From Chloroflexota bacterium (GTDB lineage Bacteria; Chloroflexota; UBA11872): a stretch of 64,000 nt of DNA. The translations under genes were made by a program, and so were the position numbers. The notes below the pieces were generated by a model. That model saw only the letters and a list, made by a program, of their open reading frames with translations, searched no databases and had not been told where the DNA came from. The DNA is taken from assembly GCA_022826485.1 (NCBI GenBank), contig JAJDUU010000052.1, forward strand, positions 134,692 to 198,691, written 5' to 3'. Below are positions 1 through 64,000 of this stretch, piece by piece. Each line of letters starts with the position of its first letter. Position 1 is the first letter of the stretch.

Positions 1-444
1 TCGCTTTCCCGCGGCGGAAGATAGGTTGATCACGCAGCCGGTGCCCCGCGGAATCATGCGACGCGCCGCCTGCTGCAGTCCCAGAAACACCCCGCGAACG
101 TTCACGGCGAACATGGCGTCCCAGGATTCGACGGTCTCGTCGACGATGGGCGCCGCTCCCACGTATCCCGCGTTGTTCACAATGATGTCGACGGGGCCAA
201 GCGCTGCCTCGGCGGCATCGAACATCGCCGCGACCTGGCGCTCGTCACGCACGTCGCACACATTCTGGGCCGCCCGGCCGCCGTCGCCTTGAATAGCCGC
301 AACCGTTTCGTGCGCCGGATCAGGGTCGATGTCCGAGACGAGCACGGCCACGCCTTCGCGTGCGAATCGCCGCGCAATCGCACGGCCGATGCCGCGTCCG
401 GCTCCGGTCACTATCGCCACTTTTTCGTCAAGACCGCGCGCCAT
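1..444 (-). CDS. Short-chain dehydrogenase/reductase, partial (C-terminus outside window)
   Basis: NAD(P)-dependent SDR-family oxidoreductase of the classical type. The 148 visible residues hold the Rossmann half: the TGxxxGxG cofactor motif (residues 13-20), an acidic SDID stretch at 37-40 after the second strand that usually favours NAD(H), the structural NNAG motif at 90-93, and the strand ending in the serine pair at 142-143. The catalytic Tyr-x-x-x-Lys lies beyond the left edge. The ATG at 444 is the natural start because the cofactor strand begins a few residues later. The substrate cannot be read from this part; sugar or alcohol dehydrogenation would fit the nearby genes. Confidence 0.9.
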   Translation of the reverse strand, partial: MARGLDEKVAIVTGAGRGIGRAIARRFAREGVAVLVSDIDPDPAHETVAAIQGDGGRAAQNVCDVRDERQVAAMFDAAEAALGPVDIIVNNAGYVGAAPIVDETVESWDAMFAVNVRGVFLGLQQAARRMIPRGTGCVINLSSAAGKR

Positions 445-515
445 GGCGCCCCCTCAATTTCGAAAAGCCGCCGTGATCGTGGCACACGCCAACGCACGGG
501 GCGTCGACCTTTGGG

Positions 516-1376
516 TCAGCCCTCGGGCTGTTGACCGCCGGCGGTATCCACCACCCATTGCCAGGGCCGGAAACGCTGGACCGGCGAATCTGGACGGGCG
601 CCGTCCCACACGATGACCAGCGGCGGCCCGGATCGGTCCAGGGGCGGAAACTGAAACCAGCCGCGCTCAACCGCTCCCGCTTCCACCTGCCCGCGCGGGG
701 GCGGCACGCCGTGGCCGATCGGAATCACGGCACGGTATTCCACGTCGCCCCGTTGCACCCGTACTCCGGTCCCGATGGCGCTGATGGTCTCGTCGCTACG
801 GTTCTCGACCGCAAACAGGAGCCGCGTCTCCTCCGCCGCGAACTCGATTCGCTCGAGCGTCACCCGGATGTCGTGCTGAGTCAGCGTTTGGCCAACATCG
901 ACCACCCAGACGGCCGGGCGAATGCCAAGCCGGTCGGTGATCGTCAGCGCGGTCACGCGAACGCGAGGCACCAGCGCCTCGCGTCCATCGGGATATTCGT
1001 GGGGCTCGACGCCCTCGACCACGCCGCGCACGGCCACGAACGCATCCGCCTCGAGCTCCGGCGGCGCCCCTTCGATGACAAATGCCGTCGGCAGTTCGTC
1101 GTTGTCAAAGTCCACCCACACCAGGAACGCCGTATCGTCGCCTCCCGGAATATCAGCGACATCAAACACCCAGCCACGAAGCTCGACCTCTCGCCCGACG
1201 ATTCCAGCGGAATCGCCATGCGCCACCATCCAGTCGCCGTTCGTGAGCATCGATTGCGGCGCGGCGGCGCTCGTCGGCTCCAGCGAGTCACCGGCGGTCG
1301 GGTCGCACGCGGTCAGCAGGACGACGCCGGCAACGAGCCCTGCCACAACCATGCAAAGCGAGCGTCGGCCGGTCAT
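516..1376 (-). CDS. Putative secreted lipoprotein, unknown function
   Basis: About 286 residues. The N-terminus has basic residues, a hydrophobic core and a lipobox ending LLTAC, so it should be lipid-anchored after signal peptidase II cleavage. Two beta-rich segments follow: one that reads like a small OB-like domain and a C-terminal one resembling the telokin/DUF4352-type Ig-like folds of other bacterial lipoproteins (a VTLERIEF strand followed by a VENRSDE turn). The start at 1376 gives a normal signal peptide; upstream in-frame starts would run into the divergent oxidoreductase at 1415. The 38-bp gap between the two starts must carry both promoters. I do not recognise a specific function. 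Confidence 0.75.
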   Translation of the reverse strand: MTGRRSLCMVVAGLVAGVVLLTACDPTAGDSLEPTSAAAPQSMLTNGDWMVAHGDSAGIVGREVELRGWVFDVADIPGGDDTAFLVWVDFDNDELPTAFVIEGAPPELEADAFVAVRGVVEGVEPHEYPDGREALVPRVRVTALTITDRLGIRPAVWVVDVGQTLTQHDIRVTLERIEFAAEETRLLFAVENRSDETISAIGTGVRVQRGDVEYRAVIPIGHGVPPPRGQVEAGAVERGWFQFPPLDRSGPPLVIVWDGARPDSPVQRFRPWQWVVDTAGGQQPEG

Positions 1377-1414
1377 ACTGCGGCGGTTGGGCATTGGCAT
1401 TTCCAGGAGACGCC

Positions 1415-2530
1415 ATGGCGCGCACACGGGCGGCGGTAATCGGTCTCGGACGTATCGCCAGCACCATCGACGACGAGATTCAGGTCTACGACGGGCACTC
1501 GCTCCCCTATTCCCACATTGCCTGCCTGCGGGCCGTGCCCGAGGTTGAAATCGTCGGCATGTCCGATACCTGGGAGGAGCAGCGCGAGGCCGCCCGACAG
1601 CGCTGGGGATTCGACGCCATCTACGCCGACTACCGCGCGATGCTCGACGAAACGCGCCCCGATATCGTCAGCGTGTGCACCTCGGCGGAGCCCCGCGCCT
1701 CCATTCTCATCGACATTGCCAAGGGAGGGTACGGCGTCAAGGCCATCTGGGCGGAGAAGCCGATCACCATTTCCCTGCAAGAGGCCGACGACGTGGTCAA
1801 CGCCTGCAACGACGCGGGCATCGCGCTGGCCGTCAACTGCACCCGGCGCTGGATTGACACGTACACCCAGGCCCTGCGCATGGTCAACGACGGCGTCATC
1901 GGCGACGTGCAGCACGTCGTCGCTCGGGCGCGATCGGGGCTTTCGCACAACGGCAGTCACATGCTCACCACGCTCACCATGTTCACCGGCGGCCGCGCCG
2001 AGTGGGTCGTGGGCGAGCTGGGTCCCGACGAGGACCCCATGAGCGACAACGATTTCACGGCCAGCGGATTCCTCGCGTTTCCCAACGGCGTGCGCGGCTA
2101 TTTTCGCGCGTTGGATAACGGCCCGAATGACCACTCGTACGACATCACCGGCACAACCGGCATGATCCGCATGATGGGCGACGGGCGCCTGAGCGAGCTG
2201 TGGACCAGTGAGGCACCCCTCCCCGGACAGCGGAATCCGCAGGCGGCGCGTCGCTTCTTCCCGCCCGAGCGCCGGGTGCGCGCCGGAGCCGTGAATGTGA
2301 TCTACGACCTGATCCACTGCATCGAGACGGGCGACACCCCCAAGTGCAGCGGGGAGGACGCGCGTGAAGCGTTGGAGATCGCCATCGCCACGCGGGAGTC
2401 GCACCGGCGCGGCAATGTGCGCGTGAACCTGCCGGTCGAGGACCGCCGCGAGCGCATCATTTCACAAGAAGTGATCAATAGCGGCGGCATCCCACGCGCC
2501 ATCCAGCGGCAGCGCGACGCCCGCGGCTAG
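1415..2530 (+). CDS. Gfo/Idh/MocA family oxidoreductase
   Basis: NAD(P)-dependent oxidoreductase of about 371 residues, the usual length. An N-terminal Rossmann fold carries the GLGRIAS dinucleotide turn near residues 9-15, and the family's E-K-P motif appears as WAEKPI. The C-terminal half is the alpha/beta substrate domain. Members oxidise or reduce sugars, inositols and related polyols. An AGGAGA ribosome site at 1405-1410 supports the ATG at 1415 over an in-frame ATG at 1394. It converges on the deacetylase-like gene at 2555. Substrate unknown; this is one of three family members in the window. Confidence 0.88.
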   Translation: MARTRAAVIGLGRIASTIDDEIQVYDGHSLPYSHIACLRAVPEVEIVGMSDTWEEQREAARQRWGFDAIYADYRAMLDETRPDIVSVCTSAEPRASILIDIAKGGYGVKAIWAEKPITISLQEADDVVNACNDAGIALAVNCTRRWIDTYTQALRMVNDGVIGDVQHVVARARSGLSHNGSHMLTTLTMFTGGRAEWVVGELGPDEDPMSDNDFTASGFLAFPNGVRGYFRALDNGPNDHSYDITGTTGMIRMMGDGRLSELWTSEAPLPGQRNPQAARRFFPPERRVRAGAVNVIYDLIHCIETGDTPKCSGEDAREALEIAIATRESHRRGNVRVNLPVEDRRERIISQEVINSGGIPRAIQRQRDARG

Positions 2531-2546
2531 GCCGGCTCGGCGGGAT

Positions 2547-2567
2547 CGCGCTTCTCAGGGGAGCGCG
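2547..2567. terminator. GC-rich hairpin between convergent genes
   Basis: CGCGCT at 2547-2552 pairs with AGCGCG at 2562-2567 across a 9-base loop. It sits between the stop of the upstream oxidoreductase and the last codons of the convergent deacetylase, whose stop codon falls in the loop. There is no T-tract, so the role as a two-way terminator or RNA end-stabiliser is inferred from position. Confidence 0.4.
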
Positions 2568-3574
2568 CCGACGTAGGACACGGCGCTCTCACCGAGTCGG
2601 GCGAGAGCGTAGCCGCCCTCCAGCACGTGGAGCGTGGGAAGGTCGAGGGCGGCGATTTCGGCGCCGATGCGCGCGAAGTCCTCACTGCGCAGCGCAAACG
2701 ACGCGATGGGGTCGTCGGCGTGGGTGTCGAATCCCAGCGAGACGACCAGCCGCGCCGGAGCGAATGCTGCGATCCGCTCGCAGGCCTCCGAAAGCGTGGC
2801 GGCGTAGTCGTCGATCGCGGTTCCCGGCCGGAGCGGATAGTTCTGGTTGAATCCCTCACCCTCGCCCGAGCCGCGCTCCACGGAAGTCCCCGAGAAGCCC
2901 GGATAGGCCCAGCGCGGATCGGCGTGCAGCGACACGTAGAGGATGTCGCGCCGGTCATACGTGAGGTGCTGCGACCCGTTGCCGTGGTGATAGTCCACGT
3001 CCAGGATGGCGACCCGACCGACCGGGAGCAGCTCATGGGCGGCGATGACCGCGTTGTTGAAGTAGCAGAACCCGCCCATGCGATCGTGCTCCGCGTGGTG
3101 GCCCGGCGGACGGCAGAGGGCGAGGACGTGCGGCGCCCCGCTCGCAACGCGGACGGCCCCGGTCAGGGCCACATCCGCCGCCGACCGCGCCGCCCGGTAC
3201 GTCGCGCGCATCAGCGGAGCATCGGTGCCGAAGGCGAAGTAGCTTGCTCGGACCGCGAGGCTGTCGCTGCTCAACACGGCCGCGTCCGCGGACACGCCGG
3301 CAGGTGTGAGCTGCTCCTCGACTGCGAGCTCCGCACACGCTTCGTCGATGAACTGGCGATACGCCGGCGCGTGAACCCGATCCACGACGCCGTCGTCATA
3401 CGGATCGGCCGTGATCAGATCGGCAAGATCCGCCTCAACCAGGGCTTCGCGGATCAGCCTGGGTCTGGACGGCACCTCGGGATGCGGATAGTCGACGCCG
3501 TCGATGGCCTGCAACGTTGGCGCGTGGTCCACGTGGGCATCGGACCAGACCACCGGAATTCGGCCGTCCGCCAT
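2555..3574 (-). CDS. Histone deacetylase / acetylpolyamine amidohydrolase family protein
   Basis: Zinc-dependent deacetylase-fold protein of 339 residues. Recognisable elements in order are PPGHHAE (residues 157-162, the catalytic His pair), GFCYFNN, the metal-binding DVDYHHGNG (192-200, ligands Asp194 and His196), a later GFDTHADDP containing the third metal ligand, and the C-terminal LEGGY with the tyrosine that polarises the substrate. All key residues are present, so it should be active on an acetylated small molecule, polyamine or protein. It starts 3 bp after the stop of the upstream Gfo/Idh/MocA gene, so the two are probably co-transcribed. The true substrate is not visible. Confidence 0.9.
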   Translation of the reverse strand: MADGRIPVVWSDAHVDHAPTLQAIDGVDYPHPEVPSRPRLIREALVEADLADLITADPYDDGVVDRVHAPAYRQFIDEACAELAVEEQLTPAGVSADAAVLSSDSLAVRASYFAFGTDAPLMRATYRAARSAADVALTGAVRVASGAPHVLALCRPPGHHAEHDRMGGFCYFNNAVIAAHELLPVGRVAILDVDYHHGNGSQHLTYDRRDILYVSLHADPRWAYPGFSGTSVERGSGEGEGFNQNYPLRPGTAIDDYAATLSEACERIAAFAPARLVVSLGFDTHADDPIASFALRSEDFARIGAEIAALDLPTLHVLEGGYALARLGESAVSYVGALP

Positions 3575-3577
3575 CTG

Positions 3578-4525
3578 CTAGTTGGCCGCCTCGCGCGCGC
3601 TGCGCTCCAGCCGGTCGAGCGTGCGCCACGAGGGCAGCAGCTCCGGTATGCCGGTGCGCGGCTCGCGTCCCTCCATGACCGCGCTCACAAACTCCCGATT
3701 CTGGCGCGGCACGGCCAGCATCTGCTCCTCCCGCGCCACGACGTCCCCGGCATGGTTGACCAGCACGTCATGCAGGAAGGTGAACGTGTCCTCCTCGCAA
3801 ATGAGCACCGTGCGCGTCGTCACCTTGTCGACCATCGCGTTGTAGGAGAGCACCAGCGACGCCAATCCCCCGCCGGGAAAGGCCATCTGCATCGAGAGGT
3901 CCAACGGCACCTGGTTGGGACCGCTCGGGGGACCATAGAGCCCGCGGGCGACGTGCGGCTCCTCGCCGAACATCCACACGGCGTTGTCGACCGCGTGGCC
4001 GCCGTGATGCCACAGGATGTCGTCCACCCAGCTGCGCCGCCGCCCGGTCCACCCGATGTTCTCGCGGCGGAAGAAGTGCCAGGCGCGGTGCAGATGCAGC
4101 GGATGGAGGCTGCCACGGGTGATGCGCTCGTGCAGCCACAGATTCGGCGTGTAGTACCGCTCGGTGTGGCAGACCATCAGCGTGATGCCGGCGGCGCGCG
4201 CCGCGCGGTCCAACTCCTCGGCCTGGTCGAGGCGCAGGGTCATTGGGATTTCGAGCAGCACGTGCTTGCCCGCTGCAATGGCGGCCATGGCCTGGTCGTA
4301 GTGCATGCGATTCGGCGACGTGATCAGCACGGCGTCGACGTTGGGACGCGCCAACGCCTCGGCCAGGTCCGTCGTGGCGAACTCGGCCTGGCAGGTCTCG
4401 GCGAATTCCTGGGCCGACGGCTGCAGTCGGCTCACGACGCTGTCGATGGCGACGTCCTCCATGTCGAGCAGTGCGTCGCGATGAAACGTCGTGATGGCAC
4501 CGGATCCAACGATGCAAAAGCGCAT
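3578..4525 (-). CDS. Gfo/Idh/MocA family oxidoreductase
   Basis: 315 residues beginning directly with the Rossmann strand and glycine turn (FCIVGSGAI, residues 3-11). The middle shows the ITSPNRMHYDQA segment and an atypical LEIPMTL where most members have E-K-P, so the usual lysine of that motif is missing. The C-terminal domain carries the sugar-binding sheet. The protein ends 3 bp before the deacetylase-like gene, forming a two-gene unit on the minus strand. Loss of the E-K-P lysine could mean altered chemistry or simply divergence. Substrate unknown. Confidence 0.85.
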   Translation of the reverse strand: MRFCIVGSGAITTFHRDALLDMEDVAIDSVVSRLQPSAQEFAETCQAEFATTDLAEALARPNVDAVLITSPNRMHYDQAMAAIAAGKHVLLEIPMTLRLDQAEELDRAARAAGITLMVCHTERYYTPNLWLHERITRGSLHPLHLHRAWHFFRRENIGWTGRRRSWVDDILWHHGGHAVDNAVWMFGEEPHVARGLYGPPSGPNQVPLDLSMQMAFPGGGLASLVLSYNAMVDKVTTRTVLICEEDTFTFLHDVLVNHAGDVVAREEQMLAVPRQNREFVSAVMEGREPRTGIPELLPSWRTLDRLERSAREAAN

Positions 4526-4647
4526 GAGCGGATAGTCCTGCGGGGCGTGCGGTGCCCTAAGGTAGCGCGCCGGTCAATAACTGAGCTATGTGCCCGCGTC
4601 GCACCTCAAGAGGCACGCGGACATAACTTCCAGTCCGGCAGTGCTAG

Positions 4648-4746
4648 GGAAGCTCTGAATAAATCTGTAGGCCACGCTTCAATCCCCCCATCCTCACATT
4701 CCCCCCAGGGGGAAGGGACCGGAAGGAGGCTTAGTCAGAGGTTTCC
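4648..4746. repeat. MITE-like element with imperfect terminal inverted repeats
   Basis: GGAAGCTCTGAATAA at 4648-4662 is the near-inverse of TTAGTCAGAGGTTTCC at 4731-4746, bounding about 100 bp with no coding potential. Inside, at 4684-4717, is a block (CCCCCCATCCT...CCCCCAGGGGGAAGG) that recurs in opposite orientation at 57519-57554. The right end abuts the stop codon of the permease gene. The size, ends and second core copy suggest a small non-autonomous or REP-like repeat. No transposase is nearby, and the second copy lacks clear ends. Confidence 0.45.
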
Positions 4747-6047
4747 TACGCGAACGCGATGTACCTGACCCAGATCCAAGCCGTGGAGATCGCCATGCAC
4801 ACCACGGCGACGGGCACGCCGTACTTCATGAATTGCACGAAGCCGATCTTGTGGCCCTCGCGCTCGGCGATCCCGGCCAGGATCACGTTGGCCGACGCGC
4901 CGATGATCGTGGCGTTGCCGCCAAGGTCGGCGCCGAGCGCCAACGACCACCAGAGGATGTTGTCGGGATTGAGCCCGGCGGCCTCGAGGTTCTGCACCAC
5001 CGGCAGCATCGTGGCGGCGAACGGAATGTTGTCCACGATGGCCGAGGCCACGCCGCTCACCCAGATCGTCAGCGCCGCCGTGGCGAACACGTTGCCTTGG
5101 GTCAGGTCGCGAATGAAGTTGGCAACGGCATCCAGCACTCCGAGCTCCACCAGGCCGCCCACCATCACGAATAGCCCGACAAAGAACATCACGCTGGGCC
5201 ACTCGACCGCGGCGAAGGCCTTGTGAGGATTCGCCCGCATCAGCAGCATCGCCAGCGCGGCGCCGCCGAGCGCGATGGTGGCGGGTTCCCAGTTCAGTGC
5301 GCCGTGAATCAAGAATCCGACGACCGTGAGCCCCAGCACAGCCAGACCAATCTTCAGACCGCGGCGGTCGGTGATGTATTCCGCCGGATCCAGCTTGGCC
5401 AGCGCGGCGGCATGCACGGGATCAACCGCCAGTTGCTTGCCGAACATCCAGCGCAGGCTCACCAGGAACAGCGGCAGCATGATTAGAATCGGCGGTGTCA
5501 TGTGGGCGGCGAATTCGGCGAAATCAATGTTCCCGGCGCTGCCGATGAGGATGTTGGGCGGATCGCCGATCAGCGTGGCCGCGCCGCCGATGTTCGAGGC
5601 CAGAATCTCGGCGATGAACAGCGGCACCGGATTGATATGCAGTTGGCGCGCCACCACCAGCGTGATGGGCGCAATGAGAATGACCGTCGTGACATTGTCG
5701 AGAAACGCGGAGAGCACGGCGGTGATGACCGACAACGCCACCGCCAGGTGAAATCCGTTGCCGCCCGTGCGCTGGACCGTGACGATCGCGAGGTATTGAA
5801 ACGCGCCCGTTTCACTGATCAGTCCCGCCAGCACCATCATGCCGACGAGCAGGAAGATCACGTTGAGATCGATGTGCTCGAAGCCATGGTGCTGATCCAT
5901 GACTCCGATCATGATCATCAGCACAGCGCCCGCGACTGCTACCGCCGACTTAGGCACGCGGTCGCTGGCAATGGCGGCGTAGGCGAGCGCGAAGATCACG
6001 ATGCCGGCGACGACGAGCCCCGTGCCGGGTTCAACGTGTTCGGTCAT
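4746..6047 (-). CDS. ArsB/NhaD-like SLC13-superfamily permease
   Basis: Integral membrane ion transporter of 433 residues with about eleven hydrophobic segments. The family signatures of the ion transporter superfamily are clear: a re-entrant region with LDNVTTV followed by SNIGGAATLIGDPPN in the first half and its pseudo-repeat, VDNIPFA and GADLGGNATIIGASANV, in the second. Relatives export arsenite or exchange Na+/H+, or import dicarboxylates; sequence alone does not separate these. No arsR or arsC is adjacent, so an arsenic role is not supported by context. It lies alone on the minus strand behind the MITE-like element. Confidence 0.85.
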   Translation of the reverse strand: MTEHVEPGTGLVVAGIVIFALAYAAIASDRVPKSAVAVAGAVLMIMIGVMDQHHGFEHIDLNVIFLLVGMMVLAGLISETGAFQYLAIVTVQRTGGNGFHLAVALSVITAVLSAFLDNVTTVILIAPITLVVARQLHINPVPLFIAEILASNIGGAATLIGDPPNILIGSAGNIDFAEFAAHMTPPILIMLPLFLVSLRWMFGKQLAVDPVHAAALAKLDPAEYITDRRGLKIGLAVLGLTVVGFLIHGALNWEPATIALGGAALAMLLMRANPHKAFAAVEWPSVMFFVGLFVMVGGLVELGVLDAVANFIRDLTQGNVFATAALTIWVSGVASAIVDNIPFAATMLPVVQNLEAAGLNPDNILWWSLALGADLGGNATIIGASANVILAGIAEREGHKIGFVQFMKYGVPVAVVCMAISTAWIWVRYIAFA

Positions 6048-6166
6048 GGCATCCGTTCAAGTCAGGGGCGGCGCATCGAACGCCGCGGGCGGCACAACGC
6101 CAGCCGGCATGCCCGAGCGGACAGTCCAAGCTGGCCGACGCCATCGTAGCCTGTCGGGACGCACCG

Positions 6167-6889
6167 TCACCTCGCCAGCGCCTCTAGCGCGGGCGGCAGC
6201 GCGCGGCGAAGCCCCGTGAGGCCGTCGCGCAGGTCCCGTCGAAACCGGGCCGCCTCGCGGACCTCGAGCGGCAGCCGCCACAGATCGAGCGCATGGGGCC
6301 ACCAGGCCCCACCGTCGACCCAGGCCAGCGCGGCGACGGAGCGAGGCACGCCGCGCTCGACCGGGTCGGCAACGACCCTCAGCGCGGCGGCGGACACTCC
6401 CTGATCGCGCGCCCTTTCGAGCACCGCGTATGACTCACTGTCCACCGTCAGCGCGCCGTCCGCGCCCAGCCGCCGTTTGGCCGCGGAATCCGCCACACCG
6501 TCCACCGTCCAGCCTTCGCCGCGACGGGCGTCGACACCGGCGTCTGGCAGGGCCGCCTCGATGGCGCCGGCAAGCTCCGGCGACGCCCGCACGCGGGAGT
6601 CGGCGGTCCGCACCGCGTCGAGCACCACGGCCGTACCCGGCGAGAGGCCGGACTGCAGTCCTCCGGCGATCCCCGCGACCAACACCGCCCGTGGCCGCCA
6701 GCGCGCGCTGGCGGCATCGACCGCCCGCGCGGCGTTGACCGGACCGATGCCACATCGCTCGGCAACGACCCGAGGCGGCGCGCCCAACGCTCGAGTTTGC
6801 GCGCTCGACCCGCCGGCAACACCGCCCGGAAGCTGACGCATTTCGGCGCGAAGCGCCATCACCACCAGGATGGGCCCCCTGCCAGTCAC
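6167..6889 (-). CDS. Nucleoside phosphorylase / MTA-SAH nucleosidase superfamily protein
   Basis: 240 residues with the phosphorylase-superfamily fold: VVMALRAEM at the N-terminus, the glycine-rich LVAGIAGGL loop near the middle, and VDSESYAVL, the counterpart of the M-E-S-Y segment that holds the ribose hydroxyls. A conserved Asp follows in RVVADPVE. Members cleave N-glycosidic bonds of nucleosides, methylthioadenosine or adenosylhopane (HpnG). Similarity in length and the short C-terminus fits HpnG-like proteins, but no hopanoid genes are next to it. Exact substrate unresolved. Confidence 0.75.
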   Translation of the reverse strand: MTGRGPILVVMALRAEMRQLPGGVAGGSSAQTRALGAPPRVVAERCGIGPVNAARAVDAASARWRPRAVLVAGIAGGLQSGLSPGTAVVLDAVRTADSRVRASPELAGAIEAALPDAGVDARRGEGWTVDGVADSAAKRRLGADGALTVDSESYAVLERARDQGVSAAALRVVADPVERGVPRSVAALAWVDGGAWWPHALDLWRLPLEVREAARFRRDLRDGLTGLRRALPPALEALAR

Positions 6890-6966
6890 GCGTCCACCGC
6901 TTGCGCTGCGCCTAGCTCGGACTCAATGATGTGCTCCATTCCAGCTCCTTCGAGAGACCACCAACC

Positions 6967-8181
6967 ATGGCCTCCGCCCACGCCCTCCGCTGGTTCAACG
7001 ACGCCCGCTTCGGGATGTTCATTCACTGGGGTCTCTACTCCGTCCTCGCCCGCCACGAGTGGACCATGTACCAGGAGGAAATCCCCAACGAGGAGTACGC
7101 CCGTCTGGCCGACCGGTTCTCCGCCGCCCGCTACTCCCCGGACGATTGGGTCGCGCTCGCCCAGGATACGGGCATGCGCTACATGATTCTGACCTCGCGG
7201 CACCATGAGGGCTTTGCGCTGTGGGACTCGAAGGTCTCAGACTTCAGCGCGCCAAACTCCGCGGCCGGCCGAGACGTGCTGGCCGAGTTCGTGGCCGCCT
7301 GCCAAAAGCGGCGCATGCCCTATGGCTTCTATTACTCGCTGCTCGATTGGCGCTGGCCGGAGTACTTCCGCGGGCCGCAGGCCGACCCCGAAGGCTGGGC
7401 GCGATTTCGGGCCTACGTCCACGCCCAGGTCGAGGAGCTCTGCACGGACTACGGCGACCTGGCCGTGCTCTGGTACGACGGCGGCTGGCCCTACACCCCC
7501 GAGGATTGGGACTCCGCCTCGCTCAACGCCCGCGTGCGCGAGCTGCGGCCGAACATCTTGATCAACGATCGGTCGCTGCTGCCCGAAGACTTCGATACGC
7601 CGGAGCAGCACGTCACCGCATCGGCCCCGGGCCGTCCCTGGGAAAGCTGCATGACCATGAACACCACCTGGGGCTACTCCACCATCGATCACGAGTGGCG
7701 CACGCCGCGGCAGCTGATTCACTTCCTCGTCACCGCCGCCGCGGGCGGGGGCAACTATCTGCTCAACGTCGGGCCCGAACCAGACGGGCATATACCGTTC
7801 GAGTCCGTCGAGCGGCTGCGCGCCATGGGCGCCTGGATGCGCGTCAACAGCGAGTCGATCTACGGCTCCGAACGCATGCCCGACCGCCTCATGCGCGTCG
7901 GCAGCGTCGGGCGGCACCACACCATCAAGGGCAACACGCTGTACCTGCACTGCTGGCGCTGGCCCGGCCGGGAGCTGGTGCTGGGAAACCTGGACGGCAC
8001 GCTGCTCTCGGCCCGGTTCCTGTACGACGGCACCCCCATCGACTTCGACCAGCGCCAGCACCGCATCTGGCTGCGTGGGCTTCCGGCCTTCGCCCCCGAC
8101 CCCATCGACACGGTCATCGCGCTGGACTTCGATCGTCGCCCAAACTTGCGCGATCGGTTTGGCGAGGGAGCGACGGCATAG
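6967..8181 (+). CDS. GH29 family alpha-L-fucosidase
   Basis: Glycoside hydrolase of about 405 residues. It begins with the family's opening RWFNDARFGMFIHWGLYS and continues with TSRHHEGFALWDS (substrate-binding His pair near residues 79-80) and LWYDGGW (residues 169-174), where Asp171 is the expected retaining nucleophile. It removes alpha-linked L-fucose from glycans. No signal peptide is evident, so it may act on imported oligosaccharides in the cytoplasm. The start at 6967 is chosen because the conserved region begins immediately; an in-frame start at 6931 would add 12 unconserved residues. Free fucose would feed the deoxy-sugar enzymes further right. Confidence 0.9.
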   Translation: MASAHALRWFNDARFGMFIHWGLYSVLARHEWTMYQEEIPNEEYARLADRFSAARYSPDDWVALAQDTGMRYMILTSRHHEGFALWDSKVSDFSAPNSAAGRDVLAEFVAACQKRRMPYGFYYSLLDWRWPEYFRGPQADPEGWARFRAYVHAQVEELCTDYGDLAVLWYDGGWPYTPEDWDSASLNARVRELRPNILINDRSLLPEDFDTPEQHVTASAPGRPWESCMTMNTTWGYSTIDHEWRTPRQLIHFLVTAAAGGGNYLLNVGPEPDGHIPFESVERLRAMGAWMRVNSESIYGSERMPDRLMRVGSVGRHHTIKGNTLYLHCWRWPGRELVLGNLDGTLLSARFLYDGTPIDFDQRQHRIWLRGLPAFAPDPIDTVIALDFDRRPNLRDRFGEGATA

Positions 8182-8215
8182 CGCGGCTTGCCGGCTGGCA
8201 CGTCCCGCGTCACTG

Positions 8216-8250
8216 CTGATCCGCTCGACCCCGTATCGGGTACGGATCAG
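8216..8250. terminator. Nested hairpin downstream of fucosidase
   Basis: CTGATCCG (8216-8223) pairs with CGGATCAG (8243-8250). Inside the loop ACCC...GGGT forms a second helix, giving a long stacked hairpin 35 bp after the fucosidase stop. It has no T-run. The following bases (GAGCCGGTCGAAGGGCTC) form another short inverted repeat of a kind often dispersed in environmental genomes, so this may be a repeat rather than a dedicated terminator. Confidence 0.4.
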
Positions 8251-8415
8251 GGTCTGAGCCGGTCGAAGGGCTCACCACGAACCGTGCGCATCTCCCAAGT
8301 CCACGAAGAGCCAGGCAATCTGCGGGCCTCGGCGGCGCGTTATCGCTGGCGGCGGGCTGTGCTCGTGGTACCGTAGCCGGGCGCGATCGTCAGTGGGACG
8401 GTCGCCGCGGGAGGC

Positions 8416-9303
8416 ATGGAGCTTCTATCCGTGCGCCGTGTCCCCGTGGTTCTGTTGGTCGCGCTCGTGGTCTGCGCCGGCGTGCTGAGCGCCTGTGGCG
8501 ACGATGGCGAATTGCCGTCGGCGACCGTCGAATCGCAAGCCGCTCGAACGCCGACCGCTGGGCTGTTTCGCACACCTACCCCAGTCGCCCCCGAGCCGAC
8601 CGCCACGACATCCCGCACCCCTGCGCCGGCGGCCACCGCGTCGGCCACCCCGGCGCCGACCGCCGCCGTGTCCCGCACTCCTACGTCGGTCACCCCAACT
8701 CCAACCGCCGCGCAGCTGCGCACGCCCACGCCGGCCGCCACCGCATCGGCCACCGTCGCACCGACCGCCGCTCCAGCCCGCACGCCGACACCGGCCGCGA
8801 CGCCGCGGGCCCTCGCTTCGTCGTTGCCGGCAGTCGCGCCTCTTGCGTCCACCGCCGCGCCGGACTCCCCCACGCCGACCGTCGCCCCATCCCGCACTCC
8901 CGCGTCAACCTCCGCCTCGCGGGCGCCGGCATCCGGGGCGCCGGGGGTCGTGCCTCGCACCTCCACCGCCACGCCGGCGCCAGTCGATCCCGCGGCGGAG
9001 TGCGAGGACCTCGCCGACAACTACGCCGCCGCGCACAACTTCTACGAGGCCGGCACGGCGGCGAGCAGCATTGCGTGGAATGCCTACATCAACGCCCACA
9101 ATGCCGGTCAAGCCGACTCCGCCGCGCTCGCGCGGCTGCAGCATTCCTATGACCGGCTCTCGGCAAACCTCGATCGGTCACTCGCGGCCATGGCCGACAG
9201 CAAGCGCGCCGCGCAGGAATTCGTGACCCATCGCAAGGGACGGTGCGATCTCGATCAGGTCACCGGCAAGCGCTACCGCGGCCTGCCCCCGCCGCAAGGC
9301 TAG
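8416..9303 (+). CDS. Thr/Pro/Ala-rich secreted lipoprotein
   Basis: 295 residues. An N-terminal signal peptide ends in a lipobox (VLSAC near residues 26-30). About 160 residues of low-complexity TPxP/ATAS-type repeats follow, a flexible cell-surface linker that may be glycosylated. The final 100 residues are a compact alpha-helical domain starting at AAECEDLADNY and closed by a second cysteine (GRCDLD), which suggests one disulfide. The linker repeats also make the DNA repetitive, but this is protein-level repetition, not an array. The function of the helical domain is unknown. Confidence 0.75.
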   Translation: MELLSVRRVPVVLLVALVVCAGVLSACGDDGELPSATVESQAARTPTAGLFRTPTPVAPEPTATTSRTPAPAATASATPAPTAAVSRTPTSVTPTPTAAQLRTPTPAATASATVAPTAAPARTPTPAATPRALASSLPAVAPLASTAAPDSPTPTVAPSRTPASTSASRAPASGAPGVVPRTSTATPAPVDPAAECEDLADNYAAAHNFYEAGTAASSIAWNAYINAHNAGQADSAALARLQHSYDRLSANLDRSLAAMADSKRAAQEFVTHRKGRCDLDQVTGKRYRGLPPPQG

Positions 9304-9652
9304 GCGCACCGGCACTGCGCCCCACCCCCGGGTCGCCACGACATCCGTCATTCCGGCCTCGAGCCGGAATCCAGGCCGGCTCCCGCCGCGTGCCGTGGGA
9401 CACCATTGGAAGCAACGAGCGCTATCAAGGCGGCAGGCAGTCCGGGCCGCTCGGGACATAGGGCACAGCCAGTGCCAAGAAGCTCGCTATTCAGGTCGAA
9501 CACGCGCTCGTGGCGCTGGCACCCTGGCCGTCCCGGCTTGTTCTGCCTGCGCGTGGTAGCCTTCCATCTCCCGACGACGCGTTTTGCGTCGCAAGTGATT
9601 GATCAACAGCGACGAACGCACTTCGCAGACTAGCTGCTGGGCTTCAACAAAG
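9304..9652. other. Non-coding interval with a palindromic repeat and a degenerate block
   Basis: About 350 bp without a credible gene. It holds a REP-like palindrome (9347-9373) and two short blocks, 9401-9422 and 9481-9495, that resemble 10780-10802 and 10824-10839 on the far side of the next gene. The right part becomes AT-richer before the gene at 9653. No clear promoter was found. Confidence 0.5.
9347..9373. repeat. REP-like palindrome (copy 1)
   Basis: ATTCCGGC at 9350-9357 pairs with GCCGGAAT at 9363-9370 around a 5-base loop, flanked by GTC and CC. The same pattern with C/G variants occurs at 53529-53576 and 58501-58526, always between genes. Confidence 0.55.
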
Positions 9653-10687
9653 ATGTCGCAGGAAATGAGCTCTAGACTCGACGTTGCATACTATTATCCT
9701 GCGCCTTATTGGGGCACGAGTGAAATTGGGTGGGTGAAATCAATGCTTCTGTTCTTCGATAGGATTTCCATTCTCCTTCCGCGCTATATGCATGGCCGGC
9801 ACCATATGGCCGATCCCGTGATGGCCGAGCCACTTGAGGACTTAGGATTGTTAGAAGTACTCGAACCTACGGTGTGGGTGGACCACGAAATGACGACAAG
9901 CTTGGTTGAAGTCCTTAACGGCCTGCTTGCAAACGGCGTATTCGACGGTCTTTCCAAAGACGTTCACTATCACGAATTGTCTCAATCCCGGTTGGGCTAT
10001 GGGGCGGACGTTGACTTGGCGACATCGCTAGTATCGGAGCTCCAGGCTCGAGGGCTTGCGAGGCCAAGTGAAGATGGCGTGTCGACACCGCTTCATCCGA
10101 TAGTACGCACAACCATTCTCGTCATCCTCGCGCAGCTCGCTCGATTAGCAGGCAATAGAAAGAACCTATCGGTGCATCCGGTTACCAACGATAGGCGAGC
10201 TATTCAGGACCTCATCAACACTCTTTCGAGAGAGCGAATGCCGTCACGTGACAGAGTAATCGCTTTCGATCTGGAGCCTGTCAGTTTCGACTTGGAGTCT
10301 GTACCTCTTGATGAGCTGCTGCAATTCCGAGCTGAACATCATGCTGAGCACCGAGCCTATATGCGAGATCTCCGGGGATTCATGGCTGAGCTTGGCGAAA
10401 TTGGCGATCCTAAGGAACGAGAATGCCAACTGCTACAGCGACGCCAGGAGATTTCTGACGCAGCGCACGATCTCCAACGCTCGACTCGCAGTGGATTGGG
10501 CAGAAACCTGGCATCGCTTTTTCTGGGCCTTGCTGGCTGCGTTTCGTCGGGCATTGGCGGCGACCCCCTTGGCTCCGCTCTGGCAGCCTTGGGGATTGCA
10601 GATACTCTGAACTCAATGAGCGCCAATTCGAGGACAGTGGCTGCTTATTCATACCTCTTTCGATTGGAGCGTGCGTTTCAGAAATAA
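9653..10687 (+). CDS. Low-GC accessory protein, possibly DUF6236-like
   Basis: About 345 residues, cytoplasmic, AT-richer than its neighbours. The N-terminus reads YYYPAPYWGTSEIGWVKSM then LLFFDRISILLPRYM, an arrangement I associate with the DUF6236 family of uncharacterised, often mobile genes; this match is from memory and tentative. A central helical stretch contains a charged RAEHHAEHRAYMRDL region that may be a coiled coil. A C-terminal hydrophobic Gly/Ala/Ser stretch (SLFLGLAGCVSSGIGG) could be membrane-active or a buried helix pair. The start at 9653 precedes the conserved block; 9665 is an alternative with AGGA very close to it. Function unknown; context suggests recent acquisition. 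Confidence 0.65.
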   Translation: MSQEMSSRLDVAYYYPAPYWGTSEIGWVKSMLLFFDRISILLPRYMHGRHHMADPVMAEPLEDLGLLEVLEPTVWVDHEMTTSLVEVLNGLLANGVFDGLSKDVHYHELSQSRLGYGADVDLATSLVSELQARGLARPSEDGVSTPLHPIVRTTILVILAQLARLAGNRKNLSVHPVTNDRRAIQDLINTLSRERMPSRDRVIAFDLEPVSFDLESVPLDELLQFRAEHHAEHRAYMRDLRGFMAELGEIGDPKERECQLLQRRQEISDAAHDLQRSTRSGLGRNLASLFLGLAGCVSSGIGGDPLGSALAALGIADTLNSMSANSRTVAAYSYLFRLERAFQK

Positions 10688-10830
10688 TTGCAGCGCAGCT
10701 AGCGTTTGTGGTGGTATTGCTGGCGATCACCGTGGTCGTCGGGGTCTCGGAATACCTGTGACTGAGCAGCCTGGCAGACCACCATTGGTAGCAGCAGAGC
10801 GCGTGTTGGCGATACGTTCACCTAGCTTGG

Positions 10831-12195
10831 CTATTCAAGCGGGAATCCTTCAATAGAGACGTTGGTGAAATTCACTTTGCCGCCTTGGTTCCAATTGTTG
10901 CAATACAACAAAACAGTCACATCGCTTCCGTAGGGCAGCCCCTCTTCTATCCAAATCGTCTCCCCGTTTATTGAAAGTCCGACCCAACCGTTGTTGTAGT
11001 GGAGGCGAATTGTAAAGGTGCGGTTGTCGTGTACTGCGGGCATATCACTATATCCCCAACCTACAACAACATGCCTGTTGCCGTTGACTTCTCTGTCCCA
11101 TCCTATTGACAAATCTCTCTCGCCGAATATGTCGTCTCTGTGCGCCCCAAAAGCAATGACATCGCTGTTGTCACGCCAGTTTGGATCATTAGCCTTTCGG
11201 AACGCAAGCACCACGATCGCATCCTCAACAGTTGCCGTCGCCGTTAAGGTGATCTCTCGCCCCGAAGCGTACATAGTGGCATTGTCTGGAAGGGTTGTGC
11301 ACTGCTCATGCGCGCTCTCAAAGAGCACAACTGGCAATGCTGGTGGAACAGGCGGCGCGCCGCCTCGGCCAAGCGTGTCAAGCCACGACCTGACCATGGG
11401 CTCCGCACGGGCACTTGGGACCAGGAAATTCGTGTTTTGCAGGTCGCTCAGGGATCCGACCGTGATTCCCACGACATGCCCGCCCAGCGTGGCGACCGGA
11501 CCGCCGCTCGTGCCCGGATTGAGCGCGGCGTCGGTTTGCAGATAGTTTCCCCCTGAAAGATCGATGCGGTTCGATAGCAGGCCCGTGGTGACGGTGGGGC
11601 TCGCGGGGCAATTCTGATCGGTGAGCGTGTCGCCGTAGCCAATCGCCACGAGCTGCGATCCCAGCGGCAGGGCATCGGAGTTTCCCCAGACGATGGGCGC
11701 TGCCTGACTGATGCCGCCGACGCCCAGCAGCGCGAGATCGAGGTCCTCGTCGCCGGCCACCACGGATGCTGCAGCGCGGTGTCCGCTGGAGGTCGTGACG
11801 GTGATAGATCGGGCGCCCTTGACGACGTGCCAGGCCGTCACGGCCCAGCCGTTGTCGGTGACGAAGAACCCCGACCCGCAGCCTTGATCGGTCTCGATGC
11901 GCAGCAGGGATGGCTGGAGGCGTCGGACGGTGGCGGTGACGTCTCCGTTTGTCGCACCGGTGCTGCCCGCGTCAAGCAAGTCGAGGCGTGCGTCATCGCC
12001 GAGGCTAAGCGCCGGCTTCGACGTGAACGCCGGGTACTGCTGCCAGGCATTGTTGGGGTACTTGCGATTGCGCAGGGTGTCGCCGAGCAGACGGAGCTTT
12101 ACCGGCGCGGACGCGGACTCCGGATGAAACTCCAGCACCGCCGCTTGGAAGTACTGCCGAATGCGACCATCTACAGGCCGACCGGGATCGTGCAG
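10831..12195 (-). CDS. Trypsin-like serine protease, C-terminal part of a frameshifted gene
   Basis: Continues in a second frame the protein that starts at 12814. After about 20 residues (RIRQYFQAAVLEFHPES, a cell-surface module motif) comes an S1C/HtrA-like protease domain: His in TAWHVV, Asp in DLDLALL and Ser in NPGTSGGP are all present, so the fold is intact. Two cysteines (DQGCGSG and QNCPAS) may form a disulfide. From about base 11340 leftward the last 170 codons are AT-richer and encode a beta-rich domain resembling a carbohydrate-binding or lectin-like sandwich, not recognised further. The longest independent reading begins at a GTG near 12138. Confidence 0.75.
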   Translation of the reverse strand: MHDPGRPVDGRIRQYFQAAVLEFHPESASAPVKLRLLGDTLRNRKYPNNAWQQYPAFTSKPALSLGDDARLDLLDAGSTGATNGDVTATVRRLQPSLLRIETDQGCGSGFFVTDNGWAVTAWHVVKGARSITVTTSSGHRAAASVVAGDEDLDLALLGVGGISQAAPIVWGNSDALPLGSQLVAIGYGDTLTDQNCPASPTVTTGLLSNRIDLSGGNYLQTDAALNPGTSGGPVATLGGHVVGITVGSLSDLQNTNFLVPSARAEPMVRSWLDTLGRGGAPPVPPALPVVLFESAHEQCTTLPDNATMYASGREITLTATATVEDAIVVLAFRKANDPNWRDNSDVIAFGAHRDDIFGERDLSIGWDREVNGNRHVVVGWGYSDMPAVHDNRTFTIRLHYNNGWVGLSINGETIWIEEGLPYGSDVTVLLYCNNWNQGGKVNFTNVSIEGFPLE

Positions 12196-12814
12196 TTACG
12201 GCCTGGGGATGGGTGTCGCGCCGCGCGTCGGTCTTGGGATAGCCGAACGACGCCACACCGCCCAGACGGCGAAAGAAGTCGGCAAATCCGGTGGCGATGC
12301 CTTCGACGGAACGGTTGGATACCTTATGCCCCCACGGGCCGATGGCTTCGCCGGGATGCGGATTGCGTAGGCCCGGCTCCACGCCTTGATCGCGCGAGCC
12401 GCCCAGGCCGCCGCCCAGGTGGTCCCACGCCAGGCGCCGCTGAAACGTGTGACGGTCCCCACCCGGCGACGGTTGCCAGTCCACCACGCCGCGCTGGTAG
12501 TACTGCGTCAGCGTGCCTCGGGTCTCCTCGAAGATCGCCGACGTGGGGAAGCCCCAGCGCTCGACGCCGCCGGTCCGGTCGAAGTTGGCGAGAAAGTTGG
12601 CCTCGTACGAGGCCCCGCTAGTGAACGCGCCGGCGAGATCGGCGACGTTTTGTCGGAGCTCGGTGTAGTACCTCACCGCCGTCACTCGAGCTGTGTCGCC
12701 TACTCCAAATCCCAACTCGCGCGCGGTGACGGTGGACGCAAAGCTGCCCGCCACGATGGCAATGGCCAGCAGCGCCGCGAGACGCAGGCGCTTAGCGATG
12801 GTCATGGCACTCAT
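12196..12814 (-). CDS. N-terminal part of the frameshifted trypsin-like protease (exported)
   Basis: Starts with a signal peptide (basic TIAKRLRL, hydrophobic core, cleavage near SFASTVTA) and then a module with VERWGFPTSAIFEE, GTLTQYYQRGVVDWQ and GFADFFRRLGGVASFGYPKT. I have seen this phrase order in secreted proteins of uncultured Chloroflexota; here it should run straight into IRQYFQAAVLEFHPE. It instead shifts frame at 12196-12197, where one extra A on the coding strand separates HPQAV from LHDPG. Removing that base restores one protein of about 660 residues from 12814 to 10831. ATG at 12805 is an alternative start. Either a recent mutation or an assembly error. Confidence 0.65.
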
Positions 12815-12855
12815 CCACGCTTCGTATAAGCAGCGGCCCCGAAGAACCGCTGAAC

Positions 12856-12924
12856 GGACAACCTGTTGCCACACAAGCTCCCCAGCGACCCATTCGGGGC
12901 CGCAGGTTGTCCGCGCTTGTGTGG
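12856..12924. repeat. Two interleaved 10-bp inverted repeats (pseudoknot topology)
   Basis: GGACAACCTG (12856-12865) is the exact inverse of CAGGTTGTCC (12903-12912), and CCACACAAGC (12869-12878) is the exact inverse of GCTTGTGTGG (12915-12924). The order is A-B-A'-B', so the two helices cannot nest. The block lies just upstream of the exported protease gene, in its probable leader or promoter. Confidence 0.7.
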
Positions 12925-13025
12925 CGCGGGCAGCATAGCCAATCGTTCCGGGGCTAGGAGGGCGGGGGCAGGGAGCCGTCTTTTGGCCGGACAGCACGGT
13001 TCGGCGGCCCGCGCCCCGTTCAAGC

Positions 13026-13784
13026 TCAGATCGAAACTTCGGTGATGCTCAGCCGGTCGGCGTTCACGTCCACCACCAGGAACCCCTGGTGCGCGTTGAC
13101 GTATGGATCGGCTCGATCCGGGCCGAGGGTGATCCAGGTCGACGGCGCCGTCTCGGTCGAGGCGCCGCCCACCGTGGCGCTGGTGCGCCGGTGCACGTGA
13201 CCTGAGAAGACGCGCAGCACGCGGTCGTGGCGCTGCAGGACGGCCATGAGCTCAGTGGCGTTGTTCAGCGCGACGGCGTCCAGCCATTCGATACCGACCG
13301 GATGGCAGTGGTGGTGAACGAATACCACCGTCGGCTCACGAGTGCGCGCGGCCAGCGTTCGGTCGAGCCAGTCGAGCTGCTCCGCATCGATCCAGCCTCC
13401 GGACACCTCGCCGCCGGGGCTGGAATTGAGAATCACCAGCTGCACGCCGCCGCGGACGAGCGCGTAGTAGCCGCCGGGCGCGCCCTGGGGCTCCACGTCG
13501 CTCGGAAGCGGCAGCGCCTGCGCCAGCATCGCGCGATCGTCGTGATTTCCCGGCACGTGAACTTGCGGCATCGTCAGGTCACGCGTGATCCGGGTGAACT
13601 CGGCGTAAGCCGTCGGGCTGGGCATGCTCACCTGGTCGCCGAGGTGCACGACGAGCTGCGGCGCCGGACGAATGCCGGCCAGCGTGCGCACCGCCGCCCC
13701 GAGATTCGCGCGTGCATCCGCGCCGTTCTGCGGCGCCGCGCCGGGCGAGATGATGTGGGCGTCGCTGAGGATGGCGAAGCGCAC
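13026..13784 (-). CDS. Calcineurin-like metallophosphoesterase
   Basis: 252 residues with the complete dinuclear-metal signature in order: SDAH near residue 8, HLGDQ, PGNHDD, then HHHCHP and GHVHRR at the C-terminus. The set matches the CpdA/Icc-like class III phosphodiesterases, which hydrolyse cyclic nucleotides or other phosphodiesters; substrate cannot be fixed. It starts with GTG at 13784, 14 bp after the stop of the DUF3105 gene, so the two are probably co-transcribed. No signal peptide, so it should be cytoplasmic. Confidence 0.88.
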   Translation of the reverse strand: MRFAILSDAHIISPGAAPQNGADARANLGAAVRTLAGIRPAPQLVVHLGDQVSMPSPTAYAEFTRITRDLTMPQVHVPGNHDDRAMLAQALPLPSDVEPQGAPGGYYALVRGGVQLVILNSSPGGEVSGGWIDAEQLDWLDRTLAARTREPTVVFVHHHCHPVGIEWLDAVALNNATELMAVLQRHDRVLRVFSGHVHRRTSATVGGASTETAPSTWITLGPDRADPYVNAHQGFLVVDVNADRLSITEVSI

Positions 13785-13798
13785 GGCGTCGCGCTGCC

Positions 13799-14425
13799 CT
13801 ACGGCGCCTGCTCGGGGCCCTGGTCCACGTAGTCGCGGTAGAACTCGCGCACGCGGTCGGGCTCGAAGCTGTCCATGGGCTCCTGCCAGTGCCAGGCAAT
13901 GAGCATGTATTTGGGCGCCAGGCCGGGATAGGGGAATGCGATCAGCTTGACTTCCCCAAACGCCCCGTCGGGAAGGTCCTCATAGATAGCCTCGATCGGC
14001 GGCACGACCTCGTCGCAGTCGATGTCGCAGCGATACAGCAGCGCGATGGCACCGTGCTCCAGGTTGTGCACCCACAGGCCTTCCTCGACCGGCTCCTGGT
14101 AGACGCCATACGGCGCGGAGATGGGGTAGTGAGTCCCGGACGCCGGCGGCACGTTCGCGTAGGTGATGGGATCGCCGACCGGCACGTGGAGGCGGCCTTC
14201 GTCGTCGATCCGAACGCGCCGGGCGGCGACCTCGGCTGAGGGCATGCTGGAAACGATCAAGATGACGATCAGGGCGGCGACGCCTCCCACTACGAGCAGC
14301 ACGCCGCTGGCTATCAGCGAGCGCCGCAGCCACCGGCGACGCCGGGCCGCCCGCTGTCGTTCCTCACGCGCCTCACGGCGTCGCTCGAGCTTTTGCGCAG
14401 CCCTGGATCCACGTCGCCTCGCCAC
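13799..14425 (-). CDS. DUF3105 domain membrane-anchored protein
   Basis: About 208 residues from a GTG at 14425. A strongly basic N-terminus (ARRRGSRAAQKLERRREAREER) precedes one transmembrane helix (SLIASGVLLVVGGVAALIV) and an outside domain with the DUF3105 hallmarks: PPASGTHY, WVHNLEHG and the C-x3-C pair CDIDC. The His/Cys pattern suggests a metal or redox site, but no function is established. Longer in-frame starts would intrude into the divergent promoter region of gnd, so the short form is preferred. The metallophosphoesterase follows directly. Confidence 0.82.
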   Translation of the reverse strand: MARRRGSRAAQKLERRREAREERQRAARRRRWLRRSLIASGVLLVVGGVAALIVILIVSSMPSAEVAARRVRIDDEGRLHVPVGDPITYANVPPASGTHYPISAPYGVYQEPVEEGLWVHNLEHGAIALLYRCDIDCDEVVPPIEAIYEDLPDGAFGEVKLIAFPYPGLAPKYMLIAWHWQEPMDSFEPDRVREFYRDYVDQGPEQAP

Positions 14426-14573
14426 GCCGTCCCCCCACTTCGGATGCTGAGCGCCAGCGATTGTGCCACCAGCGCTGCCGCCGCCACATGGCAAGGCTGA
14501 ATCCACAGACAGCGCCCGGTGGGTGAGAATGGCGGCAACCTGCCGCCAAGCCCCGTGAGAGGACCACCGCCTC

Positions 14574-16025
14574 ATGCCTGCCACCGCCGCCGCCGGATTG
14601 ATCGGCTTGGGCGTCATGGGCCGCAACCTCGCCCTCAACATCGCCTCCCGCGGCTTCCCGCTCGCGGTCTACAACCGCACCTACAGCCGGACGACGCGCT
14701 TTCTAGAGCGAGAGGCGTCCGACACCGACATCCAGGGGGTCGAGCATCTGGAAGACTTCGTTTCCGCCCTAGAGCGCCCGCGGCGGGTGATCCTGATGGT
14801 CGACGCCGGGCGCGCGGTCGACGCGGTTCTGGACCAGCTCATCCCGCTGCTCGAACCCGACGACACCATCGTGGACGGCGGTAACTCGTTCTACGCCGAC
14901 ACCGAGCGCCGCATCGACGTGGTCGAGGGCGCCGGGATGCACTACCTGGGAACCGGCATCAGCGGCGGTGAGACGGGCGCGCGCTACGGCCCCTCGATCA
15001 TGCCCGGCGGCGACGAGCGCGCCTACGCGCGGCTGGAGCCCATCCTCACGAAGATCGCCGCGCAGGTGGACGACGGTCCCTGTGTGACCCACGTGGGCCG
15101 CCGCAGCGCCGGTCATTATGTCAAGATGGTCCATAACGGCATCGAATACGGCGACATGCAGCTCATCGCCGAGGCCTATAGCTACCTGGCCGCGGCGGGC
15201 TACTCGCCGGATGAGTTGGCCGGCATCTTTGCCGCGTGGAACGAAGGCGTCCTCGAGTCCTATCTGATTGAAATCACGGCGGACATTTTCAAGGTGCGCG
15301 ACGCCGACGGCGACGGGTTCCTCGTCGACGCCATCCTCGATCAGGCCGGCCAGAAGGGCACCGGTCGCTGGACCTCGCGCGACGCGCTCGATCTGGGCAC
15401 GCCGATCCCCACCATCGACGCCGCGGTGTGGTCGCGCCACGTTTCGGCGCTCAAGGACGAGCGCGTCGCGGCGGCGCCCATGCTCCGACCCGACGGCGCG
15501 CCGCGGATCGAGCGGTTCGACGGCCTGGTCGAGTGCGTGCGCCAGGCGCTCTACGCGGCCAAGGTGTGCTCCTACGCCCAGGGCATGTCGCTGCTGCGCG
15601 CCGCGTCCGAGGCTTACGCCTACGAGCTGCAGCCCGCGGAGCTGGCGCGCATCTGGAAGGGCGGCTGCATCATTCGCGCCCGCCTGCTGGGAGACATCCA
15701 ACGGGCCTTTACCGCTGACCCATCACTCGTGAGCCTTTTGCTGGACGATCAGTTCCGGTCGCAGCTCGCCGAGGCGGACGAGGGCTGGCGACGGGTCGTG
15801 ACCAGCGCCAAGAACGCCGGGCTGCCGTTCGCCGCCATGAGCGCATCGCTGGATTACTACGACGCCTACCGCTCGGACCGGCTGCCGATGAACCTCACGC
15901 AGGCCCAGCGGGACTACTTCGGCGCGCACACCTACCGGCGCGTGGACCGCCTCGGCGTGTTCCACACGCAATGGGAGCAGGGAGCGGACACCGGCGCCGC
16001 CAGCAGCGATCCGGTCGACGGGTGA
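14574..16025 (+). CDS. gnd: 6-phosphogluconate dehydrogenase, decarboxylating
   Basis: Oxidises 6-phosphogluconate to ribulose 5-phosphate and CO2 with NADP+, in the oxidative pentose phosphate pathway. At 483 residues it is the long (dimeric) form. Visible motifs are GLIGLGVMGRNLALN (cofactor), YNRT at the end of strand two, GISGGETGARYGPSIMPGG (substrate loop), the catalytic HYVKMVHNGIEYGDMQ with its Lys, and the conserved C-terminal AQRDYFGAHTYRR. All are intact. AGAGGA upstream of the ATG gives a plausible ribosome site. It is alone on the plus strand and converges on the acetamidase gene. Confidence 0.96.
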   Translation: MPATAAAGLIGLGVMGRNLALNIASRGFPLAVYNRTYSRTTRFLEREASDTDIQGVEHLEDFVSALERPRRVILMVDAGRAVDAVLDQLIPLLEPDDTIVDGGNSFYADTERRIDVVEGAGMHYLGTGISGGETGARYGPSIMPGGDERAYARLEPILTKIAAQVDDGPCVTHVGRRSAGHYVKMVHNGIEYGDMQLIAEAYSYLAAAGYSPDELAGIFAAWNEGVLESYLIEITADIFKVRDADGDGFLVDAILDQAGQKGTGRWTSRDALDLGTPIPTIDAAVWSRHVSALKDERVAAAPMLRPDGAPRIERFDGLVECVRQALYAAKVCSYAQGMSLLRAASEAYAYELQPAELARIWKGGCIIRARLLGDIQRAFTADPSLVSLLLDDQFRSQLAEADEGWRRVVTSAKNAGLPFAAMSASLDYYDAYRSDRLPMNLTQAQRDYFGAHTYRRVDRLGVFHTQWEQGADTGAASSDPVDG

Positions 16026-16244
16026 ACGGGGGCGCCGGTCGCCGTTCGCGGCTGCGTGGAGCGCGGTTTCCGGAGAGGGGTATCGGCGCGGACCAGAACG
16101 CCGTGCCTCTAGGCCTAGTCGACCCTGTCATCCGCCGCCTAGGCCGAACGGTTCACAAAACTGCCGGACGTGAGCGCCTGCGGGGCGATCTGGTTGTGCA
16201 GGACGTACACCCCGCGGCGCACACACTCCTTTTTCTTTCAGCGT

Positions 16245-16260
16245 CACGGCACTTGCCGTG
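16245..16260. repeat. Perfect short hairpin in the gnd/acetamidase convergent gap
   Basis: CACGGCA (16245-16251) pairs with TGCCGTG (16254-16260) with a 2-base spacer. A CTTTTTCTTT run lies 5' of it on the plus strand. That is the wrong side for an intrinsic terminator of gnd, and the minus-strand side is followed by purines, so its role is uncertain. Confidence 0.35.
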
Positions 16261-16303
16261 CGCCCTTGTGCCGCTCCTACTCGTATCCCCCGCTTGCGTC
16301 TCG

Positions 16304-17206
16304 TCAGAGCGCCGACTTCGGAAACCGCGCATAGGCGCTCACCGGCACGCCGTAGCCCCCGGCCTGACCGAGTCTGAGATCCACCACCGCCCCTGACAGC
16401 ATGCGGGCCTGGGTTGGCGTCACGTCAAGGTCGTGCATCAACCGTTCCTCCATCCCGGCCGTGGCCTGCCGGAGCGCATCCGTCAGGTCGTCGGCCACGC
16501 CCACGGTCATCACGTGCGTCGCCGTCTCGAACCAGGGCCGTTCGAGCGACTCGCCGCGTAGCACGTCGAGCGTCACGTCGATCTCGGCGGTGATGTTGAC
16601 CCCGGAGTGCGCCTCGCCGTCGCCCATGGTGGCGTGGACGTCGCCGATGCCGAAGAGCGCGCCCGGCGCCCGCACCGGCAGATACACGGTGGTCCCTGCG
16701 GCAATCTCGTTGAAGTCCAGGTTCCCGCCGTGATCCCCGAGGCTGAGGGTGATGATGCTGCCTGTGGCCGGCGCCACACCGATCGTGCCCACCATGGGAC
16801 GGGCCGGCAGGTTCACCCGGCCGGCGAACCGCACCTCGTCGCCGTGCACGTCGAAGGGCTCGATGCCCGGTTCCCGTGGTTGATCGCCAAGAATCCCCGT
16901 ACCCGGCAGCGCCGCCACGTATCCGCGCGGCGCGAGACGAACGGCCTCGATCTGCACACGCAGCGTGTCGCCCGGCGCCGCGTCCCTGACGCCAATCGGC
17001 CCCGTGCACGGGTTCATGCGACCCGGCGTGCGTCGTCGGGCGAAGGCGGCAACGTCCAGGTCGTCGCAATGTCCGTCGTAGGCATCGCGAGCCTCGACGG
17101 TGAGCCGGGCGTGCGACGGAACCCAGACGACCGGCGACGCGTCGGCGTCGAATTCGCACGTGGCATGACGCGCCGAGATGCGCTGGCGCTCAACCTCTGA
17201 ATTCAC
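16304..17206 (-). CDS. Acetamidase/formamidase family protein
   Basis: Hydrolyses short amides to carboxylate and ammonia. The 300 residues show the FmdA/AmdA layout: an N-terminal beta domain with GRMNPCTGPIGV, the PGDTLRVQI strand, GDHGGNLD (a metal/active-site loop) and GDVHATMGDGE, the most diagnostic motif. Length is normal. It starts with a GTG whose last bases overlap the TGA of uvrC (GTGA, 17203-17206), so translation is probably coupled to the repair gene upstream. Release of ammonia from amides would suit the hydantoinase genes at 46-57 kb, though they are distant. Confidence 0.9.
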   Translation of the reverse strand: MNSEVERQRISARHATCEFDADASPVVWVPSHARLTVEARDAYDGHCDDLDVAAFARRRTPGRMNPCTGPIGVRDAAPGDTLRVQIEAVRLAPRGYVAALPGTGILGDQPREPGIEPFDVHGDEVRFAGRVNLPARPMVGTIGVAPATGSIITLSLGDHGGNLDFNEIAAGTTVYLPVRAPGALFGIGDVHATMGDGEAHSGVNITAEIDVTLDVLRGESLERPWFETATHVMTVGVADDLTDALRQATAGMEERLMHDLDVTPTQARMLSGAVVDLRLGQAGGYGVPVSAYARFPKSAL

Positions 17207-19146
17207 AGTGCCTCCTTCAGCGCGCGCGCGGCGCTGGCGGTCATGCCGTCAACCGTGGCGAGTTCAGTCGCCGACGCCTTCCGAATCCGCTCGAGCGAGC
17301 CGAACGCCCGAATCAGCGCCCGCTTGCGCTTCGGACCGATGCCCGGGATTTCGTCGAGGATCGATCGCCGTCCCTTCTTGGTGCGCAGCTTGATGTGGAA
17401 GCTCACCGCGAACCGATGCGCCTCGTCGCGAACGCGCTGCACCAGCCGCATGCCGTCGCTGTCGTGGGGCAACCGAATCGGCGCCGAGCGGCCCGGCACG
17501 AACAGCTCTTCGCGTTGCTTGGCAATCGCGGCCACGGGGATGTCCGCCACATCGATGCCGAACTCGCGGAACACATCCAACGCGGCGCTCAACTGTCCCT
17601 TGCCGCCGTCGATGAGCACCAGGTCCGGCGCTGAACCCCACTCGCTACTCGAGCCCGCCGTCGCGTTGATCGGCGCGGGCAACTCCGCGTCGGCGTCCAT
17701 CTCGCGCAGCGGAACCGCGGCCAATGCCCGCGCCCCCAGACCAGCGTCGGCCGTCTCGCCGGCGATTTTGGTGAATCGCGTGAAGCGGCGCCGCAGCACC
17801 TCCCGCATGGACTCGAAGTCGTCGTTTCCCGGCGTGTTTCGCACTTTGAAGCGCCGATACTTGCCTTTCTTGGCCACGCCGTCCTCGAATACCACCAGCG
17901 AGCCCACGACGAGCGCCCCCTGGATATGGGAAATGTCGTAGGCCTCGATGCGGCGGGGCAGCCGTTCGAGCCCTAACGCCGTGCCAATTTCGAGCAGCGC
18001 TTGGCGGAGCTTGCGGCCGGAGTTGAGCCAGCGGGCACGCTCGATCTGCAGCGTCTCGCGCACGTTGCGGGCGGCCATGGACACGAGCTTGCGCTTTTGG
18101 CCCCGCTGCGGGGCGCGAACCTCGACCTTCGCGCCGCGCATGGCGCTCAGCCAGGCAGCGAGCGGATCCGGGTCCGATAACTGGGCCGACGTGAGCACCA
18201 GCAGCGGCACCTCGGGCGCGCGGTCGTAGTACTCACGCACGAAGTCGTCGAGCATTTCGCCGTCGGTCTCCTCGCCCGTCACCGCAAGCTCGTAAGCGCC
18301 GCGTCCGATCATCTTTCCGCCGCGGATTCGCAGCACGGTCGCCTGGGCCTCGCGTCCTTCGCGCGCCACGGCGATCACGTCGATCTGGCCGCCGCGCAAG
18401 TCCGTGATCTTCTGCTCGGCCACGACCTTGTCGATCGCCCTGAGCCGGTCACGATGCTTGGCGGCCGTCTCGTAGTCGTGAGCCTCGGCGGCGCCCCACA
18501 TCTGGTCGGTGAGTCGCTCCACCACGTGGTCGTAGTCACCGCGCATGAACCCGACCGCGCCGTCGACCACGGCTGCATACTCGTCCACGGTGCAGGAGCG
18601 CGTGCAGGGCGCGATGCACAGGTCCAGGTGGTATTTCAGGCACGGCCGCGGAATGGGCGTGCCCATGTCGATGGTGCAGGTCCGGTAGGGAAACAGCCGG
18701 TTGAGCAGCTTGAGCGTCTGGCGGACCGATTTGGCGCTGGTGAAGGGGCCGAAGTACAGCGCGCCGTCTTTGAGAATGCGCCGGGTGGTGCCGACGCGCG
18801 GATAGGTCTCACCCACCGTGATCTTGACGTAGAGGTAGCCCTTGTCGTCGCGAAAGGTGACGTTGAACGGCGGACGGTGCTCCTTGATCAGGTTGTTCTC
18901 CAGCAACAGCGCCTCGACCTCGGAATCGGTGACTATCACTTCGAGATCGGCCACGCGCTGAACCAGCGAAATCGTCTTGGCCGTTCGATCGCCGCGCCGG
19001 AAATAGCTCCGCACGCGGCTCCGGAGAGAGCGCGCCTTGCCGATGTACACCACGTCGCCCTGCGCGCCGCGCATGAGGTAGACGCCCGGCGCGTCGGGCA
19101 GCCCGGCGAGCTTTTCTTCGACGGTGGCGCTGACCGCGGCAGGCAC
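17203..19146 (-). CDS. uvrC: UvrABC system protein C
   Basis: Incision subunit of nucleotide excision repair, making both cuts around a UvrB-bound lesion. The 647 residues contain the GIY-YIG nuclease at the start (GVYLMRG then VVYIGKARSLRSRVRSYF), the Cys-rich patch CTIDMGTPIPRPCLKYHLDLCIAPCT, a UVR motif around 200-235, the RNase H-like C-terminal nuclease (ISHIQGALVVGS and LVLIDGGKGQL with their Asp residues), and paired helix-hairpin-helix motifs at the end. GTG start with AAGGAG about 10 bases upstream. Complete and typical. Confidence 0.96.
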   Translation of the reverse strand: MPAAVSATVEEKLAGLPDAPGVYLMRGAQGDVVYIGKARSLRSRVRSYFRRGDRTAKTISLVQRVADLEVIVTDSEVEALLLENNLIKEHRPPFNVTFRDDKGYLYVKITVGETYPRVGTTRRILKDGALYFGPFTSAKSVRQTLKLLNRLFPYRTCTIDMGTPIPRPCLKYHLDLCIAPCTRSCTVDEYAAVVDGAVGFMRGDYDHVVERLTDQMWGAAEAHDYETAAKHRDRLRAIDKVVAEQKITDLRGGQIDVIAVAREGREAQATVLRIRGGKMIGRGAYELAVTGEETDGEMLDDFVREYYDRAPEVPLLVLTSAQLSDPDPLAAWLSAMRGAKVEVRAPQRGQKRKLVSMAARNVRETLQIERARWLNSGRKLRQALLEIGTALGLERLPRRIEAYDISHIQGALVVGSLVVFEDGVAKKGKYRRFKVRNTPGNDDFESMREVLRRRFTRFTKIAGETADAGLGARALAAVPLREMDADAELPAPINATAGSSSEWGSAPDLVLIDGGKGQLSAALDVFREFGIDVADIPVAAIAKQREELFVPGRSAPIRLPHDSDGMRLVQRVRDEAHRFAVSFHIKLRTKKGRRSILDEIPGIGPKRKRALIRAFGSLERIRKASATELATVDGMTASAARALKEAL

Positions 19147-19306
19147 GCTGGACCATCTCCTTGTGGGTGCGCGAGGGACTGCGCGTCCCAGGTCGATTCT
19201 AGTGCGATGGCATCGCCCCCGATCGGCAGTTCGACGGAGAATCGGTGGGACATCGCACGGGAAACGCCAACCGCGCGGGTAGAATGCCGGACAGTCGACC
19301 GGTTTC

Positions 19307-20515
19307 GTGGGTCGCCGAGCCCACGCACGCGTGAACTATCAGCGTCTGCGGACGATCCTCATTGTTCTGGGCATCGGTGTCGCCAGCATTTGGCTGCTGC
19401 AGTTCCTTTGGGGGCTGGTCGGAAATTTCGCGGCCCTAGTCGTGACGCTGCTGCTCGCCTGGATCATCAAGCTCATCGCGCTGGGACCCGTACGGTTGAT
19501 GCGCCGCTACCGGATACCGCACGCGCTGGCCGCCACCTTGGTATATCTGGTGTTCGCCGGCATCACGGCCCTATCCGCGTTCTTCATCCTGCCGCCGCTG
19601 TTCGCCGAGATAGGACGCGCGGCCGGCAATCTCTCGGCCGGCGCCGCGAACGCCACGCTAATCTTGGAGAACCTCCGCGCCCAACTCCTGCAATGGGGCG
19701 TGCCCCAGGACACCGTGACCGAGGTGGTCACCGGGTTCAACGCGCAGATCATCACCCTCGGTCAGGACATTGCCGCCGGAATCCTGGCGTCCACGGGAGC
19801 CGTGCTCGGCGGACTTGGTCTGGCCATCCTGACGTTGATCATCTCCTTCTACATCCTGCTGGGATGGGACACGAACCTGCAGCGGCTGCGCCGCGAGTTG
19901 CCCGCGGACTGGCGGGCGCGCTTCGACCGCGGCATTAGCTCCGCCGAGCGCACGTTCGGCGGCTGGCTCGGCGGGCAGGCCGTGGCGTCAACCATTTGGG
20001 GCGGCGCAGTGGTGTTGATCTTCTTCATTGCCGACATGCCGTTCGGTCTGCTGGTCGCCGTCGCCACCGGCTTGCTCATGTTCATCCCGTTCTTTGGACT
20101 TGCCGCCGGCATTGGCCTGCCCATCGTGATGGCCCTGACGATCCGGGTGGATCTGGCGATCTGGGTTGGCATCAGCGTGGCCGTGCTCTCGCTCGTCATC
20201 GAGAACATCGTCAAGCCGCGGGTGATGGGCACCGCCCTTGGGGTCAATCCGCTGATCGTGATTCTGAGCGTGATCATTGGCGGTGTGGCCGCGGGATTCT
20301 GGGGCATCGTGTTCGGCATCCCGATCGGCGCTCTGATCTGGACCTTCCTACGCTGGGGCACCCTCGAAGTGCTTCATGCGCAGGCCCGCCTGCTTGAGCA
20401 CCCGGACGAACCGCCGGCGCCGCCGGTCGACACGCCGGCGGAGCAAGCCGACGGGGCCAACGGCGCGCCGCTGCCCGAAGAGGCCACAGAGCCTTCACAA
20501 GGGGTTCGCGCATAA
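19307..20515 (+). CDS. AI-2E family transporter (permease)
   Basis: About 402 residues with roughly eight hydrophobic helices in the PF01594 pattern: two at the N-terminus, a soluble middle segment, and C-terminal helices containing the family block VENPLVIVILSVI-like (here LGVNPLIVILSVIIGG) and GFWGIVFGIPIGALI. Characterised relatives export autoinducer-2 or work as ion antiporters; function here is open. The tail after residue 360 is Pro/Glu-rich and disordered. Starts at GTG 19307 or GTG 19331; neither has a convincing ribosome site. Its stop overlaps the probable start of the next gene. Confidence 0.83.
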   Translation: MGRRAHARVNYQRLRTILIVLGIGVASIWLLQFLWGLVGNFAALVVTLLLAWIIKLIALGPVRLMRRYRIPHALAATLVYLVFAGITALSAFFILPPLFAEIGRAAGNLSAGAANATLILENLRAQLLQWGVPQDTVTEVVTGFNAQIITLGQDIAAGILASTGAVLGGLGLAILTLIISFYILLGWDTNLQRLRRELPADWRARFDRGISSAERTFGGWLGGQAVASTIWGGAVVLIFFIADMPFGLLVAVATGLLMFIPFFGLAAGIGLPIVMALTIRVDLAIWVGISVAVLSLVIENIVKPRVMGTALGVNPLIVILSVIIGGVAAGFWGIVFGIPIGALIWTFLRWGTLEVLHAQARLLEHPDEPPAPPVDTPAEQADGANGAPLPEEATEPSQGVRA

Positions 20516-22287
20516 GGCCGCTCGTCCGGATTCTCAAATATGTCCGGCCGCATTGGCGATGGGCGCTGTTGTCGCTCGCCATGTGGGGCGTGGCCACCGC
20601 CATGGACCTCCTGATTCCGCAGGTGATCGCGCGCGTCATCGACGAGGGCATCAGGGCAGGCGACCGGGAGCGCCTCGCCGCCCTGGTGGGACTGACGGCG
20701 GCGCTGATCGTCGTGCGCGGTGCCGGGTTCTTTTTCACCCGCATGACCATGCGGGTCTACGAAACGCGCGTTGCGTCCCGCATGCGTCTCGATTTCTACT
20801 CGCACCTGCAGCGACTGCCATTCAGCTACTACGACCGCGTGGACAGCGGCGACATCATCACCCGAGCCGTGAGCGACCTGAACCGCGCCCGAATGTTCGC
20901 CGGCGTGGGCGTGACCGAGACGGTGCGCATCCTTGGGCTCTACGTCGCGATCATCGTGGGCATGGCCCTCACCAGCGCAACGTTGACGCTGATGGTGGTT
21001 CCGGTGCTGGTGGTCCTCGCGGGGATGTCGGTGTGGTACGGCAAGCTCGTGCGGCCCATGTGGCAGCGCATTCAGCAGCAGAACGCCGTCCTGACGCGAG
21101 TGCTGTCCGAAAACCTCAACGGCGTGCGCGTCGTCAAGGCCTTCGCCACCGAAGTCGAGGAAATCGAGGCTTTTGGACGCGCGGCGAATGAGCTGTTCGA
21201 GCGGTCGATGCGGCCGGCGCAGCTCCGCGCGCGGCTGATGCCCGCCATGCTGGCCGTCGCCGGCATCGGCACCGTCATCGTCCTCGGGGTCGGCGGGCGC
21301 CTCGCGCTCGAAGGCGCCGTCTCCGTGGGCGTGCTGGTGGCGTTCTACTACTACTTCGCCCGGCTGATTCCGCCCACGCAGCAACTGGGCTTCGTGGTCC
21401 AGCGCATTGCCATCGCCATCGCGTCGGGCGGACGCGTGTTCGAGCTGCTCGACGAACCGGTGCGCATCGCCTCACCCCCGAACGCCGAGGCGCCGGATCG
21501 GGTAACCGGGCATGTCGAGCTTGACGGAGTGAATCTGGCCTACGGACGCCGCGAGCCCGTCCTGCACGACGTCAACGCGGACGTCCCGGCAGGTTCCGTG
21601 ATCGGCATCGTCGGCCCCACCGGATCTGGCAAGAGCAGCCTGACCCAGCTCATCCCGCGTTACTACGACGCAACCTCGGGCGCGGTGCGGCTCGACGGCA
21701 TCGACGTGCGGCAACTCGACCTCACGGCCCTTCGGCGTCAGGTGACCATCGTGCCGCAGGACGCCATGCTGTTTTCCGACACCGTGCGCAACAACATCGC
21801 CTACGGGGATCCCACGGCGGATGCGGACCGGATCGTGGCCGCGGCGCGCGACGCCCAGGCGCTGGACTTCATTCGAGACCTGCCGGAGGGCTTTGAGACC
21901 GTTGTGGGGGAGCGCGGCGTGGGGCTGAGCGGTGGCCAGCGGCAGCGCGTCACCATCGCGCGCGCGCTGCTCACCGAGGCGCCGGTGCTGATCCTCGACG
22001 ACGCGACGGCCAGCGTGGATACGCAGACTGAACGCCGCATCCAGGAGGCCCTGCGGTCGCGGTCACAGGGGCGCACCACGTTCGTCGTTTCCCAGCGCGT
22101 GAGCTCGGTGCAAGACGCGGATCAAATCCTTGTGATCGAGGATGGCCGCGTGACCGGCCGCGGCACCCATGACGAGCTAGCGGCTCGCCCCGGCTTCTAT
22201 CGCGAACTGGTCGAGCGGCAGCGACGGTCCGAACTCCATTCGGCAGACTCCATGCCATCGGTCGGCAGCACCTTGGGCCGAGGTTAG
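20512..22287 (+). CDS. ABC exporter half-transporter, degenerate-site subunit (apparent AUA start)
   Basis: Membrane domain of six helices fused to a nucleotide-binding domain. The ATPase has Walker A GPTGSGKSS and signature LSGGQRQRV, but Walker B is LILDDATAS (Asp replaces the catalytic Glu) and the H-loop is VSQRVSS (Gln replaces His). It is therefore the non-hydrolysing half of a heterodimer. The family N-terminus RPLVRILKYVRPHWRW can be read only if translation begins at the ATA at 20512, which overlaps the upstream stop as ATAA and has AAGGGG 7 bases upstream. The first ordinary candidates, TTG 20569 and ATG 20581, would remove the elbow helix and part of the first membrane helix. Confidence 0.85.
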   Translation: MRPLVRILKYVRPHWRWALLSLAMWGVATAMDLLIPQVIARVIDEGIRAGDRERLAALVGLTAALIVVRGAGFFFTRMTMRVYETRVASRMRLDFYSHLQRLPFSYYDRVDSGDIITRAVSDLNRARMFAGVGVTETVRILGLYVAIIVGMALTSATLTLMVVPVLVVLAGMSVWYGKLVRPMWQRIQQQNAVLTRVLSENLNGVRVVKAFATEVEEIEAFGRAANELFERSMRPAQLRARLMPAMLAVAGIGTVIVLGVGGRLALEGAVSVGVLVAFYYYFARLIPPTQQLGFVVQRIAIAIASGGRVFELLDEPVRIASPPNAEAPDRVTGHVELDGVNLAYGRREPVLHDVNADVPAGSVIGIVGPTGSGKSSLTQLIPRYYDATSGAVRLDGIDVRQLDLTALRRQVTIVPQDAMLFSDTVRNNIAYGDPTADADRIVAAARDAQALDFIRDLPEGFETVVGERGVGLSGGQRQRVTIARALLTEAPVLILDDATASVDTQTERRIQEALRSRSQGRTTFVVSQRVSSVQDADQILVIEDGRVTGRGTHDELAARPGFYRELVERQRRSELHSADSMPSVGSTLGRG

Positions 22288-22297
22288 GCGTGTCGCC

Positions 22298-24142
22298 ATG
22301 GCAATGAGCGGCGCAGACGCCCGCGGCACCTTTGCCGAAGAATCGGCGGAGGCCCCCGGCCTCGACGCCCGCGTGGCACGGCGACTCCTCGCGCTGCTCG
22401 CCTCGGACCGGCGGCGCATGAGCATCGCGCTCACGGCGCTGCTCGCCGTTGCTGGGTTCGGCGTGCTGCAGCCCGTCATCATCGGCCGGGCGCTCGACGA
22501 CGGGGTGCTGGCGGGCGATGGCGCCGTGCTGCTGTTCGCCGTCATCGCGTATGCGGGGGTGACGCTGGGTCACGGGATCGCCCTGGGCATCCAGCGGCAG
22601 CTGACCGCACGCCTGGGCAACCAGCTGCTGCATCGCCTGCGCACCGGGGTCTTCCAGCACTATCAGCGCCTCTCGCTGGGGTTCTTCGACCGCCAGATCA
22701 CCGGGCGATTGATCAGCCGCATCGTGTCGGACATCGAGGCAATCGGCGAGGTGCTCACCGAGGGCGTGCTTGGGGCCGCGGCCGACGTGGCCTTGCTGGC
22801 GGGCATCCTGGTGGCGATGAGCCTGCTGAGCTGGCAGCTCACCCTGCTCTGCCTGGTGGTGACGCCGCTGCTCTACATCTGCGCCCGGCTCGTCGCCGCT
22901 CTCGCGCGCCGCTGGTACCGCACCATGCGGGCCCGGACCTCGACGCTCAACGGCGTGCTGGCCGAGTCCGTGCTCGGCATGCGCATCACGCAGGCCTTCG
23001 CCCGCGAGGAGGTCAACCTCGAGCGATTCGACGTGGTCAACCAATCGCAGCTCCAGGCCCAGTTCCGCACCTTCGTCATCTCGTCCGCCACCGTGCCGGT
23101 CGTCGAAGTCTTCACTGCCGCCGCCACCGGGCTGGTGCTGTGGTTTGGCGGGAGCTTCGTGATCGACGGGATCGACGGCATGACAGTCGGACTCGTCGCC
23201 ACGTTCGCGCTGTTCATCGAGCGCTTCTTCGCCCCGATCCAGGAGCTGGCCACGCGCTATGAAACGCTGCAGAGCGCCATGGCGTCCGGCGAGCGCATCT
23301 TCGAGGTTCTGGACCTCGAACCGGAAATCACCGATGCCACAGACGCCCACGACCTTGGCGATATCAGAGGCGAAATCCAGTTCAAGGAGGTGAAGTTCGG
23401 CTACGACCCCGAGACTCCGGTGCTGCACGGCATCGATCTGCACGCCCAGCCCGGGGACACCATTGCGCTTGTCGGCGCAACCGGCGCCGGCAAGACCACC
23501 ATCATCAACCTGCTATTTCGGTTCTACGACATCACGTCCGGCTCGGTCACGATCGACGGACACGACGTCCGCAACGTCACGCAGCAGTCACTGCGACGCC
23601 GCATGGCGCTGGTGCTGCAGGAGCCGACACTCTTCAGCGGCAGCATCCACGACAACATTGCGTATGGCCGGCCAACGGCAACGCGCGCGGAGGTCGAGGC
23701 CGCGGCGCAAGCCGTGGGGCTTCACGGTTTCGTGGAGTCGCTGCCGTTCGGCTACGACACGCAGATCGAAGAGCGCGGCGGCGGGCTGTCGATCGGGCAG
23801 CGGCAACTGGTGTCCTTCGCGCGGGCACTGCTGCTCAACCCTCGCGTGCTCGTGCTGGACGAGGCGACGAGCGCCGTGGACGCGCAGACCGAGGCGTACA
23901 TTCAGCGCGGACTCGAAACGCTCATGGCCGGACGGACGGCCATCGTGATCGCTCACCGGCTCTCGACCGTGCAGCGGGCCACGGAGATTCTCGTCTTGGA
24001 GCATGGCCGTATCGTGGAGCGCGGAACGCATGCCGAGCTCCTGGGCCAGCGCGGGCTTTACCACGGCCTGCACACGCTGGGACTTGGCACGATGGACGAG
24101 CTCGACAGCGCCGCCGTGCGGCGCAGCAGCAGGAACTCATGA
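22298..24142 (+). CDS. ABC exporter half-transporter, catalytic subunit
   Basis: 614 residues: six-helix membrane domain, then a nucleotide-binding domain with Walker A GATGAGKTT, Walker B VLVLDEATSAVD with the catalytic Glu, and H-loop IAHRLS with its His. Its own signature is altered to LSIGQ. Paired with the preceding subunit this gives one competent and one degenerate ATP site, the arrangement of the TM287/288 and BmrCD type exporters. The substrate could be a drug, lipid or peptide. It starts 10 bp after the partner and overlaps the esterase gene by ATGA, so the three genes form an operon. Confidence 0.92.
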   Translation: MAMSGADARGTFAEESAEAPGLDARVARRLLALLASDRRRMSIALTALLAVAGFGVLQPVIIGRALDDGVLAGDGAVLLFAVIAYAGVTLGHGIALGIQRQLTARLGNQLLHRLRTGVFQHYQRLSLGFFDRQITGRLISRIVSDIEAIGEVLTEGVLGAAADVALLAGILVAMSLLSWQLTLLCLVVTPLLYICARLVAALARRWYRTMRARTSTLNGVLAESVLGMRITQAFAREEVNLERFDVVNQSQLQAQFRTFVISSATVPVVEVFTAAATGLVLWFGGSFVIDGIDGMTVGLVATFALFIERFFAPIQELATRYETLQSAMASGERIFEVLDLEPEITDATDAHDLGDIRGEIQFKEVKFGYDPETPVLHGIDLHAQPGDTIALVGATGAGKTTIINLLFRFYDITSGSVTIDGHDVRNVTQQSLRRRMALVLQEPTLFSGSIHDNIAYGRPTATRAEVEAAAQAVGLHGFVESLPFGYDTQIEERGGGLSIGQRQLVSFARALLLNPRVLVLDEATSAVDAQTEAYIQRGLETLMAGRTAIVIAHRLSTVQRATEILVLEHGRIVERGTHAELLGQRGLYHGLHTLGLGTMDELDSAAVRRSSRNS

Positions 24143-24828
24143 AAACAAACGACCGCTGGAACCCAATATCGGCGGCGCTGGCGCACGTCGTGGTCCCGCC
24201 GCGTAGCGAATCGGAGAGCTACGCCCTGCTCGTGCTGCTCCACGGTCGCGGGGCCGACGCGCACGATCTGCTCCCGCTCGCCGATGAGCTTGGGCGCGAC
24301 GACCTGCTCGTGCTGGCTCCGCAAGCGCCCTACGCGCTCCCGGGCCCCTTCGGCATGGGATACGCCTGGTACGACATGCACGACATCGGCGACCCCGACC
24401 CCACGACCTTCGCGCCGAGCCTGGCGCGGCTGCGGGAATTCCTCGACGCCGCCGTGGCGGGCTATCCCGTCGACGCGGACCGCGTCTTCTTGCTCGGCTT
24501 CAGCCAGGGCGCGGTGATGTCGCTAGCCACGGCGCTCACGGACCACAGGCGTTTGGCCGGCGTCGTCGCACTGAGCGGCTATCTCCCCGAGGCAATCAGC
24601 GGCGCCGAAGGCGGGAGCGCCCAAGACCTCCCCGTGTTCGTCGGTCACGGCAGCGCCGATCCGCTGATTTCCGTGTCCGAAGGCCGGAAGGCCCGCGATG
24701 TCCTAACCGCCGCGGGCGCCGACGTGACCTACCGCGAATACTCTGTGGAGCACCGGATCGCTCCGGACGAGTTGGAAGACATTCGTCACTGGCTCGGCGT
24801 CCGACTCGACGCAGCCACGTCCGCGTAG
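24139..24828 (+). CDS. Phospholipase/carboxylesterase family alpha/beta hydrolase
   Basis: 229 residues in the compact YpfH/carboxylesterase pattern. The oxyanion strand is VLLHGRGAD, the nucleophile elbow is GFSQGA (Ser), and the acid and base are expected in GHGSADPLIS (Asp) and SVEHRIAPDEL (His). All three are present, so it should be an active short-chain esterase or thioesterase in the cytoplasm. Its ATG overlaps the TGA of the exporter subunit, implying coupled translation. The link between the exporter and this hydrolase is unknown; detoxification would be one reading. Confidence 0.88.
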   Translation: MKTNDRWNPISAALAHVVVPPRSESESYALLVLLHGRGADAHDLLPLADELGRDDLLVLAPQAPYALPGPFGMGYAWYDMHDIGDPDPTTFAPSLARLREFLDAAVAGYPVDADRVFLLGFSQGAVMSLATALTDHRRLAGVVALSGYLPEAISGAEGGSAQDLPVFVGHGSADPLISVSEGRKARDVLTAAGADVTYREYSVEHRIAPDELEDIRHWLGVRLDAATSA

Positions 24829-24848
24829 CCGCCCGCGGCCACGGCTAC
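24825..24848. terminator. Palindrome spanning both stop codons of convergent genes
   Basis: GTAGCCG (24825-24831) pairs with CGGCTAC (24842-24848) over a 10-base loop. The TAG of the esterase lies in the left arm and the stop of aspS (complement CTA) in the right arm. No T-tract; a two-way terminator is inferred from symmetry and position. Confidence 0.5.
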
Positions 24849-26677
24849 CCCGCGCTCGCGGACTCCTCCTGCTCCTCGCGCACCCTCAGGTGCAACTCGG
24901 CGAGCTGATCCGGCAGCAGCGGTCCGGGTGCGCCGAGCGTGAGGTCGAAGCCGGCCTGGTTCTTCGGGAACACGGTGACGTCGCGCAGGTTTTCCGTGCC
25001 TCCAAGGATCATCGCCAGCCGATCGACGCCCATGGCGATGCCGCCGTGCGGCGGCGCGCCGTAGGTAAACGCTTCCAGCATGTGGCCGATGCTGTCGTCG
25101 ATCTCCGGCTCGCTGTAACCCATCACCTGGTAGATGCGCCGCAGGTCCTTGGCTCGATGGGCGCGGATGCTGCCACCGCCGATCTCGTGTCCGTTGCCGA
25201 CCAGGTCGTATTGCTTGGACAGGGCGCGTCCCGGATCGCTGTAGAGCAGTCCGAACGAGTCGTCGGCGGGCGAACAGAACGGATTGTGGCTGAACGTATA
25301 GCCCCCGCTCTCCTTGTCGATCTCGAAGAGCGGAAAGTCGATGATCCACACGAACGCCAGCTGATCCGGCTGAATCAGATCGAGCGCATGGCCCAGGTGT
25401 AGACGCAAGGTCCCAAGCGCTTCGGCCACGATTTCCGGCGCTCCGGCCACGATGCACACAAGATCGCCCCGGCTCGCTCCGGCATTCTGCGCCGCCGCCC
25501 GCAGCGAGTCCTCGTCGAAGAAGCGGCCGAGCGGTGAGCGGATGGAGCCGTCGTCGTTCAACGCGATGGTGGCCATGCCCGCCGCCCCGGATTCCTGCAC
25601 GATGTCCTGGAGGGCGCTGACCTCGCGCCGCGAATAGCCGGCAATTCCCGGCGCCACCACCGCCTTCACTTGCCCACCGTCATCCACGGCGTCGTCGAAG
25701 GCGCGAAATCCTCGTCCAGTCACATCCGGCGCCACGTCAACGAGCTCGAGCCCGAATCGCACGTCCGGCTTATCGGTGCCGAACCTGCGTATCGCCTCCG
25801 CGTAACTGATGCGCGGGAAAGGAACCTCCGCGAGCGTCTGCGATGACAGCTTGCCGACGATCTGCAGATACAAGCTCTCGATGAGCTGGAGAATGTCCTC
25901 GCGATCCACGAAGGCCATCTCGATATCGAGCTGGGTGTGCTCGAACACGCGGTCCGCGCGCAGGTCCTCGTCCCGGTAGCAACGCGCCAGCTGAAAGTAG
26001 CGATCCATCCCCGCCACCATGATCAACTGCTTCATCTGCTGCGGCGACTGCGGCAGGGCGTAGAAGTTGCCGGGATGCAGCCGGCTGGGCACGACGAAGT
26101 CACGCGACCCCTCGGGCGTGCTGCGCACGAGGGTTGGCGTCTCGAGCTCCAGGAAACTGCGCTCCCACAGGTACTCCCGCATCTCGCGCACGATCTCGTG
26201 GCGTAGCTCGATCAGCTCGCGCAGGCGCCGCCGGCGCAGGTCCAGATAGCGATGCCGAAGGCGAACGCTCTCGTCGACGTTCGTCTCCGCCGTGATCTCG
26301 AATGGCGGCGCCTTGGACTCGGCCAGCACCGTCACCGTGTGTACGCCCAATTCGATATCGCCCGTGGCCAGGTCGGGATTGGCCGTGCCTTCCGGTCGCG
26401 CGCGCACCTGACCGCCCACGCTCAACACGTACTCCGAACGCGCGCTGCCGGCTGCTTCGTGCGCCTCCGGCGCCTCATCGCGGTTGATCACGATCTGCGT
26501 GATGCCATAGCGGTCGCGCAGGTCGATGAAGATCAGGCCGCCCTGGTCGCGTCGCCGGTGGACCCAGCCGTTGAGCGTCACGGCCTGCGCCGCGTGCGAC
26601 AGCCGGAGCTCGCCACAGGTGTGCGTTCGCTGGGGCCAGTTGGCGCGCAGCGGTGCCGGTCGTTCAGCAGGAGTCAT
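24845..26677 (-). CDS. aspS: Aspartate--tRNA ligase
   Basis: Charges tRNA with aspartate (or tRNA-Asn as well, if non-discriminating). The 610 residues follow bacterial AspRS: N-terminal OB anticodon-binding domain with LNGWVHRRRDQGGLIFIDLRDRYG, class II motif 2 around FQLARCYRDEDLRADR, a GAD insertion domain in the middle, and motif 3 near GGIAMGVDRLAMILGG. All class II motifs are intact. ATG start. It follows infC by 33 bp on the same strand, so the two are probably co-transcribed, an uncommon pairing. Confidence 0.96.
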   Translation of the reverse strand: MTPAERPAPLRANWPQRTHTCGELRLSHAAQAVTLNGWVHRRRDQGGLIFIDLRDRYGITQIVINRDEAPEAHEAAGSARSEYVLSVGGQVRARPEGTANPDLATGDIELGVHTVTVLAESKAPPFEITAETNVDESVRLRHRYLDLRRRRLRELIELRHEIVREMREYLWERSFLELETPTLVRSTPEGSRDFVVPSRLHPGNFYALPQSPQQMKQLIMVAGMDRYFQLARCYRDEDLRADRVFEHTQLDIEMAFVDREDILQLIESLYLQIVGKLSSQTLAEVPFPRISYAEAIRRFGTDKPDVRFGLELVDVAPDVTGRGFRAFDDAVDDGGQVKAVVAPGIAGYSRREVSALQDIVQESGAAGMATIALNDDGSIRSPLGRFFDEDSLRAAAQNAGASRGDLVCIVAGAPEIVAEALGTLRLHLGHALDLIQPDQLAFVWIIDFPLFEIDKESGGYTFSHNPFCSPADDSFGLLYSDPGRALSKQYDLVGNGHEIGGGSIRAHRAKDLRRIYQVMGYSEPEIDDSIGHMLEAFTYGAPPHGGIAMGVDRLAMILGGTENLRDVTVFPKNQAGFDLTLGAPGPLLPDQLAELHLRVREEQEESASAG

Positions 26678-26710
26678 GGTGGAGGTGCGTTTGGACGCTG
26701 GGAACTCGGC

Positions 26711-27277
26711 CTACGCTCGACCGCTGGGCGCCATGATCACGCTGAGCACGCGACCGTCCTGCTCCGGCATGATGTCGCGTTCAACCACCCCGCTGTCGGC
26801 CAGGGTCTGCTTGACACGCTCGAGGATGCGGACGCCGAACTCTGGATGAATTCGTTCGCGCGCGCGAAACCGGACCGTGGCCTTCACCTTGTTGCCATCC
26901 TTGAGGAACCGCTCCAGCCGACGAATGAGGAATTCGAGGTCGTGCTCGCGCGTGGCCGGACGGAATCGAACTTCCTTGACGGTGCCGGCTTTCTGGCGCT
27001 TCTTGCCTTCGCCCTGCTTGCGTGTTTGGTGGTATTTGAACTTGCCGTAGTCAAGGATTTTGGCGACCGGCGGGTGGGCGTCCGGCGATACTTCCACCAA
27101 GTCGAGACCGCGCCCGCGCGCCACCGCCAGGGCTTGCTCCGTTGGGACGATTCCAATCTGTTCGCCGCTCTCGTCGATCAGCCGAACTTCTCGGATGCGG
27201 ATCTCTTCGTTTACCCGCGGGCCCTTGGGACGGGTCCGGGGTTCCGCGAATCTATGGTGGGGGGCTCGCAGAGACAT
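26711..27277 (-). CDS. infC: Translation initiation factor IF-3
   Basis: Binds the 30S subunit, prevents premature 50S joining and checks start-codon fidelity. The 188 residues have the N-terminal domain (RVNEEIRIREVRLIDESGE), the lysine-rich linker (KYHQTRKQGEGKKRQKAG) and the C-terminal domain (KEVRFRPATREHDLEFLIRR). The first ATG at 27277 is directly adjacent to AAGGAG with no spacing, so the true start may be a different or rare codon; IF-3 genes are known for unusual starts. rpmI and rplT, the normal partners, are absent; aspS follows instead. Confidence 0.95.
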   Translation of the reverse strand: MSLRAPHHRFAEPRTRPKGPRVNEEIRIREVRLIDESGEQIGIVPTEQALAVARGRGLDLVEVSPDAHPPVAKILDYGKFKYHQTRKQGEGKKRQKAGTVKEVRFRPATREHDLEFLIRRLERFLKDGNKVKATVRFRARERIHPEFGVRILERVKQTLADSGVVERDIMPEQDGRVLSVIMAPSGRA

Positions 27278-27409
27278 CTCCTTGCGCCAAAGCGCGTCAG
27301 GTCAACCAACACTTGGATTAACGCTAGCATATGACGACCGGGGCATTAGCAATCCCAGGTTCGGCCGCACGCTGCGTCCGGTCCCACCGCTCGAAGGATA
27401 AAGCCGCGC

Positions 27410-29890
27410 TTGGTTGACACTGGCCAGGCAAGCCTCAGAGGCGGCACACCCCGCCACGACAGCCCCCGCATCCACGTAGCCCAGGCTCCAACGGCGCAGG
27501 CCGCCCTGGGAGACTTCGCGGTTGTGGTGCAGGGCGGCACGGATCGCCAGGGGCGCGCCTTCGTCAACGCCGCCACCTCCACCTACTACGCCGCGGAGTC
27601 AAACGACATCGCCGCGGCGTTGGTGAGCAGCATGCGGCAGGCGTCCTACAGCGTGGCGATGGCCGCCGGCCCAGGCGAAGCGTCGGCGGTCGTGGGCGCG
27701 ACCGGGGCCGTCATTGCCGACGGCGTTGTCTACATCGCCCAGGTCATGCCGACCCAGGTGTACTTCCTGCGTAACGGCACGATCAACGCCCTGCCCAGCG
27801 AGCGCGAACTCGATGCCGACGATGAGTCCGATCTTGATGTCGAGCAGGAAATCGACCTCTTTCGCGCGCGTCTCGAAGACGGCGACTGCCTGGTCCTCGC
27901 CTCAACGGACATTAGGCATGAACTCACGGAGCGTGAGATCCGCGGCATGCTGCGCCGGCGCTCCGCCCAGGAATCGGCCTACGACATGTGCGCCCTCATC
28001 GCGCAGCGCGGCGGGCAGCGGTGCGAGGTCCTCGTGGTGCAGTTCACGGACATCTCGGCTCGCGGAGCTCCGGCGATGGGTTCGGCCCCGCACGCCACCG
28101 GCGATACGCTCCCCACCGATGTGCTGATGCCCGAGGACGCAGCGCCGGTTCACCAAACTGGACTGGACACCAGGACGCCGGTCGCTGCCTCGCAGCTACC
28201 CGGTCGACAGGAGCCGAGCCTTGGGCGACAACTCGATCCGCCGGGAATTCACGGCTTCGATGACCAGGCCGACATGGCTCGGGATCGCATGCGGACGGCG
28301 CCAAGGCGCACGCTGGCGCAGCGCATTCTCGCGCTGCCCGTTACGCTCATCACGCTCATTGTGGTGCTGCCGATGGTGGGGGTTCGTGCGCTTGTCGACC
28401 TGGTGGCTGGAAGGGGCCGGCGCGCCCGACATCGGCCCGAGCCCGCGGCTCCACAGCCGTCCGACCAGCTCGACGACGACTGGGGCAGCCTGCGCGACCT
28501 GCGCGCGACGGGGCCCCGAACCCAGCAATCCGCGGGCGGTCCGCCCCCGCCCGCGCGTCCACTGGAATACGTGGGCGCCGACTTGCAGGGGCATCGCGAT
28601 CCATTGCTGGTGAGGCGCCGGCGTTCATTCCCAGGACCGGGAACCCTGCTGTTCGCCCTGTCGTTGGCGCTGCTCGTGGTCATGGCGGTGGTGCTGATTC
28701 TGCGCAACTCACCCGCGCCCGCCGACAACGCCCTGGTCGAGACGCCGGAGCCAGACGGTCCGGCGACGACCGCCGCCGTCACTCCGGGCGGCTTCCGGCC
28801 CATACCGTCGAGCTCCCAGGCCACGGAGCTGCTCACACAGGCCGAGGACCTGTTTCGCGAGGCGCAAGATCGCGGCCCCGCGGAAGGTCGGGCCGCCACT
28901 TTGCTGATGCTGCGCGACGCTGAAGACCTGGCCAATCAAGCGCTGGCCGCGGATACCGCGCGCCTGTTGGTCCAGGACATCAACCGCCTGCTCGACGACA
29001 TTACCCGCGAAGAAGAACGCATCAACCGGGTCTACAAGATTGTCCCAAGCTCGACCATCGACGAGTTCGATAGCGCCGGCATCGGCGGCGCGGTGGAGGC
29101 GCTCGACGTGCGCCTGGATTCGAAGTACGTGATCGATGCCATTTCGGATCAGCTGCTGTCATACGAGACGGCGCGACAGGGCGAGTCACTTCTCAGAAAA
29201 GGCGATGTCGTGGGGTCGGTTACCGTTCAGGATTTGATCGCCGTGATTGACCGGTCGTTAAGCCCAATCGTGATCGACAATCGATACAACATCTTCAGCA
29301 TCGACGAGAGCGACACGGCACGCCTGCTGCGCATCACGGGCACCGAAGAGTGGCGCACGCCCGTTGCCTTCGACAACTTCAACAACAATCTCTATGTGCT
29401 CGACCCGGGAGCGAACACGATCTTCAAATACCAATGGACGGCCGGCGGATACGAGCTGGGTCCAACGAGCTATTTGGACGCGCGGGACGCGATTGACATC
29501 TCGGGCGCCATCGACTTCGCGATTGACGGGGACATCTTTGTCCTGGTCGACGACGGGTCGATCCTGAGGTTCCGGGGCGGCTCGGAAATCGGCTTCACCA
29601 TCGCGGGACTCGAAGGTGACGCGCTGCGCGCCTCCCGCATCTTCACGGACCCCGAGTCCGAGAGCCTCTATCTGGCCGACGTCGCCAACAAGCGCATCGT
29701 CGAAATCGACAAGCGCGAAGGAACCGCCGGGGCCTTTGTGCGGCAATTCAAGTACGCCGGCTCGGATGACTTTTTCGGTGACATTCGCGGGCTCTGGGTC
29801 AGCGAGATCGACGGGCGGCTGATCGTGCTTGGCAAGGACAAGCTACGCCAGTTCGTGCTGCCGCGCCTTGCCGACGGCGCCGGGGCCTAG
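27410..29890 (+). CDS. Degenerate PP2C-like domain - membrane helix - beta-propeller protein
   Basis: 826 residues from a TTG at 27410 with AAGGA 11 bases upstream. Residues 1-210 have a PP2C-phosphatase outline (ASAVVGATGAVIADGVVYIAQ and QVYFLRNG), but the metal-binding D-G-M-G-G and G-D-S-R positions are not kept, so it is probably catalytically dead. A Pro-rich linker with a hydrophobic stretch near 310-330 and a definite membrane helix near 420 (TLLFALSLALLVVMAVVLIL) follow. The outside part has a helical segment rich in Glu/Asp/Ala and then NHL/YVTN-like propeller blades ending near RLADGAGA. Perhaps a cell-envelope sensor; precise role unknown. Confidence 0.7.
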   Translation: MVDTGQASLRGGTPRHDSPRIHVAQAPTAQAALGDFAVVVQGGTDRQGRAFVNAATSTYYAAESNDIAAALVSSMRQASYSVAMAAGPGEASAVVGATGAVIADGVVYIAQVMPTQVYFLRNGTINALPSERELDADDESDLDVEQEIDLFRARLEDGDCLVLASTDIRHELTEREIRGMLRRRSAQESAYDMCALIAQRGGQRCEVLVVQFTDISARGAPAMGSAPHATGDTLPTDVLMPEDAAPVHQTGLDTRTPVAASQLPGRQEPSLGRQLDPPGIHGFDDQADMARDRMRTAPRRTLAQRILALPVTLITLIVVLPMVGVRALVDLVAGRGRRARHRPEPAAPQPSDQLDDDWGSLRDLRATGPRTQQSAGGPPPPARPLEYVGADLQGHRDPLLVRRRRSFPGPGTLLFALSLALLVVMAVVLILRNSPAPADNALVETPEPDGPATTAAVTPGGFRPIPSSSQATELLTQAEDLFREAQDRGPAEGRAATLLMLRDAEDLANQALAADTARLLVQDINRLLDDITREEERINRVYKIVPSSTIDEFDSAGIGGAVEALDVRLDSKYVIDAISDQLLSYETARQGESLLRKGDVVGSVTVQDLIAVIDRSLSPIVIDNRYNIFSIDESDTARLLRITGTEEWRTPVAFDNFNNNLYVLDPGANTIFKYQWTAGGYELGPTSYLDARDAIDISGAIDFAIDGDIFVLVDDGSILRFRGGSEIGFTIAGLEGDALRASRIFTDPESESLYLADVANKRIVEIDKREGTAGAFVRQFKYAGSDDFFGDIRGLWVSEIDGRLIVLGKDKLRQFVLPRLADGAGA

Positions 29891-29910
29891 ACGGACGGCG
29901 CATCGCTCGG

Positions 29911-29984
29911 TGGAGCGGGGAACGGGAATCGAACCCGCGTTTTGGGCTTGGGAAGCCCACGTTGGGCCACTCAACTATCCCCGC
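29911..29984 (-). tRNA. tRNA-Gly (anticodon CCC)
   Basis: A full cloverleaf reads on the minus strand: acceptor GCGGGGA/TCCCCGC, D arm GTTGAGTGGCCCAAC, anticodon stem TGGGC/GCCCA around loop TTCCCAA, T arm GCGGG-TTCGATT-CCCGT, discriminator T and an encoded CCA. The CCC anticodon reads GGG glycine codons, in line with the GC-rich genome. Confidence 0.93.
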
Positions 29985-30100
29985 CAGGGTCACGCCCCGG
30001 CCTTCGCCCCCAGCTTCACGCGCACCCGGACCGCCGTCAACTGCGGCCGGTTCGGGTATAGTGCCGCTCGCTGGCTTGGCGCGGGCGGACCAGCCCACAC

Positions 30101-31063
<963 letters not shown>

Positions 31064-31067
31064 CCAC

Positions 31068-31679
31068 ATGACCGACGGATTCCTCGAATTCGCCCTGGCC
31101 GCCAGGGTCATCGATGGCTGGGGATGGTGCGGCGTCGCGGCCAGCGAGGTGGGACTTGTGGGCGCGACGCTGGCGCACAAACGCGAGGCGGCCTGCGTGA
31201 GCGCCCTGCAGCAGACATCGGGCGCCGCCAGCGCCAGATCGCGCGGGTCGCAACGCCTGCGGCGACGGCGAGCCGAGCATGGCCAATGGCCGGTCGCGGG
31301 GCGCGCGGCCTATCAGACGGCTGGCCAAGGCCTCGAGGAGCTGTGGGAGTACCTCACCTCCGGCCGCCAGCGCCTGGACGTTGCCCTCGACCACCGCGCC
31401 GGCACCGACTTCCAGCGCCGAAGCTGGGAGGCAATTCGCGAGGTGCCGTTTGGGGAGACCCGCAGCTACGCCTGGCTGGCCCGCGCCGTCGGCAGCCCGC
31501 ATGCCACGCGCGCCGTCGGCCGCGCGGTCGGATCGAGCCCAAACCTGGTCTTCGTCCCGTGCCACCGCATCGTCGGCTCGCGCGGCCTCGGCGGATATGT
31601 GCGCGGCACCGGCGTGAAGCAGAAGCTGCTCGATCACGAAGCGGCCTGGCCGCGCATGCAGCCAATGCTCGGCGGCTAG
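31068..31679 (+). CDS. ogt: Methylated-DNA--protein-cysteine S-methyltransferase
   Basis: Removes O6-alkyl groups from guanine by suicide transfer to its own cysteine. The C-terminal domain is typical: FGETRSYAWLARAVGSP (DNA-binding helix region), GRAVGSSPNLVFVPCHRIV with the acceptor Cys165, and GLGGYVRGTGVKQKLLDHE. The 203 residues include a shortened, basic N-terminal domain with a poorly conserved RSRGSQRLRRRRAEHG stretch. It starts 4 bp after the MoxR gene, suggesting co-transcription by chance of packing. Confidence 0.93.
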   Translation: MTDGFLEFALAARVIDGWGWCGVAASEVGLVGATLAHKREAACVSALQQTSGAASARSRGSQRLRRRRAEHGQWPVAGRAAYQTAGQGLEELWEYLTSGRQRLDVALDHRAGTDFQRRSWEAIREVPFGETRSYAWLARAVGSPHATRAVGRAVGSSPNLVFVPCHRIVGSRGLGGYVRGTGVKQKLLDHEAAWPRMQPMLGG

Positions 31680-31699
31680 GGACGGTCGCCGGGCCCTAG
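31676..31699. terminator. Palindrome spanning both stop codons of ogt and nadC
   Basis: CTAGGG (31676-31681) pairs with CCCTAG (31694-31699), extended inside by CGG...CCG. The TAG of ogt and the stop of nadC are each inside an arm, the same design as at 24825-24848. No T-tract. Bidirectional termination is inferred. Confidence 0.5.
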
Positions 31700-32577
31700 A
31701 AGTCCAGCCCGATATCGATGGCGCGTGCCGAGTGCGTGAGCGCTCCGACCGAGATGTCGTGGACGCCCGTCGCGGCATACTCCCGTACGTTTGCCAGCGT
31801 CACCGCGCCCGTGGCCTCCAGCCGCACGCCGGCTGAGACTACGCCAACGGACCGCTCGACCTCGGCGACCGACATGTTGTCGAACAGCAGGGCCTGCGCG
31901 CCGGCGGCGACGGCGGCCGCCGCTTCAGCCGCGGATTCGACCTCGACCTGAATCGCCATGCCCGCCGGCGCCGCGCGCCGCGCACCCGCGATCGCCGGGG
32001 CCACGCCGCCGGCGGCGGCAATGTGGTTGTCCTTGATGAGCACCGCGTCGTAGAGGCCCTGGCGATGATTCGCGCCGCCGCCCATTCGCACGGCGTATTT
32101 CTCCAGGGCGCGCAGCATCGGCGTGGTCTTGCGCGTATCGAGAATGCGAACGCCGGTCCCGTCCACCGCATCGACAAAGGCCCGCGTCAGCGTCGCGACT
32201 CCGCTGAGGCGCTGGAGAAAGTTCAGCGCGACGCGCTCGCCCGTCAGCAGGGCTCGCGTTTGCGCGCGCACTACGGCCGCCACGTCGCCGGCCCCGATCC
32301 GCGTCCCGTCGGCCGCCGCGGCGTCCACCTCGGCCGCGGCGTCAAGCTGGGCAAATACCTCGCACGCCACAGCCATTCCCGCCACGACGCCGGGCTCGCG
32401 AAACGCGACCCGGGCCTCGGCGCTGGCATGCGAATCGACTACGGCGGTGGTTGTGACGTCGCCCGCGCCAACGTCCTCGGCCAACGCACGGCGCACAACC
32501 CCCTCGATCGTCTCGCGTGGCAGTTCCGACATCTGCTTCAGGTGCGTTGTCGTTGACCGGATTAGCGACTGGGCCAT
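31696..32577 (-). CDS. nadC: Nicotinate-nucleotide pyrophosphorylase (carboxylating)
   Basis: Converts quinolinate and phosphoribosyl pyrophosphate to nicotinate mononucleotide in de novo NAD synthesis. The 293 residues show EDVGAGDVTT at the N-terminus, LNFLQRLSGVATLT, the phosphate-binding LDTRKTTPMLR, MGGGANHRQGLYD, IKDNHIAAAGG and the C-terminal LEATGAV (here VRLEATGAVTL). All active-site segments are intact. The first 15 residues are unconserved, so the second in-frame ATG at 32532 is the better start. nadA and nadB are not in the window. Confidence 0.94.
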   Translation of the reverse strand: MAQSLIRSTTTHLKQMSELPRETIEGVVRRALAEDVGAGDVTTTAVVDSHASAEARVAFREPGVVAGMAVACEVFAQLDAAAEVDAAAADGTRIGAGDVAAVVRAQTRALLTGERVALNFLQRLSGVATLTRAFVDAVDGTGVRILDTRKTTPMLRALEKYAVRMGGGANHRQGLYDAVLIKDNHIAAAGGVAPAIAGARRAAPAGMAIQVEVESAAEAAAAVAAGAQALLFDNMSVAEVERSVGVVSAGVRLEATGAVTLANVREYAATGVHDISVGALTHSARAIDIGLDF

Positions 32578-32688
32578 CCTAGCCCGCGCCGCAGGCGGCG
32601 CCCGGCGAACGTGAGAAAGCCCGCGATTTGGGCTTCTCGCCGGTGCTAGCCTCGATTGCCGCCGCCCAGAGCACCAGAGGACGCGCCG

Positions 32689-33996
32689 ATGAGTCTCCGA
32701 CAGCTTGCTCTGCTGACGCTGCTTGCCGGCGCCATTGCCGTGGCCATCACGGCGTGCGGCGGCGATGGCTCCACGTCCGGCATATCCGCGGGCGACTCGC
32801 CGGCGAGCCTTGTCGGGCTGACGGCGACCGCCGCGTTGCCGGCGCCGACCTCGCCGGTTGCGATCCCCAACCCAACGGCGACGGCCACCGCCGTGCCGAC
32901 GACGCCGACGGTAACGCCGTCACCTGCGGCGACGGCCATGCCCGATACCGCAGAATCCGCCCTCGCCGGCGAAGACCTGCGACGTGCGGTGACCATTCCG
33001 GATCTTGTCGACCTGGCTCGTCCGTCGGTGGTCCACATCGTGACCGAGGTAGAGACGAGTGATCCGAGTGAAGGGCCGAGGCCCGGCGGTGGTGTCGGCA
33101 CCGGGTTCATCATCAGCGACGACGGCTACATCGTCACGAACAACCACGTCGTGGCGGGCGCCGATCGGATCGTGGTGACGTTCCCGCCTCCCGACGCCGC
33201 GGCGGCTGAGGCGAGTGATCCGGAGGGTCCGCCGAGAATGGGTCGCCGCCATCTCGACCATGCGGTGGATGCGGAAATCGTCGGGCTCGACCCCCAAACG
33301 GACTTGGCCGTAATCCGCATCGATGCGGAAGGGCTCAGGCCGCTGCCGCTGGGCTCCTCGGCGGATCTGCGGATTGGCGAAGTCGTGGTCGCCATTGGCC
33401 ATGCACTCGACCTACCCGGCGGTCCCACCGTCACCGCCGGGGTCGTCAGCTCCCTCGGCCGGGTGCTGACGAACATCGGACCGCAGCGCCTCACGCTCAG
33501 CGATCTCATCCAGACCGATGCCTCGATCAACCCCGGCAACAGCGGCGGCCCGCTGCTGAACCTCTACGGTGAGGTGGTCGGCGTGAACTCGGCAGGGGCG
33601 GGCGCCGCCGAGGGCATCGGTTTCGCCATCGCCATCGACAACGCCAAGCTCGTGATCGACGCCCTCATCGAGGACGGCGTCGTCACGCGAGGGTTCATGG
33701 GCATCCGCTCGGCAACCATCACGCCGGCGATCGCGCGACAGTTTGATTTGCCGGTGAACCATGGCTTGTACATCCAGGCCATCACCGTGGGCTCCGGCGC
33801 GGACCAATCCGACCTGGAGGCTGGCGACATCATCGTCGGCATCAACGACGAATCCGTCGCCGACATCGGCGAGCTGGGTCGCATTCTGGCAAAGTACGGA
33901 CCAGGCAGTACCGTGACGGTCTGGTATCTGCGGACGGACGTGGGAGACGATCCCCAACGAACCGAAGTCACGCTGGGCGCGCGGCCCGACCGCTAG
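32689..33996 (+). CDS. HtrA/DegP-like serine protease lipoprotein with PDZ domain
   Basis: About 435 residues from the ATG at 32689, preceded by GAGG. A signal peptide ends in a lipobox (AVAITAC), then a Thr/Pro/Ala linker of some 60 residues. The protease has the triad His in TNNHVV, Asp in QTDLAVI and Ser in NPGNSGGP, with the expected spacing. One PDZ domain follows (ADQSDLEAGDIIVGINDESV), so substrate peptides could be sensed. Lipid anchoring is unusual for HtrA, which is more often soluble or helix-anchored. Likely role is extracytoplasmic protein quality control. Confidence 0.92.
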   Translation: MSLRQLALLTLLAGAIAVAITACGGDGSTSGISAGDSPASLVGLTATAALPAPTSPVAIPNPTATATAVPTTPTVTPSPAATAMPDTAESALAGEDLRRAVTIPDLVDLARPSVVHIVTEVETSDPSEGPRPGGGVGTGFIISDDGYIVTNNHVVAGADRIVVTFPPPDAAAAEASDPEGPPRMGRRHLDHAVDAEIVGLDPQTDLAVIRIDAEGLRPLPLGSSADLRIGEVVVAIGHALDLPGGPTVTAGVVSSLGRVLTNIGPQRLTLSDLIQTDASINPGNSGGPLLNLYGEVVGVNSAGAGAAEGIGFAIAIDNAKLVIDALIEDGVVTRGFMGIRSATITPAIARQFDLPVNHGLYIQAITVGSGADQSDLEAGDIIVGINDESVADIGELGRILAKYGPGSTVTVWYLRTDVGDDPQRTEVTLGARPDR

Positions 33997-34059
33997 ACGC
34001 CGCCGATAACCGCATACGTCGACCTCGGCGGTCGTCGGCGCTGTGGATTCGACCTGCCC

Positions 34060-35412
34060 ATGGCTGACGATCTGTTCGAACACGCGTCGCGGGAGGCCAC
34101 CGAAGCCGCGGCCCCGCTCGCGGCGCGAATGCGTCCGCGCCGACTCGATGAGCTGGTCGGTCAGCGTCACCTGTTGGCGCCCGGGTCGTCACTGCGCGCG
34201 TCGCTAGAGCGCGACGCCATCTGGTCGGCGATCCTCTGGGGGCCGCCGGGATCGGGCAAGACCACCCTGGCGCGGCTTTCGGCCTCGGTCACCCGCCGGC
34301 GCTTCGTTCAGCTCAGCGCGGTCACCTCGGGCGTGCGCGACCTTCGCGACGCGGTCGTCGAGGCCCGCGAGCAGCGAGCCTTGCACCAGCGCCGCACGGT
34401 CGTGTTCATCGACGAGATCCACCGCTTCAACAAGGCGCAACAAGATGCCCTGCTGCCCCACGTTGAAGACGGCACGATCGTCCTGTGGGGCGCGACGACG
34501 GAGAATCCCTACACCAGCGTGATCGCGCCCCTGCTGTCGCGCGTGCGGGTGTTGCGGCTCGAGCCGCTGTCGCGCGACGACCTGCGCGTGATCGTCCAAC
34601 GGTCCATCGATGACGCGGATCGCGGCCTCGCGGGGTCGGGGCTCAGCTTCGATGCAACGGCGGTCAACGCCATCGTCGCCGGGGCCGGTGGCGATGCCCG
34701 CACGGCGCTGAATTGGACCGAAGCCGCCGCGCTGCACGCGACGGCGCTCGGTGAGTCCAACGTGGACGCCGGCACCGTGCGCCGGGCGGTGCTCGAGCGG
34801 GGCGTGCGCTACGACCGCGCCGGCGACGACCACTACGACACCATCTCCGCCTTCATCAAGAGCATCCGCGGGTCCGATCCGGACGCCTCGCTGCTCTGGC
34901 TGGCCAAGATGCTGCGGGCGGGCGAGGCGCCCGCGTTCATCGCGCGACGACTGGTCATTCTGGCCTCGGAAGACATCGGCAATGCCGATCCCCGTGCGCT
35001 CCCGTTGGCAGCCGCCGCCGCTGCCGCCGTCGAGCGCGTGGGATTGCCGGAGGGCCGCTACGCGCTGGCGCAGGCGACGATCTATCTCGCGGGCGCGCCC
35101 AAGAGCAACGCCGCCGGGCGCGCCCTGGATGCCGCGGAGGAAGCCATCGCCGCGGGAGCGGACCTGGAAGTCCCCGCGCATCTGCGCAACACCCCGCCTC
35201 GGGGACCGCACGAGACGGACACCGACTATCTATACCCGCACGACTACCCGGAAAATTATGTCAACCAGCCGCATGCACCGCCTTCGCTGCGGGCACACCG
35301 CTTCTACGACGGGCGCGGCTCGGGCCAAGAGTCGGAGCTCTGGCAACGGCTGCGGCAGCGCCGGCGCGCCGATGACGAGCCCGACGCCGCTCCGTCTGAT
35401 CCTCCGCGCTGA
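34060..35412 (+). CDS. rarA: Replication-associated recombination ATPase RarA (MgsA)
   Basis: AAA+ clamp-loader-like protein acting at stalled forks. The 450 residues begin with [21 protein letters not shown], then Walker [15 protein letters not shown], Walker B and sensor motifs [20 protein letters not shown] and GATTENP, and the C-terminal tetramerisation region with [19 protein letters not shown] and [14 protein letters not shown]. Complete and of usual length. It converges on the propeller gene 9 bp away; a small hairpin (GCGC at 35406-35409 and 35413-35416) has the TGA stop as its loop. Confidence 0.95.
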
Positions 35413-35421
35413 GCGCCGCCG

Positions 35422-37356
35422 CTACGCCGGAACGGCCGCCGGATCGTCGATTCGCCACACCTCGCCGTGGATGGTGGCGACCAACAGCACCTGACCGCCG
35501 GCGGCGTCACGGGCGACGGCCAGCGACTCGATGGGGACGCCATCGAGCTCGGCAATGAGCGAGTACCACAAGCGTCCGCGGTCGGAGGACCGGAGCACGC
35601 CGGCGCTCGTCGCCACGAACAGCGTGTTGTCGTCCGCGAAGTCGAGCGACGCGACCACGGAGCGGATCGCCGTCTCGAGACTGCTGGGATACAGCGCGTT
35701 CCAGTGACCGACCACCGTGCCGCTGGGGCGAAGCACGTGAGGTCCGGTCGCCAGGCAGAAAAACTCCTCGCCGTCGGCAGGCTCAGCGTCGGGGACCGTG
35801 AGCGACGCCCAGTGGTAGGCGCCCTCCTGCTGAAAGTAGCGCGACCATGAGGCGCCGCGATCCGTGGATCGGTAGACGGCGACCACGCCCTCTCCGGTCG
35901 TTGCGGCGAGGATCGTCCCGTTCTCGGCGAACCGCGGCGAGAACGCCACCTCTAGCACCGCGGATCCGCGGAATCGTTCTTGGGCAACGTTCCACGTTTC
36001 CCCGGCGTCGCTGCTCGTCAGCACGAATCCGCCGTAGCAACCGAGCGCGATCAGTCCATCGTCAGCGAACGTTGGCGAGAACGCCGCCGCCATGACCGGA
36101 TACTCGGGCGGCACGCTGTCAACGGGCTCCCAGGTGCGTCCGGCGTCCGCGGTGTGCGCCAGCGTGTCGGCCGAGAGCGCCAGGGCGATGCCGTCCTGGG
36201 CAAAGGTGGGCGAAAGCGCCAGGCCGTTGACCGTGGACGCGGGCAAACCGTCGGTCACGGCGGTCCAATGACGACCACCGTCAGCGGACCGCAGGACGCC
36301 CTCGGTCGCCGATCCGGCCAAAATCACGCCGGCGGCGGCGAAACCCGGTGACGGCTTCAGGTCAAGGACCGGCAGGCTGGTGAGGCCGGCGCTGCTCGAC
36401 GCCCACGTCCAGCCGCCATCCTCGGAACGAATGACGCCCGTGCCGTTGACTCCCGCCAGCACGACGTCGTCGCCGGCGCAGGCTAGAGCCAGCAGGGAGG
36501 CGCGACGCGCTCCGCTCAGCCGGTTGCGCATCCACTCGTCGCCGCCGTCCATCGACCGCCACATTTGATTGCCCGATATTGCGATGAATGCGCCGGCATC
36601 CAGCGTCACCGCATTGACCGGGCGGTTGTCGGGGAAGTCCTCCAGGTAGTGCCAGGTCGTGCCGTGGTCCAGCGTGCGGTAGAGACCGTGCGCCTCCGTC
36701 CCGGCAAGCGCCACGCCGCTAATCTGAAACGCGGACGACATGGCGATGGCCAGGACCGTGGCGTCGGCGGGCATGCCGACTCCAGCCGACCAGGATCGCG
36801 CCTGATCGACGCTGCGCATGATTCCGCCGTCGGCCGCGCCCGCAAGGAGCACGTCGGCCGAGTGGGGCGCCACCGCCAAAGCGGTGATCTGCGCGTCGGC
36901 CAGCTCGGGACCGTAGCCGTTCCACGACTGTCCGCGGTTGTCGGAGATGTAGACGCCGCGGCCGTCGGTTCCCGCCGCGATGGTTTCGTCGTCGGCGTAT
37001 AAGGGCGAGAACGCCAGGGCCGTCACCGTTGGGTGCTCGCCCCAGAACATGCGGCGCTCCCACTTCTCCCCGCCGTCGTACGAGATGTGAAGCCCCGAGT
37101 CGGTGGTTCCCGCGACGACCGTCTGGTCCTTGCGAAAGTTCGGCGAGACCGCGACGGCCTCGATGAATGGGCTGCGCAGCGCGTTGGTCGGCTCCCAGCT
37201 TCGGCCACCGTCGTCGGAACGAAACACGCCGGTCAGCGTGCCGGCAAACACGGTGCCCCAACCGCGGGCGTTGGCGGTGCTGGCCAGCGACGTGACCGTG
37301 CCGCCTTCGCGCGCGGATAGGCGCTCCGCGACGGGTTCGCGATTGGGCTCAGTCAT
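35422..37356 (-). CDS. Asp-box (BNR) beta-propeller protein
   Basis: 644 residues made almost wholly of Asp-box repeats of the S-x-D-x-G-x-x-W type. I count about twelve, from SDDGGRSWEP near residue 50 to SSDRGRLWYSL near the end, spaced 40-55 residues apart, enough for two propellers. Similar repeats occur in YCF48/HCF136 assembly factors, sialidases and sortilin-like proteins; none of the sialidase catalytic residues is obvious. There is no signal peptide, so it may be cytoplasmic or have lost its export signal. ATG at 37356. Function unknown. Confidence 0.78.
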   Translation of the reverse strand: MTEPNREPVAERLSAREGGTVTSLASTANARGWGTVFAGTLTGVFRSDDGGRSWEPTNALRSPFIEAVAVSPNFRKDQTVVAGTTDSGLHISYDGGEKWERRMFWGEHPTVTALAFSPLYADDETIAAGTDGRGVYISDNRGQSWNGYGPELADAQITALAVAPHSADVLLAGAADGGIMRSVDQARSWSAGVGMPADATVLAIAMSSAFQISGVALAGTEAHGLYRTLDHGTTWHYLEDFPDNRPVNAVTLDAGAFIAISGNQMWRSMDGGDEWMRNRLSGARRASLLALACAGDDVVLAGVNGTGVIRSEDGGWTWASSSAGLTSLPVLDLKPSPGFAAAGVILAGSATEGVLRSADGGRHWTAVTDGLPASTVNGLALSPTFAQDGIALALSADTLAHTADAGRTWEPVDSVPPEYPVMAAAFSPTFADDGLIALGCYGGFVLTSSDAGETWNVAQERFRGSAVLEVAFSPRFAENGTILAATTGEGVVAVYRSTDRGASWSRYFQQEGAYHWASLTVPDAEPADGEEFFCLATGPHVLRPSGTVVGHWNALYPSSLETAIRSVVASLDFADDNTLFVATSAGVLRSSDRGRLWYSLIAELDGVPIESLAVARDAAGGQVLLVATIHGEVWRIDDPAAVPA

Positions 37357-37448
37357 GGTTGGCGGTCCCGAGATCTTGGCAAGTCACGGACAGTCTCCTT
37401 GGGCATGGTGGTTCGGCGAGGCTCAAACAACGCGAAATCCCCGACGGC

Positions 37449-38456
37449 CTACGTAAAGTACGGCGCGGCGTGCTCGCGCAGCCAGTTCAAGCTGGCGACA
37501 ATCCACGCTTCGGCGTCGTGCTCGGGCGGCGCGAGCACCTCCACGCAGTGCTGCAGATTGTCGGGGTCCGGTGCGCCCTGCTGCAACACCTCGAGGATAT
37601 CGAGCACCGGCACGTCGCCGTCCCCGATGGGCGCATTGAAGAACCTAGGCTCGCCGATCAGCGTGTAGGGCTGCACGCGCATGTCCTTGATATGGGTCAT
37701 CACGGTGTAGGGCGCGGCCAGCCGTGCAGCGTCGAGCGGGTCCTCCACAACGGAAATTGAATTGACGAAGTCGAAGTTGTGGCGCAGCCAGGGCGAATCG
37801 ATGGCTTCCATCACCTGCACCAGATCGGCGACGCGATAGTCCATGTGCGACTCGGTGGTGAGCACCACGCCCAGCTCTTCGGCGATGGGGATGAGCGACG
37901 TCAGGTTGCGAATTATGGCGTCAAGCTGCTCCGCCAGCGGCGGATCTTCGATGAACCGGTGGCGCAACCCGGCCTCGCGGTGCACCACATTGACGATGGT
38001 CGCCCCGGCGGCCGCGGAGAGTTCAATGGCCCGCACGCACCGTTGAAACTCGGTGCCGCCGCTCCATCCATTCGCCGTCTCGGCCAGCCGGTAAGACACC
38101 GCGTCGCGAGCGCTGCGCCGCGCGGCCATGTCCGTGGCGCCCCAGGCGTCGGCGTCGGCCGGAAAATCCGGGACGGCGATGCCGAAATACTCAATGCCCG
38201 CGCTTCGCATGACGTCGCCAAAGCGGCGGGCGCCGGCCTCGTCGCCGAACCAGCCGGGGTCCATATAGAGCGCCGTCAGCCCGTGCACGCGCGCCCGCTC
38301 GATCATCCACATTGGAAGGTCGCCCGCAGTTTCCGGCGGCTCGACCGACTCGAAATACGGCAGACGTCCGGTGGAATACCGGTACGTCGCGCTGTCGGTG
38401 CGCAGCCAGGGATACGCCACCCAGCGATAGCTGGCCTGTGAAAGTCCGAGCTTCAT
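37449..38456 (-). CDS. Sugar phosphate isomerase/epimerase-like TIM barrel (paralogue A)
   Basis: 335 residues from ATG 38456, which overlaps the stop of the preceding gene as ATGA. A TIM-barrel protein of the AP-endonuclease-2/xylose-isomerase-like superfamily. It opens with MKLGLSQASYRWVAYPWLR and contains the metal-site strands TTESHMDYR (Glu), HNFDFVNS (Asp/Asn) and VMTHIKDMRVQP (His, Asp). It is a close paralogue of the genes at 38453 and 51240. Family members interconvert keto and aldo sugars or epimerise ketoses. The reaction is not known; position in a sugar-acid operon suggests an isomerisation step. Confidence 0.88.
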   Translation of the reverse strand: MKLGLSQASYRWVAYPWLRTDSATYRYSTGRLPYFESVEPPETAGDLPMWMIERARVHGLTALYMDPGWFGDEAGARRFGDVMRSAGIEYFGIAVPDFPADADAWGATDMAARRSARDAVSYRLAETANGWSGGTEFQRCVRAIELSAAAGATIVNVVHREAGLRHRFIEDPPLAEQLDAIIRNLTSLIPIAEELGVVLTTESHMDYRVADLVQVMEAIDSPWLRHNFDFVNSISVVEDPLDAARLAAPYTVMTHIKDMRVQPYTLIGEPRFFNAPIGDGDVPVLDILEVLQQGAPDPDNLQHCVEVLAPPEHDAEAWIVASLNWLREHAAPYFT

Positions 38457-39385
38457 GACGGCTCGAAGAGGTGCCCGCGCTCGGCGCGCAGCCACTCGAT
38501 GCTCGCCCGCACCCACACGTCGGGATCGTGATCGGGCGGCGGCGCCACTTCCACGCACACCGGCATGTTCTCCGGGTCCTTCGCTTCGGCTTGCACCAAA
38601 TCGAGGATCTCGATAATTGGCACGCTGCCGCGTCCGAGCGGGGCCCAGGACACCTGCGCCTCGCCGGTGCCGGTGGCCGGCTGGATGCGCATGTCCTTGA
38701 GGTGCATGTTGACGGCGTACTTGGCCGCCAGCCGCGCGCCGTCCATCGGGTCCTCGATCACGGCGATGGGATTGGCCGTATCCAGGTTGATCCGCAGCCA
38801 CGGCGAGTCGATGGCCTCGACCACCTGCACCACCTCGGACAAGCGATAGTCGATGTGATTCTCCCAGGCCAGCACCACGCCGTACTCGGCGCACACCGGC
38901 AGCAGCGAGCGGAAATTGGCCTCCGCCCTCTCCAGCTGAACGTCGATCGGCGGATCCTTGGTGAAGTGGTTGTGCCGCACGGCTTGGTTGTGCACCGCCG
39001 CCGCAACCTTCGCCCCGGCCCAGGCGCTGCGCCAGATCTGCTCGATGGTGAATTGGTACTCGCCACCCTCCCACTCCTCGGCGCTCGCGGCGATGTTGAA
39101 GGCCGCGTTGCCGACGAACATCACCCCGGCGGCCTCGGCCCGTTCGCGGAAGTCCTGGGCCGCCGCGCGCCCGGCGAACGTCCGCGAAGAAATGTAGAGG
39201 GACTCCACGCCCAACGATTGCACGCGTTCGAGCAGCCAGGTTTCGATCGGATCCGCGGGATCGGGCGGATCGAGCGTCTGCAGGTACGGCAGCCGCCATT
39301 CGTCCTGGAGGAATATCGGGCGGTCGCGGCGCATGTCCGGGTACGCCATCCACCGATAGCACGCCTGCGAGATGCCGAGCTTCAT
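38453..39385 (-). CDS. Sugar phosphate isomerase/epimerase-like TIM barrel (paralogue B)
   Basis: 310 residues from ATG 39385. Opens with MKLGISQACYRWMAYPDMR and shows AWENHIDYR, INLDTANP and NMHLKDMRIQP, giving the same Glu/Asp/His metal set as paralogue A. Here the catalytic strand is WENH rather than TESH. Translation is probably coupled to A by the 4-bp overlap at 38453-38456, and the next gene upstream ends 10 bp before this start. Two adjacent but diverged copies suggest a heteromer or two successive steps rather than simple duplication. Longer in-frame extension upstream reads through the neighbour's antisense and is rejected. Confidence 0.88.
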   Translation of the reverse strand: MKLGISQACYRWMAYPDMRRDRPIFLQDEWRLPYLQTLDPPDPADPIETWLLERVQSLGVESLYISSRTFAGRAAAQDFRERAEAAGVMFVGNAAFNIAASAEEWEGGEYQFTIEQIWRSAWAGAKVAAAVHNQAVRHNHFTKDPPIDVQLERAEANFRSLLPVCAEYGVVLAWENHIDYRLSEVVQVVEAIDSPWLRINLDTANPIAVIEDPMDGARLAAKYAVNMHLKDMRIQPATGTGEAQVSWAPLGRGSVPIIEILDLVQAEAKDPENMPVCVEVAPPPDHDPDVWVRASIEWLRAERGHLFEPS

Positions 39386-39395
39386 GCGCGCACCG

Positions 39396-40367
39396 TCATG
39401 AGGTCTCGCGCAGCGCGCGCCACACCAGCTCCTGGGTGTCCAGGATGTCGTTGCGGCCCATCGCGTCGGCCAGAGCGTCGGCGTCAATCGCGTCGAGCAC
39501 GCGCAGCAGGTAGTTGGTGTTCGACACGAACTGCTGCGCGCTGCGGATGGGCTCCTCGCGCGTCCAGACGACATCCATGCCCAGGTAGTGCGGATAGTCG
39601 GCCTCGCGCAGCCAGTGGAGCATCTCCAACGACTCCCACAGGTGGCTGCTGGCGAAGATGGTTGACAGGTCCTGCGGCAGCTGCGTGTCGTTGAGGTGCA
39701 CGTGATAGAGCAGGCCGCGGCGGGCGGCTTCCCACGCCGCTTGCGCCGCGTTTTCGCCGCTCATGAAGGTGTGGCTCACCTCCAGCTGCGCGCCGAGATT
39801 GGGCAAGTTCAGCTCGCCGATGATCTCCAGCGTCTTGCTCATCGAGCCCACCGTGGCCCAGCCGCGCGGCAGATAGGGCCGGAACTCCAGGGCCACTTTG
39901 AGATCTCCGGCGGCCGCGCAGATCTCGCGCAGTGCGTCGAGGGTTCGCTCTCGGGCGGCGCGAAAGTCCTGCTGAAACGGGTAGTCGGCCCCATCCATGG
40001 GCGTGAACACATAGACGCCCAGGCCGTCGAGGGCGCGAGCCACCTCAACGGCGTGCAGGCACATGTCGATGGCCTCGCGCCGCTCGGACGCGTCGGGCGA
40101 GGTGTAGGCGGCCCAGGGGAACGAACCGCGAATGTAGGGCTCGCCGTGGTGAATCATGGAGCATTGCAGCCCGCGGTCGTCGAGCCGCTGCTTCACCTGG
40201 TGCGAGTTGTCCAGCGTCACGCAGGTGCCGCTGAAGAACTCGATACCGGCCAGGTCGGGAATCTGGTCGACGGCGCGGAAGGCATCATCGATTTCGCCCA
40301 TCGAAGGGCCATCGGCCATGCCGAGGTGGTGATAGAGACCCACCGAGTACTTCGGCGTCCAGTCCAT
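39396..40367 (-). CDS. TIM-barrel sugar isomerase-like protein (distinct lineage)
   Basis: 323 residues from ATG 40367, with AGGAG about 8 bases upstream. A xylose-isomerase-like barrel with VGLYHHLG at the N-terminus, GIEFFSGTCV, CSMIHHGEPY, LKVALEFRPYLPRGW (a metal Glu), GAQLEVSHTFMSGEN (Glu/His) and YHVHLNDTQLPQDL (His, Asp). Its closing strand carries YPHYLGMDVVWTREE. It is only distantly related to paralogues A and B. Placed between them and the galactonate-dehydratase-like gene, it probably handles the same sugar. Resembles L-rhamnose/xylose isomerase relatives; exact substrate unknown. Confidence 0.85.
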   Translation of the reverse strand: MDWTPKYSVGLYHHLGMADGPSMGEIDDAFRAVDQIPDLAGIEFFSGTCVTLDNSHQVKQRLDDRGLQCSMIHHGEPYIRGSFPWAAYTSPDASERREAIDMCLHAVEVARALDGLGVYVFTPMDGADYPFQQDFRAARERTLDALREICAAAGDLKVALEFRPYLPRGWATVGSMSKTLEIIGELNLPNLGAQLEVSHTFMSGENAAQAAWEAARRGLLYHVHLNDTQLPQDLSTIFASSHLWESLEMLHWLREADYPHYLGMDVVWTREEPIRSAQQFVSNTNYLLRVLDAIDADALADAMGRNDILDTQELVWRALRETS

Positions 40368-40378
40368 ACCCGCTGCTC

Positions 40379-41539
40379 CTAGTAGTAGCCGAAGCCGCCG
40401 TCGGCCTTGTCCGGCACGGGGCGGCGCCACGCCTGGTAGGGGTGCTGCGCCACGAGCGCCTCGTTGAGCGTCACGCCCCACCCCGGACCCTGCGGCAGTT
40501 TGACATAGCCGCCCTCGATCTCGATGCCGCCGTTGGTGAAGCTCTCCCGCAGCGCCGACGCGTCCGCCCGCGGACCGACCGTCTGCGGCGACTCCATGAT
40601 GAGAAAGTTGGGCGTCGCCGCGCCGAAGTGCGCCGTGGCCACGCTCGACAGCCCGCCGAACGGATTGTGCGGCGCCAGCGACAGCATGTGCGCCTCGGCC
40701 AGCGCCGCGATCTTGCGAATCTCGGTCATGCCGCCGCAAAGCAGAATGTCAGGTTGCAAGAGGTCGGCGCCCTGCGCTTCGATCAGCGCCTGGAACTCGT
40801 GCTTGCCGTAGAGGCTCTCGCCGGTGGCCACGGGTAGATTCATCGCGCGACGCGCCTCCGCCATCACCGTGTGGCTGCCGGGCCGGATCGGCTCTTCGAT
40901 GAACATCGGCCGGTAGGGCTCGATCGCCCGCGCCATTTCGGCGGCCTTGACCGGCTCTTCCAGCTTGGCGTGAAAGTCGACCCCGATCTCCGCCGCATCG
41001 CCGACAGCCGCGCGCACGGCCTCCACGCGCTCCGCGACCAGCCGGATGGCCTCCTGCCACGGCAGGCGGTCGTCGTCGGTCGCGTAGGGAAAGAGCTTGA
41101 ACGCCGTGAACCCATGATCGCCGGCCATCGCCCTGGCTTCCTCGGCCATGTCGGCCGGATCGCCGGTCACTACGTCGAAATAGACCCACACGCGGTCGCG
41201 ATAGGGGCCGCCGAGCAGTTGATAGACCGGCTGGTCGGCCAGCTTGCCCGCCAGGTCCCACAGCGCCAAGTCGATGCCGCTGATGGCCGCCCAGCCAACC
41301 GCACCCGCCGGAAACCGCAGCCCGCGGTAGCAGAGGTGCCACAGCCGCTCACGGCGCGTGGCGTCCTCACCAACGAGCCACTCGCCGAGATAGCGCACCG
41401 TCTCGGCCACTGCCAGGTCCGGGCCGGCGGCGTACGCCTCGCCCAGACCGACCACCCCCGACTCCGTCGTGATCGTGACGTAGTTGGCGTTGTGGTGCGA
41501 GTCCGAGGCCGTCCGCACCTCGACGGATCGGATTCGCAC
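40379..41539 (-). CDS. Enolase-superfamily sugar acid dehydratase (D-galactonate dehydratase-like)
   Basis: 386 residues from GTG 41539. The N-terminal capping domain ends with a LALWDLAGK signature. The barrel has GVDFHAK (metal Asp and the His typical of galactonate dehydratase), FIEEPI (metal Glu), TGESLYGKHEF (third metal Glu) and LAPHNPFGG (catalytic His). The DFH plus APHxPxG combination matches the DgoD branch of the mandelate racemase group, which dehydrates aldonic acids to 2-keto-3-deoxy acids. Sugar identity is not fixed. First gene of the minus-strand set running to 37449; a possible operator lies upstream at 41694-41709. Confidence 0.9.
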   Translation of the reverse strand: MRIRSVEVRTASDSHHNANYVTITTESGVVGLGEAYAAGPDLAVAETVRYLGEWLVGEDATRRERLWHLCYRGLRFPAGAVGWAAISGIDLALWDLAGKLADQPVYQLLGGPYRDRVWVYFDVVTGDPADMAEEARAMAGDHGFTAFKLFPYATDDDRLPWQEAIRLVAERVEAVRAAVGDAAEIGVDFHAKLEEPVKAAEMARAIEPYRPMFIEEPIRPGSHTVMAEARRAMNLPVATGESLYGKHEFQALIEAQGADLLQPDILLCGGMTEIRKIAALAEAHMLSLAPHNPFGGLSSVATAHFGAATPNFLIMESPQTVGPRADASALRESFTNGGIEIEGGYVKLPQGPGWGVTLNEALVAQHPYQAWRRPVPDKADGGFGYY

Positions 41540-41693
41540 TAGCCCCGCCTCAAAACCACAGCGTCGCGCGCGAGCCTAGTCTGTGCGCTCCGTACAGTCC
41601 AACCTGACGACACAGCAATGGGCGCGCCGGATGCACCTCATGCGCCGTCCATTCACTCCCACGTGAAAAGGGAACGGTCACCTGCATACATGG

Positions 41694-41709
41694 AACGTTT
41701 TCTAAACGT
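41694..41709. promoter_or_regulatory. Possible operator palindrome upstream of the dehydratase operon
   Basis: ACGTTT (41695-41700) and AAACGT (41704-41709) form an inverted repeat with a 3-base spacer, about 160 bp upstream of the dehydratase start and 60 bp upstream of the divergent lipoprotein. The CG-centred half-sites resemble LacI-family operators, which often control sugar genes. No regulator is encoded nearby. Confidence 0.25.
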
Positions 41710-41771
41710 CGCGCGTAGTATCTAGCGGAACACACGGTGTCTGACGCCATCACCACACGGGGAACGGCCTC

Positions 41772-43880
41772 CTGAGAAGCCATCGCCCGGCGTTGATCTC
41801 GGCCGCCGTTCTAGTGGCTGCGCTGGGGCTGGCGATTAGCCTGGCCAGTTGCGGACCCGATGCGCCTAGCGACGGAAGCCAAGTCTCGCCTGCGGCCTCG
41901 CCAGGGGAACGCGCGCTCACTCCCGGGGCTATCCAGTCGCAACAGCCCGCAGCGTCTCAGCAAACCGCAACCGCGTTCGCCTCAGCCACCGAGAGCGGAC
42001 AGCGCGCGCCGACGACGAGTGTGACTACGGCCCCCAACGCGGCGCTGCCAGCAATTACCAGGCCCGAGATTGTTGTTCGCCAGTCCGGAGTCCACGTCCA
42101 AATCCGAACACCCTGCTTTGGTGGCATCTCGTTGCCGAGGGACCACTTCATTCGGTGGAGTCCCGATGGCTCGTCCGTGTTCTTCAACCAAGGCAGCAAT
42201 CTCTACCGGGTTTCGACTGACGGCACTGCGCCGCTCCGGATCCTGCCGGACCGCAAGTTGCGCCTGGAGGTCGGGCCAATGACCGCATTCGATGTCTCGC
42301 CCGATGGGTCGCAGGTTGTCTATTCCAGTTGCGCTGTGCCCTTGCAGCCCTGGGGCGAACACGGTCCGTCGATCACCCGCGAGACCGACGCCGAGGGCAA
42401 CGAGATTGTCGTCATCGAGCACGGAGGAAGGGATGGTGGTCCCAGCTACCCCTCCAACTATGAGCTGGCACGAATAAACATCGACGGTACGGAGTCGGAG
42501 CGCCTGACCGACAGCGGGTCCTACAACAATTTCCCAGCATGGTCTCCCGACGGCACTCAAATTGCCTTTGTTTCCAAGTCCGGGTTGTATGTCTTGGCAG
42601 CTGACGGCGCGCCGGTTCAGCCTCGCGAGGTGCAGGCAGTCGTATCGGTCCAACAACCGCGACTGCCGGCGGAGTTGGAGGCGGTGGCTTTGCATCCGCC
42701 CGCGTGGTCTCCGGACGGAGCCCATCTCGCCTTCGTGGGTTGGGGGCTTCCCACACAACCGACCGGACCCGTGGCAGCTAGATTTGGAATCTACACTGTA
42801 GGCGCGGACGGCGCAGACCTGCGGCGGCTGACCGACACGGTGAGCGAACCCTCGTGGTCGCCGGACGGGCAGCGCATCGCCTTTGCCAAACCCGACGGCG
42901 ACGATGTGGCGCTCTACACCATGTCCGCCGACGGCTCGGACCCCAAGCGGGTCACCACCATCACGGGCTGGCACCCGCAATATGGAGAACCGGATCCAGC
43001 GCGCGCCCTAATAGAGAACGTTGCATGGTCACCCGACGGCTCGAAAATCCTCTACACGTGCGGCGGGATCTGCGTGGTCAGCGTGGACGGCAAGGCAATA
43101 AATGACACGCCGCTACGCGGAAACATCGCCGCCTGGTCTCCGGACGGCTCGCGTATCGCTGTGGCGGAGGTCTTGTGGTCCGGTGGGACCTTTGTCGATG
43201 TTCGCAGCATGGCCCCCGACGGCAGCGACATGCGCAGCCTGCCGACTCCAGGCGCCACGGTCACGACCATCGGTCGTGCGCCCCCCAGCGGTCCAGAGTC
43301 GGGTCCGTGCACGGCGGGATTCGTCGTGGCGGCTCCTGCCGAGAACCCAGGGTTGGTGCAGGACTGCGAGACATTGTTTGAAGTGCTAACCGCGCTATTT
43401 GGGGAGCAGATCGATCGATCGCTCCGAGGGTCGCCAATAGAGACTTGGCCGGGCATTAGAGTCAGCGGCTCACCCCCGAGGGTAACGGCGTTGACGCTCT
43501 TGGGGCATGGGCTGGACGGAACCATTCCCGTCGAACTCGGGGCACTCACCCACCTGCAGTCCCTGGCCCTTTCGTTCAACAAAATCACCGGCCCAATCCC
43601 GCCTAAACTGGGAGAGTTGGCTCGGCTGGCGCATCTGGACCTTTCCTTCAACCAGATCACCGGCCCAATCCCGGCTGAACTGGCGAAGCTGACTCGGCTT
43701 TTGAATCTGGACCTGTCCTGGAACGAATTCAGCGGACCGATTCCAGCGGAACTGGGCCAGTTGGCAGACCTTGAATTGCTTTCCCTTGAGGGCAACCCGC
43801 TGACCGGCTGCATCCCAGCCGCATTGCAAAGCGTTCCAGATCACGATCTCTCCAGCCTCGGGTTGCCGGATTGCGGGTAA
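41772..43880 (+). CDS. Lipoprotein with PD40 propeller and plant-type leucine-rich repeats
   Basis: About 702 residues. A signal peptide leads to a lipobox (SLASC). A CTG at 41772 gives it a normal basic N-region (RSHRPAL) and has GGGGA 8 bases upstream; the later TTG at 41793 would leave an uncharged start. After a Ser/Thr-rich linker come seven PD40 repeats of the WSPDG type, a TolB-like propeller. The C-terminal 190 residues hold four leucine-rich repeats with the LxGxIP phrase typical of plant receptor proteins (ITGPIPPKLGELARL and similar). It is divergent from the sugar-acid operon and somewhat lower in GC. A surface binding protein is likely. Confidence 0.8.
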   Translation: MRSHRPALISAAVLVAALGLAISLASCGPDAPSDGSQVSPAASPGERALTPGAIQSQQPAASQQTATAFASATESGQRAPTTSVTTAPNAALPAITRPEIVVRQSGVHVQIRTPCFGGISLPRDHFIRWSPDGSSVFFNQGSNLYRVSTDGTAPLRILPDRKLRLEVGPMTAFDVSPDGSQVVYSSCAVPLQPWGEHGPSITRETDAEGNEIVVIEHGGRDGGPSYPSNYELARINIDGTESERLTDSGSYNNFPAWSPDGTQIAFVSKSGLYVLAADGAPVQPREVQAVVSVQQPRLPAELEAVALHPPAWSPDGAHLAFVGWGLPTQPTGPVAARFGIYTVGADGADLRRLTDTVSEPSWSPDGQRIAFAKPDGDDVALYTMSADGSDPKRVTTITGWHPQYGEPDPARALIENVAWSPDGSKILYTCGGICVVSVDGKAINDTPLRGNIAAWSPDGSRIAVAEVLWSGGTFVDVRSMAPDGSDMRSLPTPGATVTTIGRAPPSGPESGPCTAGFVVAAPAENPGLVQDCETLFEVLTALFGEQIDRSLRGSPIETWPGIRVSGSPPRVTALTLLGHGLDGTIPVELGALTHLQSLALSFNKITGPIPPKLGELARLAHLDLSFNQITGPIPAELAKLTRLLNLDLSWNEFSGPIPAELGQLADLELLSLEGNPLTGCIPAALQSVPDHDLSSLGLPDCG

Positions 43881-43953
43881 ATGGAACGAACCCAGGAGGC
43901 TTGTCGTCGACGGCGAGGACACCTGAGCACTGCCGCTCGCGCGACCCGAATGC

Positions 43954-45051
43954 CTAACCCGCCGACGCCCCGTTCGCGGCCATGGGCAGTGCGCCGCCTT
44001 TGGCCTCGATGTCCTGCCAGAAGTGGCAGGAGACGAAGTGCCCATCGCCGGCGTCAGTCAGCTCCGGCTCCTCCGTCGCGCAGCGGTCCTGCGCCCACGG
44101 GCAGCGGGGGTGGAAGCGGCAGCCGGACGGCGGGTTCACCGGGCTCGGCACGTCGCCGGTGAGGATGATGCGCTCGCGCTTGGCTTCCAGGTCGGGGTCG
44201 GGCACCGGCACGGCGGAAAGCAAACATCGCGTATACGGGTGCAGTGGGCGCAGATAGAACTGCTCGCTGGGCGCCATCTCGACGATCTGGCCGAGATACA
44301 TCACCGCAATCCGGTGGCTGATTTGGCGCACCACCTTGAAGTCGTGGGAGATGAACAGATAGGCCACGCCCAGTTGCTGCTGCAAGTCAAGCAGCAGGTT
44401 CATGATCTGCGCCTGGATCGACACGTCCAGCGCCGACACCGGCTCGTCGCAGACGATGAACGAGGGTTGCACGGCCAGCGCGCGGGCGAAGGCGATGCGC
44501 TGTCGCTGACCGCCCGAGAACTCGTGCGGATAGCGGCTGGCGAAGCGCGGGTCGAGTCCCACCAATTCCAGCAGTTCGCGCACCCGCTGGCGGCGCTCGT
44601 CGCGGCTGTCATAGAGGTCGTGCACCTGCAGCGGCTCTTCGATGATCCGCCCGACCGACATCCGCGGATTCAGCGAGCCGTACGGATCCTGGAAGATCAT
44701 CTGCATCTTCCTCCGTGCGCGCCGCTGATCGTCGCGTGAGAGCTGCACGAGGTCGCTGCCCTCGAAGATCACTTCGCCCGCCGTCGGCGGCTCGAGCTGC
44801 ATGATCGTGTTGCCGGTCGTGGTCTTGCCGCAGCCGGACTCGCCGACCAGGCCCAGCGTCTCGCCCGCGTTCAACTCGAAGCTGATGCCGTCGACCGCCC
44901 GCACCAACCCGGACTGGCGGCGAATGATGAAGCCGCGCATCACCGGGAAGTACTTCGTGAGGCCCTTGACCGTCAGCAGCGTTTCGCCATTCGCCGAGCC
45001 ATTCCCGCCATAAGCGGTGGTCCTCGTCCCGCCTGCCGTGGTTTCACTCAT
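43954..45051 (-). CDS. Oligopeptide/dipeptide ABC transporter ATPase (OppF/DppF-like)
   Basis: 365 residues. Walker [10 protein letters not shown], signature [16 protein letters not shown], Walker [16 protein letters not shown]-loop LFISHDF and the C-terminal oligopeptide-type extension [12 protein letters not shown] with RCPWAQDRC cysteines, which can bind an iron-sulfur cluster in this subfamily. It energises import of peptides or similar oligomers. The ATG overlaps the stop of the OppD-like gene (45048-45051). Permease and binding-protein genes are not found next to it. Confidence 0.93.
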
Positions 45052-46097
45052 CGCAACTCACCCGTATCCACGTCCACCCAGCAGCGGAGCGACCGGCCTT
45101 CGTCGATCGTCTCCACGGGCGGCATTTCCTCGATGCACTTGTCCTGGACATGCCGGCAGCGCGCCGCAAACGGACACCCCACCGGAAGGTTGGTCATGTC
45201 CGGCGGCGCGCCCGGAATAGCGCTCAGCCGATCTCCACGCGCGGCGGAGATGCTCGGCATGGATTCCAGCAGGCCGATCGTGTAGGGGTGTTTCGGCGTA
45301 TAGAAGATGTCGCGGCCCGATGCCCGCTCAACGATGTACCCGCCGTACATCACCACGATCTCCTCGCAGAACCCGGCCACCAGCGCCAGGTCGTGCGTGA
45401 TCAGGATGGCGGCCATGCCCAGCTCTTCGCGCAGACTCGAAATCAACTCGATGACCTGCGCTTGAATGGTCACGTCCAGCGCGGTCGTCGGCTCGTCGGC
45501 GATCAGCAACTGCGGCTGGCACGAGATCGCCATCGCGATCATGGCCCGCTGCTGCATGCCACCCGAGAGCTGGTGCGGATAGTCGTTGGCGCGCTCGGCG
45601 GGCGACGGGATTCCCACCCGGTCGAGGAGCTCCACCGTGTGGGCGCGGGCCTCGTCCTTGCTCACGCCCAGATGCAACCGCTGCGCCTCGTCGATCTGAC
45701 GGCCGACCGTGAGCACCGGATTGAGCGAGCTCATCGGGTCCTGAAAGATCATGGAGATCCTCCCGCCGCGGACGCCTCGCATCTCGTTGGGCGGGATTTG
45801 CAGCAGGGATACCCGGCCGGCGCGCGTCTCGATGATCTCCTCGGGATCGACATCCATGATGTCGGTGTCGCCAAACATCACCTCGCCGCCGGTGATTCGA
45901 CCGGCCGGTTGAGGGATCAGCCGCAGCAGGGCCAGCGAGCTCACGCTCTTACCGCTGCCCGACTCCCCCACGATGCCGAGCGATCCGCCCGCCGAAAGCT
46001 CGTAGGCAATCCCATTGACGGCCTTCACGATGCCCTCGTCCGTCTTGAATTGGACGGCGAGATCCCGAACCTCGAGCAATTGGCCGTTATCGCTCAT
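45048..46097 (-). CDS. Oligopeptide/dipeptide ABC transporter ATPase (OppD/DppD-like)
   Basis: 349 residues with Walker [10 protein letters not shown], the OppD-specific long insert [21 protein letters not shown], signature [15 protein letters not shown], Walker [14 protein letters not shown] and the C-terminal [13 protein letters not shown] with [15 protein letters not shown] cysteines. Partner of the OppF-like ATPase. It overlaps both neighbours by 4 bp, so it is translationally coupled to hyuB upstream and oppF downstream, implying that the transported substrate is the one the hydantoinase-type enzyme acts on. Confidence 0.93.
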
Positions 46098-48145
46098 GTC
46101 GCCCGCTCAATCACTTGGTCCGCATGCCTTGGCAGCCAGTAGTCGTGATACCGATCATCGCACTCCACCGAACAGAAGCGCATCCCGCCGGCGCTCACCC
46201 ACACGTCGCGCGGGATCACCTGGCCGCAAAGCCGGCAATTCGTCACGTCGGTTTCCCACCAATCGCCCTTGTGCTGCTCCCAGTGCCCGCCGGTCTCGGA
46301 GCGTGGTGCCACGGCGGCAACGGGCGCGCGCGTCTCGTCGGTGATGGACGGCGCGGCGAGAGACGGTGCGTCGGCGCGGAGCCGCGCCGTCTCGTCGGCG
46401 TCGATGGTCAGCGTTCCGTTGAGACGCTGCAGCGCCACCCCGTAGATGTCGCGCGCGGCCGTCTCCGACACGAATCCCTCCATCACGTCGCGGCGCACGG
46501 CTTCCGGGGCGCGTGCCCGCGGATCGCCGTAGCCTCCCCCGCCGGGACTCGCGAGCATAACCTGATCGCCCTGTTTCAGCACAATGTTGGCCACGCGCGA
46601 GTTGCTGGGCGTGCCATATTCCTCGCGGAACGTCACGAACGTGTCGTGGCCGGCGCGCTTGACGAGCAGCGCCGATTGCTGCCCGTCCTCGCCGCCAAAG
46701 AGGCCCCAGGCGCCAGACACCATGCGGTCGAACAGCGCCGACACGGTGATTTCGGGCGCCCGCACCTCGAGAATCCGCTCCGAGCCAAGCCCTCCCCGCT
46801 GCGCGCCGGCGCCGCCGGAGTCTTGCCGCAGGCGATATGACCGCTCGAGGAAGGGATAGCGCGTCTCGAAAATCTCCACCGGCGTCGATGGACAGTTGCC
46901 GTTGGGAATCACCTGGTTGCTGTTGCCGTCCGCATTGGCGCGACCGCCCCAGCCCACGCCGTCGAAGTGGTAGTGCACGTAGTACCGATCGGTGTCCGGG
47001 TGCGTGCCGCCGAAGAGGAAATTGCACGACGTGCCGCCGGTGTCCGCCGAAACCCGGTCCGGCACGGCCTTCGAAAGGGCGCCGATCACGATGCCCCACA
47101 CGCGTGGATGCGTCTCGGTGTTGCCGCCGACGCAAGGCCCGGGATGGACGACGTTGGTGATCGTGCCCGGCGGGGCAATCACCGTAATTGGCCGATAGGC
47201 GCCGTCGTTGTGCGGCACGTTGTTGTCGGCAAAGTGGAACACGGCGTTATAGGTGCCCGAAGCCGTCACGCCGTAGGTGCAGTTCAGCACGTGATCCGCC
47301 TGGGGATCGCTGTCGCTGAAGTCGGCCACCAGGCTTCCGTCTGAAACCACGAGCCGCAGCCGAATCCAGTCGTGCAGCGGCACGTCGCGGGCGTCTTCCA
47401 TGTGGCCCTCGAAGGTGTATTCGCCGTCGGGGATGGCGCGAATCTCGTCCCGCATCCACCGCTCGGCGTAGTCGAGCAGCTCGTCGCTTACCTGCGTGAT
47501 GCGCTCGACGCCGTAGGCGTCCAGCAGCTCATGCGTGCGCTGCTCGGCCACGTTCAGCGACGCCATCATGGCGTGCAGGTCGCCCCAGGTGTAACGGGGC
47601 GCGCGGTGGTTGGACATCATGATGCGCCACACGTCTTCGTTATATTCGCCACCGCGCATCAGCCACACCGGCGGCAGGCGCAGGCCCTCCTGGTAGATCT
47701 CGGTGGCAGTGGCCGCGAACCCGCCGACGGCCAGGCCGCCGATCTCCACCAGGTGCGCGATGTTCGACACATAGCCAAAGATCTCGCCGTCGTAGTAGAC
47801 CGGCTTGATCACCACGTGCTCCGGCATGTGCACGCCGCCGCGGTAGGGGTCGTTGTGCACGATGATGTCGCCCTCGCGCACGTTCTCTTCGCCGATCTCG
47901 GCGATGAGCCACTTGACCACGAAGCGGATGGCGCCCACCTGCGCGGGGCAGAACTCGGTCTGCGCGAGCATGCGCCCGTGGCGGTCGAAGAGCACGCAGG
48001 AGAAGTCGCGGCTCTCGCTGAAGATCGGCGAGTAGGCCGTGCGCATCATCGTGGTGCCCATCTCGCGGCAGATGCCGACCAGACGGTTGTAAACCACGTT
48101 GAGCGTCACGAGGTCGACGCTGGATGGGGCGCTGGACGTTGTCAT
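46094..48145 (-). CDS. Hydantoinase B/oxoprolinase subunit with C-terminal zinc-ribbon-like tail
   Basis: 683 residues from ATG 48145 (GGAGA upstream). The body is HyuB: MMRTAYSPIFSESRDFSC, HNDPYRGGVHMPEH, GPCVGGNTETHPR and the C-terminal SPGGGGYGDPRAR. HyuB pairs with HyuA in ATP-dependent opening of hydantoins, 5-oxoproline and related lactams. The last 70 residues are an addition: CRLCGQVIPRDVW then FCSVECDDRYHDYW, two C-x2-C/C-x3-C knuckles forming a likely treble-clef or zinc-ribbon. This tail is absent from the second HyuB at 55260. The longer in-frame start at 48214 enters hyuA and is rejected. Confidence 0.92.
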   Translation of the reverse strand: MTTSSAPSSVDLVTLNVVYNRLVGICREMGTTMMRTAYSPIFSESRDFSCVLFDRHGRMLAQTEFCPAQVGAIRFVVKWLIAEIGEENVREGDIIVHNDPYRGGVHMPEHVVIKPVYYDGEIFGYVSNIAHLVEIGGLAVGGFAATATEIYQEGLRLPPVWLMRGGEYNEDVWRIMMSNHRAPRYTWGDLHAMMASLNVAEQRTHELLDAYGVERITQVSDELLDYAERWMRDEIRAIPDGEYTFEGHMEDARDVPLHDWIRLRLVVSDGSLVADFSDSDPQADHVLNCTYGVTASGTYNAVFHFADNNVPHNDGAYRPITVIAPPGTITNVVHPGPCVGGNTETHPRVWGIVIGALSKAVPDRVSADTGGTSCNFLFGGTHPDTDRYYVHYHFDGVGWGGRANADGNSNQVIPNGNCPSTPVEIFETRYPFLERSYRLRQDSGGAGAQRGGLGSERILEVRAPEITVSALFDRMVSGAWGLFGGEDGQQSALLVKRAGHDTFVTFREEYGTPSNSRVANIVLKQGDQVMLASPGGGGYGDPRARAPEAVRRDVMEGFVSETAARDIYGVALQRLNGTLTIDADETARLRADAPSLAAPSITDETRAPVAAVAPRSETGGHWEQHKGDWWETDVTNCRLCGQVIPRDVWVSAGGMRFCSVECDDRYHDYWLPRHADQVIERAT

Positions 48146-48173
48146 CGATGGCGTCTCCGGGCACGTTGTGCGC

Positions 48174-50231
48174 TCATGCGGATTCCTCGGTCCATTCGAG
48201 CACGGCCGTGCCATGCGGGCTGACGGTCAGAAGCTGACCGGGGTGGACGACGGTGGTTGAGTCGAGCTCTTCGATGATGGCCGGACCGGCGATGCGATCG
48301 GCGGGCGAGAGGTCCTCACGGGCATAGACCGCGCACTCGACAGCCCCGTCGGAGGAGAACCACACCTGGCGCGTCCCCGCCGGCTCCGCGGGCGGCCCCT
48401 CAGGCAGCACCGGCAACGCCGGCTTGGCGGTATCGCCAAAGACCGTGACGTTGAACTGCACCAACTCGATGATTTCGTCGGGGATGCGATAGCCGTAGGT
48501 GGCCTCGTAGTGAGTCTCGAACGCCGACAGCAATTGCGCCAGCGATTCGGCCGTCACCTCGCCGCCGGGGATCGGGATCTCTTCCTCATAGTTCTGGCCG
48601 AGATAGCGCATGTTCACCGACCGCTGGATCTGGGGCGTGCCGGCGAAGCCCTCGTGCTCCAGGTCGGCGGCCGCTTCCGCCACCAGCTCATTGAGCCGCG
48701 CGTCGATGGACGGCGCGTCCAGGCGATCCGACCGCAGGATGTGCGTCCAGGTCTTGTCCACGCGCATGTCGGCCAGCAACGTGCCGAACGCGGAGCAGAG
48801 CCCCGGATGCGGCGGAATCAGCACCCGGCGCGCGCCGATCACCTTGGCGATGGCCGCCGCGTGCAGCGGACCGGCGCCGCCGAAGGCCACCAGGCTGAAC
48901 TGCCGCGGGTCCAGACCACGCCGCACGGTGAGCAGGCGCATGGCCTCCGCGATGTTCTCGACGGCAATGTCCAGCACGGCCTGAGCCGTGGCCTCGGGAC
49001 TCAGACTGAGCTTGTCGCCGAGGTCGGAGAGGGCGCCATGGGCGAGATTCGCGTCCAGCCGCACTTCGCCGCCCAGGAAGTTCTCGGGATTGAGCCGGCC
49101 GAGCACCACGTTTGCGTCCGTAACCGTGGGCTCGGTCCCGCCCTGTGCGTAGCACACCGGCCCCGGCACGGCCCCGGCGCTCTGCGGACCCGCTTGAAGC
49201 AATCCGCCGCGGTTGACCCAGGCAATCGACCCGCCGCCGGCGCCCATGGTGGTCATTTCAATGAACGGCGCCGCCACGGGCAGGCCGAACTCGATTTCCC
49301 AGGCCGTGGTGTAGCCGATGGCGCCGTCATCCACCACGCCGACATCCGTGCTGGTGCCGCCCATGTCGAAGCTGATGATGTTGTCGTCGTTCAGCGACTC
49401 GGCGTAGTACTTCGCCGCGATGATTCCGCCGGGCAGCCCGGAAAGCACCGTCTGCGCCGGGCGGTCCGCCGCCGACTCGGCCAGCATCTGGCCGCCGTTG
49501 GACTTCATCACCGCCCACGAGCGGGTGTTCCCCCACTCTGCGAGACCTTCGTCCAGCGCGTGGATGAACCCCTGCAGCAGCGGACGTATATAGGCGTCGG
49601 CAATGGTCGTGCTCGCGCGGTCGTACTCCCGCCAGATCGGCGCGACCTCGTGCGAGAGCGAAATCGAAAGCTCGGGAAACTCGCCCGCCAGATACTCGCG
49701 GATCATGCGCTCGTGGTCGGGCTTGACGTACGAGAACAGGCAGTTGACCGCCACGGCGACCGCGCCGTTGGTTCGTTCGTCCAGGCGTGCGCGCAGCATG
49801 TCGCCAAGGCTGCCGAGGGCCGCCGGCGTCAGCGGGTCCACGACCTCGCCCATGTAGTCGAGCCGCTCCGCCACGCCCACACAGTCGCGGCGGGTGACCA
49901 GGGGCTCCGGTCGCTCCCAGTCGAGGTCGTAGTGGAACTTGCGATCCACCCGTTGCAGAAACGGCACGTCCTCGAATCCGGACGTGGTCACGTACAGCAC
50001 CCGGGCGCCCTGGCGTTGAAGCAGCGCGTTGACGCCCACCGTGGTGCCGAGCACGAAGTAGCTCACCTCGTCGGCGGGAATGCCGCTGTGCGCGAGCGCG
50101 TCGAAAATCGCGTCACTCGGCGAGTCGGGCGTTGACGGACGCTTGACGACCTGGGCCTCCCCCGATTCCTCATCGAGGGCGACGAAGTCGGTGAAGGTCC
50201 CGCCGGTGTCGATGCCAATACGGATGGCCAA
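48174..50231 (-). CDS. Hydantoinase A/oxoprolinase subunit
   Basis: 685 residues of the ASKHA-fold HyuA family. The N-terminal phosphate loop is IGIDTGGTFTDFV, the second is SFDMGGTSTDVG and the adenosine region includes VAFGGAGPLHAAAIA. It provides the ATP-dependent half of the HyuA/HyuB enzyme, phosphorylating the ring amide before hydrolysis. TTG start at 50231. The next gene, hyuB, begins 29 bp after its stop. Relatives act on N-methylhydantoin, 5-oxoproline, caprolactam or as acetone carboxylase beta subunit; the substrate here is not determinable. Confidence 0.93.
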   Translation of the reverse strand: MAIRIGIDTGGTFTDFVALDEESGEAQVVKRPSTPDSPSDAIFDALAHSGIPADEVSYFVLGTTVGVNALLQRQGARVLYVTTSGFEDVPFLQRVDRKFHYDLDWERPEPLVTRRDCVGVAERLDYMGEVVDPLTPAALGSLGDMLRARLDERTNGAVAVAVNCLFSYVKPDHERMIREYLAGEFPELSISLSHEVAPIWREYDRASTTIADAYIRPLLQGFIHALDEGLAEWGNTRSWAVMKSNGGQMLAESAADRPAQTVLSGLPGGIIAAKYYAESLNDDNIISFDMGGTSTDVGVVDDGAIGYTTAWEIEFGLPVAAPFIEMTTMGAGGGSIAWVNRGGLLQAGPQSAGAVPGPVCYAQGGTEPTVTDANVVLGRLNPENFLGGEVRLDANLAHGALSDLGDKLSLSPEATAQAVLDIAVENIAEAMRLLTVRRGLDPRQFSLVAFGGAGPLHAAAIAKVIGARRVLIPPHPGLCSAFGTLLADMRVDKTWTHILRSDRLDAPSIDARLNELVAEAAADLEHEGFAGTPQIQRSVNMRYLGQNYEEEIPIPGGEVTAESLAQLLSAFETHYEATYGYRIPDEIIELVQFNVTVFGDTAKPALPVLPEGPPAEPAGTRQVWFSSDGAVECAVYAREDLSPADRIAGPAIIEELDSTTVVHPGQLLTVSPHGTAVLEWTEESA

Positions 50232-50243
50232 TGCGCGCCTGCC

Positions 50244-51218
50244 TCAGATCACTCGATGTTGGGGCTCGTCGCCGAGCAGGATACGACGCACCTCGGCCAC
50301 GGCTGCAAGTTCGCACTCCAGCGCCGCGGTTTCCGACTTCCAGGCAATGTGGGGCGTGACGATGAGATTCGGCTCGCGAAGGAGGGGATGGTCGAAGTTC
50401 GGCGGCTCGGTCTCGAAGACGTCCAGCCCGGCGCCGCCGAGAGCGCCAGAAGCTAGCGCACTTTGCAATGCGCCGTGATCGATGATGCCGCCACGGGACA
50501 CATTGATCAGCAGCGCGCCAGGGCGCATGCGAACGAATTGCGGGGCGCCAAGCATCTCCCGCGTGTCGTCGGTGAGCGGCACGTGCACGGTCAGCGCATC
50601 GACCGATCCCAACAGGTCATCCAGGTCGCTCGCCACGCGCATCTCGGCGCCCGCCGGCGGCGTGAGCCGTTCCACCGTCAGGAAGGGATCGAACACCACC
50701 AGCCGCATGCCGAAGCCGGCGGCCAGAGCAGCGGTGGCTCGGCCGATGCGGCCATAGCCCAAGACGCCGAGCGTCGAACCGCGCAAACGCCGAGGTTGAA
50801 ACGTGTCGTCGTAGGTCCGCCACAAATGCCGCTCGCGCACATCGGCGTCCGACGCCGTCACGCACCGCGCCAGCCCCAGCAAGAGGGCGATGGCGTGCTC
50901 GGCGACCTCCGAGGTGAAGGCGTCGGGCGTGTGCGCCACCACCACGCCGCGCTCTTTGGCCGCGTTCAAATCGACCTTCTCCGTGCCCACGCCGTAGACC
51001 ACGACGCCGCGCAGCTTCGGCGCGTGATCGAGCACTTCCCCGTCGACCGGCGTCAACTCGGTGAGAAAAACATCGGCGTCCGCCACGGCGACCTTCACCT
51101 CAGCGCGCGACGGATAGCCCAGGAACTCCAGGTCGGCGATGTCGGCAAGCGCCTCGATCTCGCGATCGCGGTGCGGCAGCCCGGCGCCGGCGGACACCAC
51201 GCGAAACCGACGGCTCAT
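50244..51218 (-). CDS. D-isomer-specific 2-hydroxyacid dehydrogenase
   Basis: 324 residues. NAD-binding GVLGYGRIGRATA near 155-167, catalytic Arg in INVSRGGIID, Glu in DVFETEPP and His in VTPHIAWKS: the full Arg/Glu/His set. Reduces 2-keto acids or oxidises D-2-hydroxyacids such as glycerate, phosphoglycerate or glyoxylate-derived compounds. It sits 12 bp upstream of hyuA and follows the isomerase-like gene at 51240 in one operon. A second, diverged copy lies at 53588. Confidence 0.92.
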   Translation of the reverse strand: MSRRFRVVSAGAGLPHRDREIEALADIADLEFLGYPSRAEVKVAVADADVFLTELTPVDGEVLDHAPKLRGVVVYGVGTEKVDLNAAKERGVVVAHTPDAFTSEVAEHAIALLLGLARCVTASDADVRERHLWRTYDDTFQPRRLRGSTLGVLGYGRIGRATAALAAGFGMRLVVFDPFLTVERLTPPAGAEMRVASDLDDLLGSVDALTVHVPLTDDTREMLGAPQFVRMRPGALLINVSRGGIIDHGALQSALASGALGGAGLDVFETEPPNFDHPLLREPNLIVTPHIAWKSETAALECELAAVAEVRRILLGDEPQHRVI

Positions 51219-51239
51219 CGTAGGGCGCCAGCCACGCTG

Positions 51240-52220
51240 CTAGGCGGCGCCGGCAAATCGCTTGGGGAAGTACTGGGCGCAGTTCTCCTCCAGCCAGTCG
51301 ACGCTCAGCTTCATCCAAAGCTGCGGGTCGTACTGCGGCAGGCAGCACGTCTCGATGCAATGGGGCAGGTAGTCGGGATCCGGCACGTTCTGCTGCAAGA
51401 TCTCCATGATCTCGACAATCTCCACGCTGCCGTAGCCCAAGGGCGCATGGAAAAAGCGGGGCTCGCCGGTCGTGGTGATGGACTGCACACGCATGTCCTT
51501 GAGGTGCGTCATCACGGTGTATGGCGCGGCCATGTGAGCGGCGTCGACCTGGTCTTCGACAACCGAGTAGCTGTTGGCGAAGTCGTAGTTGATCCGCAGC
51601 CACGGCGACGCCACGCCTTCCACCACCTGCACGATCTCGCTGATGCGGTAGTCCATGTGGTTCTCGAAGGCCAGCACAATGCCGCACTTCTCAGCGTCAA
51701 CCACTAACTTCGACAGGTTCTCGATCATGCGGTCGATCTGCACGCCGATCGGCGTCTCGGTGCTGAAGTGCCCGAAGCGCAGGCCGCCGTTGGGCATCGG
51801 CTGTCCCGGAGGTCCCGGCGGGTCGGCGTTCACCATGGCGCTGGTTCGCACGCCGCCGGCCTGCATCCACTCCAGGTGCATGGCGGCGCGCTCGTGCACC
51901 GCCGGCCACTCGTCGGAATCGACGGCCCAGGCGCCGTTTACGGAGCCGACCCACTCGATGCCGTTTTCGGCCAGCAGGCGACCATTGGCAGCGGCCGCCT
52001 CCTTGCCATCCAACAGCGACGCCGCCGTATAGAGGTTGTCAAACCCCCACTCCGCGCAGCGCTCGATCCACCACTCCAGCGCCCCTTCCAGCTCGGCGGG
52101 CGGCTCGGTGGTGGTGCCATACGGATACTCCAAGCCACGAAAGCCATATTCGGGCTGATCGATGCGCAGCCCCGGGTAGGACACCCACCGGTAGGCCGCC
52201 TGTGAAAGGCCGAGTCTCAT
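51240..52220 (-). CDS. Sugar phosphate isomerase/epimerase-like TIM barrel (paralogue C)
   Basis: 326 residues from ATG 52220. It opens with MRLGLSQAAYRWVSYPGLR and contains AFENHMDYR, INYDFANS and VMTHLKDMRVQS, the same metal-site pattern as paralogues A and B at 37-39 kb. It shares more with A in the FDFxNS and EPRFFxAP segments. It is the first gene of a probable operon with the dehydrogenase, hyuA, hyuB, oppD and oppF. Divergent from the Gfo/Idh/MocA gene at 52361. Reaction unknown. Confidence 0.88.
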   Translation of the reverse strand: MRLGLSQAAYRWVSYPGLRIDQPEYGFRGLEYPYGTTTEPPAELEGALEWWIERCAEWGFDNLYTAASLLDGKEAAAANGRLLAENGIEWVGSVNGAWAVDSDEWPAVHERAAMHLEWMQAGGVRTSAMVNADPPGPPGQPMPNGGLRFGHFSTETPIGVQIDRMIENLSKLVVDAEKCGIVLAFENHMDYRISEIVQVVEGVASPWLRINYDFANSYSVVEDQVDAAHMAAPYTVMTHLKDMRVQSITTTGEPRFFHAPLGYGSVEIVEIMEILQQNVPDPDYLPHCIETCCLPQYDPQLWMKLSVDWLEENCAQYFPKRFAGAA

Positions 52221-52360
52221 TGCATCGCCCCCTGGTCCCAACAAACGCGCGCCCGCGGCCGCCAGTATGACCCAAATGCGCCCGGCGCACGCGCCCATTG
52301 CCTACCATAGCCATCAACCTGCTGGGGTCGGCGCCGTCGCACCGGAATAGAGGCCATACC

Positions 52361-53497
52361 GTGGAGAGACCGCGAGCCATCGTGCTGGGCACGGGCGTGA
52401 TCGGGCGCGTGCATATCGACGCCCTGCGCCGCAACAACGTCGACATCGTGAGCGTGGTGGCGAGCAGCGAAGCGCGGAGCATCGCCGCCGCGGCCGAGTT
52501 CGGCGTCCCACGCGGAGACCCGGACGTGGCCACCGCCCTACGGGCCACCAGTCCGGACGTGGTGCACGTCTGCACGCCCGATACCCACCACCTCGAGCAC
52601 GCCGGCATGGGCCTCGACGCGGGCGCGCACGTGGTGTGCGAAAAGCCGCTGACCACCGACGCCGGGTCGGCGGGCGAGCTCTACCGGCGCGCGGCGGACT
52701 CTGGTCGCGTTCACGCCATCTGCTTCAACAACCGCTTCTATACGCTGGTGCAGGAGCTTGCCGCCCGCCGCCGCCTGGGCGCGCTCGACCGCGTCATGCT
52801 CGTCCGGGCGTCCGTCGCGGACGACACGTTCTGGCTCGAGACCGATTGGGACTGGCGCCTGCTGCCCGAGATGGGCGGCCCCACCATCGTCACCTCGACC
52901 ACCGGCAGCCACCTGCTCGATCTCACCAGCTTCGTCATCGGCAGCCGCGTGGTCGAGGTCTGCGCGGACTTCCTCACGGCGCACGACGTCCGCAAGCGCC
53001 CCCGTCCCGATGGGGGAATGGATGACTACCGTGCGCCCGGCGAGGATGTCTCGAACCTGCTGGTGCACTGGGAAAACGGCGCCCGCGGCGTGCTCTCACT
53101 GTCGCATGTGGCCGTGGGGCATCCCTACCGCATTCGCGTCGAGATCGACGCCACGGCCATGGGCGTGAGCTGGGACTCGGAGCGGCCCAACGAACTCTGG
53201 CTCGGACACCGCACCGAACCCAACGAGATCGTCCTGCCGGACCCGCGCCAGGCGACGGAGGAAGGCAGCTACTTCATGGACAACCCCGGCGCCTACCGCG
53301 AGGGCTTCGGGGACACCTTCCGCCTGCTGTTCCGCGAGGTCTACCGCGCCGTCGCCGACGGCGGTCAGCCCGACGCGCCAACCTTCCCGACGTTCCAGGA
53401 CGGCTACGGCATCCAGATCGTGCACGACGCCGCCGTGCAGAGCTTCCGCGAGCGGCGCTGGGTCGACGTCGACTGGTCGGCGTTCGACAGCAACTAG
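52361..53497 (+). CDS. Gfo/Idh/MocA family oxidoreductase
   Basis: About 378 residues from GTG 52361, where the Rossmann strand begins almost at once (AIVLGTGVIGRVH). E-K-P motif present in HVVCEKPLT, followed by CFNNRFYTLVQE and the sugar-binding domain (VTSTTGSHLLDL, containing the usual catalytic-region His). NAD(P)-linked oxidation of a sugar or polyol is expected. It is divergent from paralogue C and converges on the hydroxyacid dehydrogenase at 53588, with a REP-like palindrome between. Confidence 0.88.
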   Translation: MERPRAIVLGTGVIGRVHIDALRRNNVDIVSVVASSEARSIAAAAEFGVPRGDPDVATALRATSPDVVHVCTPDTHHLEHAGMGLDAGAHVVCEKPLTTDAGSAGELYRRAADSGRVHAICFNNRFYTLVQELAARRRLGALDRVMLVRASVADDTFWLETDWDWRLLPEMGGPTIVTSTTGSHLLDLTSFVIGSRVVEVCADFLTAHDVRKRPRPDGGMDDYRAPGEDVSNLLVHWENGARGVLSLSHVAVGHPYRIRVEIDATAMGVSWDSERPNELWLGHRTEPNEIVLPDPRQATEEGSYFMDNPGAYREGFGDTFRLLFREVYRAVADGGQPDAPTFPTFQDGYGIQIVHDAAVQSFRERRWVDVDWSAFDSN

Positions 53498-53528
53498 ACC
53501 GGGACTGGAGACCCCGACCTGGCCGGTC

Positions 53529-53576
53529 CGTCATTCCCGCGAAGCCTGTCCCCGCGGAGGCGGGGAGCGGGAATCT
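53529..53576. repeat. REP-like double palindrome (copy 2)
   Basis: ATTCCCGC (53533-53540) pairs with GCGGGAAT (53567-53574), and inside it CCCCGC (53550-53555) pairs with GCGGGG (53560-53565). The outer arm matches the copies at 9350 and 58504. Lying between convergent genes, it may also end transcription from both sides. Confidence 0.6.
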
Positions 53577-53587
53577 AGCGCCCGCGT

Positions 53588-54562
53588 CTACTCCGGCTCG
53601 AACAGCGATTTCGGCGGCTCGCCGCGGAGCACGCGCGCGACTTCCGCCGCGGCCTCGCGGCGCAGGATGTTGATCGATGTCTTCGAGTAGAACCCGCCGT
53701 GGGGCGTGACGATCAGATTGGGCGCCTCTCGCAGCGGCGAATCCATCGGCAGCGGCTCCTCTTCCGTCACATCAAGACCGGCGCCCGCAAGCCGCCCGTC
53801 CTTCAGAGCCCGGGCCAACGCCGCGTTGTCCACCACGGCGCCGCGGGCGGTGTTGATGAGAAACGCGGTGGACTTCATGGCGTCGATCTCGGCCTCACCG
53901 ATCAGATGGAACGTCTGCGCCCGCAACGGCGTGTGCACCGATACGAAGTCCGACTGCTTAAGGAGATCTTCCAGCGGCACGCGCTCGACCTGCGCCGCCT
54001 TGAACGCCGAGTCTGGCGCGCGCGGCGAGTGCCCCACGAGCCGCAACCCGAAGGCCCGCGCCCGCGCCGCCACCGCCTGCGCCGTCTGCCCCAGCCCGAT
54101 CAGTCCCAGCGTCTGGCCTTCGATACGCTCCATGGGCTCCGCCACCCGCGTCGCGTCCCACACGCCGGCGCGCACGGAGTCGTTGTAGACCACGATGAAG
54201 CGCGCGAGGGATAGCAGCAGCCCCATCGTGTGGTCCGCCACCTCGCCGATCTGATAGTCGCGCACGTTGCACACGACGATGCCCTTCGCCGACGCCGCCG
54301 CCACGTCGATCGGGTCCATGCCGGTGCCGTAGCGCACGATCACCTTGCAGCGCTCCAGGGCATCCACGACGCGAGCGGTGATCGGCGCGTACTGCTCAAG
54401 CAGCCCGTCGGCGTCGGACACCTTCTCGATCAGCGCCTCCTCCGTGAAGCACTGCTCGACGACCAACTCGGCGCCGATCGGGTCAAGCTCGGCCTGCTCG
54501 ATCACCGGCGGCATCTCGAAGTCGCAGTCGGTAATCACGACCCGGAAACGAGGCTCGGTCAT
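53588..54562 (-). CDS. D-isomer-specific 2-hydroxyacid dehydrogenase (CtBP-like)
   Basis: 324 residues from ATG 54562. NAD-binding GLIGLGQTAQAVA near 150, catalytic Arg in INTARGAVVD, Glu in DVTEEEPLP and His in VTPHGGFYS. Similar to C-terminal-binding-protein-type dehydrogenases in the YGTGMDPIDV segment. Second gene pair member with rraA upstream on the same strand (32 bp gap). It probably reduces or oxidises a 2-keto acid made by the adjacent aldolase or dehydratase. A much longer in-frame start only extends into rraA antisense. Confidence 0.92.
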   Translation of the reverse strand: MTEPRFRVVITDCDFEMPPVIEQAELDPIGAELVVEQCFTEEALIEKVSDADGLLEQYAPITARVVDALERCKVIVRYGTGMDPIDVAAASAKGIVVCNVRDYQIGEVADHTMGLLLSLARFIVVYNDSVRAGVWDATRVAEPMERIEGQTLGLIGLGQTAQAVAARARAFGLRLVGHSPRAPDSAFKAAQVERVPLEDLLKQSDFVSVHTPLRAQTFHLIGEAEIDAMKSTAFLINTARGAVVDNAALARALKDGRLAGAGLDVTEEEPLPMDSPLREAPNLIVTPHGGFYSKTSINILRREAAAEVARVLRGEPPKSLFEPE

Positions 54563-54594
54563 CGGCGCCTTCCAATCTCGGGGCGGTCGGCCGC

Positions 54595-55263
54595 CTACAG
54601 GATGCCGTATTCCTTGAACACCTCGCCGACGTCGCGACCGGTGGCCAGGATTTCGCGGACGTTGGACTCGCCGCGGCCCTTGGCCTCGGCGCGGTCCAGG
54701 ACTTCCGCCGCCGCCTCGCCCGGCACCACCACCACGCCCATGTCGTCCCCGACGATCACGTCGCCGTACTCCACACGCGCGCCGGCGCAGTCGATGGGCT
54801 GGCCCCACTCGATGCCCTCGCAGCGGCCCTCCGAGTCGACCGGGCTCTGGCCGACGGCGAACACCGGGAAGTCGATTTCCTCGACCTCATGCACGTCGCG
54901 CGTCAGACCGTCGATCACGCAGCCCACGGCGCCCTGCGCCCGAGCCGAGGTGCTCAAGAGGCCGCCCCAGACACCAGACTCGTAGTGACCCGTCGTCGTA
55001 ATGACGAGCACGTCATAGGGGCGCATCGCCCGGTAGGCCTCGAACAGCACCTTGTAGGGCTCGTCCGGCGGTCGGTAGACGGCGGTCTGCAAGAGCGGCA
55101 GCGCCCGACCCACGATGCGAGCGCCGGGATACATGGGACGCACGTCGTGCCGCATGGCCTGCACGGAAATGCCCATCCGGTCCAGGCTGTCCGCGATCAG
55201 CGCGGAGTGCAGCGCCTGAAATCGCTGCCGCATGGCGTCGTCGAACTCAGCCGCCTGACTCAT
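54595..55263 (-). CDS. RraA family protein, probable 2-keto-acid aldolase
   Basis: 222 residues of the RraA/HMG-aldolase fold (once misnamed dimethylmenaquinone methyltransferase). DSLDRMG near the N-terminus, GGLLSTSARAQGAVGCVIDG and the diagnostic DGLTRD with the Arg-Asp pair kept, then GDDMGVVVVP. Those residues bind the metal and pyruvate enolate in catalytically active members such as 4-hydroxy-4-methyl-2-oxoglutarate aldolase, so it is probably an aldolase rather than an RNase E inhibitor. ATG overlaps the stop of hyuB2 (55260-55263). Confidence 0.88.
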   Translation of the reverse strand: MSQAAEFDDAMRQRFQALHSALIADSLDRMGISVQAMRHDVRPMYPGARIVGRALPLLQTAVYRPPDEPYKVLFEAYRAMRPYDVLVITTTGHYESGVWGGLLSTSARAQGAVGCVIDGLTRDVHEVEEIDFPVFAVGQSPVDSEGRCEGIEWGQPIDCAGARVEYGDVIVGDDMGVVVVPGEAAAEVLDRAEAKGRGESNVREILATGRDVGEVFKEYGIL

Positions 55264-57062
55264 TCCCCGGCTCCATTGGCTGCGCGTCGCTGGTCCGTCT
55301 CGTCGAGCTCCGCGCGGCCGGCCTGCACGTTGACCGCCACACCGTACATCTCGCGCGCCTCCGCCGGATCGAGGAGCAGATCCCGCACGTCTTCGAGCAC
55401 CAGCGCCGGGTCGCGCTCACCCGGATCGCCGTAGCCGCCTCCGCCGGGCGTGCGCAACAGGATCTGATCGCCGATCTCGAGCACGACGTTCGAAAACTTT
55501 CCGTCGGAGATCGTGTCGAACATCTCGCGGGCCGTCTGCCACTCGGTTGCCCCGGCGCGTCGGAAGAGCAGCGCGGTCGTGCCGCCTTCGGACCCGCCGT
55601 GCAGCCCCCACGCCCGGTTGGACGTGCGGTTGAGGTGCGCGCTCACGGTGATCGGCGACAGGCAGGTCCAGATTCGCTGCACGCCGTGGCCGCCGCGATA
55701 GGCTCCCGCACCCGCGCCGCCTTCGGCAATCGAGTACTCGTCCAGCCGCACCGGGTAGCGCGTCTCCCACACCTCGCAGGGGGCATTGAGGCAGTTGCCG
55801 TTCTTGACGATCTGCGCGTCGTTGCCGTCGGCGTCGCGCCGTCCGCCCCAGCCCATGCCCTCGTGATGCAGGATGACGAAGGGCTCGCCCGTGTCGATGT
55901 TCGTCCCGTAGAACCCCAGCAGGCCGCAGGTACCCCCGTCGGCGGCGGAGCTGCGGTCGCTGGCCTGCGCGAAGGCGGCCAGCAGGATGTCGACCGTCGT
56001 GGGATAGGTATCGGAGTTGCCGCCGACGCATGATCCCGGGTAGTTGACGTTCACGATCGACCCCGGCGGCGCCACGATGGCAATGGGCCGGTAGGCGCCG
56101 TGATTCCACGGAATCTGGTTGTCGATCATGTGAAAGATGCCGGCGTAGGTGGCCGACGCCGTGGTGCCGAAGGACTGGTTGATCGCGCCGGCCGCCTGTG
56201 GGTCCGACCCGGTGTAGTCGACGATCACCTCGTCGCCGCGGATCACCACCGTCGCCCGGATCTTCCAGGGACGGTCCGGAATCACGCCGTCGTCTTCCAG
56301 GAAGCCCTCGGCGGTGTAGGCGCCGTCCGGCAGACGGTCCAACGCCTGCCGCATGAGCACTTCCGACACGTCCTTGATTTGACCCGAAAGCTGGCGAAAG
56401 CGCTCGACGCCAAGCCTGTCCACCAGACCCACGATGCGGCGCTCGGCCAGGTAGGTCGAGCCCACCATCGCCATCAGGTCGCCACGGGACACTTTGGGCG
56501 TGCGCACGTTGGACGTGATGATGGCGAATATGTCCTCCACGGGCTCGTCGTTCTGGTAAATCTTGATCGGCGGCAGGCGCAGGCCCTCCTGAAAGATGTT
56601 GCGCGTATCGCCGAATGCCGCCGGCACCATGCCGCCGATGTCCGTCATGTGCGCGATGTTGGCGGCGTAAGCCACCACCTCGCCCTCGTAGAAGCATGGT
56701 TTCAGCGTCATGAATTCGGGCAGGTGGCACCCGCCGCGGTAGGGATCGTTGTGCAGGATCACGTCGCCGGGGTGCATGTTCTCGGGGCCGACTTCCTTGA
56801 TAGCCCATTCGACGGTGTGAACGATGGCGCCGATGTGCGCGGGGCAGAAGTCGCCCTGGGCGATCATCTCGCCCTCCGCGTCGAAGACCACGCACGAGAA
56901 GTCGCGGGCCTCGTTGAACATCGTCGAGTACGACGTGCGCATCATGGCCACGCCCATCTCCTCGCAGATGCCGGCAAGGCTGTTGCGCGTGACCTCCAGC
57001 TCCACCGGATCGTCGATGTGCAGGTCGGCGACGCTGCGCTTGGCATCCGTCTCTCGGGACAT
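55260..57062 (-). CDS. Hydantoinase B/oxoprolinase subunit (second copy, no HyuA partner)
   Basis: 600 residues with the HyuB signatures MMRTSYSTMFNEARDFSC, HNDPYRGGCHLPEF, GSCVGGNSDTYPT and TPGGGGYGDPGER. It matches the body of the copy at 46094 throughout but stops before the zinc-ribbon-like tail. No HyuA lies beside it; the only one in the window is at 48174. It leads a minus-strand unit with rraA and the 2-hydroxyacid dehydrogenase. It may share that HyuA or use another. Confidence 0.93.
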   Translation of the reverse strand: MSRETDAKRSVADLHIDDPVELEVTRNSLAGICEEMGVAMMRTSYSTMFNEARDFSCVVFDAEGEMIAQGDFCPAHIGAIVHTVEWAIKEVGPENMHPGDVILHNDPYRGGCHLPEFMTLKPCFYEGEVVAYAANIAHMTDIGGMVPAAFGDTRNIFQEGLRLPPIKIYQNDEPVEDIFAIITSNVRTPKVSRGDLMAMVGSTYLAERRIVGLVDRLGVERFRQLSGQIKDVSEVLMRQALDRLPDGAYTAEGFLEDDGVIPDRPWKIRATVVIRGDEVIVDYTGSDPQAAGAINQSFGTTASATYAGIFHMIDNQIPWNHGAYRPIAIVAPPGSIVNVNYPGSCVGGNSDTYPTTVDILLAAFAQASDRSSAADGGTCGLLGFYGTNIDTGEPFVILHHEGMGWGGRRDADGNDAQIVKNGNCLNAPCEVWETRYPVRLDEYSIAEGGAGAGAYRGGHGVQRIWTCLSPITVSAHLNRTSNRAWGLHGGSEGGTTALLFRRAGATEWQTAREMFDTISDGKFSNVVLEIGDQILLRTPGGGGYGDPGERDPALVLEDVRDLLLDPAEAREMYGVAVNVQAGRAELDETDQRRAANGAGE

Positions 57063-57166
57063 GCAACCACCGGCGTCTTGCGGCGGGGCGCTCCCGCCAC
57101 CCCGGTATCATAAAGTCCCCGCCGCGCCGCCATGCCGAGCCGGCGCCCCCGAAGCGAGGCCGCCAG

Positions 57167-57502
57167 ATGCGTACCGCCCAAGAGGTGTTCGACGATCATT
57201 GGGACGCGGTGATGTCCGGCGACATGGACCGCCTGCTTTCCGACTACGCCGACGACGCGCTGTTCGTGCGACCGGGCCAGGTGGCCCAGGGGCACGCCGA
57301 GATCACCGCGTTCTTCGAGGCCATCGGGGGCGCGCTCAACGGATTCAGCGTCGAGCAGGTGTCGGTGACCACCGCCGAGCCTATCGTGGTGCTGGAGTGG
57401 CAGGGCAGTCACGCCGACGGCCGCAGCGCGTCGGGTACCGATACCTTCATCATCGAAGACGACAAGATCCGGCACCAATCGCTCGTGTTCAGCGTCGACT
57501 AG
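57167..57502 (+). CDS. SnoaL/NTF2-like small protein
   Basis: 111 residues with the cone-shaped alpha+beta fold pattern: a helix with FDDHWDAVMSGDMDRLLSDYADDALF, then GHAEITAFFEAIGGAL and beta strands ending IIEDDKIRHQSLVF. Such proteins act as small-molecule isomerases, hydrolases or binding subunits. Divergent from hyuB2, with about 100 bp between them. Function unknown. Confidence 0.75.
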   Translation: MRTAQEVFDDHWDAVMSGDMDRLLSDYADDALFVRPGQVAQGHAEITAFFEAIGGALNGFSVEQVSVTTAEPIVVLEWQGSHADGRSASGTDTFIIEDDKIRHQSLVFSVD

Positions 57503-57518
57503 GAGGCTGATGTTCGAT

Positions 57519-57554
57519 CCCTTCTCCCCCAGGGGGAAGGTTAGGATGGGGGTC
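57519..57554. repeat. Second copy of the dispersed core repeat (inverted)
   Basis: CCCTTCTCCCCCAGGGGGAAGG followed by TTAGGATGGGGG matches, in reverse orientation, the block at 4684-4717 within the MITE-like element. Between two genes; no clear terminal repeats here, although a TTCAGAGGTTTTC stretch at about 57630 recalls the end of the other copy. Confidence 0.55.
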
Positions 57555-57691
57555 GGCGGATGGCTCCCGAGTCAGGGGCACCGGGCCACCCGATTCACTG
57601 CCACGTTCGCCGGAATCACGAGGTGCATGGTTCAGAGGTTTTCTCACCGCGCTTGGCGACACCCGACCAGCTCATCGGAGGACTTAATCCC

Positions 57692-58432
57692 ATGAAATCG
57701 GTACAAATCGACTTTCTCGGCCACGCCTCGTTCCGCTTCACGGCCCCCACCGGCGAGGTCATCTACTTCGATCCCTGGCTCGACGACAGCCCCGTGTGCT
57801 CCGAGGGGTTGGCCGACGTCGACCGCGCCGACGTTGTGTGCGTCTCACATGGGCACGTCGACCACCTGGGCGACGCCATCGCCATCGTCCAGAAGACCGG
57901 CGCCACGCTGATCGCCAGTCCTGAGGTTGCCGGCTACGCCGACACCCACGGCATCGGCTTCGACACCGACTCCTGTCCCCTCAACATCGGCGGCTCGGTC
58001 AAGCTGGGCGGCGTGACCTACACCATGGTGCGCGCCGACCACTCGACCGGCATGCACGGCACGGCCTACCGGGAAGGCGCCGCCTACGCCGAGCCGGACG
58101 GCAGCGTCTGCGGCTTCGTGCTGACCTTCGACGACGGGCCGGTGATCTACGACACGGCCGACACCGGCGTGTTCGGCGATATGGCGCTCATCAGCCAGCT
58201 CTACGCGCCCGACCTGGTGATCATGCCGGCCGGCGGCAAGTACACCATGGGCGTCAAGGAAGCGGCCATGGCCGCCGCGCTCACGCGGCCGCGGGCCGTC
58301 ATCCCCTGCCACTACGACACATTCCCCAACCAGGCGGCGGATATCGACGACCTGCGGCGGCGCATCGCCGACCTCACGCCCCGCACCAGCGTCATCGAGC
58401 TCAAGCCTGGCGAGTCCGTCAGCTACCCGTAG
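57692..58432 (+). CDS. Metallo-beta-lactamase-fold hydrolase (UPF0173/UlaG-like)
   Basis: 246 residues from ATG 57692, with GGAGG 10 bases upstream. Metal motifs: LGHASF at the start, SHGHVDHLGD (the H-x-H-x-D-H set, residues 52-58), a second ligand in ADHSTGMH, Asp in YDTADTGVFGDM, and a final His in PCHYDTF. All are present. The UlaG relatives hydrolyse L-ascorbate-6-phosphate lactone and others open sugar lactones, which would suit the rhamnonate-dehydratase-like gene that follows. Exact substrate is not proven. Confidence 0.88.
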   Translation: MKSVQIDFLGHASFRFTAPTGEVIYFDPWLDDSPVCSEGLADVDRADVVCVSHGHVDHLGDAIAIVQKTGATLIASPEVAGYADTHGIGFDTDSCPLNIGGSVKLGGVTYTMVRADHSTGMHGTAYREGAAYAEPDGSVCGFVLTFDDGPVIYDTADTGVFGDMALISQLYAPDLVIMPAGGKYTMGVKEAAMAAALTRPRAVIPCHYDTFPNQAADIDDLRRRIADLTPRTSVIELKPGESVSYP

Positions 58433-58500
58433 CCGCCACCCGGTGAAGATCGTCAGGGTCCCCGTACGTCAATCTCGCTCGCGGAGGCGATTCCGAATTC

Positions 58501-58526
58501 GTCATTCCCGCGAAGGCGGGAATCCA
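58501..58526. repeat. REP-like palindrome (copy 3)
   Basis: ATTCCCGC (58504-58511) pairs perfectly with GCGGGAAT (58516-58523) around a GAAG loop, just upstream of the GTG at 58541. Same family as the copies at 9347 and 53529. Confidence 0.6.
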
Positions 58527-58540
58527 CCGGGCGACGCACC

Positions 58541-59698
58541 GTGAACATCGCCAGCGTCCAAGCGGTCGCCCTCGACTTCGGCGAGCGGCGCGCCACCAGC
58601 AAACCCCGCGCGTCGTGGACCGAGGACGCTCGCGTGGGCTCGCCCATGGCGCCCTATCCGCGCTACGCCGAGGTGCGTTCCAGCTGGACCCCGGACTGGC
58701 CGGGCGTGGGCGTGGTGGTCACCGCCGAGGACGGCACGCAGGGACTCGGCATCGGCGCGCTCGGCCGGCCCATGGCCGCCCTGGTGGACGACTACCTCGG
58801 GCCTCGCATCGTCGGCGAGCCGGCGCTGGCCACCGAGCGCCTCTACGACATGATGCTGCGGCTGTGCTCGCCCTTCGGCGCCACGGGACTGGCCTCCTAC
58901 GCCGTGAGCGCCATCGATCTCGCGCTGTGGGACCTGAAGGGCAAGGTGCTCGATCGGCCGGTGTACGAGCTGCTGGGCGGCCCCTCCCGCGACGAGATCG
59001 TCTGCTACGCCACCGGGCCGCAGCACGAATGGCACCTGGAGTTGGGCTTCACCGCCACCAAGCATCCCTGCCGCTTCGGCCCGTCCGACGGCCTGGACGG
59101 CCTGCGCCGCAACGTCGACGACATCGCCGCGCTGCGAGACCTGGTCGGGCCGGACGTCGAATTGATGCTCGACTGCTGGATGTCCCTCGACGTCGAGTAC
59201 GCCGTGCGCCTCATCGAGGAGCTGCGGCCCTTCAAGCTCAAGTGGATCGAAGAAGCGCTTCGATCCGAGGACATTGACAGCCACGCCGCGCTGCGCGAAC
59301 GCGTGCCCTGGCAGACGCTCGCCACCGGTGAGCACTGGTACACGCCAACGCCCTTCCAGCACGCCGCCAGCCGCCGCCTGGTGGACATCCTGCAGCCCGA
59401 CATCATGTGGGTGGGCGGCATCACGGCCCTCCTGCGCATCTGCGCTATTGCCGACGCGGCCGGGCTATCGGTGATCCCCCACGCCGGCGTCAACGAGCCC
59501 TACGGCCAGCACGCCTGCTACGCCCTGCCGGGGATTCCCTGGGGCGAGTATTTCGTCGCCTCGGGACCCGGCACCGACCTCGCCGACGCCGTCTCCGTCC
59601 CCGGCGCCGCCCACCCCGTCAACGGCCGCCTGAAGCCCTCCGACGCCCCCGGCTTCGGCATCGCGATCGACCTGGCGAAGCTGCGTCCGTATGCCTGA
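58541..59698 (+). CDS. Enolase-superfamily dehydratase, L-rhamnonate dehydratase-like
   Basis: 385 residues from GTG 58541. Signature segments are those of RhmD: LMLDCWMSLDVEYA with the metal Asp, LKWIEEAL (Glu), TGEHWYTPTPF (Glu and His), ILQPDIMWVGG, VIPHAGVNEPYGQHA with the catalytic His, and the terminal HPVNGRLKPSDAPGFGI. RhmD dehydrates L-rhamnonate, and related acids such as L-mannonate, L-lyxonate and D-gulonate, to 2-keto-3-deoxy acids. All catalytic residues appear intact. It follows the lactonase-like gene. The GC-rich backbone ends shortly after its stop. Confidence 0.9.
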   Translation: MNIASVQAVALDFGERRATSKPRASWTEDARVGSPMAPYPRYAEVRSSWTPDWPGVGVVVTAEDGTQGLGIGALGRPMAALVDDYLGPRIVGEPALATERLYDMMLRLCSPFGATGLASYAVSAIDLALWDLKGKVLDRPVYELLGGPSRDEIVCYATGPQHEWHLELGFTATKHPCRFGPSDGLDGLRRNVDDIAALRDLVGPDVELMLDCWMSLDVEYAVRLIEELRPFKLKWIEEALRSEDIDSHAALRERVPWQTLATGEHWYTPTPFQHAASRRLVDILQPDIMWVGGITALLRICAIADAAGLSVIPHAGVNEPYGQHACYALPGIPWGEYFVASGPGTDLADAVSVPGAAHPVNGRLKPSDAPGFGIAIDLAKLRPYA

Positions 59699-59938
59699 CG
59701 ACCAGAGCTGCCAGTGATGAAATCGATAAAGGCATAGGAGCCAATAGTCGCCAAACAGCGGAAGCGAAGCCGGAAGCAAAGCAGACGCAAACGACGTCGC
59801 GCGCGCGCGCTTGGACTTGCAAATCCCGTAGCGGGAGAGAGAAGCGCCCGCCTTAGCTCCGCGGACCAGCGCGAAATTGCGCACACCGATCAGGCCGATG
59901 GTGGGGAACAGCACACACTTGGACAGGAAAACCCCAAG
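59699..59938. other. Junction between GC-rich backbone and AT-richer right end
   Basis: About 240 bp without a supported gene. The first part contains a KR-rich open reading stretch (not credible as protein) with a 13-base alternating CG run at 59798-59810. Composition becomes more AT-rich to the right. No tRNA, integrase or clear attachment repeat was seen. Confidence 0.4.
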
Positions 59939-62900
59939 TTGCGGCAGCCCGTGCACAGCGATTGGGCAGGACCGGACGGCGAGATCGGAAGCTATATCCG
60001 CGCAGAGTTCGATAAGTCTCTGGAGTCATACCGCACCCAGCCAAATTTGGTGGCGGAGCATACTAATGCGGAGGAAGCCACGGCGCGCGGCGGCTACGCA
60101 AACCGGCAACTATTCGAACTGATCCAAAACAGCGCGGACGCTCTGGCGGAGTCAAACGGTGAGCGAATTCTCGTCCGGCTGACGCCGACTAATCTCTACT
60201 GCGCGGACAACGGTCAGCCGATAGACCGTGACGGAGTACGTGCGCTCCTCTTCTCTCATCTCTCAGCTAAGCCTAACCAAGACACTGCCCAGATTGGTCG
60301 GTACGGCCTGGGCTTCAAATCCGTCCTTGCGGTTACGGACAAGCCTGAGTTCTTCAGCCACAGTGGCTCGTTTCGATTCGATCGGTCCAAGTCGGCCAAG
60401 CTGCTGCAACCGATTGCTCCGGGACTAGCCAGCTATCCGGTCCTGCGTCTGGCCGAGCCCATCGATTCGTCGACCGAGATCGCAGCTGACCGTCACCTTC
60501 GTGAGATGGCCGGCTGGGCAACGAATATCGTCCGATTGCCACTGAAACCCGATGCAGCTCAAGCGCTTCATAAACAGATAGACGATTTTCCCGCCCAATT
60601 CGTGCTATTCGTCAATCACGTAGGCCGAATCGAATTAGAGAGTCTCACATCCGATACGTCGCGTGCCATTGAGTTGGCTGACCGAAGTAGATGGTGGGAA
60701 CTCAACGACGGCACGAGTACGACACGCTGGACGATAGTCAGCGACATGCACAGGCTTTCGCAAGAGGCGAAAGATGACAGCAGGAGCCTCGACCATGCAG
60801 AAGAGGTGCCGATCTGGTGGGCGGCGCCAATCGACAAATTGAATGACCCAGGTCAATTTTGGGCATTCTTCCCAACGCATACCCCAAGCCTACTCGCCGG
60901 CATTCTGAACGCACCTTGGAAGACCAATGAAGACCGCCAGAATCTATTGCCCGGGGTATATAACGATGAGTTGATCGACGCAGCCTCAGCCCTAGTCGCG
61001 GAAGCCTTGCCTCGACTTTCGGCACAGGACGACGCAGCCAGACATTTGGATGCATTACCGCGCCGACATGAAGCAGGCGACTCCCTGCACAGCGATAGGC
61101 TTCGAAGTGTATTGTATGCGACTCTTGCCAACCGACCAATCATCCCTGATCAGGACGGTGGTCTTCGAATCTTCTCGGAAATCCGATTCCCGCCCGATGA
61201 ATTGGTTGACGATAGATCTGCATCAGATGCAATTGACCACTGGTCTTCTTTTGCACACAGACCAAAAGACTGGCTCTGTCGCAGTGCGTTGACGCGCAAT
61301 CGACTCGCCAAGATTGACCAACTCGTTGATCATGTATCCACAGACTCAACGCAGCACAATGGCGCTTCCATAGGCGAGTGGCTGGAGGAACTCGCTGGCG
61401 CGGCAACTACTGAAGTACTCGGTTCACGAGCGGCGATTCAGACAGCAGCAAGAATCCCAAAACGTATTCGTCACCATGACTACCTTGGGAAGATTCTGCT
61501 CACGGCAGAAGGCAGATGGGTCGACGTTGATCCCGACAAGATATCCCTCGCTAGCGGATTCTCATCCAATTCAAACGACACAGTGCACCTCGAATTGCAG
61601 TCCGATCCAGACACTCTAAGCGCACTGAGCGATCTGGGAATCAAGCCAGCATCTCCGGAGAGCATATTTGCGAATGCGGCATCACACCTGTTGGACGGCC
61701 ACCGTTACTTTTATCTGTTCACAGAACCATACATACGACATGATCCCCAGAAAGCAAGCTTTATGGAATGGCACGAATTCTGGACTCTCGCGCGTGCTCT
61801 TGAGCCGGATATAGCCGCCAAGATCATCCAGGACCAGGTGATTTCTTCAGGACTCAAGCAGTGGAATTGCTGGCGGGAGTCTCTCTTTGTTCGCACTGTC
61901 GACGGGAGCTGGAAGCCATTTTTTGGTGTACTTCTTCCAGGTGCCATAGTTCCTAGCGACGGAAGTCGCGACAGCAACGTCGCTATCGACACCCAATTCC
62001 ATGGACCGGACTTGCCATTGCTCAGAACATTGGGTGCAGTGGCGGAACCGTGCGAGCGACAAGAATTGCCTTTGGCAATGTGGTCGTTCGTAAGCGATCG
62101 CCGAGTGGAGTTCACCAAGCGTGACCTGCCAAGCTCGCCAGTAAAGCAGATGCTGAATTTTCGGACAACCACAACCAGCGGACCGCTGGCAGTCCTATTG
62201 ACGCTTTCCGAGGAAGGCAAGGCTCTCTATACCTGGAATCTGCTTCTTCTTGCCGAAACCTATGAGAAATGGGAAATGCGTCACGATACACGGGACATCT
62301 ATGGTTCCGTAGAATTTGATTCACCAGCGATACATTACTTGCGTGATTACGGCTGCATCGAGGTCGATGGAAGATTCCACAAACTCTCGGACGGACTTGG
62401 AGACCCACCCAAGAGCTCCGCCGTGCTTCGCAAGTTGCTCTCCCACCCACAGGCGGCGTCTATCCGCAGCGCATTCGGACTACGGGCCGACCACGTGGAG
62501 CCACTCGGGGAGGACGAACCCATCCCGCTAGCTGACGCATGGCCTGGATTGGTTCCGTATCTCACCGAGCAACAGGATGATCTCGATCTTGTTCGCTGCG
62601 ACAGCTTGATGACGCTGGGAAGCGAACAGGGCGAGGATGAGCGGGACTGCTTCATCAAGGAGAATATCGTCTACGTCACGCGAAGAGACTATGAGGCCGA
62701 GCTTCAGACATTGCTCCGGGAGCTAGGTCTGCAACTCAGGCAAGACCGGGTCGAGTTGATACTCCTTGGTCTGACCGATACAGACGTGGACGAATCTCGG
62801 GAAGCCATTCGGGGACACGCGACCGATGCCGAGCGTCTACTAGCGGCAGTGGGAGAACCCGCGTTGCGGCAACGTCTGCCGCTGATGCTTATCGAGATAC

Positions 62901-64000
62901 TCGAGACTGAAAACAACGGACCTCTCACCGGAGTCCAGATCGCTCAGGCGGCGATTGCTACGTTTCATACTGGAGCGCTCCGTGAGTATCGCCACGCGTT
63001 GCTGCATCTGGTTCCCCCGAGGAAGTGGGCAGGCACCCCTGCCGCTGTAGCCTTTGTCCAGTCGCTCGGATTCGGCGAGGAATGGGCTATGGAGAGGAAT
63101 ACTCGACGCGATCCTTATGTCGAGGTTGAAGGGCCGTATTCCTTGCCGCCGCTCCATGACTACCAGCGCAAGATCGTCGATACGGTGAGAAGTCTGATTC
63201 GGTCGGACGGGATGCTCCAGGATCGCCGCGGCATGATTAGCCTGCCGACAGGGTCAGGGAAAACGCGCGTCGCCGTGCAAGCGATGGTTGAGGCGTTACG
63301 CGAAGACGAATTCGCGGGTGGCATTCTGTGGGTCGCCGACCGGGACGAGCTTTGCGAGCAGGCTGTCGAGGCGTGGCGTCAAGTCTGGTCGAGCGAGGGC
63401 AAACAGTCTGTGCAACTGCGAATCTCCCGGATGTGGGCAGGACAACCATCACCGCTGCCTACCGGCGATATGCATGTCGTCGTGGCTAGCATTCAGACGC
63501 TGTTTTCCAAGATGTCGAGGCAACTCGATGATTATGAATTCCTGGCGGACTTCAAGCTCGTGGTGTTCGACGAAGCGCACAGATCGGTGGCACCCACGTT
63601 CACTGCGGTTATGGAGGATCTCGGTATGACTCGCCGGCGAAGAGCCAGCGAACCTTTCCTGATCGGCCTTACTGCAACGCCGTACCGAGGGTATAACGAA
63701 GATGAGACACGGTGGCTTGTCAATCGTTACAGCGAGAATCGGCTGGACAGGGGGGCCTTCAGGAGAGACGAGCCTGAGGCCGTGATCGGAGAACTCCAAG
63801 ATATGCGCGTGCTCGCCCGAGCCGATCAAGCCACGATTGAGGGCGGCAGCTTTTCCCTGTCGGAGGATGAATTGCGGCAAGCGAGAGATCTTCCATGGCT
63901 GCCCGAGAGCGTGGAGCAACGCATTGCCGAAGACGCGGACCGCACGCGTCGCATCATGCAGGCGAATATAGACCACATCGAACCCCATTGGCCCACGCTC
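59939..64000 (+). CDS. Sacsin/Hsp90-type ATPase fused to SF2 DEAH helicase, partial (continues past window)
   Basis: At least 1,354 codons, open to the right edge. Residues 50-150 form a GHKL/Hsp90-like ATPase of the sacsin type: ELIQNSADAL (N-box, about 60-69), CADNGQPID (90-95) and IGRYGLGFKSVLAV (about 119-132). Roughly 900 residues without recognisable repeats follow. From about 1080 comes an SF2 helicase: LHDYQRKIV, SLPTGSGKTRVAV (Walker A, about 1102), FDEAHRSV (about 1211) and LTATPYRG (about 1245); motifs IV-VI lie beyond the window. TTG 59939 has AGGAAA 10 bases upstream; GTG 59951 is the alternative. Base composition differs from the backbone. The domain pair suggests nucleic-acid surveillance or anti-phage defence; no known system is matched. 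Confidence 0.85.
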   Translation, partial: MRQPVHSDWAGPDGEIGSYIRAEFDKSLESYRTQPNLVAEHTNAEEATARGGYANRQLFELIQNSADALAESNGERILVRLTPTNLYCADNGQPIDRDGVRALLFSHLSAKPNQDTAQIGRYGLGFKSVLAVTDKPEFFSHSGSFRFDRSKSAKLLQPIAPGLASYPVLRLAEPIDSSTEIAADRHLREMAGWATNIVRLPLKPDAAQALHKQIDDFPAQFVLFVNHVGRIELESLTSDTSRAIELADRSRWWELNDGTSTTRWTIVSDMHRLSQEAKDDSRSLDHAEEVPIWWAAPIDKLNDPGQFWAFFPTHTPSLLAGILNAPWKTNEDRQNLLPGVYNDELIDAASALVAEALPRLSAQDDAARHLDALPRRHEAGDSLHSDRLRSVLYATLANRPIIPDQDGGLRIFSEIRFPPDELVDDRSASDAIDHWSSFAHRPKDWLCRSALTRNRLAKIDQLVDHVSTDSTQHNGASIGEWLEELAGAATTEVLGSRAAIQTAARIPKRIRHHDYLGKILLTAEGRWVDVDPDKISLASGFSSNSNDTVHLELQSDPDTLSALSDLGIKPASPESIFANAASHLLDGHRYFYLFTEPYIRHDPQKASFMEWHEFWTLARALEPDIAAKIIQDQVISSGLKQWNCWRESLFVRTVDGSWKPFFGVLLPGAIVPSDGSRDSNVAIDTQFHGPDLPLLRTLGAVAEPCERQELPLAMWSFVSDRRVEFTKRDLPSSPVKQMLNFRTTTTSGPLAVLLTLSEEGKALYTWNLLLLAETYEKWEMRHDTRDIYGSVEFDSPAIHYLRDYGCIEVDGRFHKLSDGLGDPPKSSAVLRKLLSHPQAASIRSAFGLRADHVEPLGEDEPIPLADAWPGLVPYLTEQQDDLDLVRCDSLMTLGSEQGEDERDCFIKENIVYVTRRDYEAELQTLLRELGLQLRQDRVELILLGLTDTDVDESREAIRGHATDAERLLAAVGEPALRQRLPLMLIEILETENNGPLTGVQIAQAAIATFHTGALREYRHALLHLVPPRKWAGTPAAVAFVQSLGFGEEWAMERNTRRDPYVEVEGPYSLPPLHDYQRKIVDTVRSLIRSDGMLQDRRGMISLPTGSGKTRVAVQAMVEALREDEFAGGILWVADRDELCEQAVEAWRQVWSSEGKQSVQLRISRMWAGQPSPLPTGDMHVVVASIQTLFSKMSRQLDDYEFLADFKLVVFDEAHRSVAPTFTAVMEDLGMTRRRRASEPFLIGLTATPYRGYNEDETRWLVNRYSENRLDRGAFRRDEPEAVIGELQDMRVLARADQATIEGGSFSLSEDELRQARDLPWLPESVEQRIAEDADRTRRIMQANIDHIEPHWPTL

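Follow-up and report, generated by a model that had tools for sequence, protein, structure and literature searches.

A sacsin-type ATPase fused to an SF2 helicase in a Chloroflexota genome, a likely stand-alone member of a defence-linked protein family

The window, i.e., the whole stretch of 64,000 nucleotides of Chloroflexota DNA analysed here, ends inside a giant gene on the forward strand (59939..64000, on to 64384) which encodes a sacsin-type ATPase, a middle region and an SF2 helicase. From 59939 the frame runs through the end of the window; on the same contig it is closed 384 bases further on by a TAG at window coordinate 64384 (L002:7075). Read from the TTG at 59939 the protein comprises 1481 aa, and no internal stop interrupts it. 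An earlier note on this DNA had claimed a single frame joining an ATPase to a helicase. The frame stands and both domains were matched; the start given there probably has to be revised. Upstream of TTG 59939 the frame stays open back to 59738, and this extension, which holds no ATG, GTG or TTG, encodes a Lys/Arg-rich tail common to the nearest Chloroflexota relatives (IVAKQRKRSRKQSRRKRRRARA..., 59744..59938, forward strand). According to an alignment with the relatives L030, L033 and L023 the true start is probably near 59744; ATA 59744 or GTC 59747, which follow an AGGAG, are candidate non-canonical start codons. The GC content of the gene is 0.56 versus about 0.67 outside, i.e., the gene is AT-richer than its backbone, as had been noted.

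The sacsin/Hsp90-type (GHKL) ATPase module occupies residues 1-385 (59939..61093; all features are on the forward strand). Pfam assigns HATPase_c_3/SACS at residues 57-145 and ResIII/DEAD/Helicase_C at 1072-1443, and the NCBIfam model P_loop_sacsin (NF047352) scores 68.7 bits (cut-off 50). An AF2 model of residues 1-470 (pLDDT 91) matches TRAP1/Hsp90 and the SR1 region of human sacsin in a fold search with E-values of about 3e-8 to 3e-7. The N-box GGYANRQLFELIQNSADA (60092..60142) contains E60, N64 and D67, which are invariant in 67/67 proteins, and the G2 box AQIGRYGLGFKSVL lies at 60287..60328. Past the ATPase domain the NAPWKTNEDR motif (60902..60940) carries K328 and R333, again in 67/67 proteins. 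The middle region (residues 385-1085, 61091..63193) of about 700 residues is predicted to adopt a helical fold with interspersed beta-hairpins (pLDDT 89); a fold search returned no PDB or viral match, and a sequence profile search no match either. The RadD/ResIII-like SF2 helicase spans residues 1069-1481 and runs past the window (63143..64000). It possesses the Walker A sequence PTGSGKT (63245..63265; K1108 in 67/67 proteins), a DEAH box (63569..63580) and TATP as motif III (63671..63682). N-box, G1, G2, Walker A, DEAH, TATP and motif VI are nearly invariant across the 67 relatives, with the G1 aspartate being variable. The catalytic boxes are intact, as the earlier note had stated.

The left border of the giant gene is marked by the 3' end of an upstream racemase-like gene (59664..59698, forward strand). 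A diverged second copy of this racemase end follows the giant at about 64441-64472 (L002:7132-7163), and there the sequence of the congeners resumes. In 5/5 congeners examined the flanking genes are directly adjacent without the giant. Therefore, the giant is a single-gene insertion in the window genome. Full length, it exists in this genome and one other only among 41 genomes of the class. The supposed defence island is not there: to the right we read an ABC transporter and another racemase-like gene. Housekeeping neighbours had been named as evidence against a defence role. At the window locus the neighbours are indeed metabolic, but the empty sites identify them simply as genes at the insertion point.

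Relatives which combine the sacsin-type ATPase with the helicase occur in many phyla, and in 67 proteins both catalytic cores are conserved; the analysis covered the best 80 of 247 relatives. The search for the same architecture thus establishes the two-ATPase fusion as a real and widespread family, the relatives of which are strongly tied to defence. In the subclade of the window gene six more solo Chloroflexota relatives were found (L023, L030-L033, L036), all intact, about 46-61% identical and most of them with a basic tail. Disrupted copies were seen in genomes other than this one (L057, L061, L063). A tblastn search of plasmids yielded no full-length relative. Viral contigs scanned with the window protein alone yielded nothing, and scanned with a three-protein alignment a single distant relative (L110); the best phage matches are annotated as ordinary DNA helicases. 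In the literature searched, mostly open-access, we found no description of sacsin combined with a helicase, of sacsin combined with DISARM or of a BrnA-helicase fusion.

DISARM comprises DrmA, DrmB, DrmMII or DrmMI, and DrmC, with DrmD or DrmE as accessory components. In an actinobacterial branch, clade B, the giants reside in a DISARM-like operon (37 loci). A UvrD-like gene, DrmA and DrmB are each present in 37/37 of these loci, a cytosine methyltransferase in 36/37 and Vsr in 27, and the giant is positioned between the cytosine methyltransferase and DrmA-DrmB. As an example, DrmA of locus L078 scores 1005.8 bits against a cut-off of 950, and DrmB 489 against 240 (NCBIfam). In L024 and L025 a protein that corresponds to the helicase half alone, and shares 40-42% identity with residues 999-1478 of the window giant, adjoins a cytosine methyltransferase, DrmB and DrmA. 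What distinguishes the clade-B operons from DISARM is the sacsin-helicase giant itself and a UvrD/GajB-like helicase, often together with Vsr and PDC-M33-like genes. The clade-B giant is an added component of an actinobacterial DISARM-like operon, absent from the literature we found. The window locus has none of these components, and DrmA (NF038325), DrmB (NF038324) and the cytosine DNA methyltransferase DrmMII (PF00145) have no match in the window gene's own genome. The statement that the gene does not match DISARM accordingly applies to the window locus, but not to the family.

A different picture emerges in clade A, to which the window gene belongs. In 19 of 40 clade-A loci a gene for the RNase toxin BrnT is located directly upstream of the giant, with a gene overlap of mostly 4 nt. 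All 19 occupy this position; elsewhere in the 678 kb searched there is no BrnT. PF04365 matches the clade-A BrnT proteins with E about 1e-25, above the cut-off in 3/3 tested. The BrnT-linked giants begin with a predicted BrnA-type toxin-binding segment; the two-ATPase body takes the place of the RHH DNA-binding domain of BrnA (PF14384), which has no match in the giants' starts tested. The giant of L053 is 51% identical over 47 aa to a BrnA that possesses PF14384 (E 5e-15), and the best PDB match of its segment is the antitoxin chain of the toxin complex 7vd7 (7vd7_B, E 0.0025). A profile of EYDFSKG-type giant starts reaches only E 0.18 against 7vd7_B. An annotated plasmid-borne BrnA beside BrnT starts with EYDFSKGKRG, like the giants (EYDFSKGxRG). 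A separate BrnA gene was not found in the clade-A loci, and clustering of clade-A neighbours gave no conserved gene other than BrnT. These comparisons suggest that the clade-A giant may be a DNA sensor with two ATPases to which an antitoxin has been joined. Four giants have a BrnA-like start and no intact BrnT (L034, L038, L057, L080). The window giant has no BrnA-like segment; the Lys/Arg-rich tail is found there. No BrnT lies within 1.5 kb upstream of it, and two BrnT matches in its genome are on other contigs.

A defence role for the giant family is well supported as far as sequence comparisons reach. For the window copy we infer it from kinship only, because BrnT and the BrnA-like segment are absent from it, and DrmA, DrmB and a cytosine methyltransferase from its genome. 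The window gene probably belongs, as a solo gene gained by horizontal transfer, to a family of anti-phage or anti-invader proteins, and this family is probably a branch of bacterial immunity that has so far escaped description.

Absence of partners at the locus and in the genome would also be expected of a degenerate leftover, i.e., of a BrnT- or DISARM-linked component which lost its function. The broken copies elsewhere and a basic tail without a standard start codon point the same way. We consider this unlikely: the frame of 1481 codons is intact with all catalytic motifs, and the six intact solo relatives at about 46-61% identity imply purifying selection on the solo form. The solo position among metabolic genes and the resemblance of the helicase half to RadD (6jde) are consistent with a DNA-repair or replication-fork helicase carrying an incidental chaperone-like ATPase. 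Membership in RadD/YejH was rejected at 111.4 bits against a cut-off of 720 (NF053632). The empty site in 5/5 congeners and full-length presence in 2/41 genomes of the class are unlike a repair gene, and the relatives' place within DISARM-like operons or next to BrnT also renders a repair function quite improbable.

The BrnT-giant pair in turn might be an ordinary addiction module with an oversized antitoxin and no phage sensing, as the four-nucleotide overlap and the BrnA-type segment would allow. Yet an ordinary antitoxin would have no need of two conserved ATPases in a body of 1400 residues, and the same body exists toxin-free in DISARM-like operons; we regard this as very unlikely. Least credible is membership in the Tiamat (TmtA) family, to which we give hardly any weight. 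Residues 18-531 match the TmtA profile PDLC03964 with E 8.7e-59, and the N-terminal sacsin-type ATPases are homologous. However, of the 1538 profile positions the match covers only 11-510, the N-terminal third (198 bits); a NOV_C/DUF3883 protein is aligned over positions 6-1142 and reaches 932 bits. The middle of the giant is a different one, and its C-terminus shows a helicase and no NOV_C.

How would a defence protein of this architecture operate? The C-terminal motor may engage foreign or replicating DNA, and ATP-driven closure of the Hsp90-like domain would report this engagement via the middle region. The output would differ by branch. In BrnT-linked members closure would free BrnT, followed by RNA cleavage and growth stop. 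In DISARM-like members closure might work together with DrmA, DrmB and the self-marking methyltransferase. The toxin-less window member with its basic tail could obstruct DNA directly or use some other partner. As a tentative proposal, for which we claim less than even confidence, this would be an undescribed immune architecture: a guard over BrnT consisting of an antitoxin peptide in one chain with an Hsp90-like ATPase and a DNA motor, in which the motor senses invader DNA and the ATP-driven clamp frees the toxin, the same body being reused toxin-free in DISARM-like operons and, in the window form, alone and self-sufficient. Three fields which are usually apart would be joined, those of sacsin/Hsp90-type ATPases, of DISARM/RadD-type SF2 motors and of BrnT-type RNase toxins. 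Human SACS is a disease gene, the mechanism of which is poorly understood. The three natural forms, with BrnT, DISARM-like and alone, make the Hsp90-like clamp directly testable as a switch between DNA sensing and immune output.

Other motor-based defences also involve toxins. In the parts of the descriptions available to us, BrnT-like toxins are located upstream of CoCoNuT systems (PMC11090510) and a RelE-like domain is fused to GajB in ARMADA II (PMC12458937); the motors there are a McrBC GTPase or YprA/GajB helicases, not a sacsin-helicase protein, and these parts mention no motor-fused BrnA segment. Two points speak against giving the BrnT link too much weight: it is found in 19 of 40 clade-A loci and so is not universal, and toxin-antitoxin systems are generally enriched in sponge symbionts (PMC5649159). 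The BrnT/BrnA link had not been foreseen in the earlier note. In L038 a C-terminal remnant of BrnT remains, and small Leptospira plasmid proteins share the BrnA-like start without an annotated BrnT.

Parts of the giant, or enzymes of its two types, recur as separate proteins. As in Pbe (PbeABCD) of Dnd systems, a PbeA-like helicase gene lies beside a separate GHKL ATPase gene in L026 and L027, the latter also with a PLD-like gene; these GHKL proteins are unfused and MORC-like, not sacsin-like. In L019 a protein homologous to the N-terminal ATPase plus middle region of the giant forms a subunit of its own, next to MzaB, MzaC, MzaD and a cytosine methyltransferase. This subunit of a Mza-like system (MzaB, MzaC/Z1, MzaD) has no helicase, and the motor would be Z1/MzaC. 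By similarity to the L019 proteins, L081 has the same arrangement.

From its TTG at 59939 the giant gene runs beyond the end of the window (G000:C45:134692-198691, in a genome of 3.17 Mb and 52 contigs) and stops 384 bases further on, at position 7075 of the contig's continuation (L002). It encodes 1481 residues with zero internal stops. Pfam places HATPase_c_3/SACS at residues 57-145 and ResIII, DEAD and Helicase_C at residues 1072-1443; the sacsin-type ATP-binding domain of NCBIfam scores 68.7 bits against a cut-off of 50. Residues 1-470 have a confident predicted fold (pLDDT 91) which in a structure search matches Hsp90/TRAP1 and SR1 of human sacsin. The middle region, residues 385-1085, is also confidently predicted (pLDDT 89), as helices with beta-hairpins between them; this fold had no match in the PDB or a viral library.

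Searching 84,980 species genomes yielded 247 relatives, the best 80 of which were fetched and read. Most of these 80 possess the three-part protein in a single frame of about 1500-1600 residues, and their tree resolves two main clades, A and B, the window gene belonging to A. A comparison of 67 intact proteins shows little or no variation at the catalytic positions (N-box E60, N64 and D67; G2; K328 and R333), the helicase motifs included (Walker A K1108, DEAH, TATP and motif VI). The G1 aspartate D90 is replaced by asparagine in 39 of the 67; in clade A it is aspartate. The proteins with asparagine at this adenine-contacting G1-box site are apparently the DISARM-linked members. Three clade A copies (L057, L061, L063) are broken by frame interruptions, as expected for a gene often gained and lost.

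Clade A comprises Chloroflexota, Acidobacteriota, Pseudomonadota, Gemmatimonadota, Acidimicrobiia and Rhodothermota; many of the genomes are, we presume, sponge-symbiont bins. In the tree the branches of Pseudomonadota, Acidobacteriota and Gemmatimonadota intermingle; Chloroflexota and Acidimicrobiia largely cohere. A gene for the RNase toxin BrnT is present in 19 of 40 clade A loci, in all 19 directly upstream of the giant and nowhere else in 678 kb; in at least 14 its stop overlaps the start of the giant by four bases. BrnT proteins from the three loci tested match PF04365 at about 1e-25, and one is also similar to the toxin in PDB entry 7vd7 (1.3e-16). At these loci the first residues of the giant read M(K/R)xEYDFSKGxRGxF. 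In the Chloroflexota locus L053, 47 residues of the giant share 51% identity (E 5e-15) with a genuine BrnA antitoxin of the window's genome, itself carrying PF14384 (8.5e-15), and among PDB entries the L053 start is closest to the 44-residue 7vd7 antitoxin chain (E 0.0025). This chain also ranks first, at an E of only 0.18, when the EYDFSKG profile is compared with the PDB. An annotated plasmid BrnA, overlapping its BrnT gene, starts MRDEYDFSKGKRG and runs on into an RHH-type part. Judged from these similarities, the start of the BrnT-linked giants is therefore BrnA-like. Of the 40 loci, 18 have BrnT and the BrnA-like start, four the start only (one keeps a BrnT remnant), one BrnT only and 17 neither (Fisher p 1e-6 for co-occurrence, relatedness ignored; L023 and L058 are from the same genome). 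The BrnT-only locus, L066, shows a BrnA-like start too when read (MKQEYDFSEGVRGRF). A separate BrnA gene was found in none of the 40. An ordinary BrnT-BrnA pair, unlinked to the giant, is located in the window's genome at G000:C18:1480-1728.

Clade B is mostly actinomycetotal, with one Chloroflexota case, L067. Among the 43 loci outside clade A, 37 were classed as DISARM-like, being chosen for having the cluster: in 37/37 a UvrD/GajB-like helicase, DrmA and DrmB come after the giant, and a cytosine methyltransferase (36/37), Vsr (27/37) and PDC-M33-like genes (28/37) accompany it. The operon of L078 (3698-21596) encodes a cytosine methyltransferase, PDC-M33A/C-like proteins, the giant, a UvrD/GajB-like helicase, DrmA (profile score 1005.8, cut-off 950) and DrmB (489, cut-off 240); 36 further actinobacterial-type loci resemble it, often with Vsr. 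L067 (1734-18788) has two tandem cytosine methyltransferase genes and Vsr, a NERD-helicase gene afterwards, and a giant with about 300 additional N-terminal residues lacking a Pfam match. Six other loci remain outside clade A. The contigs of L069 (Vsr and methyltransferase present) and L082 are truncated. L019 (6773-16977) and L081 carry Mza-like operons (cytosine methyltransferase, MzaB, MzaD and MzaC/Z1), to which a homologue of the giant without the helicase adds an extra subunit; the L081 genes were assigned by similarity to those of L019. None of the DISARM-like cluster genes was seen at L074 or L110. The latter, a distant relative on an IMG/VR contig beside the type I restriction genes HsdM and HsdR, may be a defence island on a mis-called or integrated viral contig. 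Two Chloroflexota genomes have DISARM-like loci in which a separate gene homologous to the helicase half adjoins a cytosine methyltransferase, an HhH-GPD DNA glycosylase and, in opposite orientation, DrmB-DrmA (L024, 1678-10710; L025 alike).

GHKL ATPases such as Hsp90 and MutL close upon ATP binding, and SF2 helicases like that of the giant move along DNA. Most economically, the helicase motor would engage DNA and the Hsp90-like clamp would sense its activity. In BrnT-linked giants the antitoxin segment lies just ahead of the clamp, and a change of shape there could release the toxin. In the DISARM-like giants' operons the neighbouring methyltransferase would mark self by methylation, as has been reported for DrmAB, whose ATPase activity is lower on methylated DNA (PMC9142583). 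Toxins coupled to motor-based systems have reported precedents: BrnT-like toxins upstream of CoCoNuT systems (PMC11090510), and ARMADA II, in which a RelE-like domain is fused to the GajB-like helicase (PMC12458937). The literature search, which did not reach most subscription papers, turned up no BrnA segment joined to such a motor.

The window giant itself sits in a Chloroflexota subclade without BrnT or the BrnA-like start, except for L053, which has both and whose giant is split in two frames. In most other members a basic tail replaces the BrnA-like start. In the window, positions 59738-59938, in frame and 5' of the TTG, code for a Lys/Arg-rich stretch (IVAKQRKRSRKQSRRKRRRARA). The nearest relatives begin with sequence alignable to it (L030, MAKPKKRSQKQRRRSRRRRREA; L033; L023), so translation probably starts at ATA 59744 or GTC 59747, after an AGGAG. 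No standard start codon lies upstream of the TTG in this stretch (noted over window positions 59735-59950), which may reflect a rare start, an assembly error or a start lost by mutation. Profile searches of the window's own genome gave no match for DrmA, DrmB or the cytosine methyltransferase. With BrnT and the BrnA-like start missing as well, it is a toxin-less solo form, its function and defence role suggested by kinship, mobility and association; its simplest output would be direct obstruction of DNA.

The giant was inserted as a single gene, on a segment of about 4.8 kb. Its GC content is 0.56 versus about 0.67 in the flanks. The left neighbour is racemase-like and the right one an ABC transporter ATPase, both assigned by reading the sequence, and the gap between them measures about 4.9 kb versus about 140-390 bp in 5/5 congener genomes. 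Homology to the congeners ends at the 3' end of the left gene and restarts about 57 bp past the giant's stop, where a diverged second copy of the left gene's 3' end stands. Among the 41 genomes of the class that were searched, only one other, G287, has a full-length relative (58% identical); it lies at a different location, adjoining a gapA-like gene. Another GC dip (0.54-0.62) is seen at window positions 9599-12138, with a 362-aa ORF lacking an assigned function and, by reading, an ORF for a trypsin-like protease.
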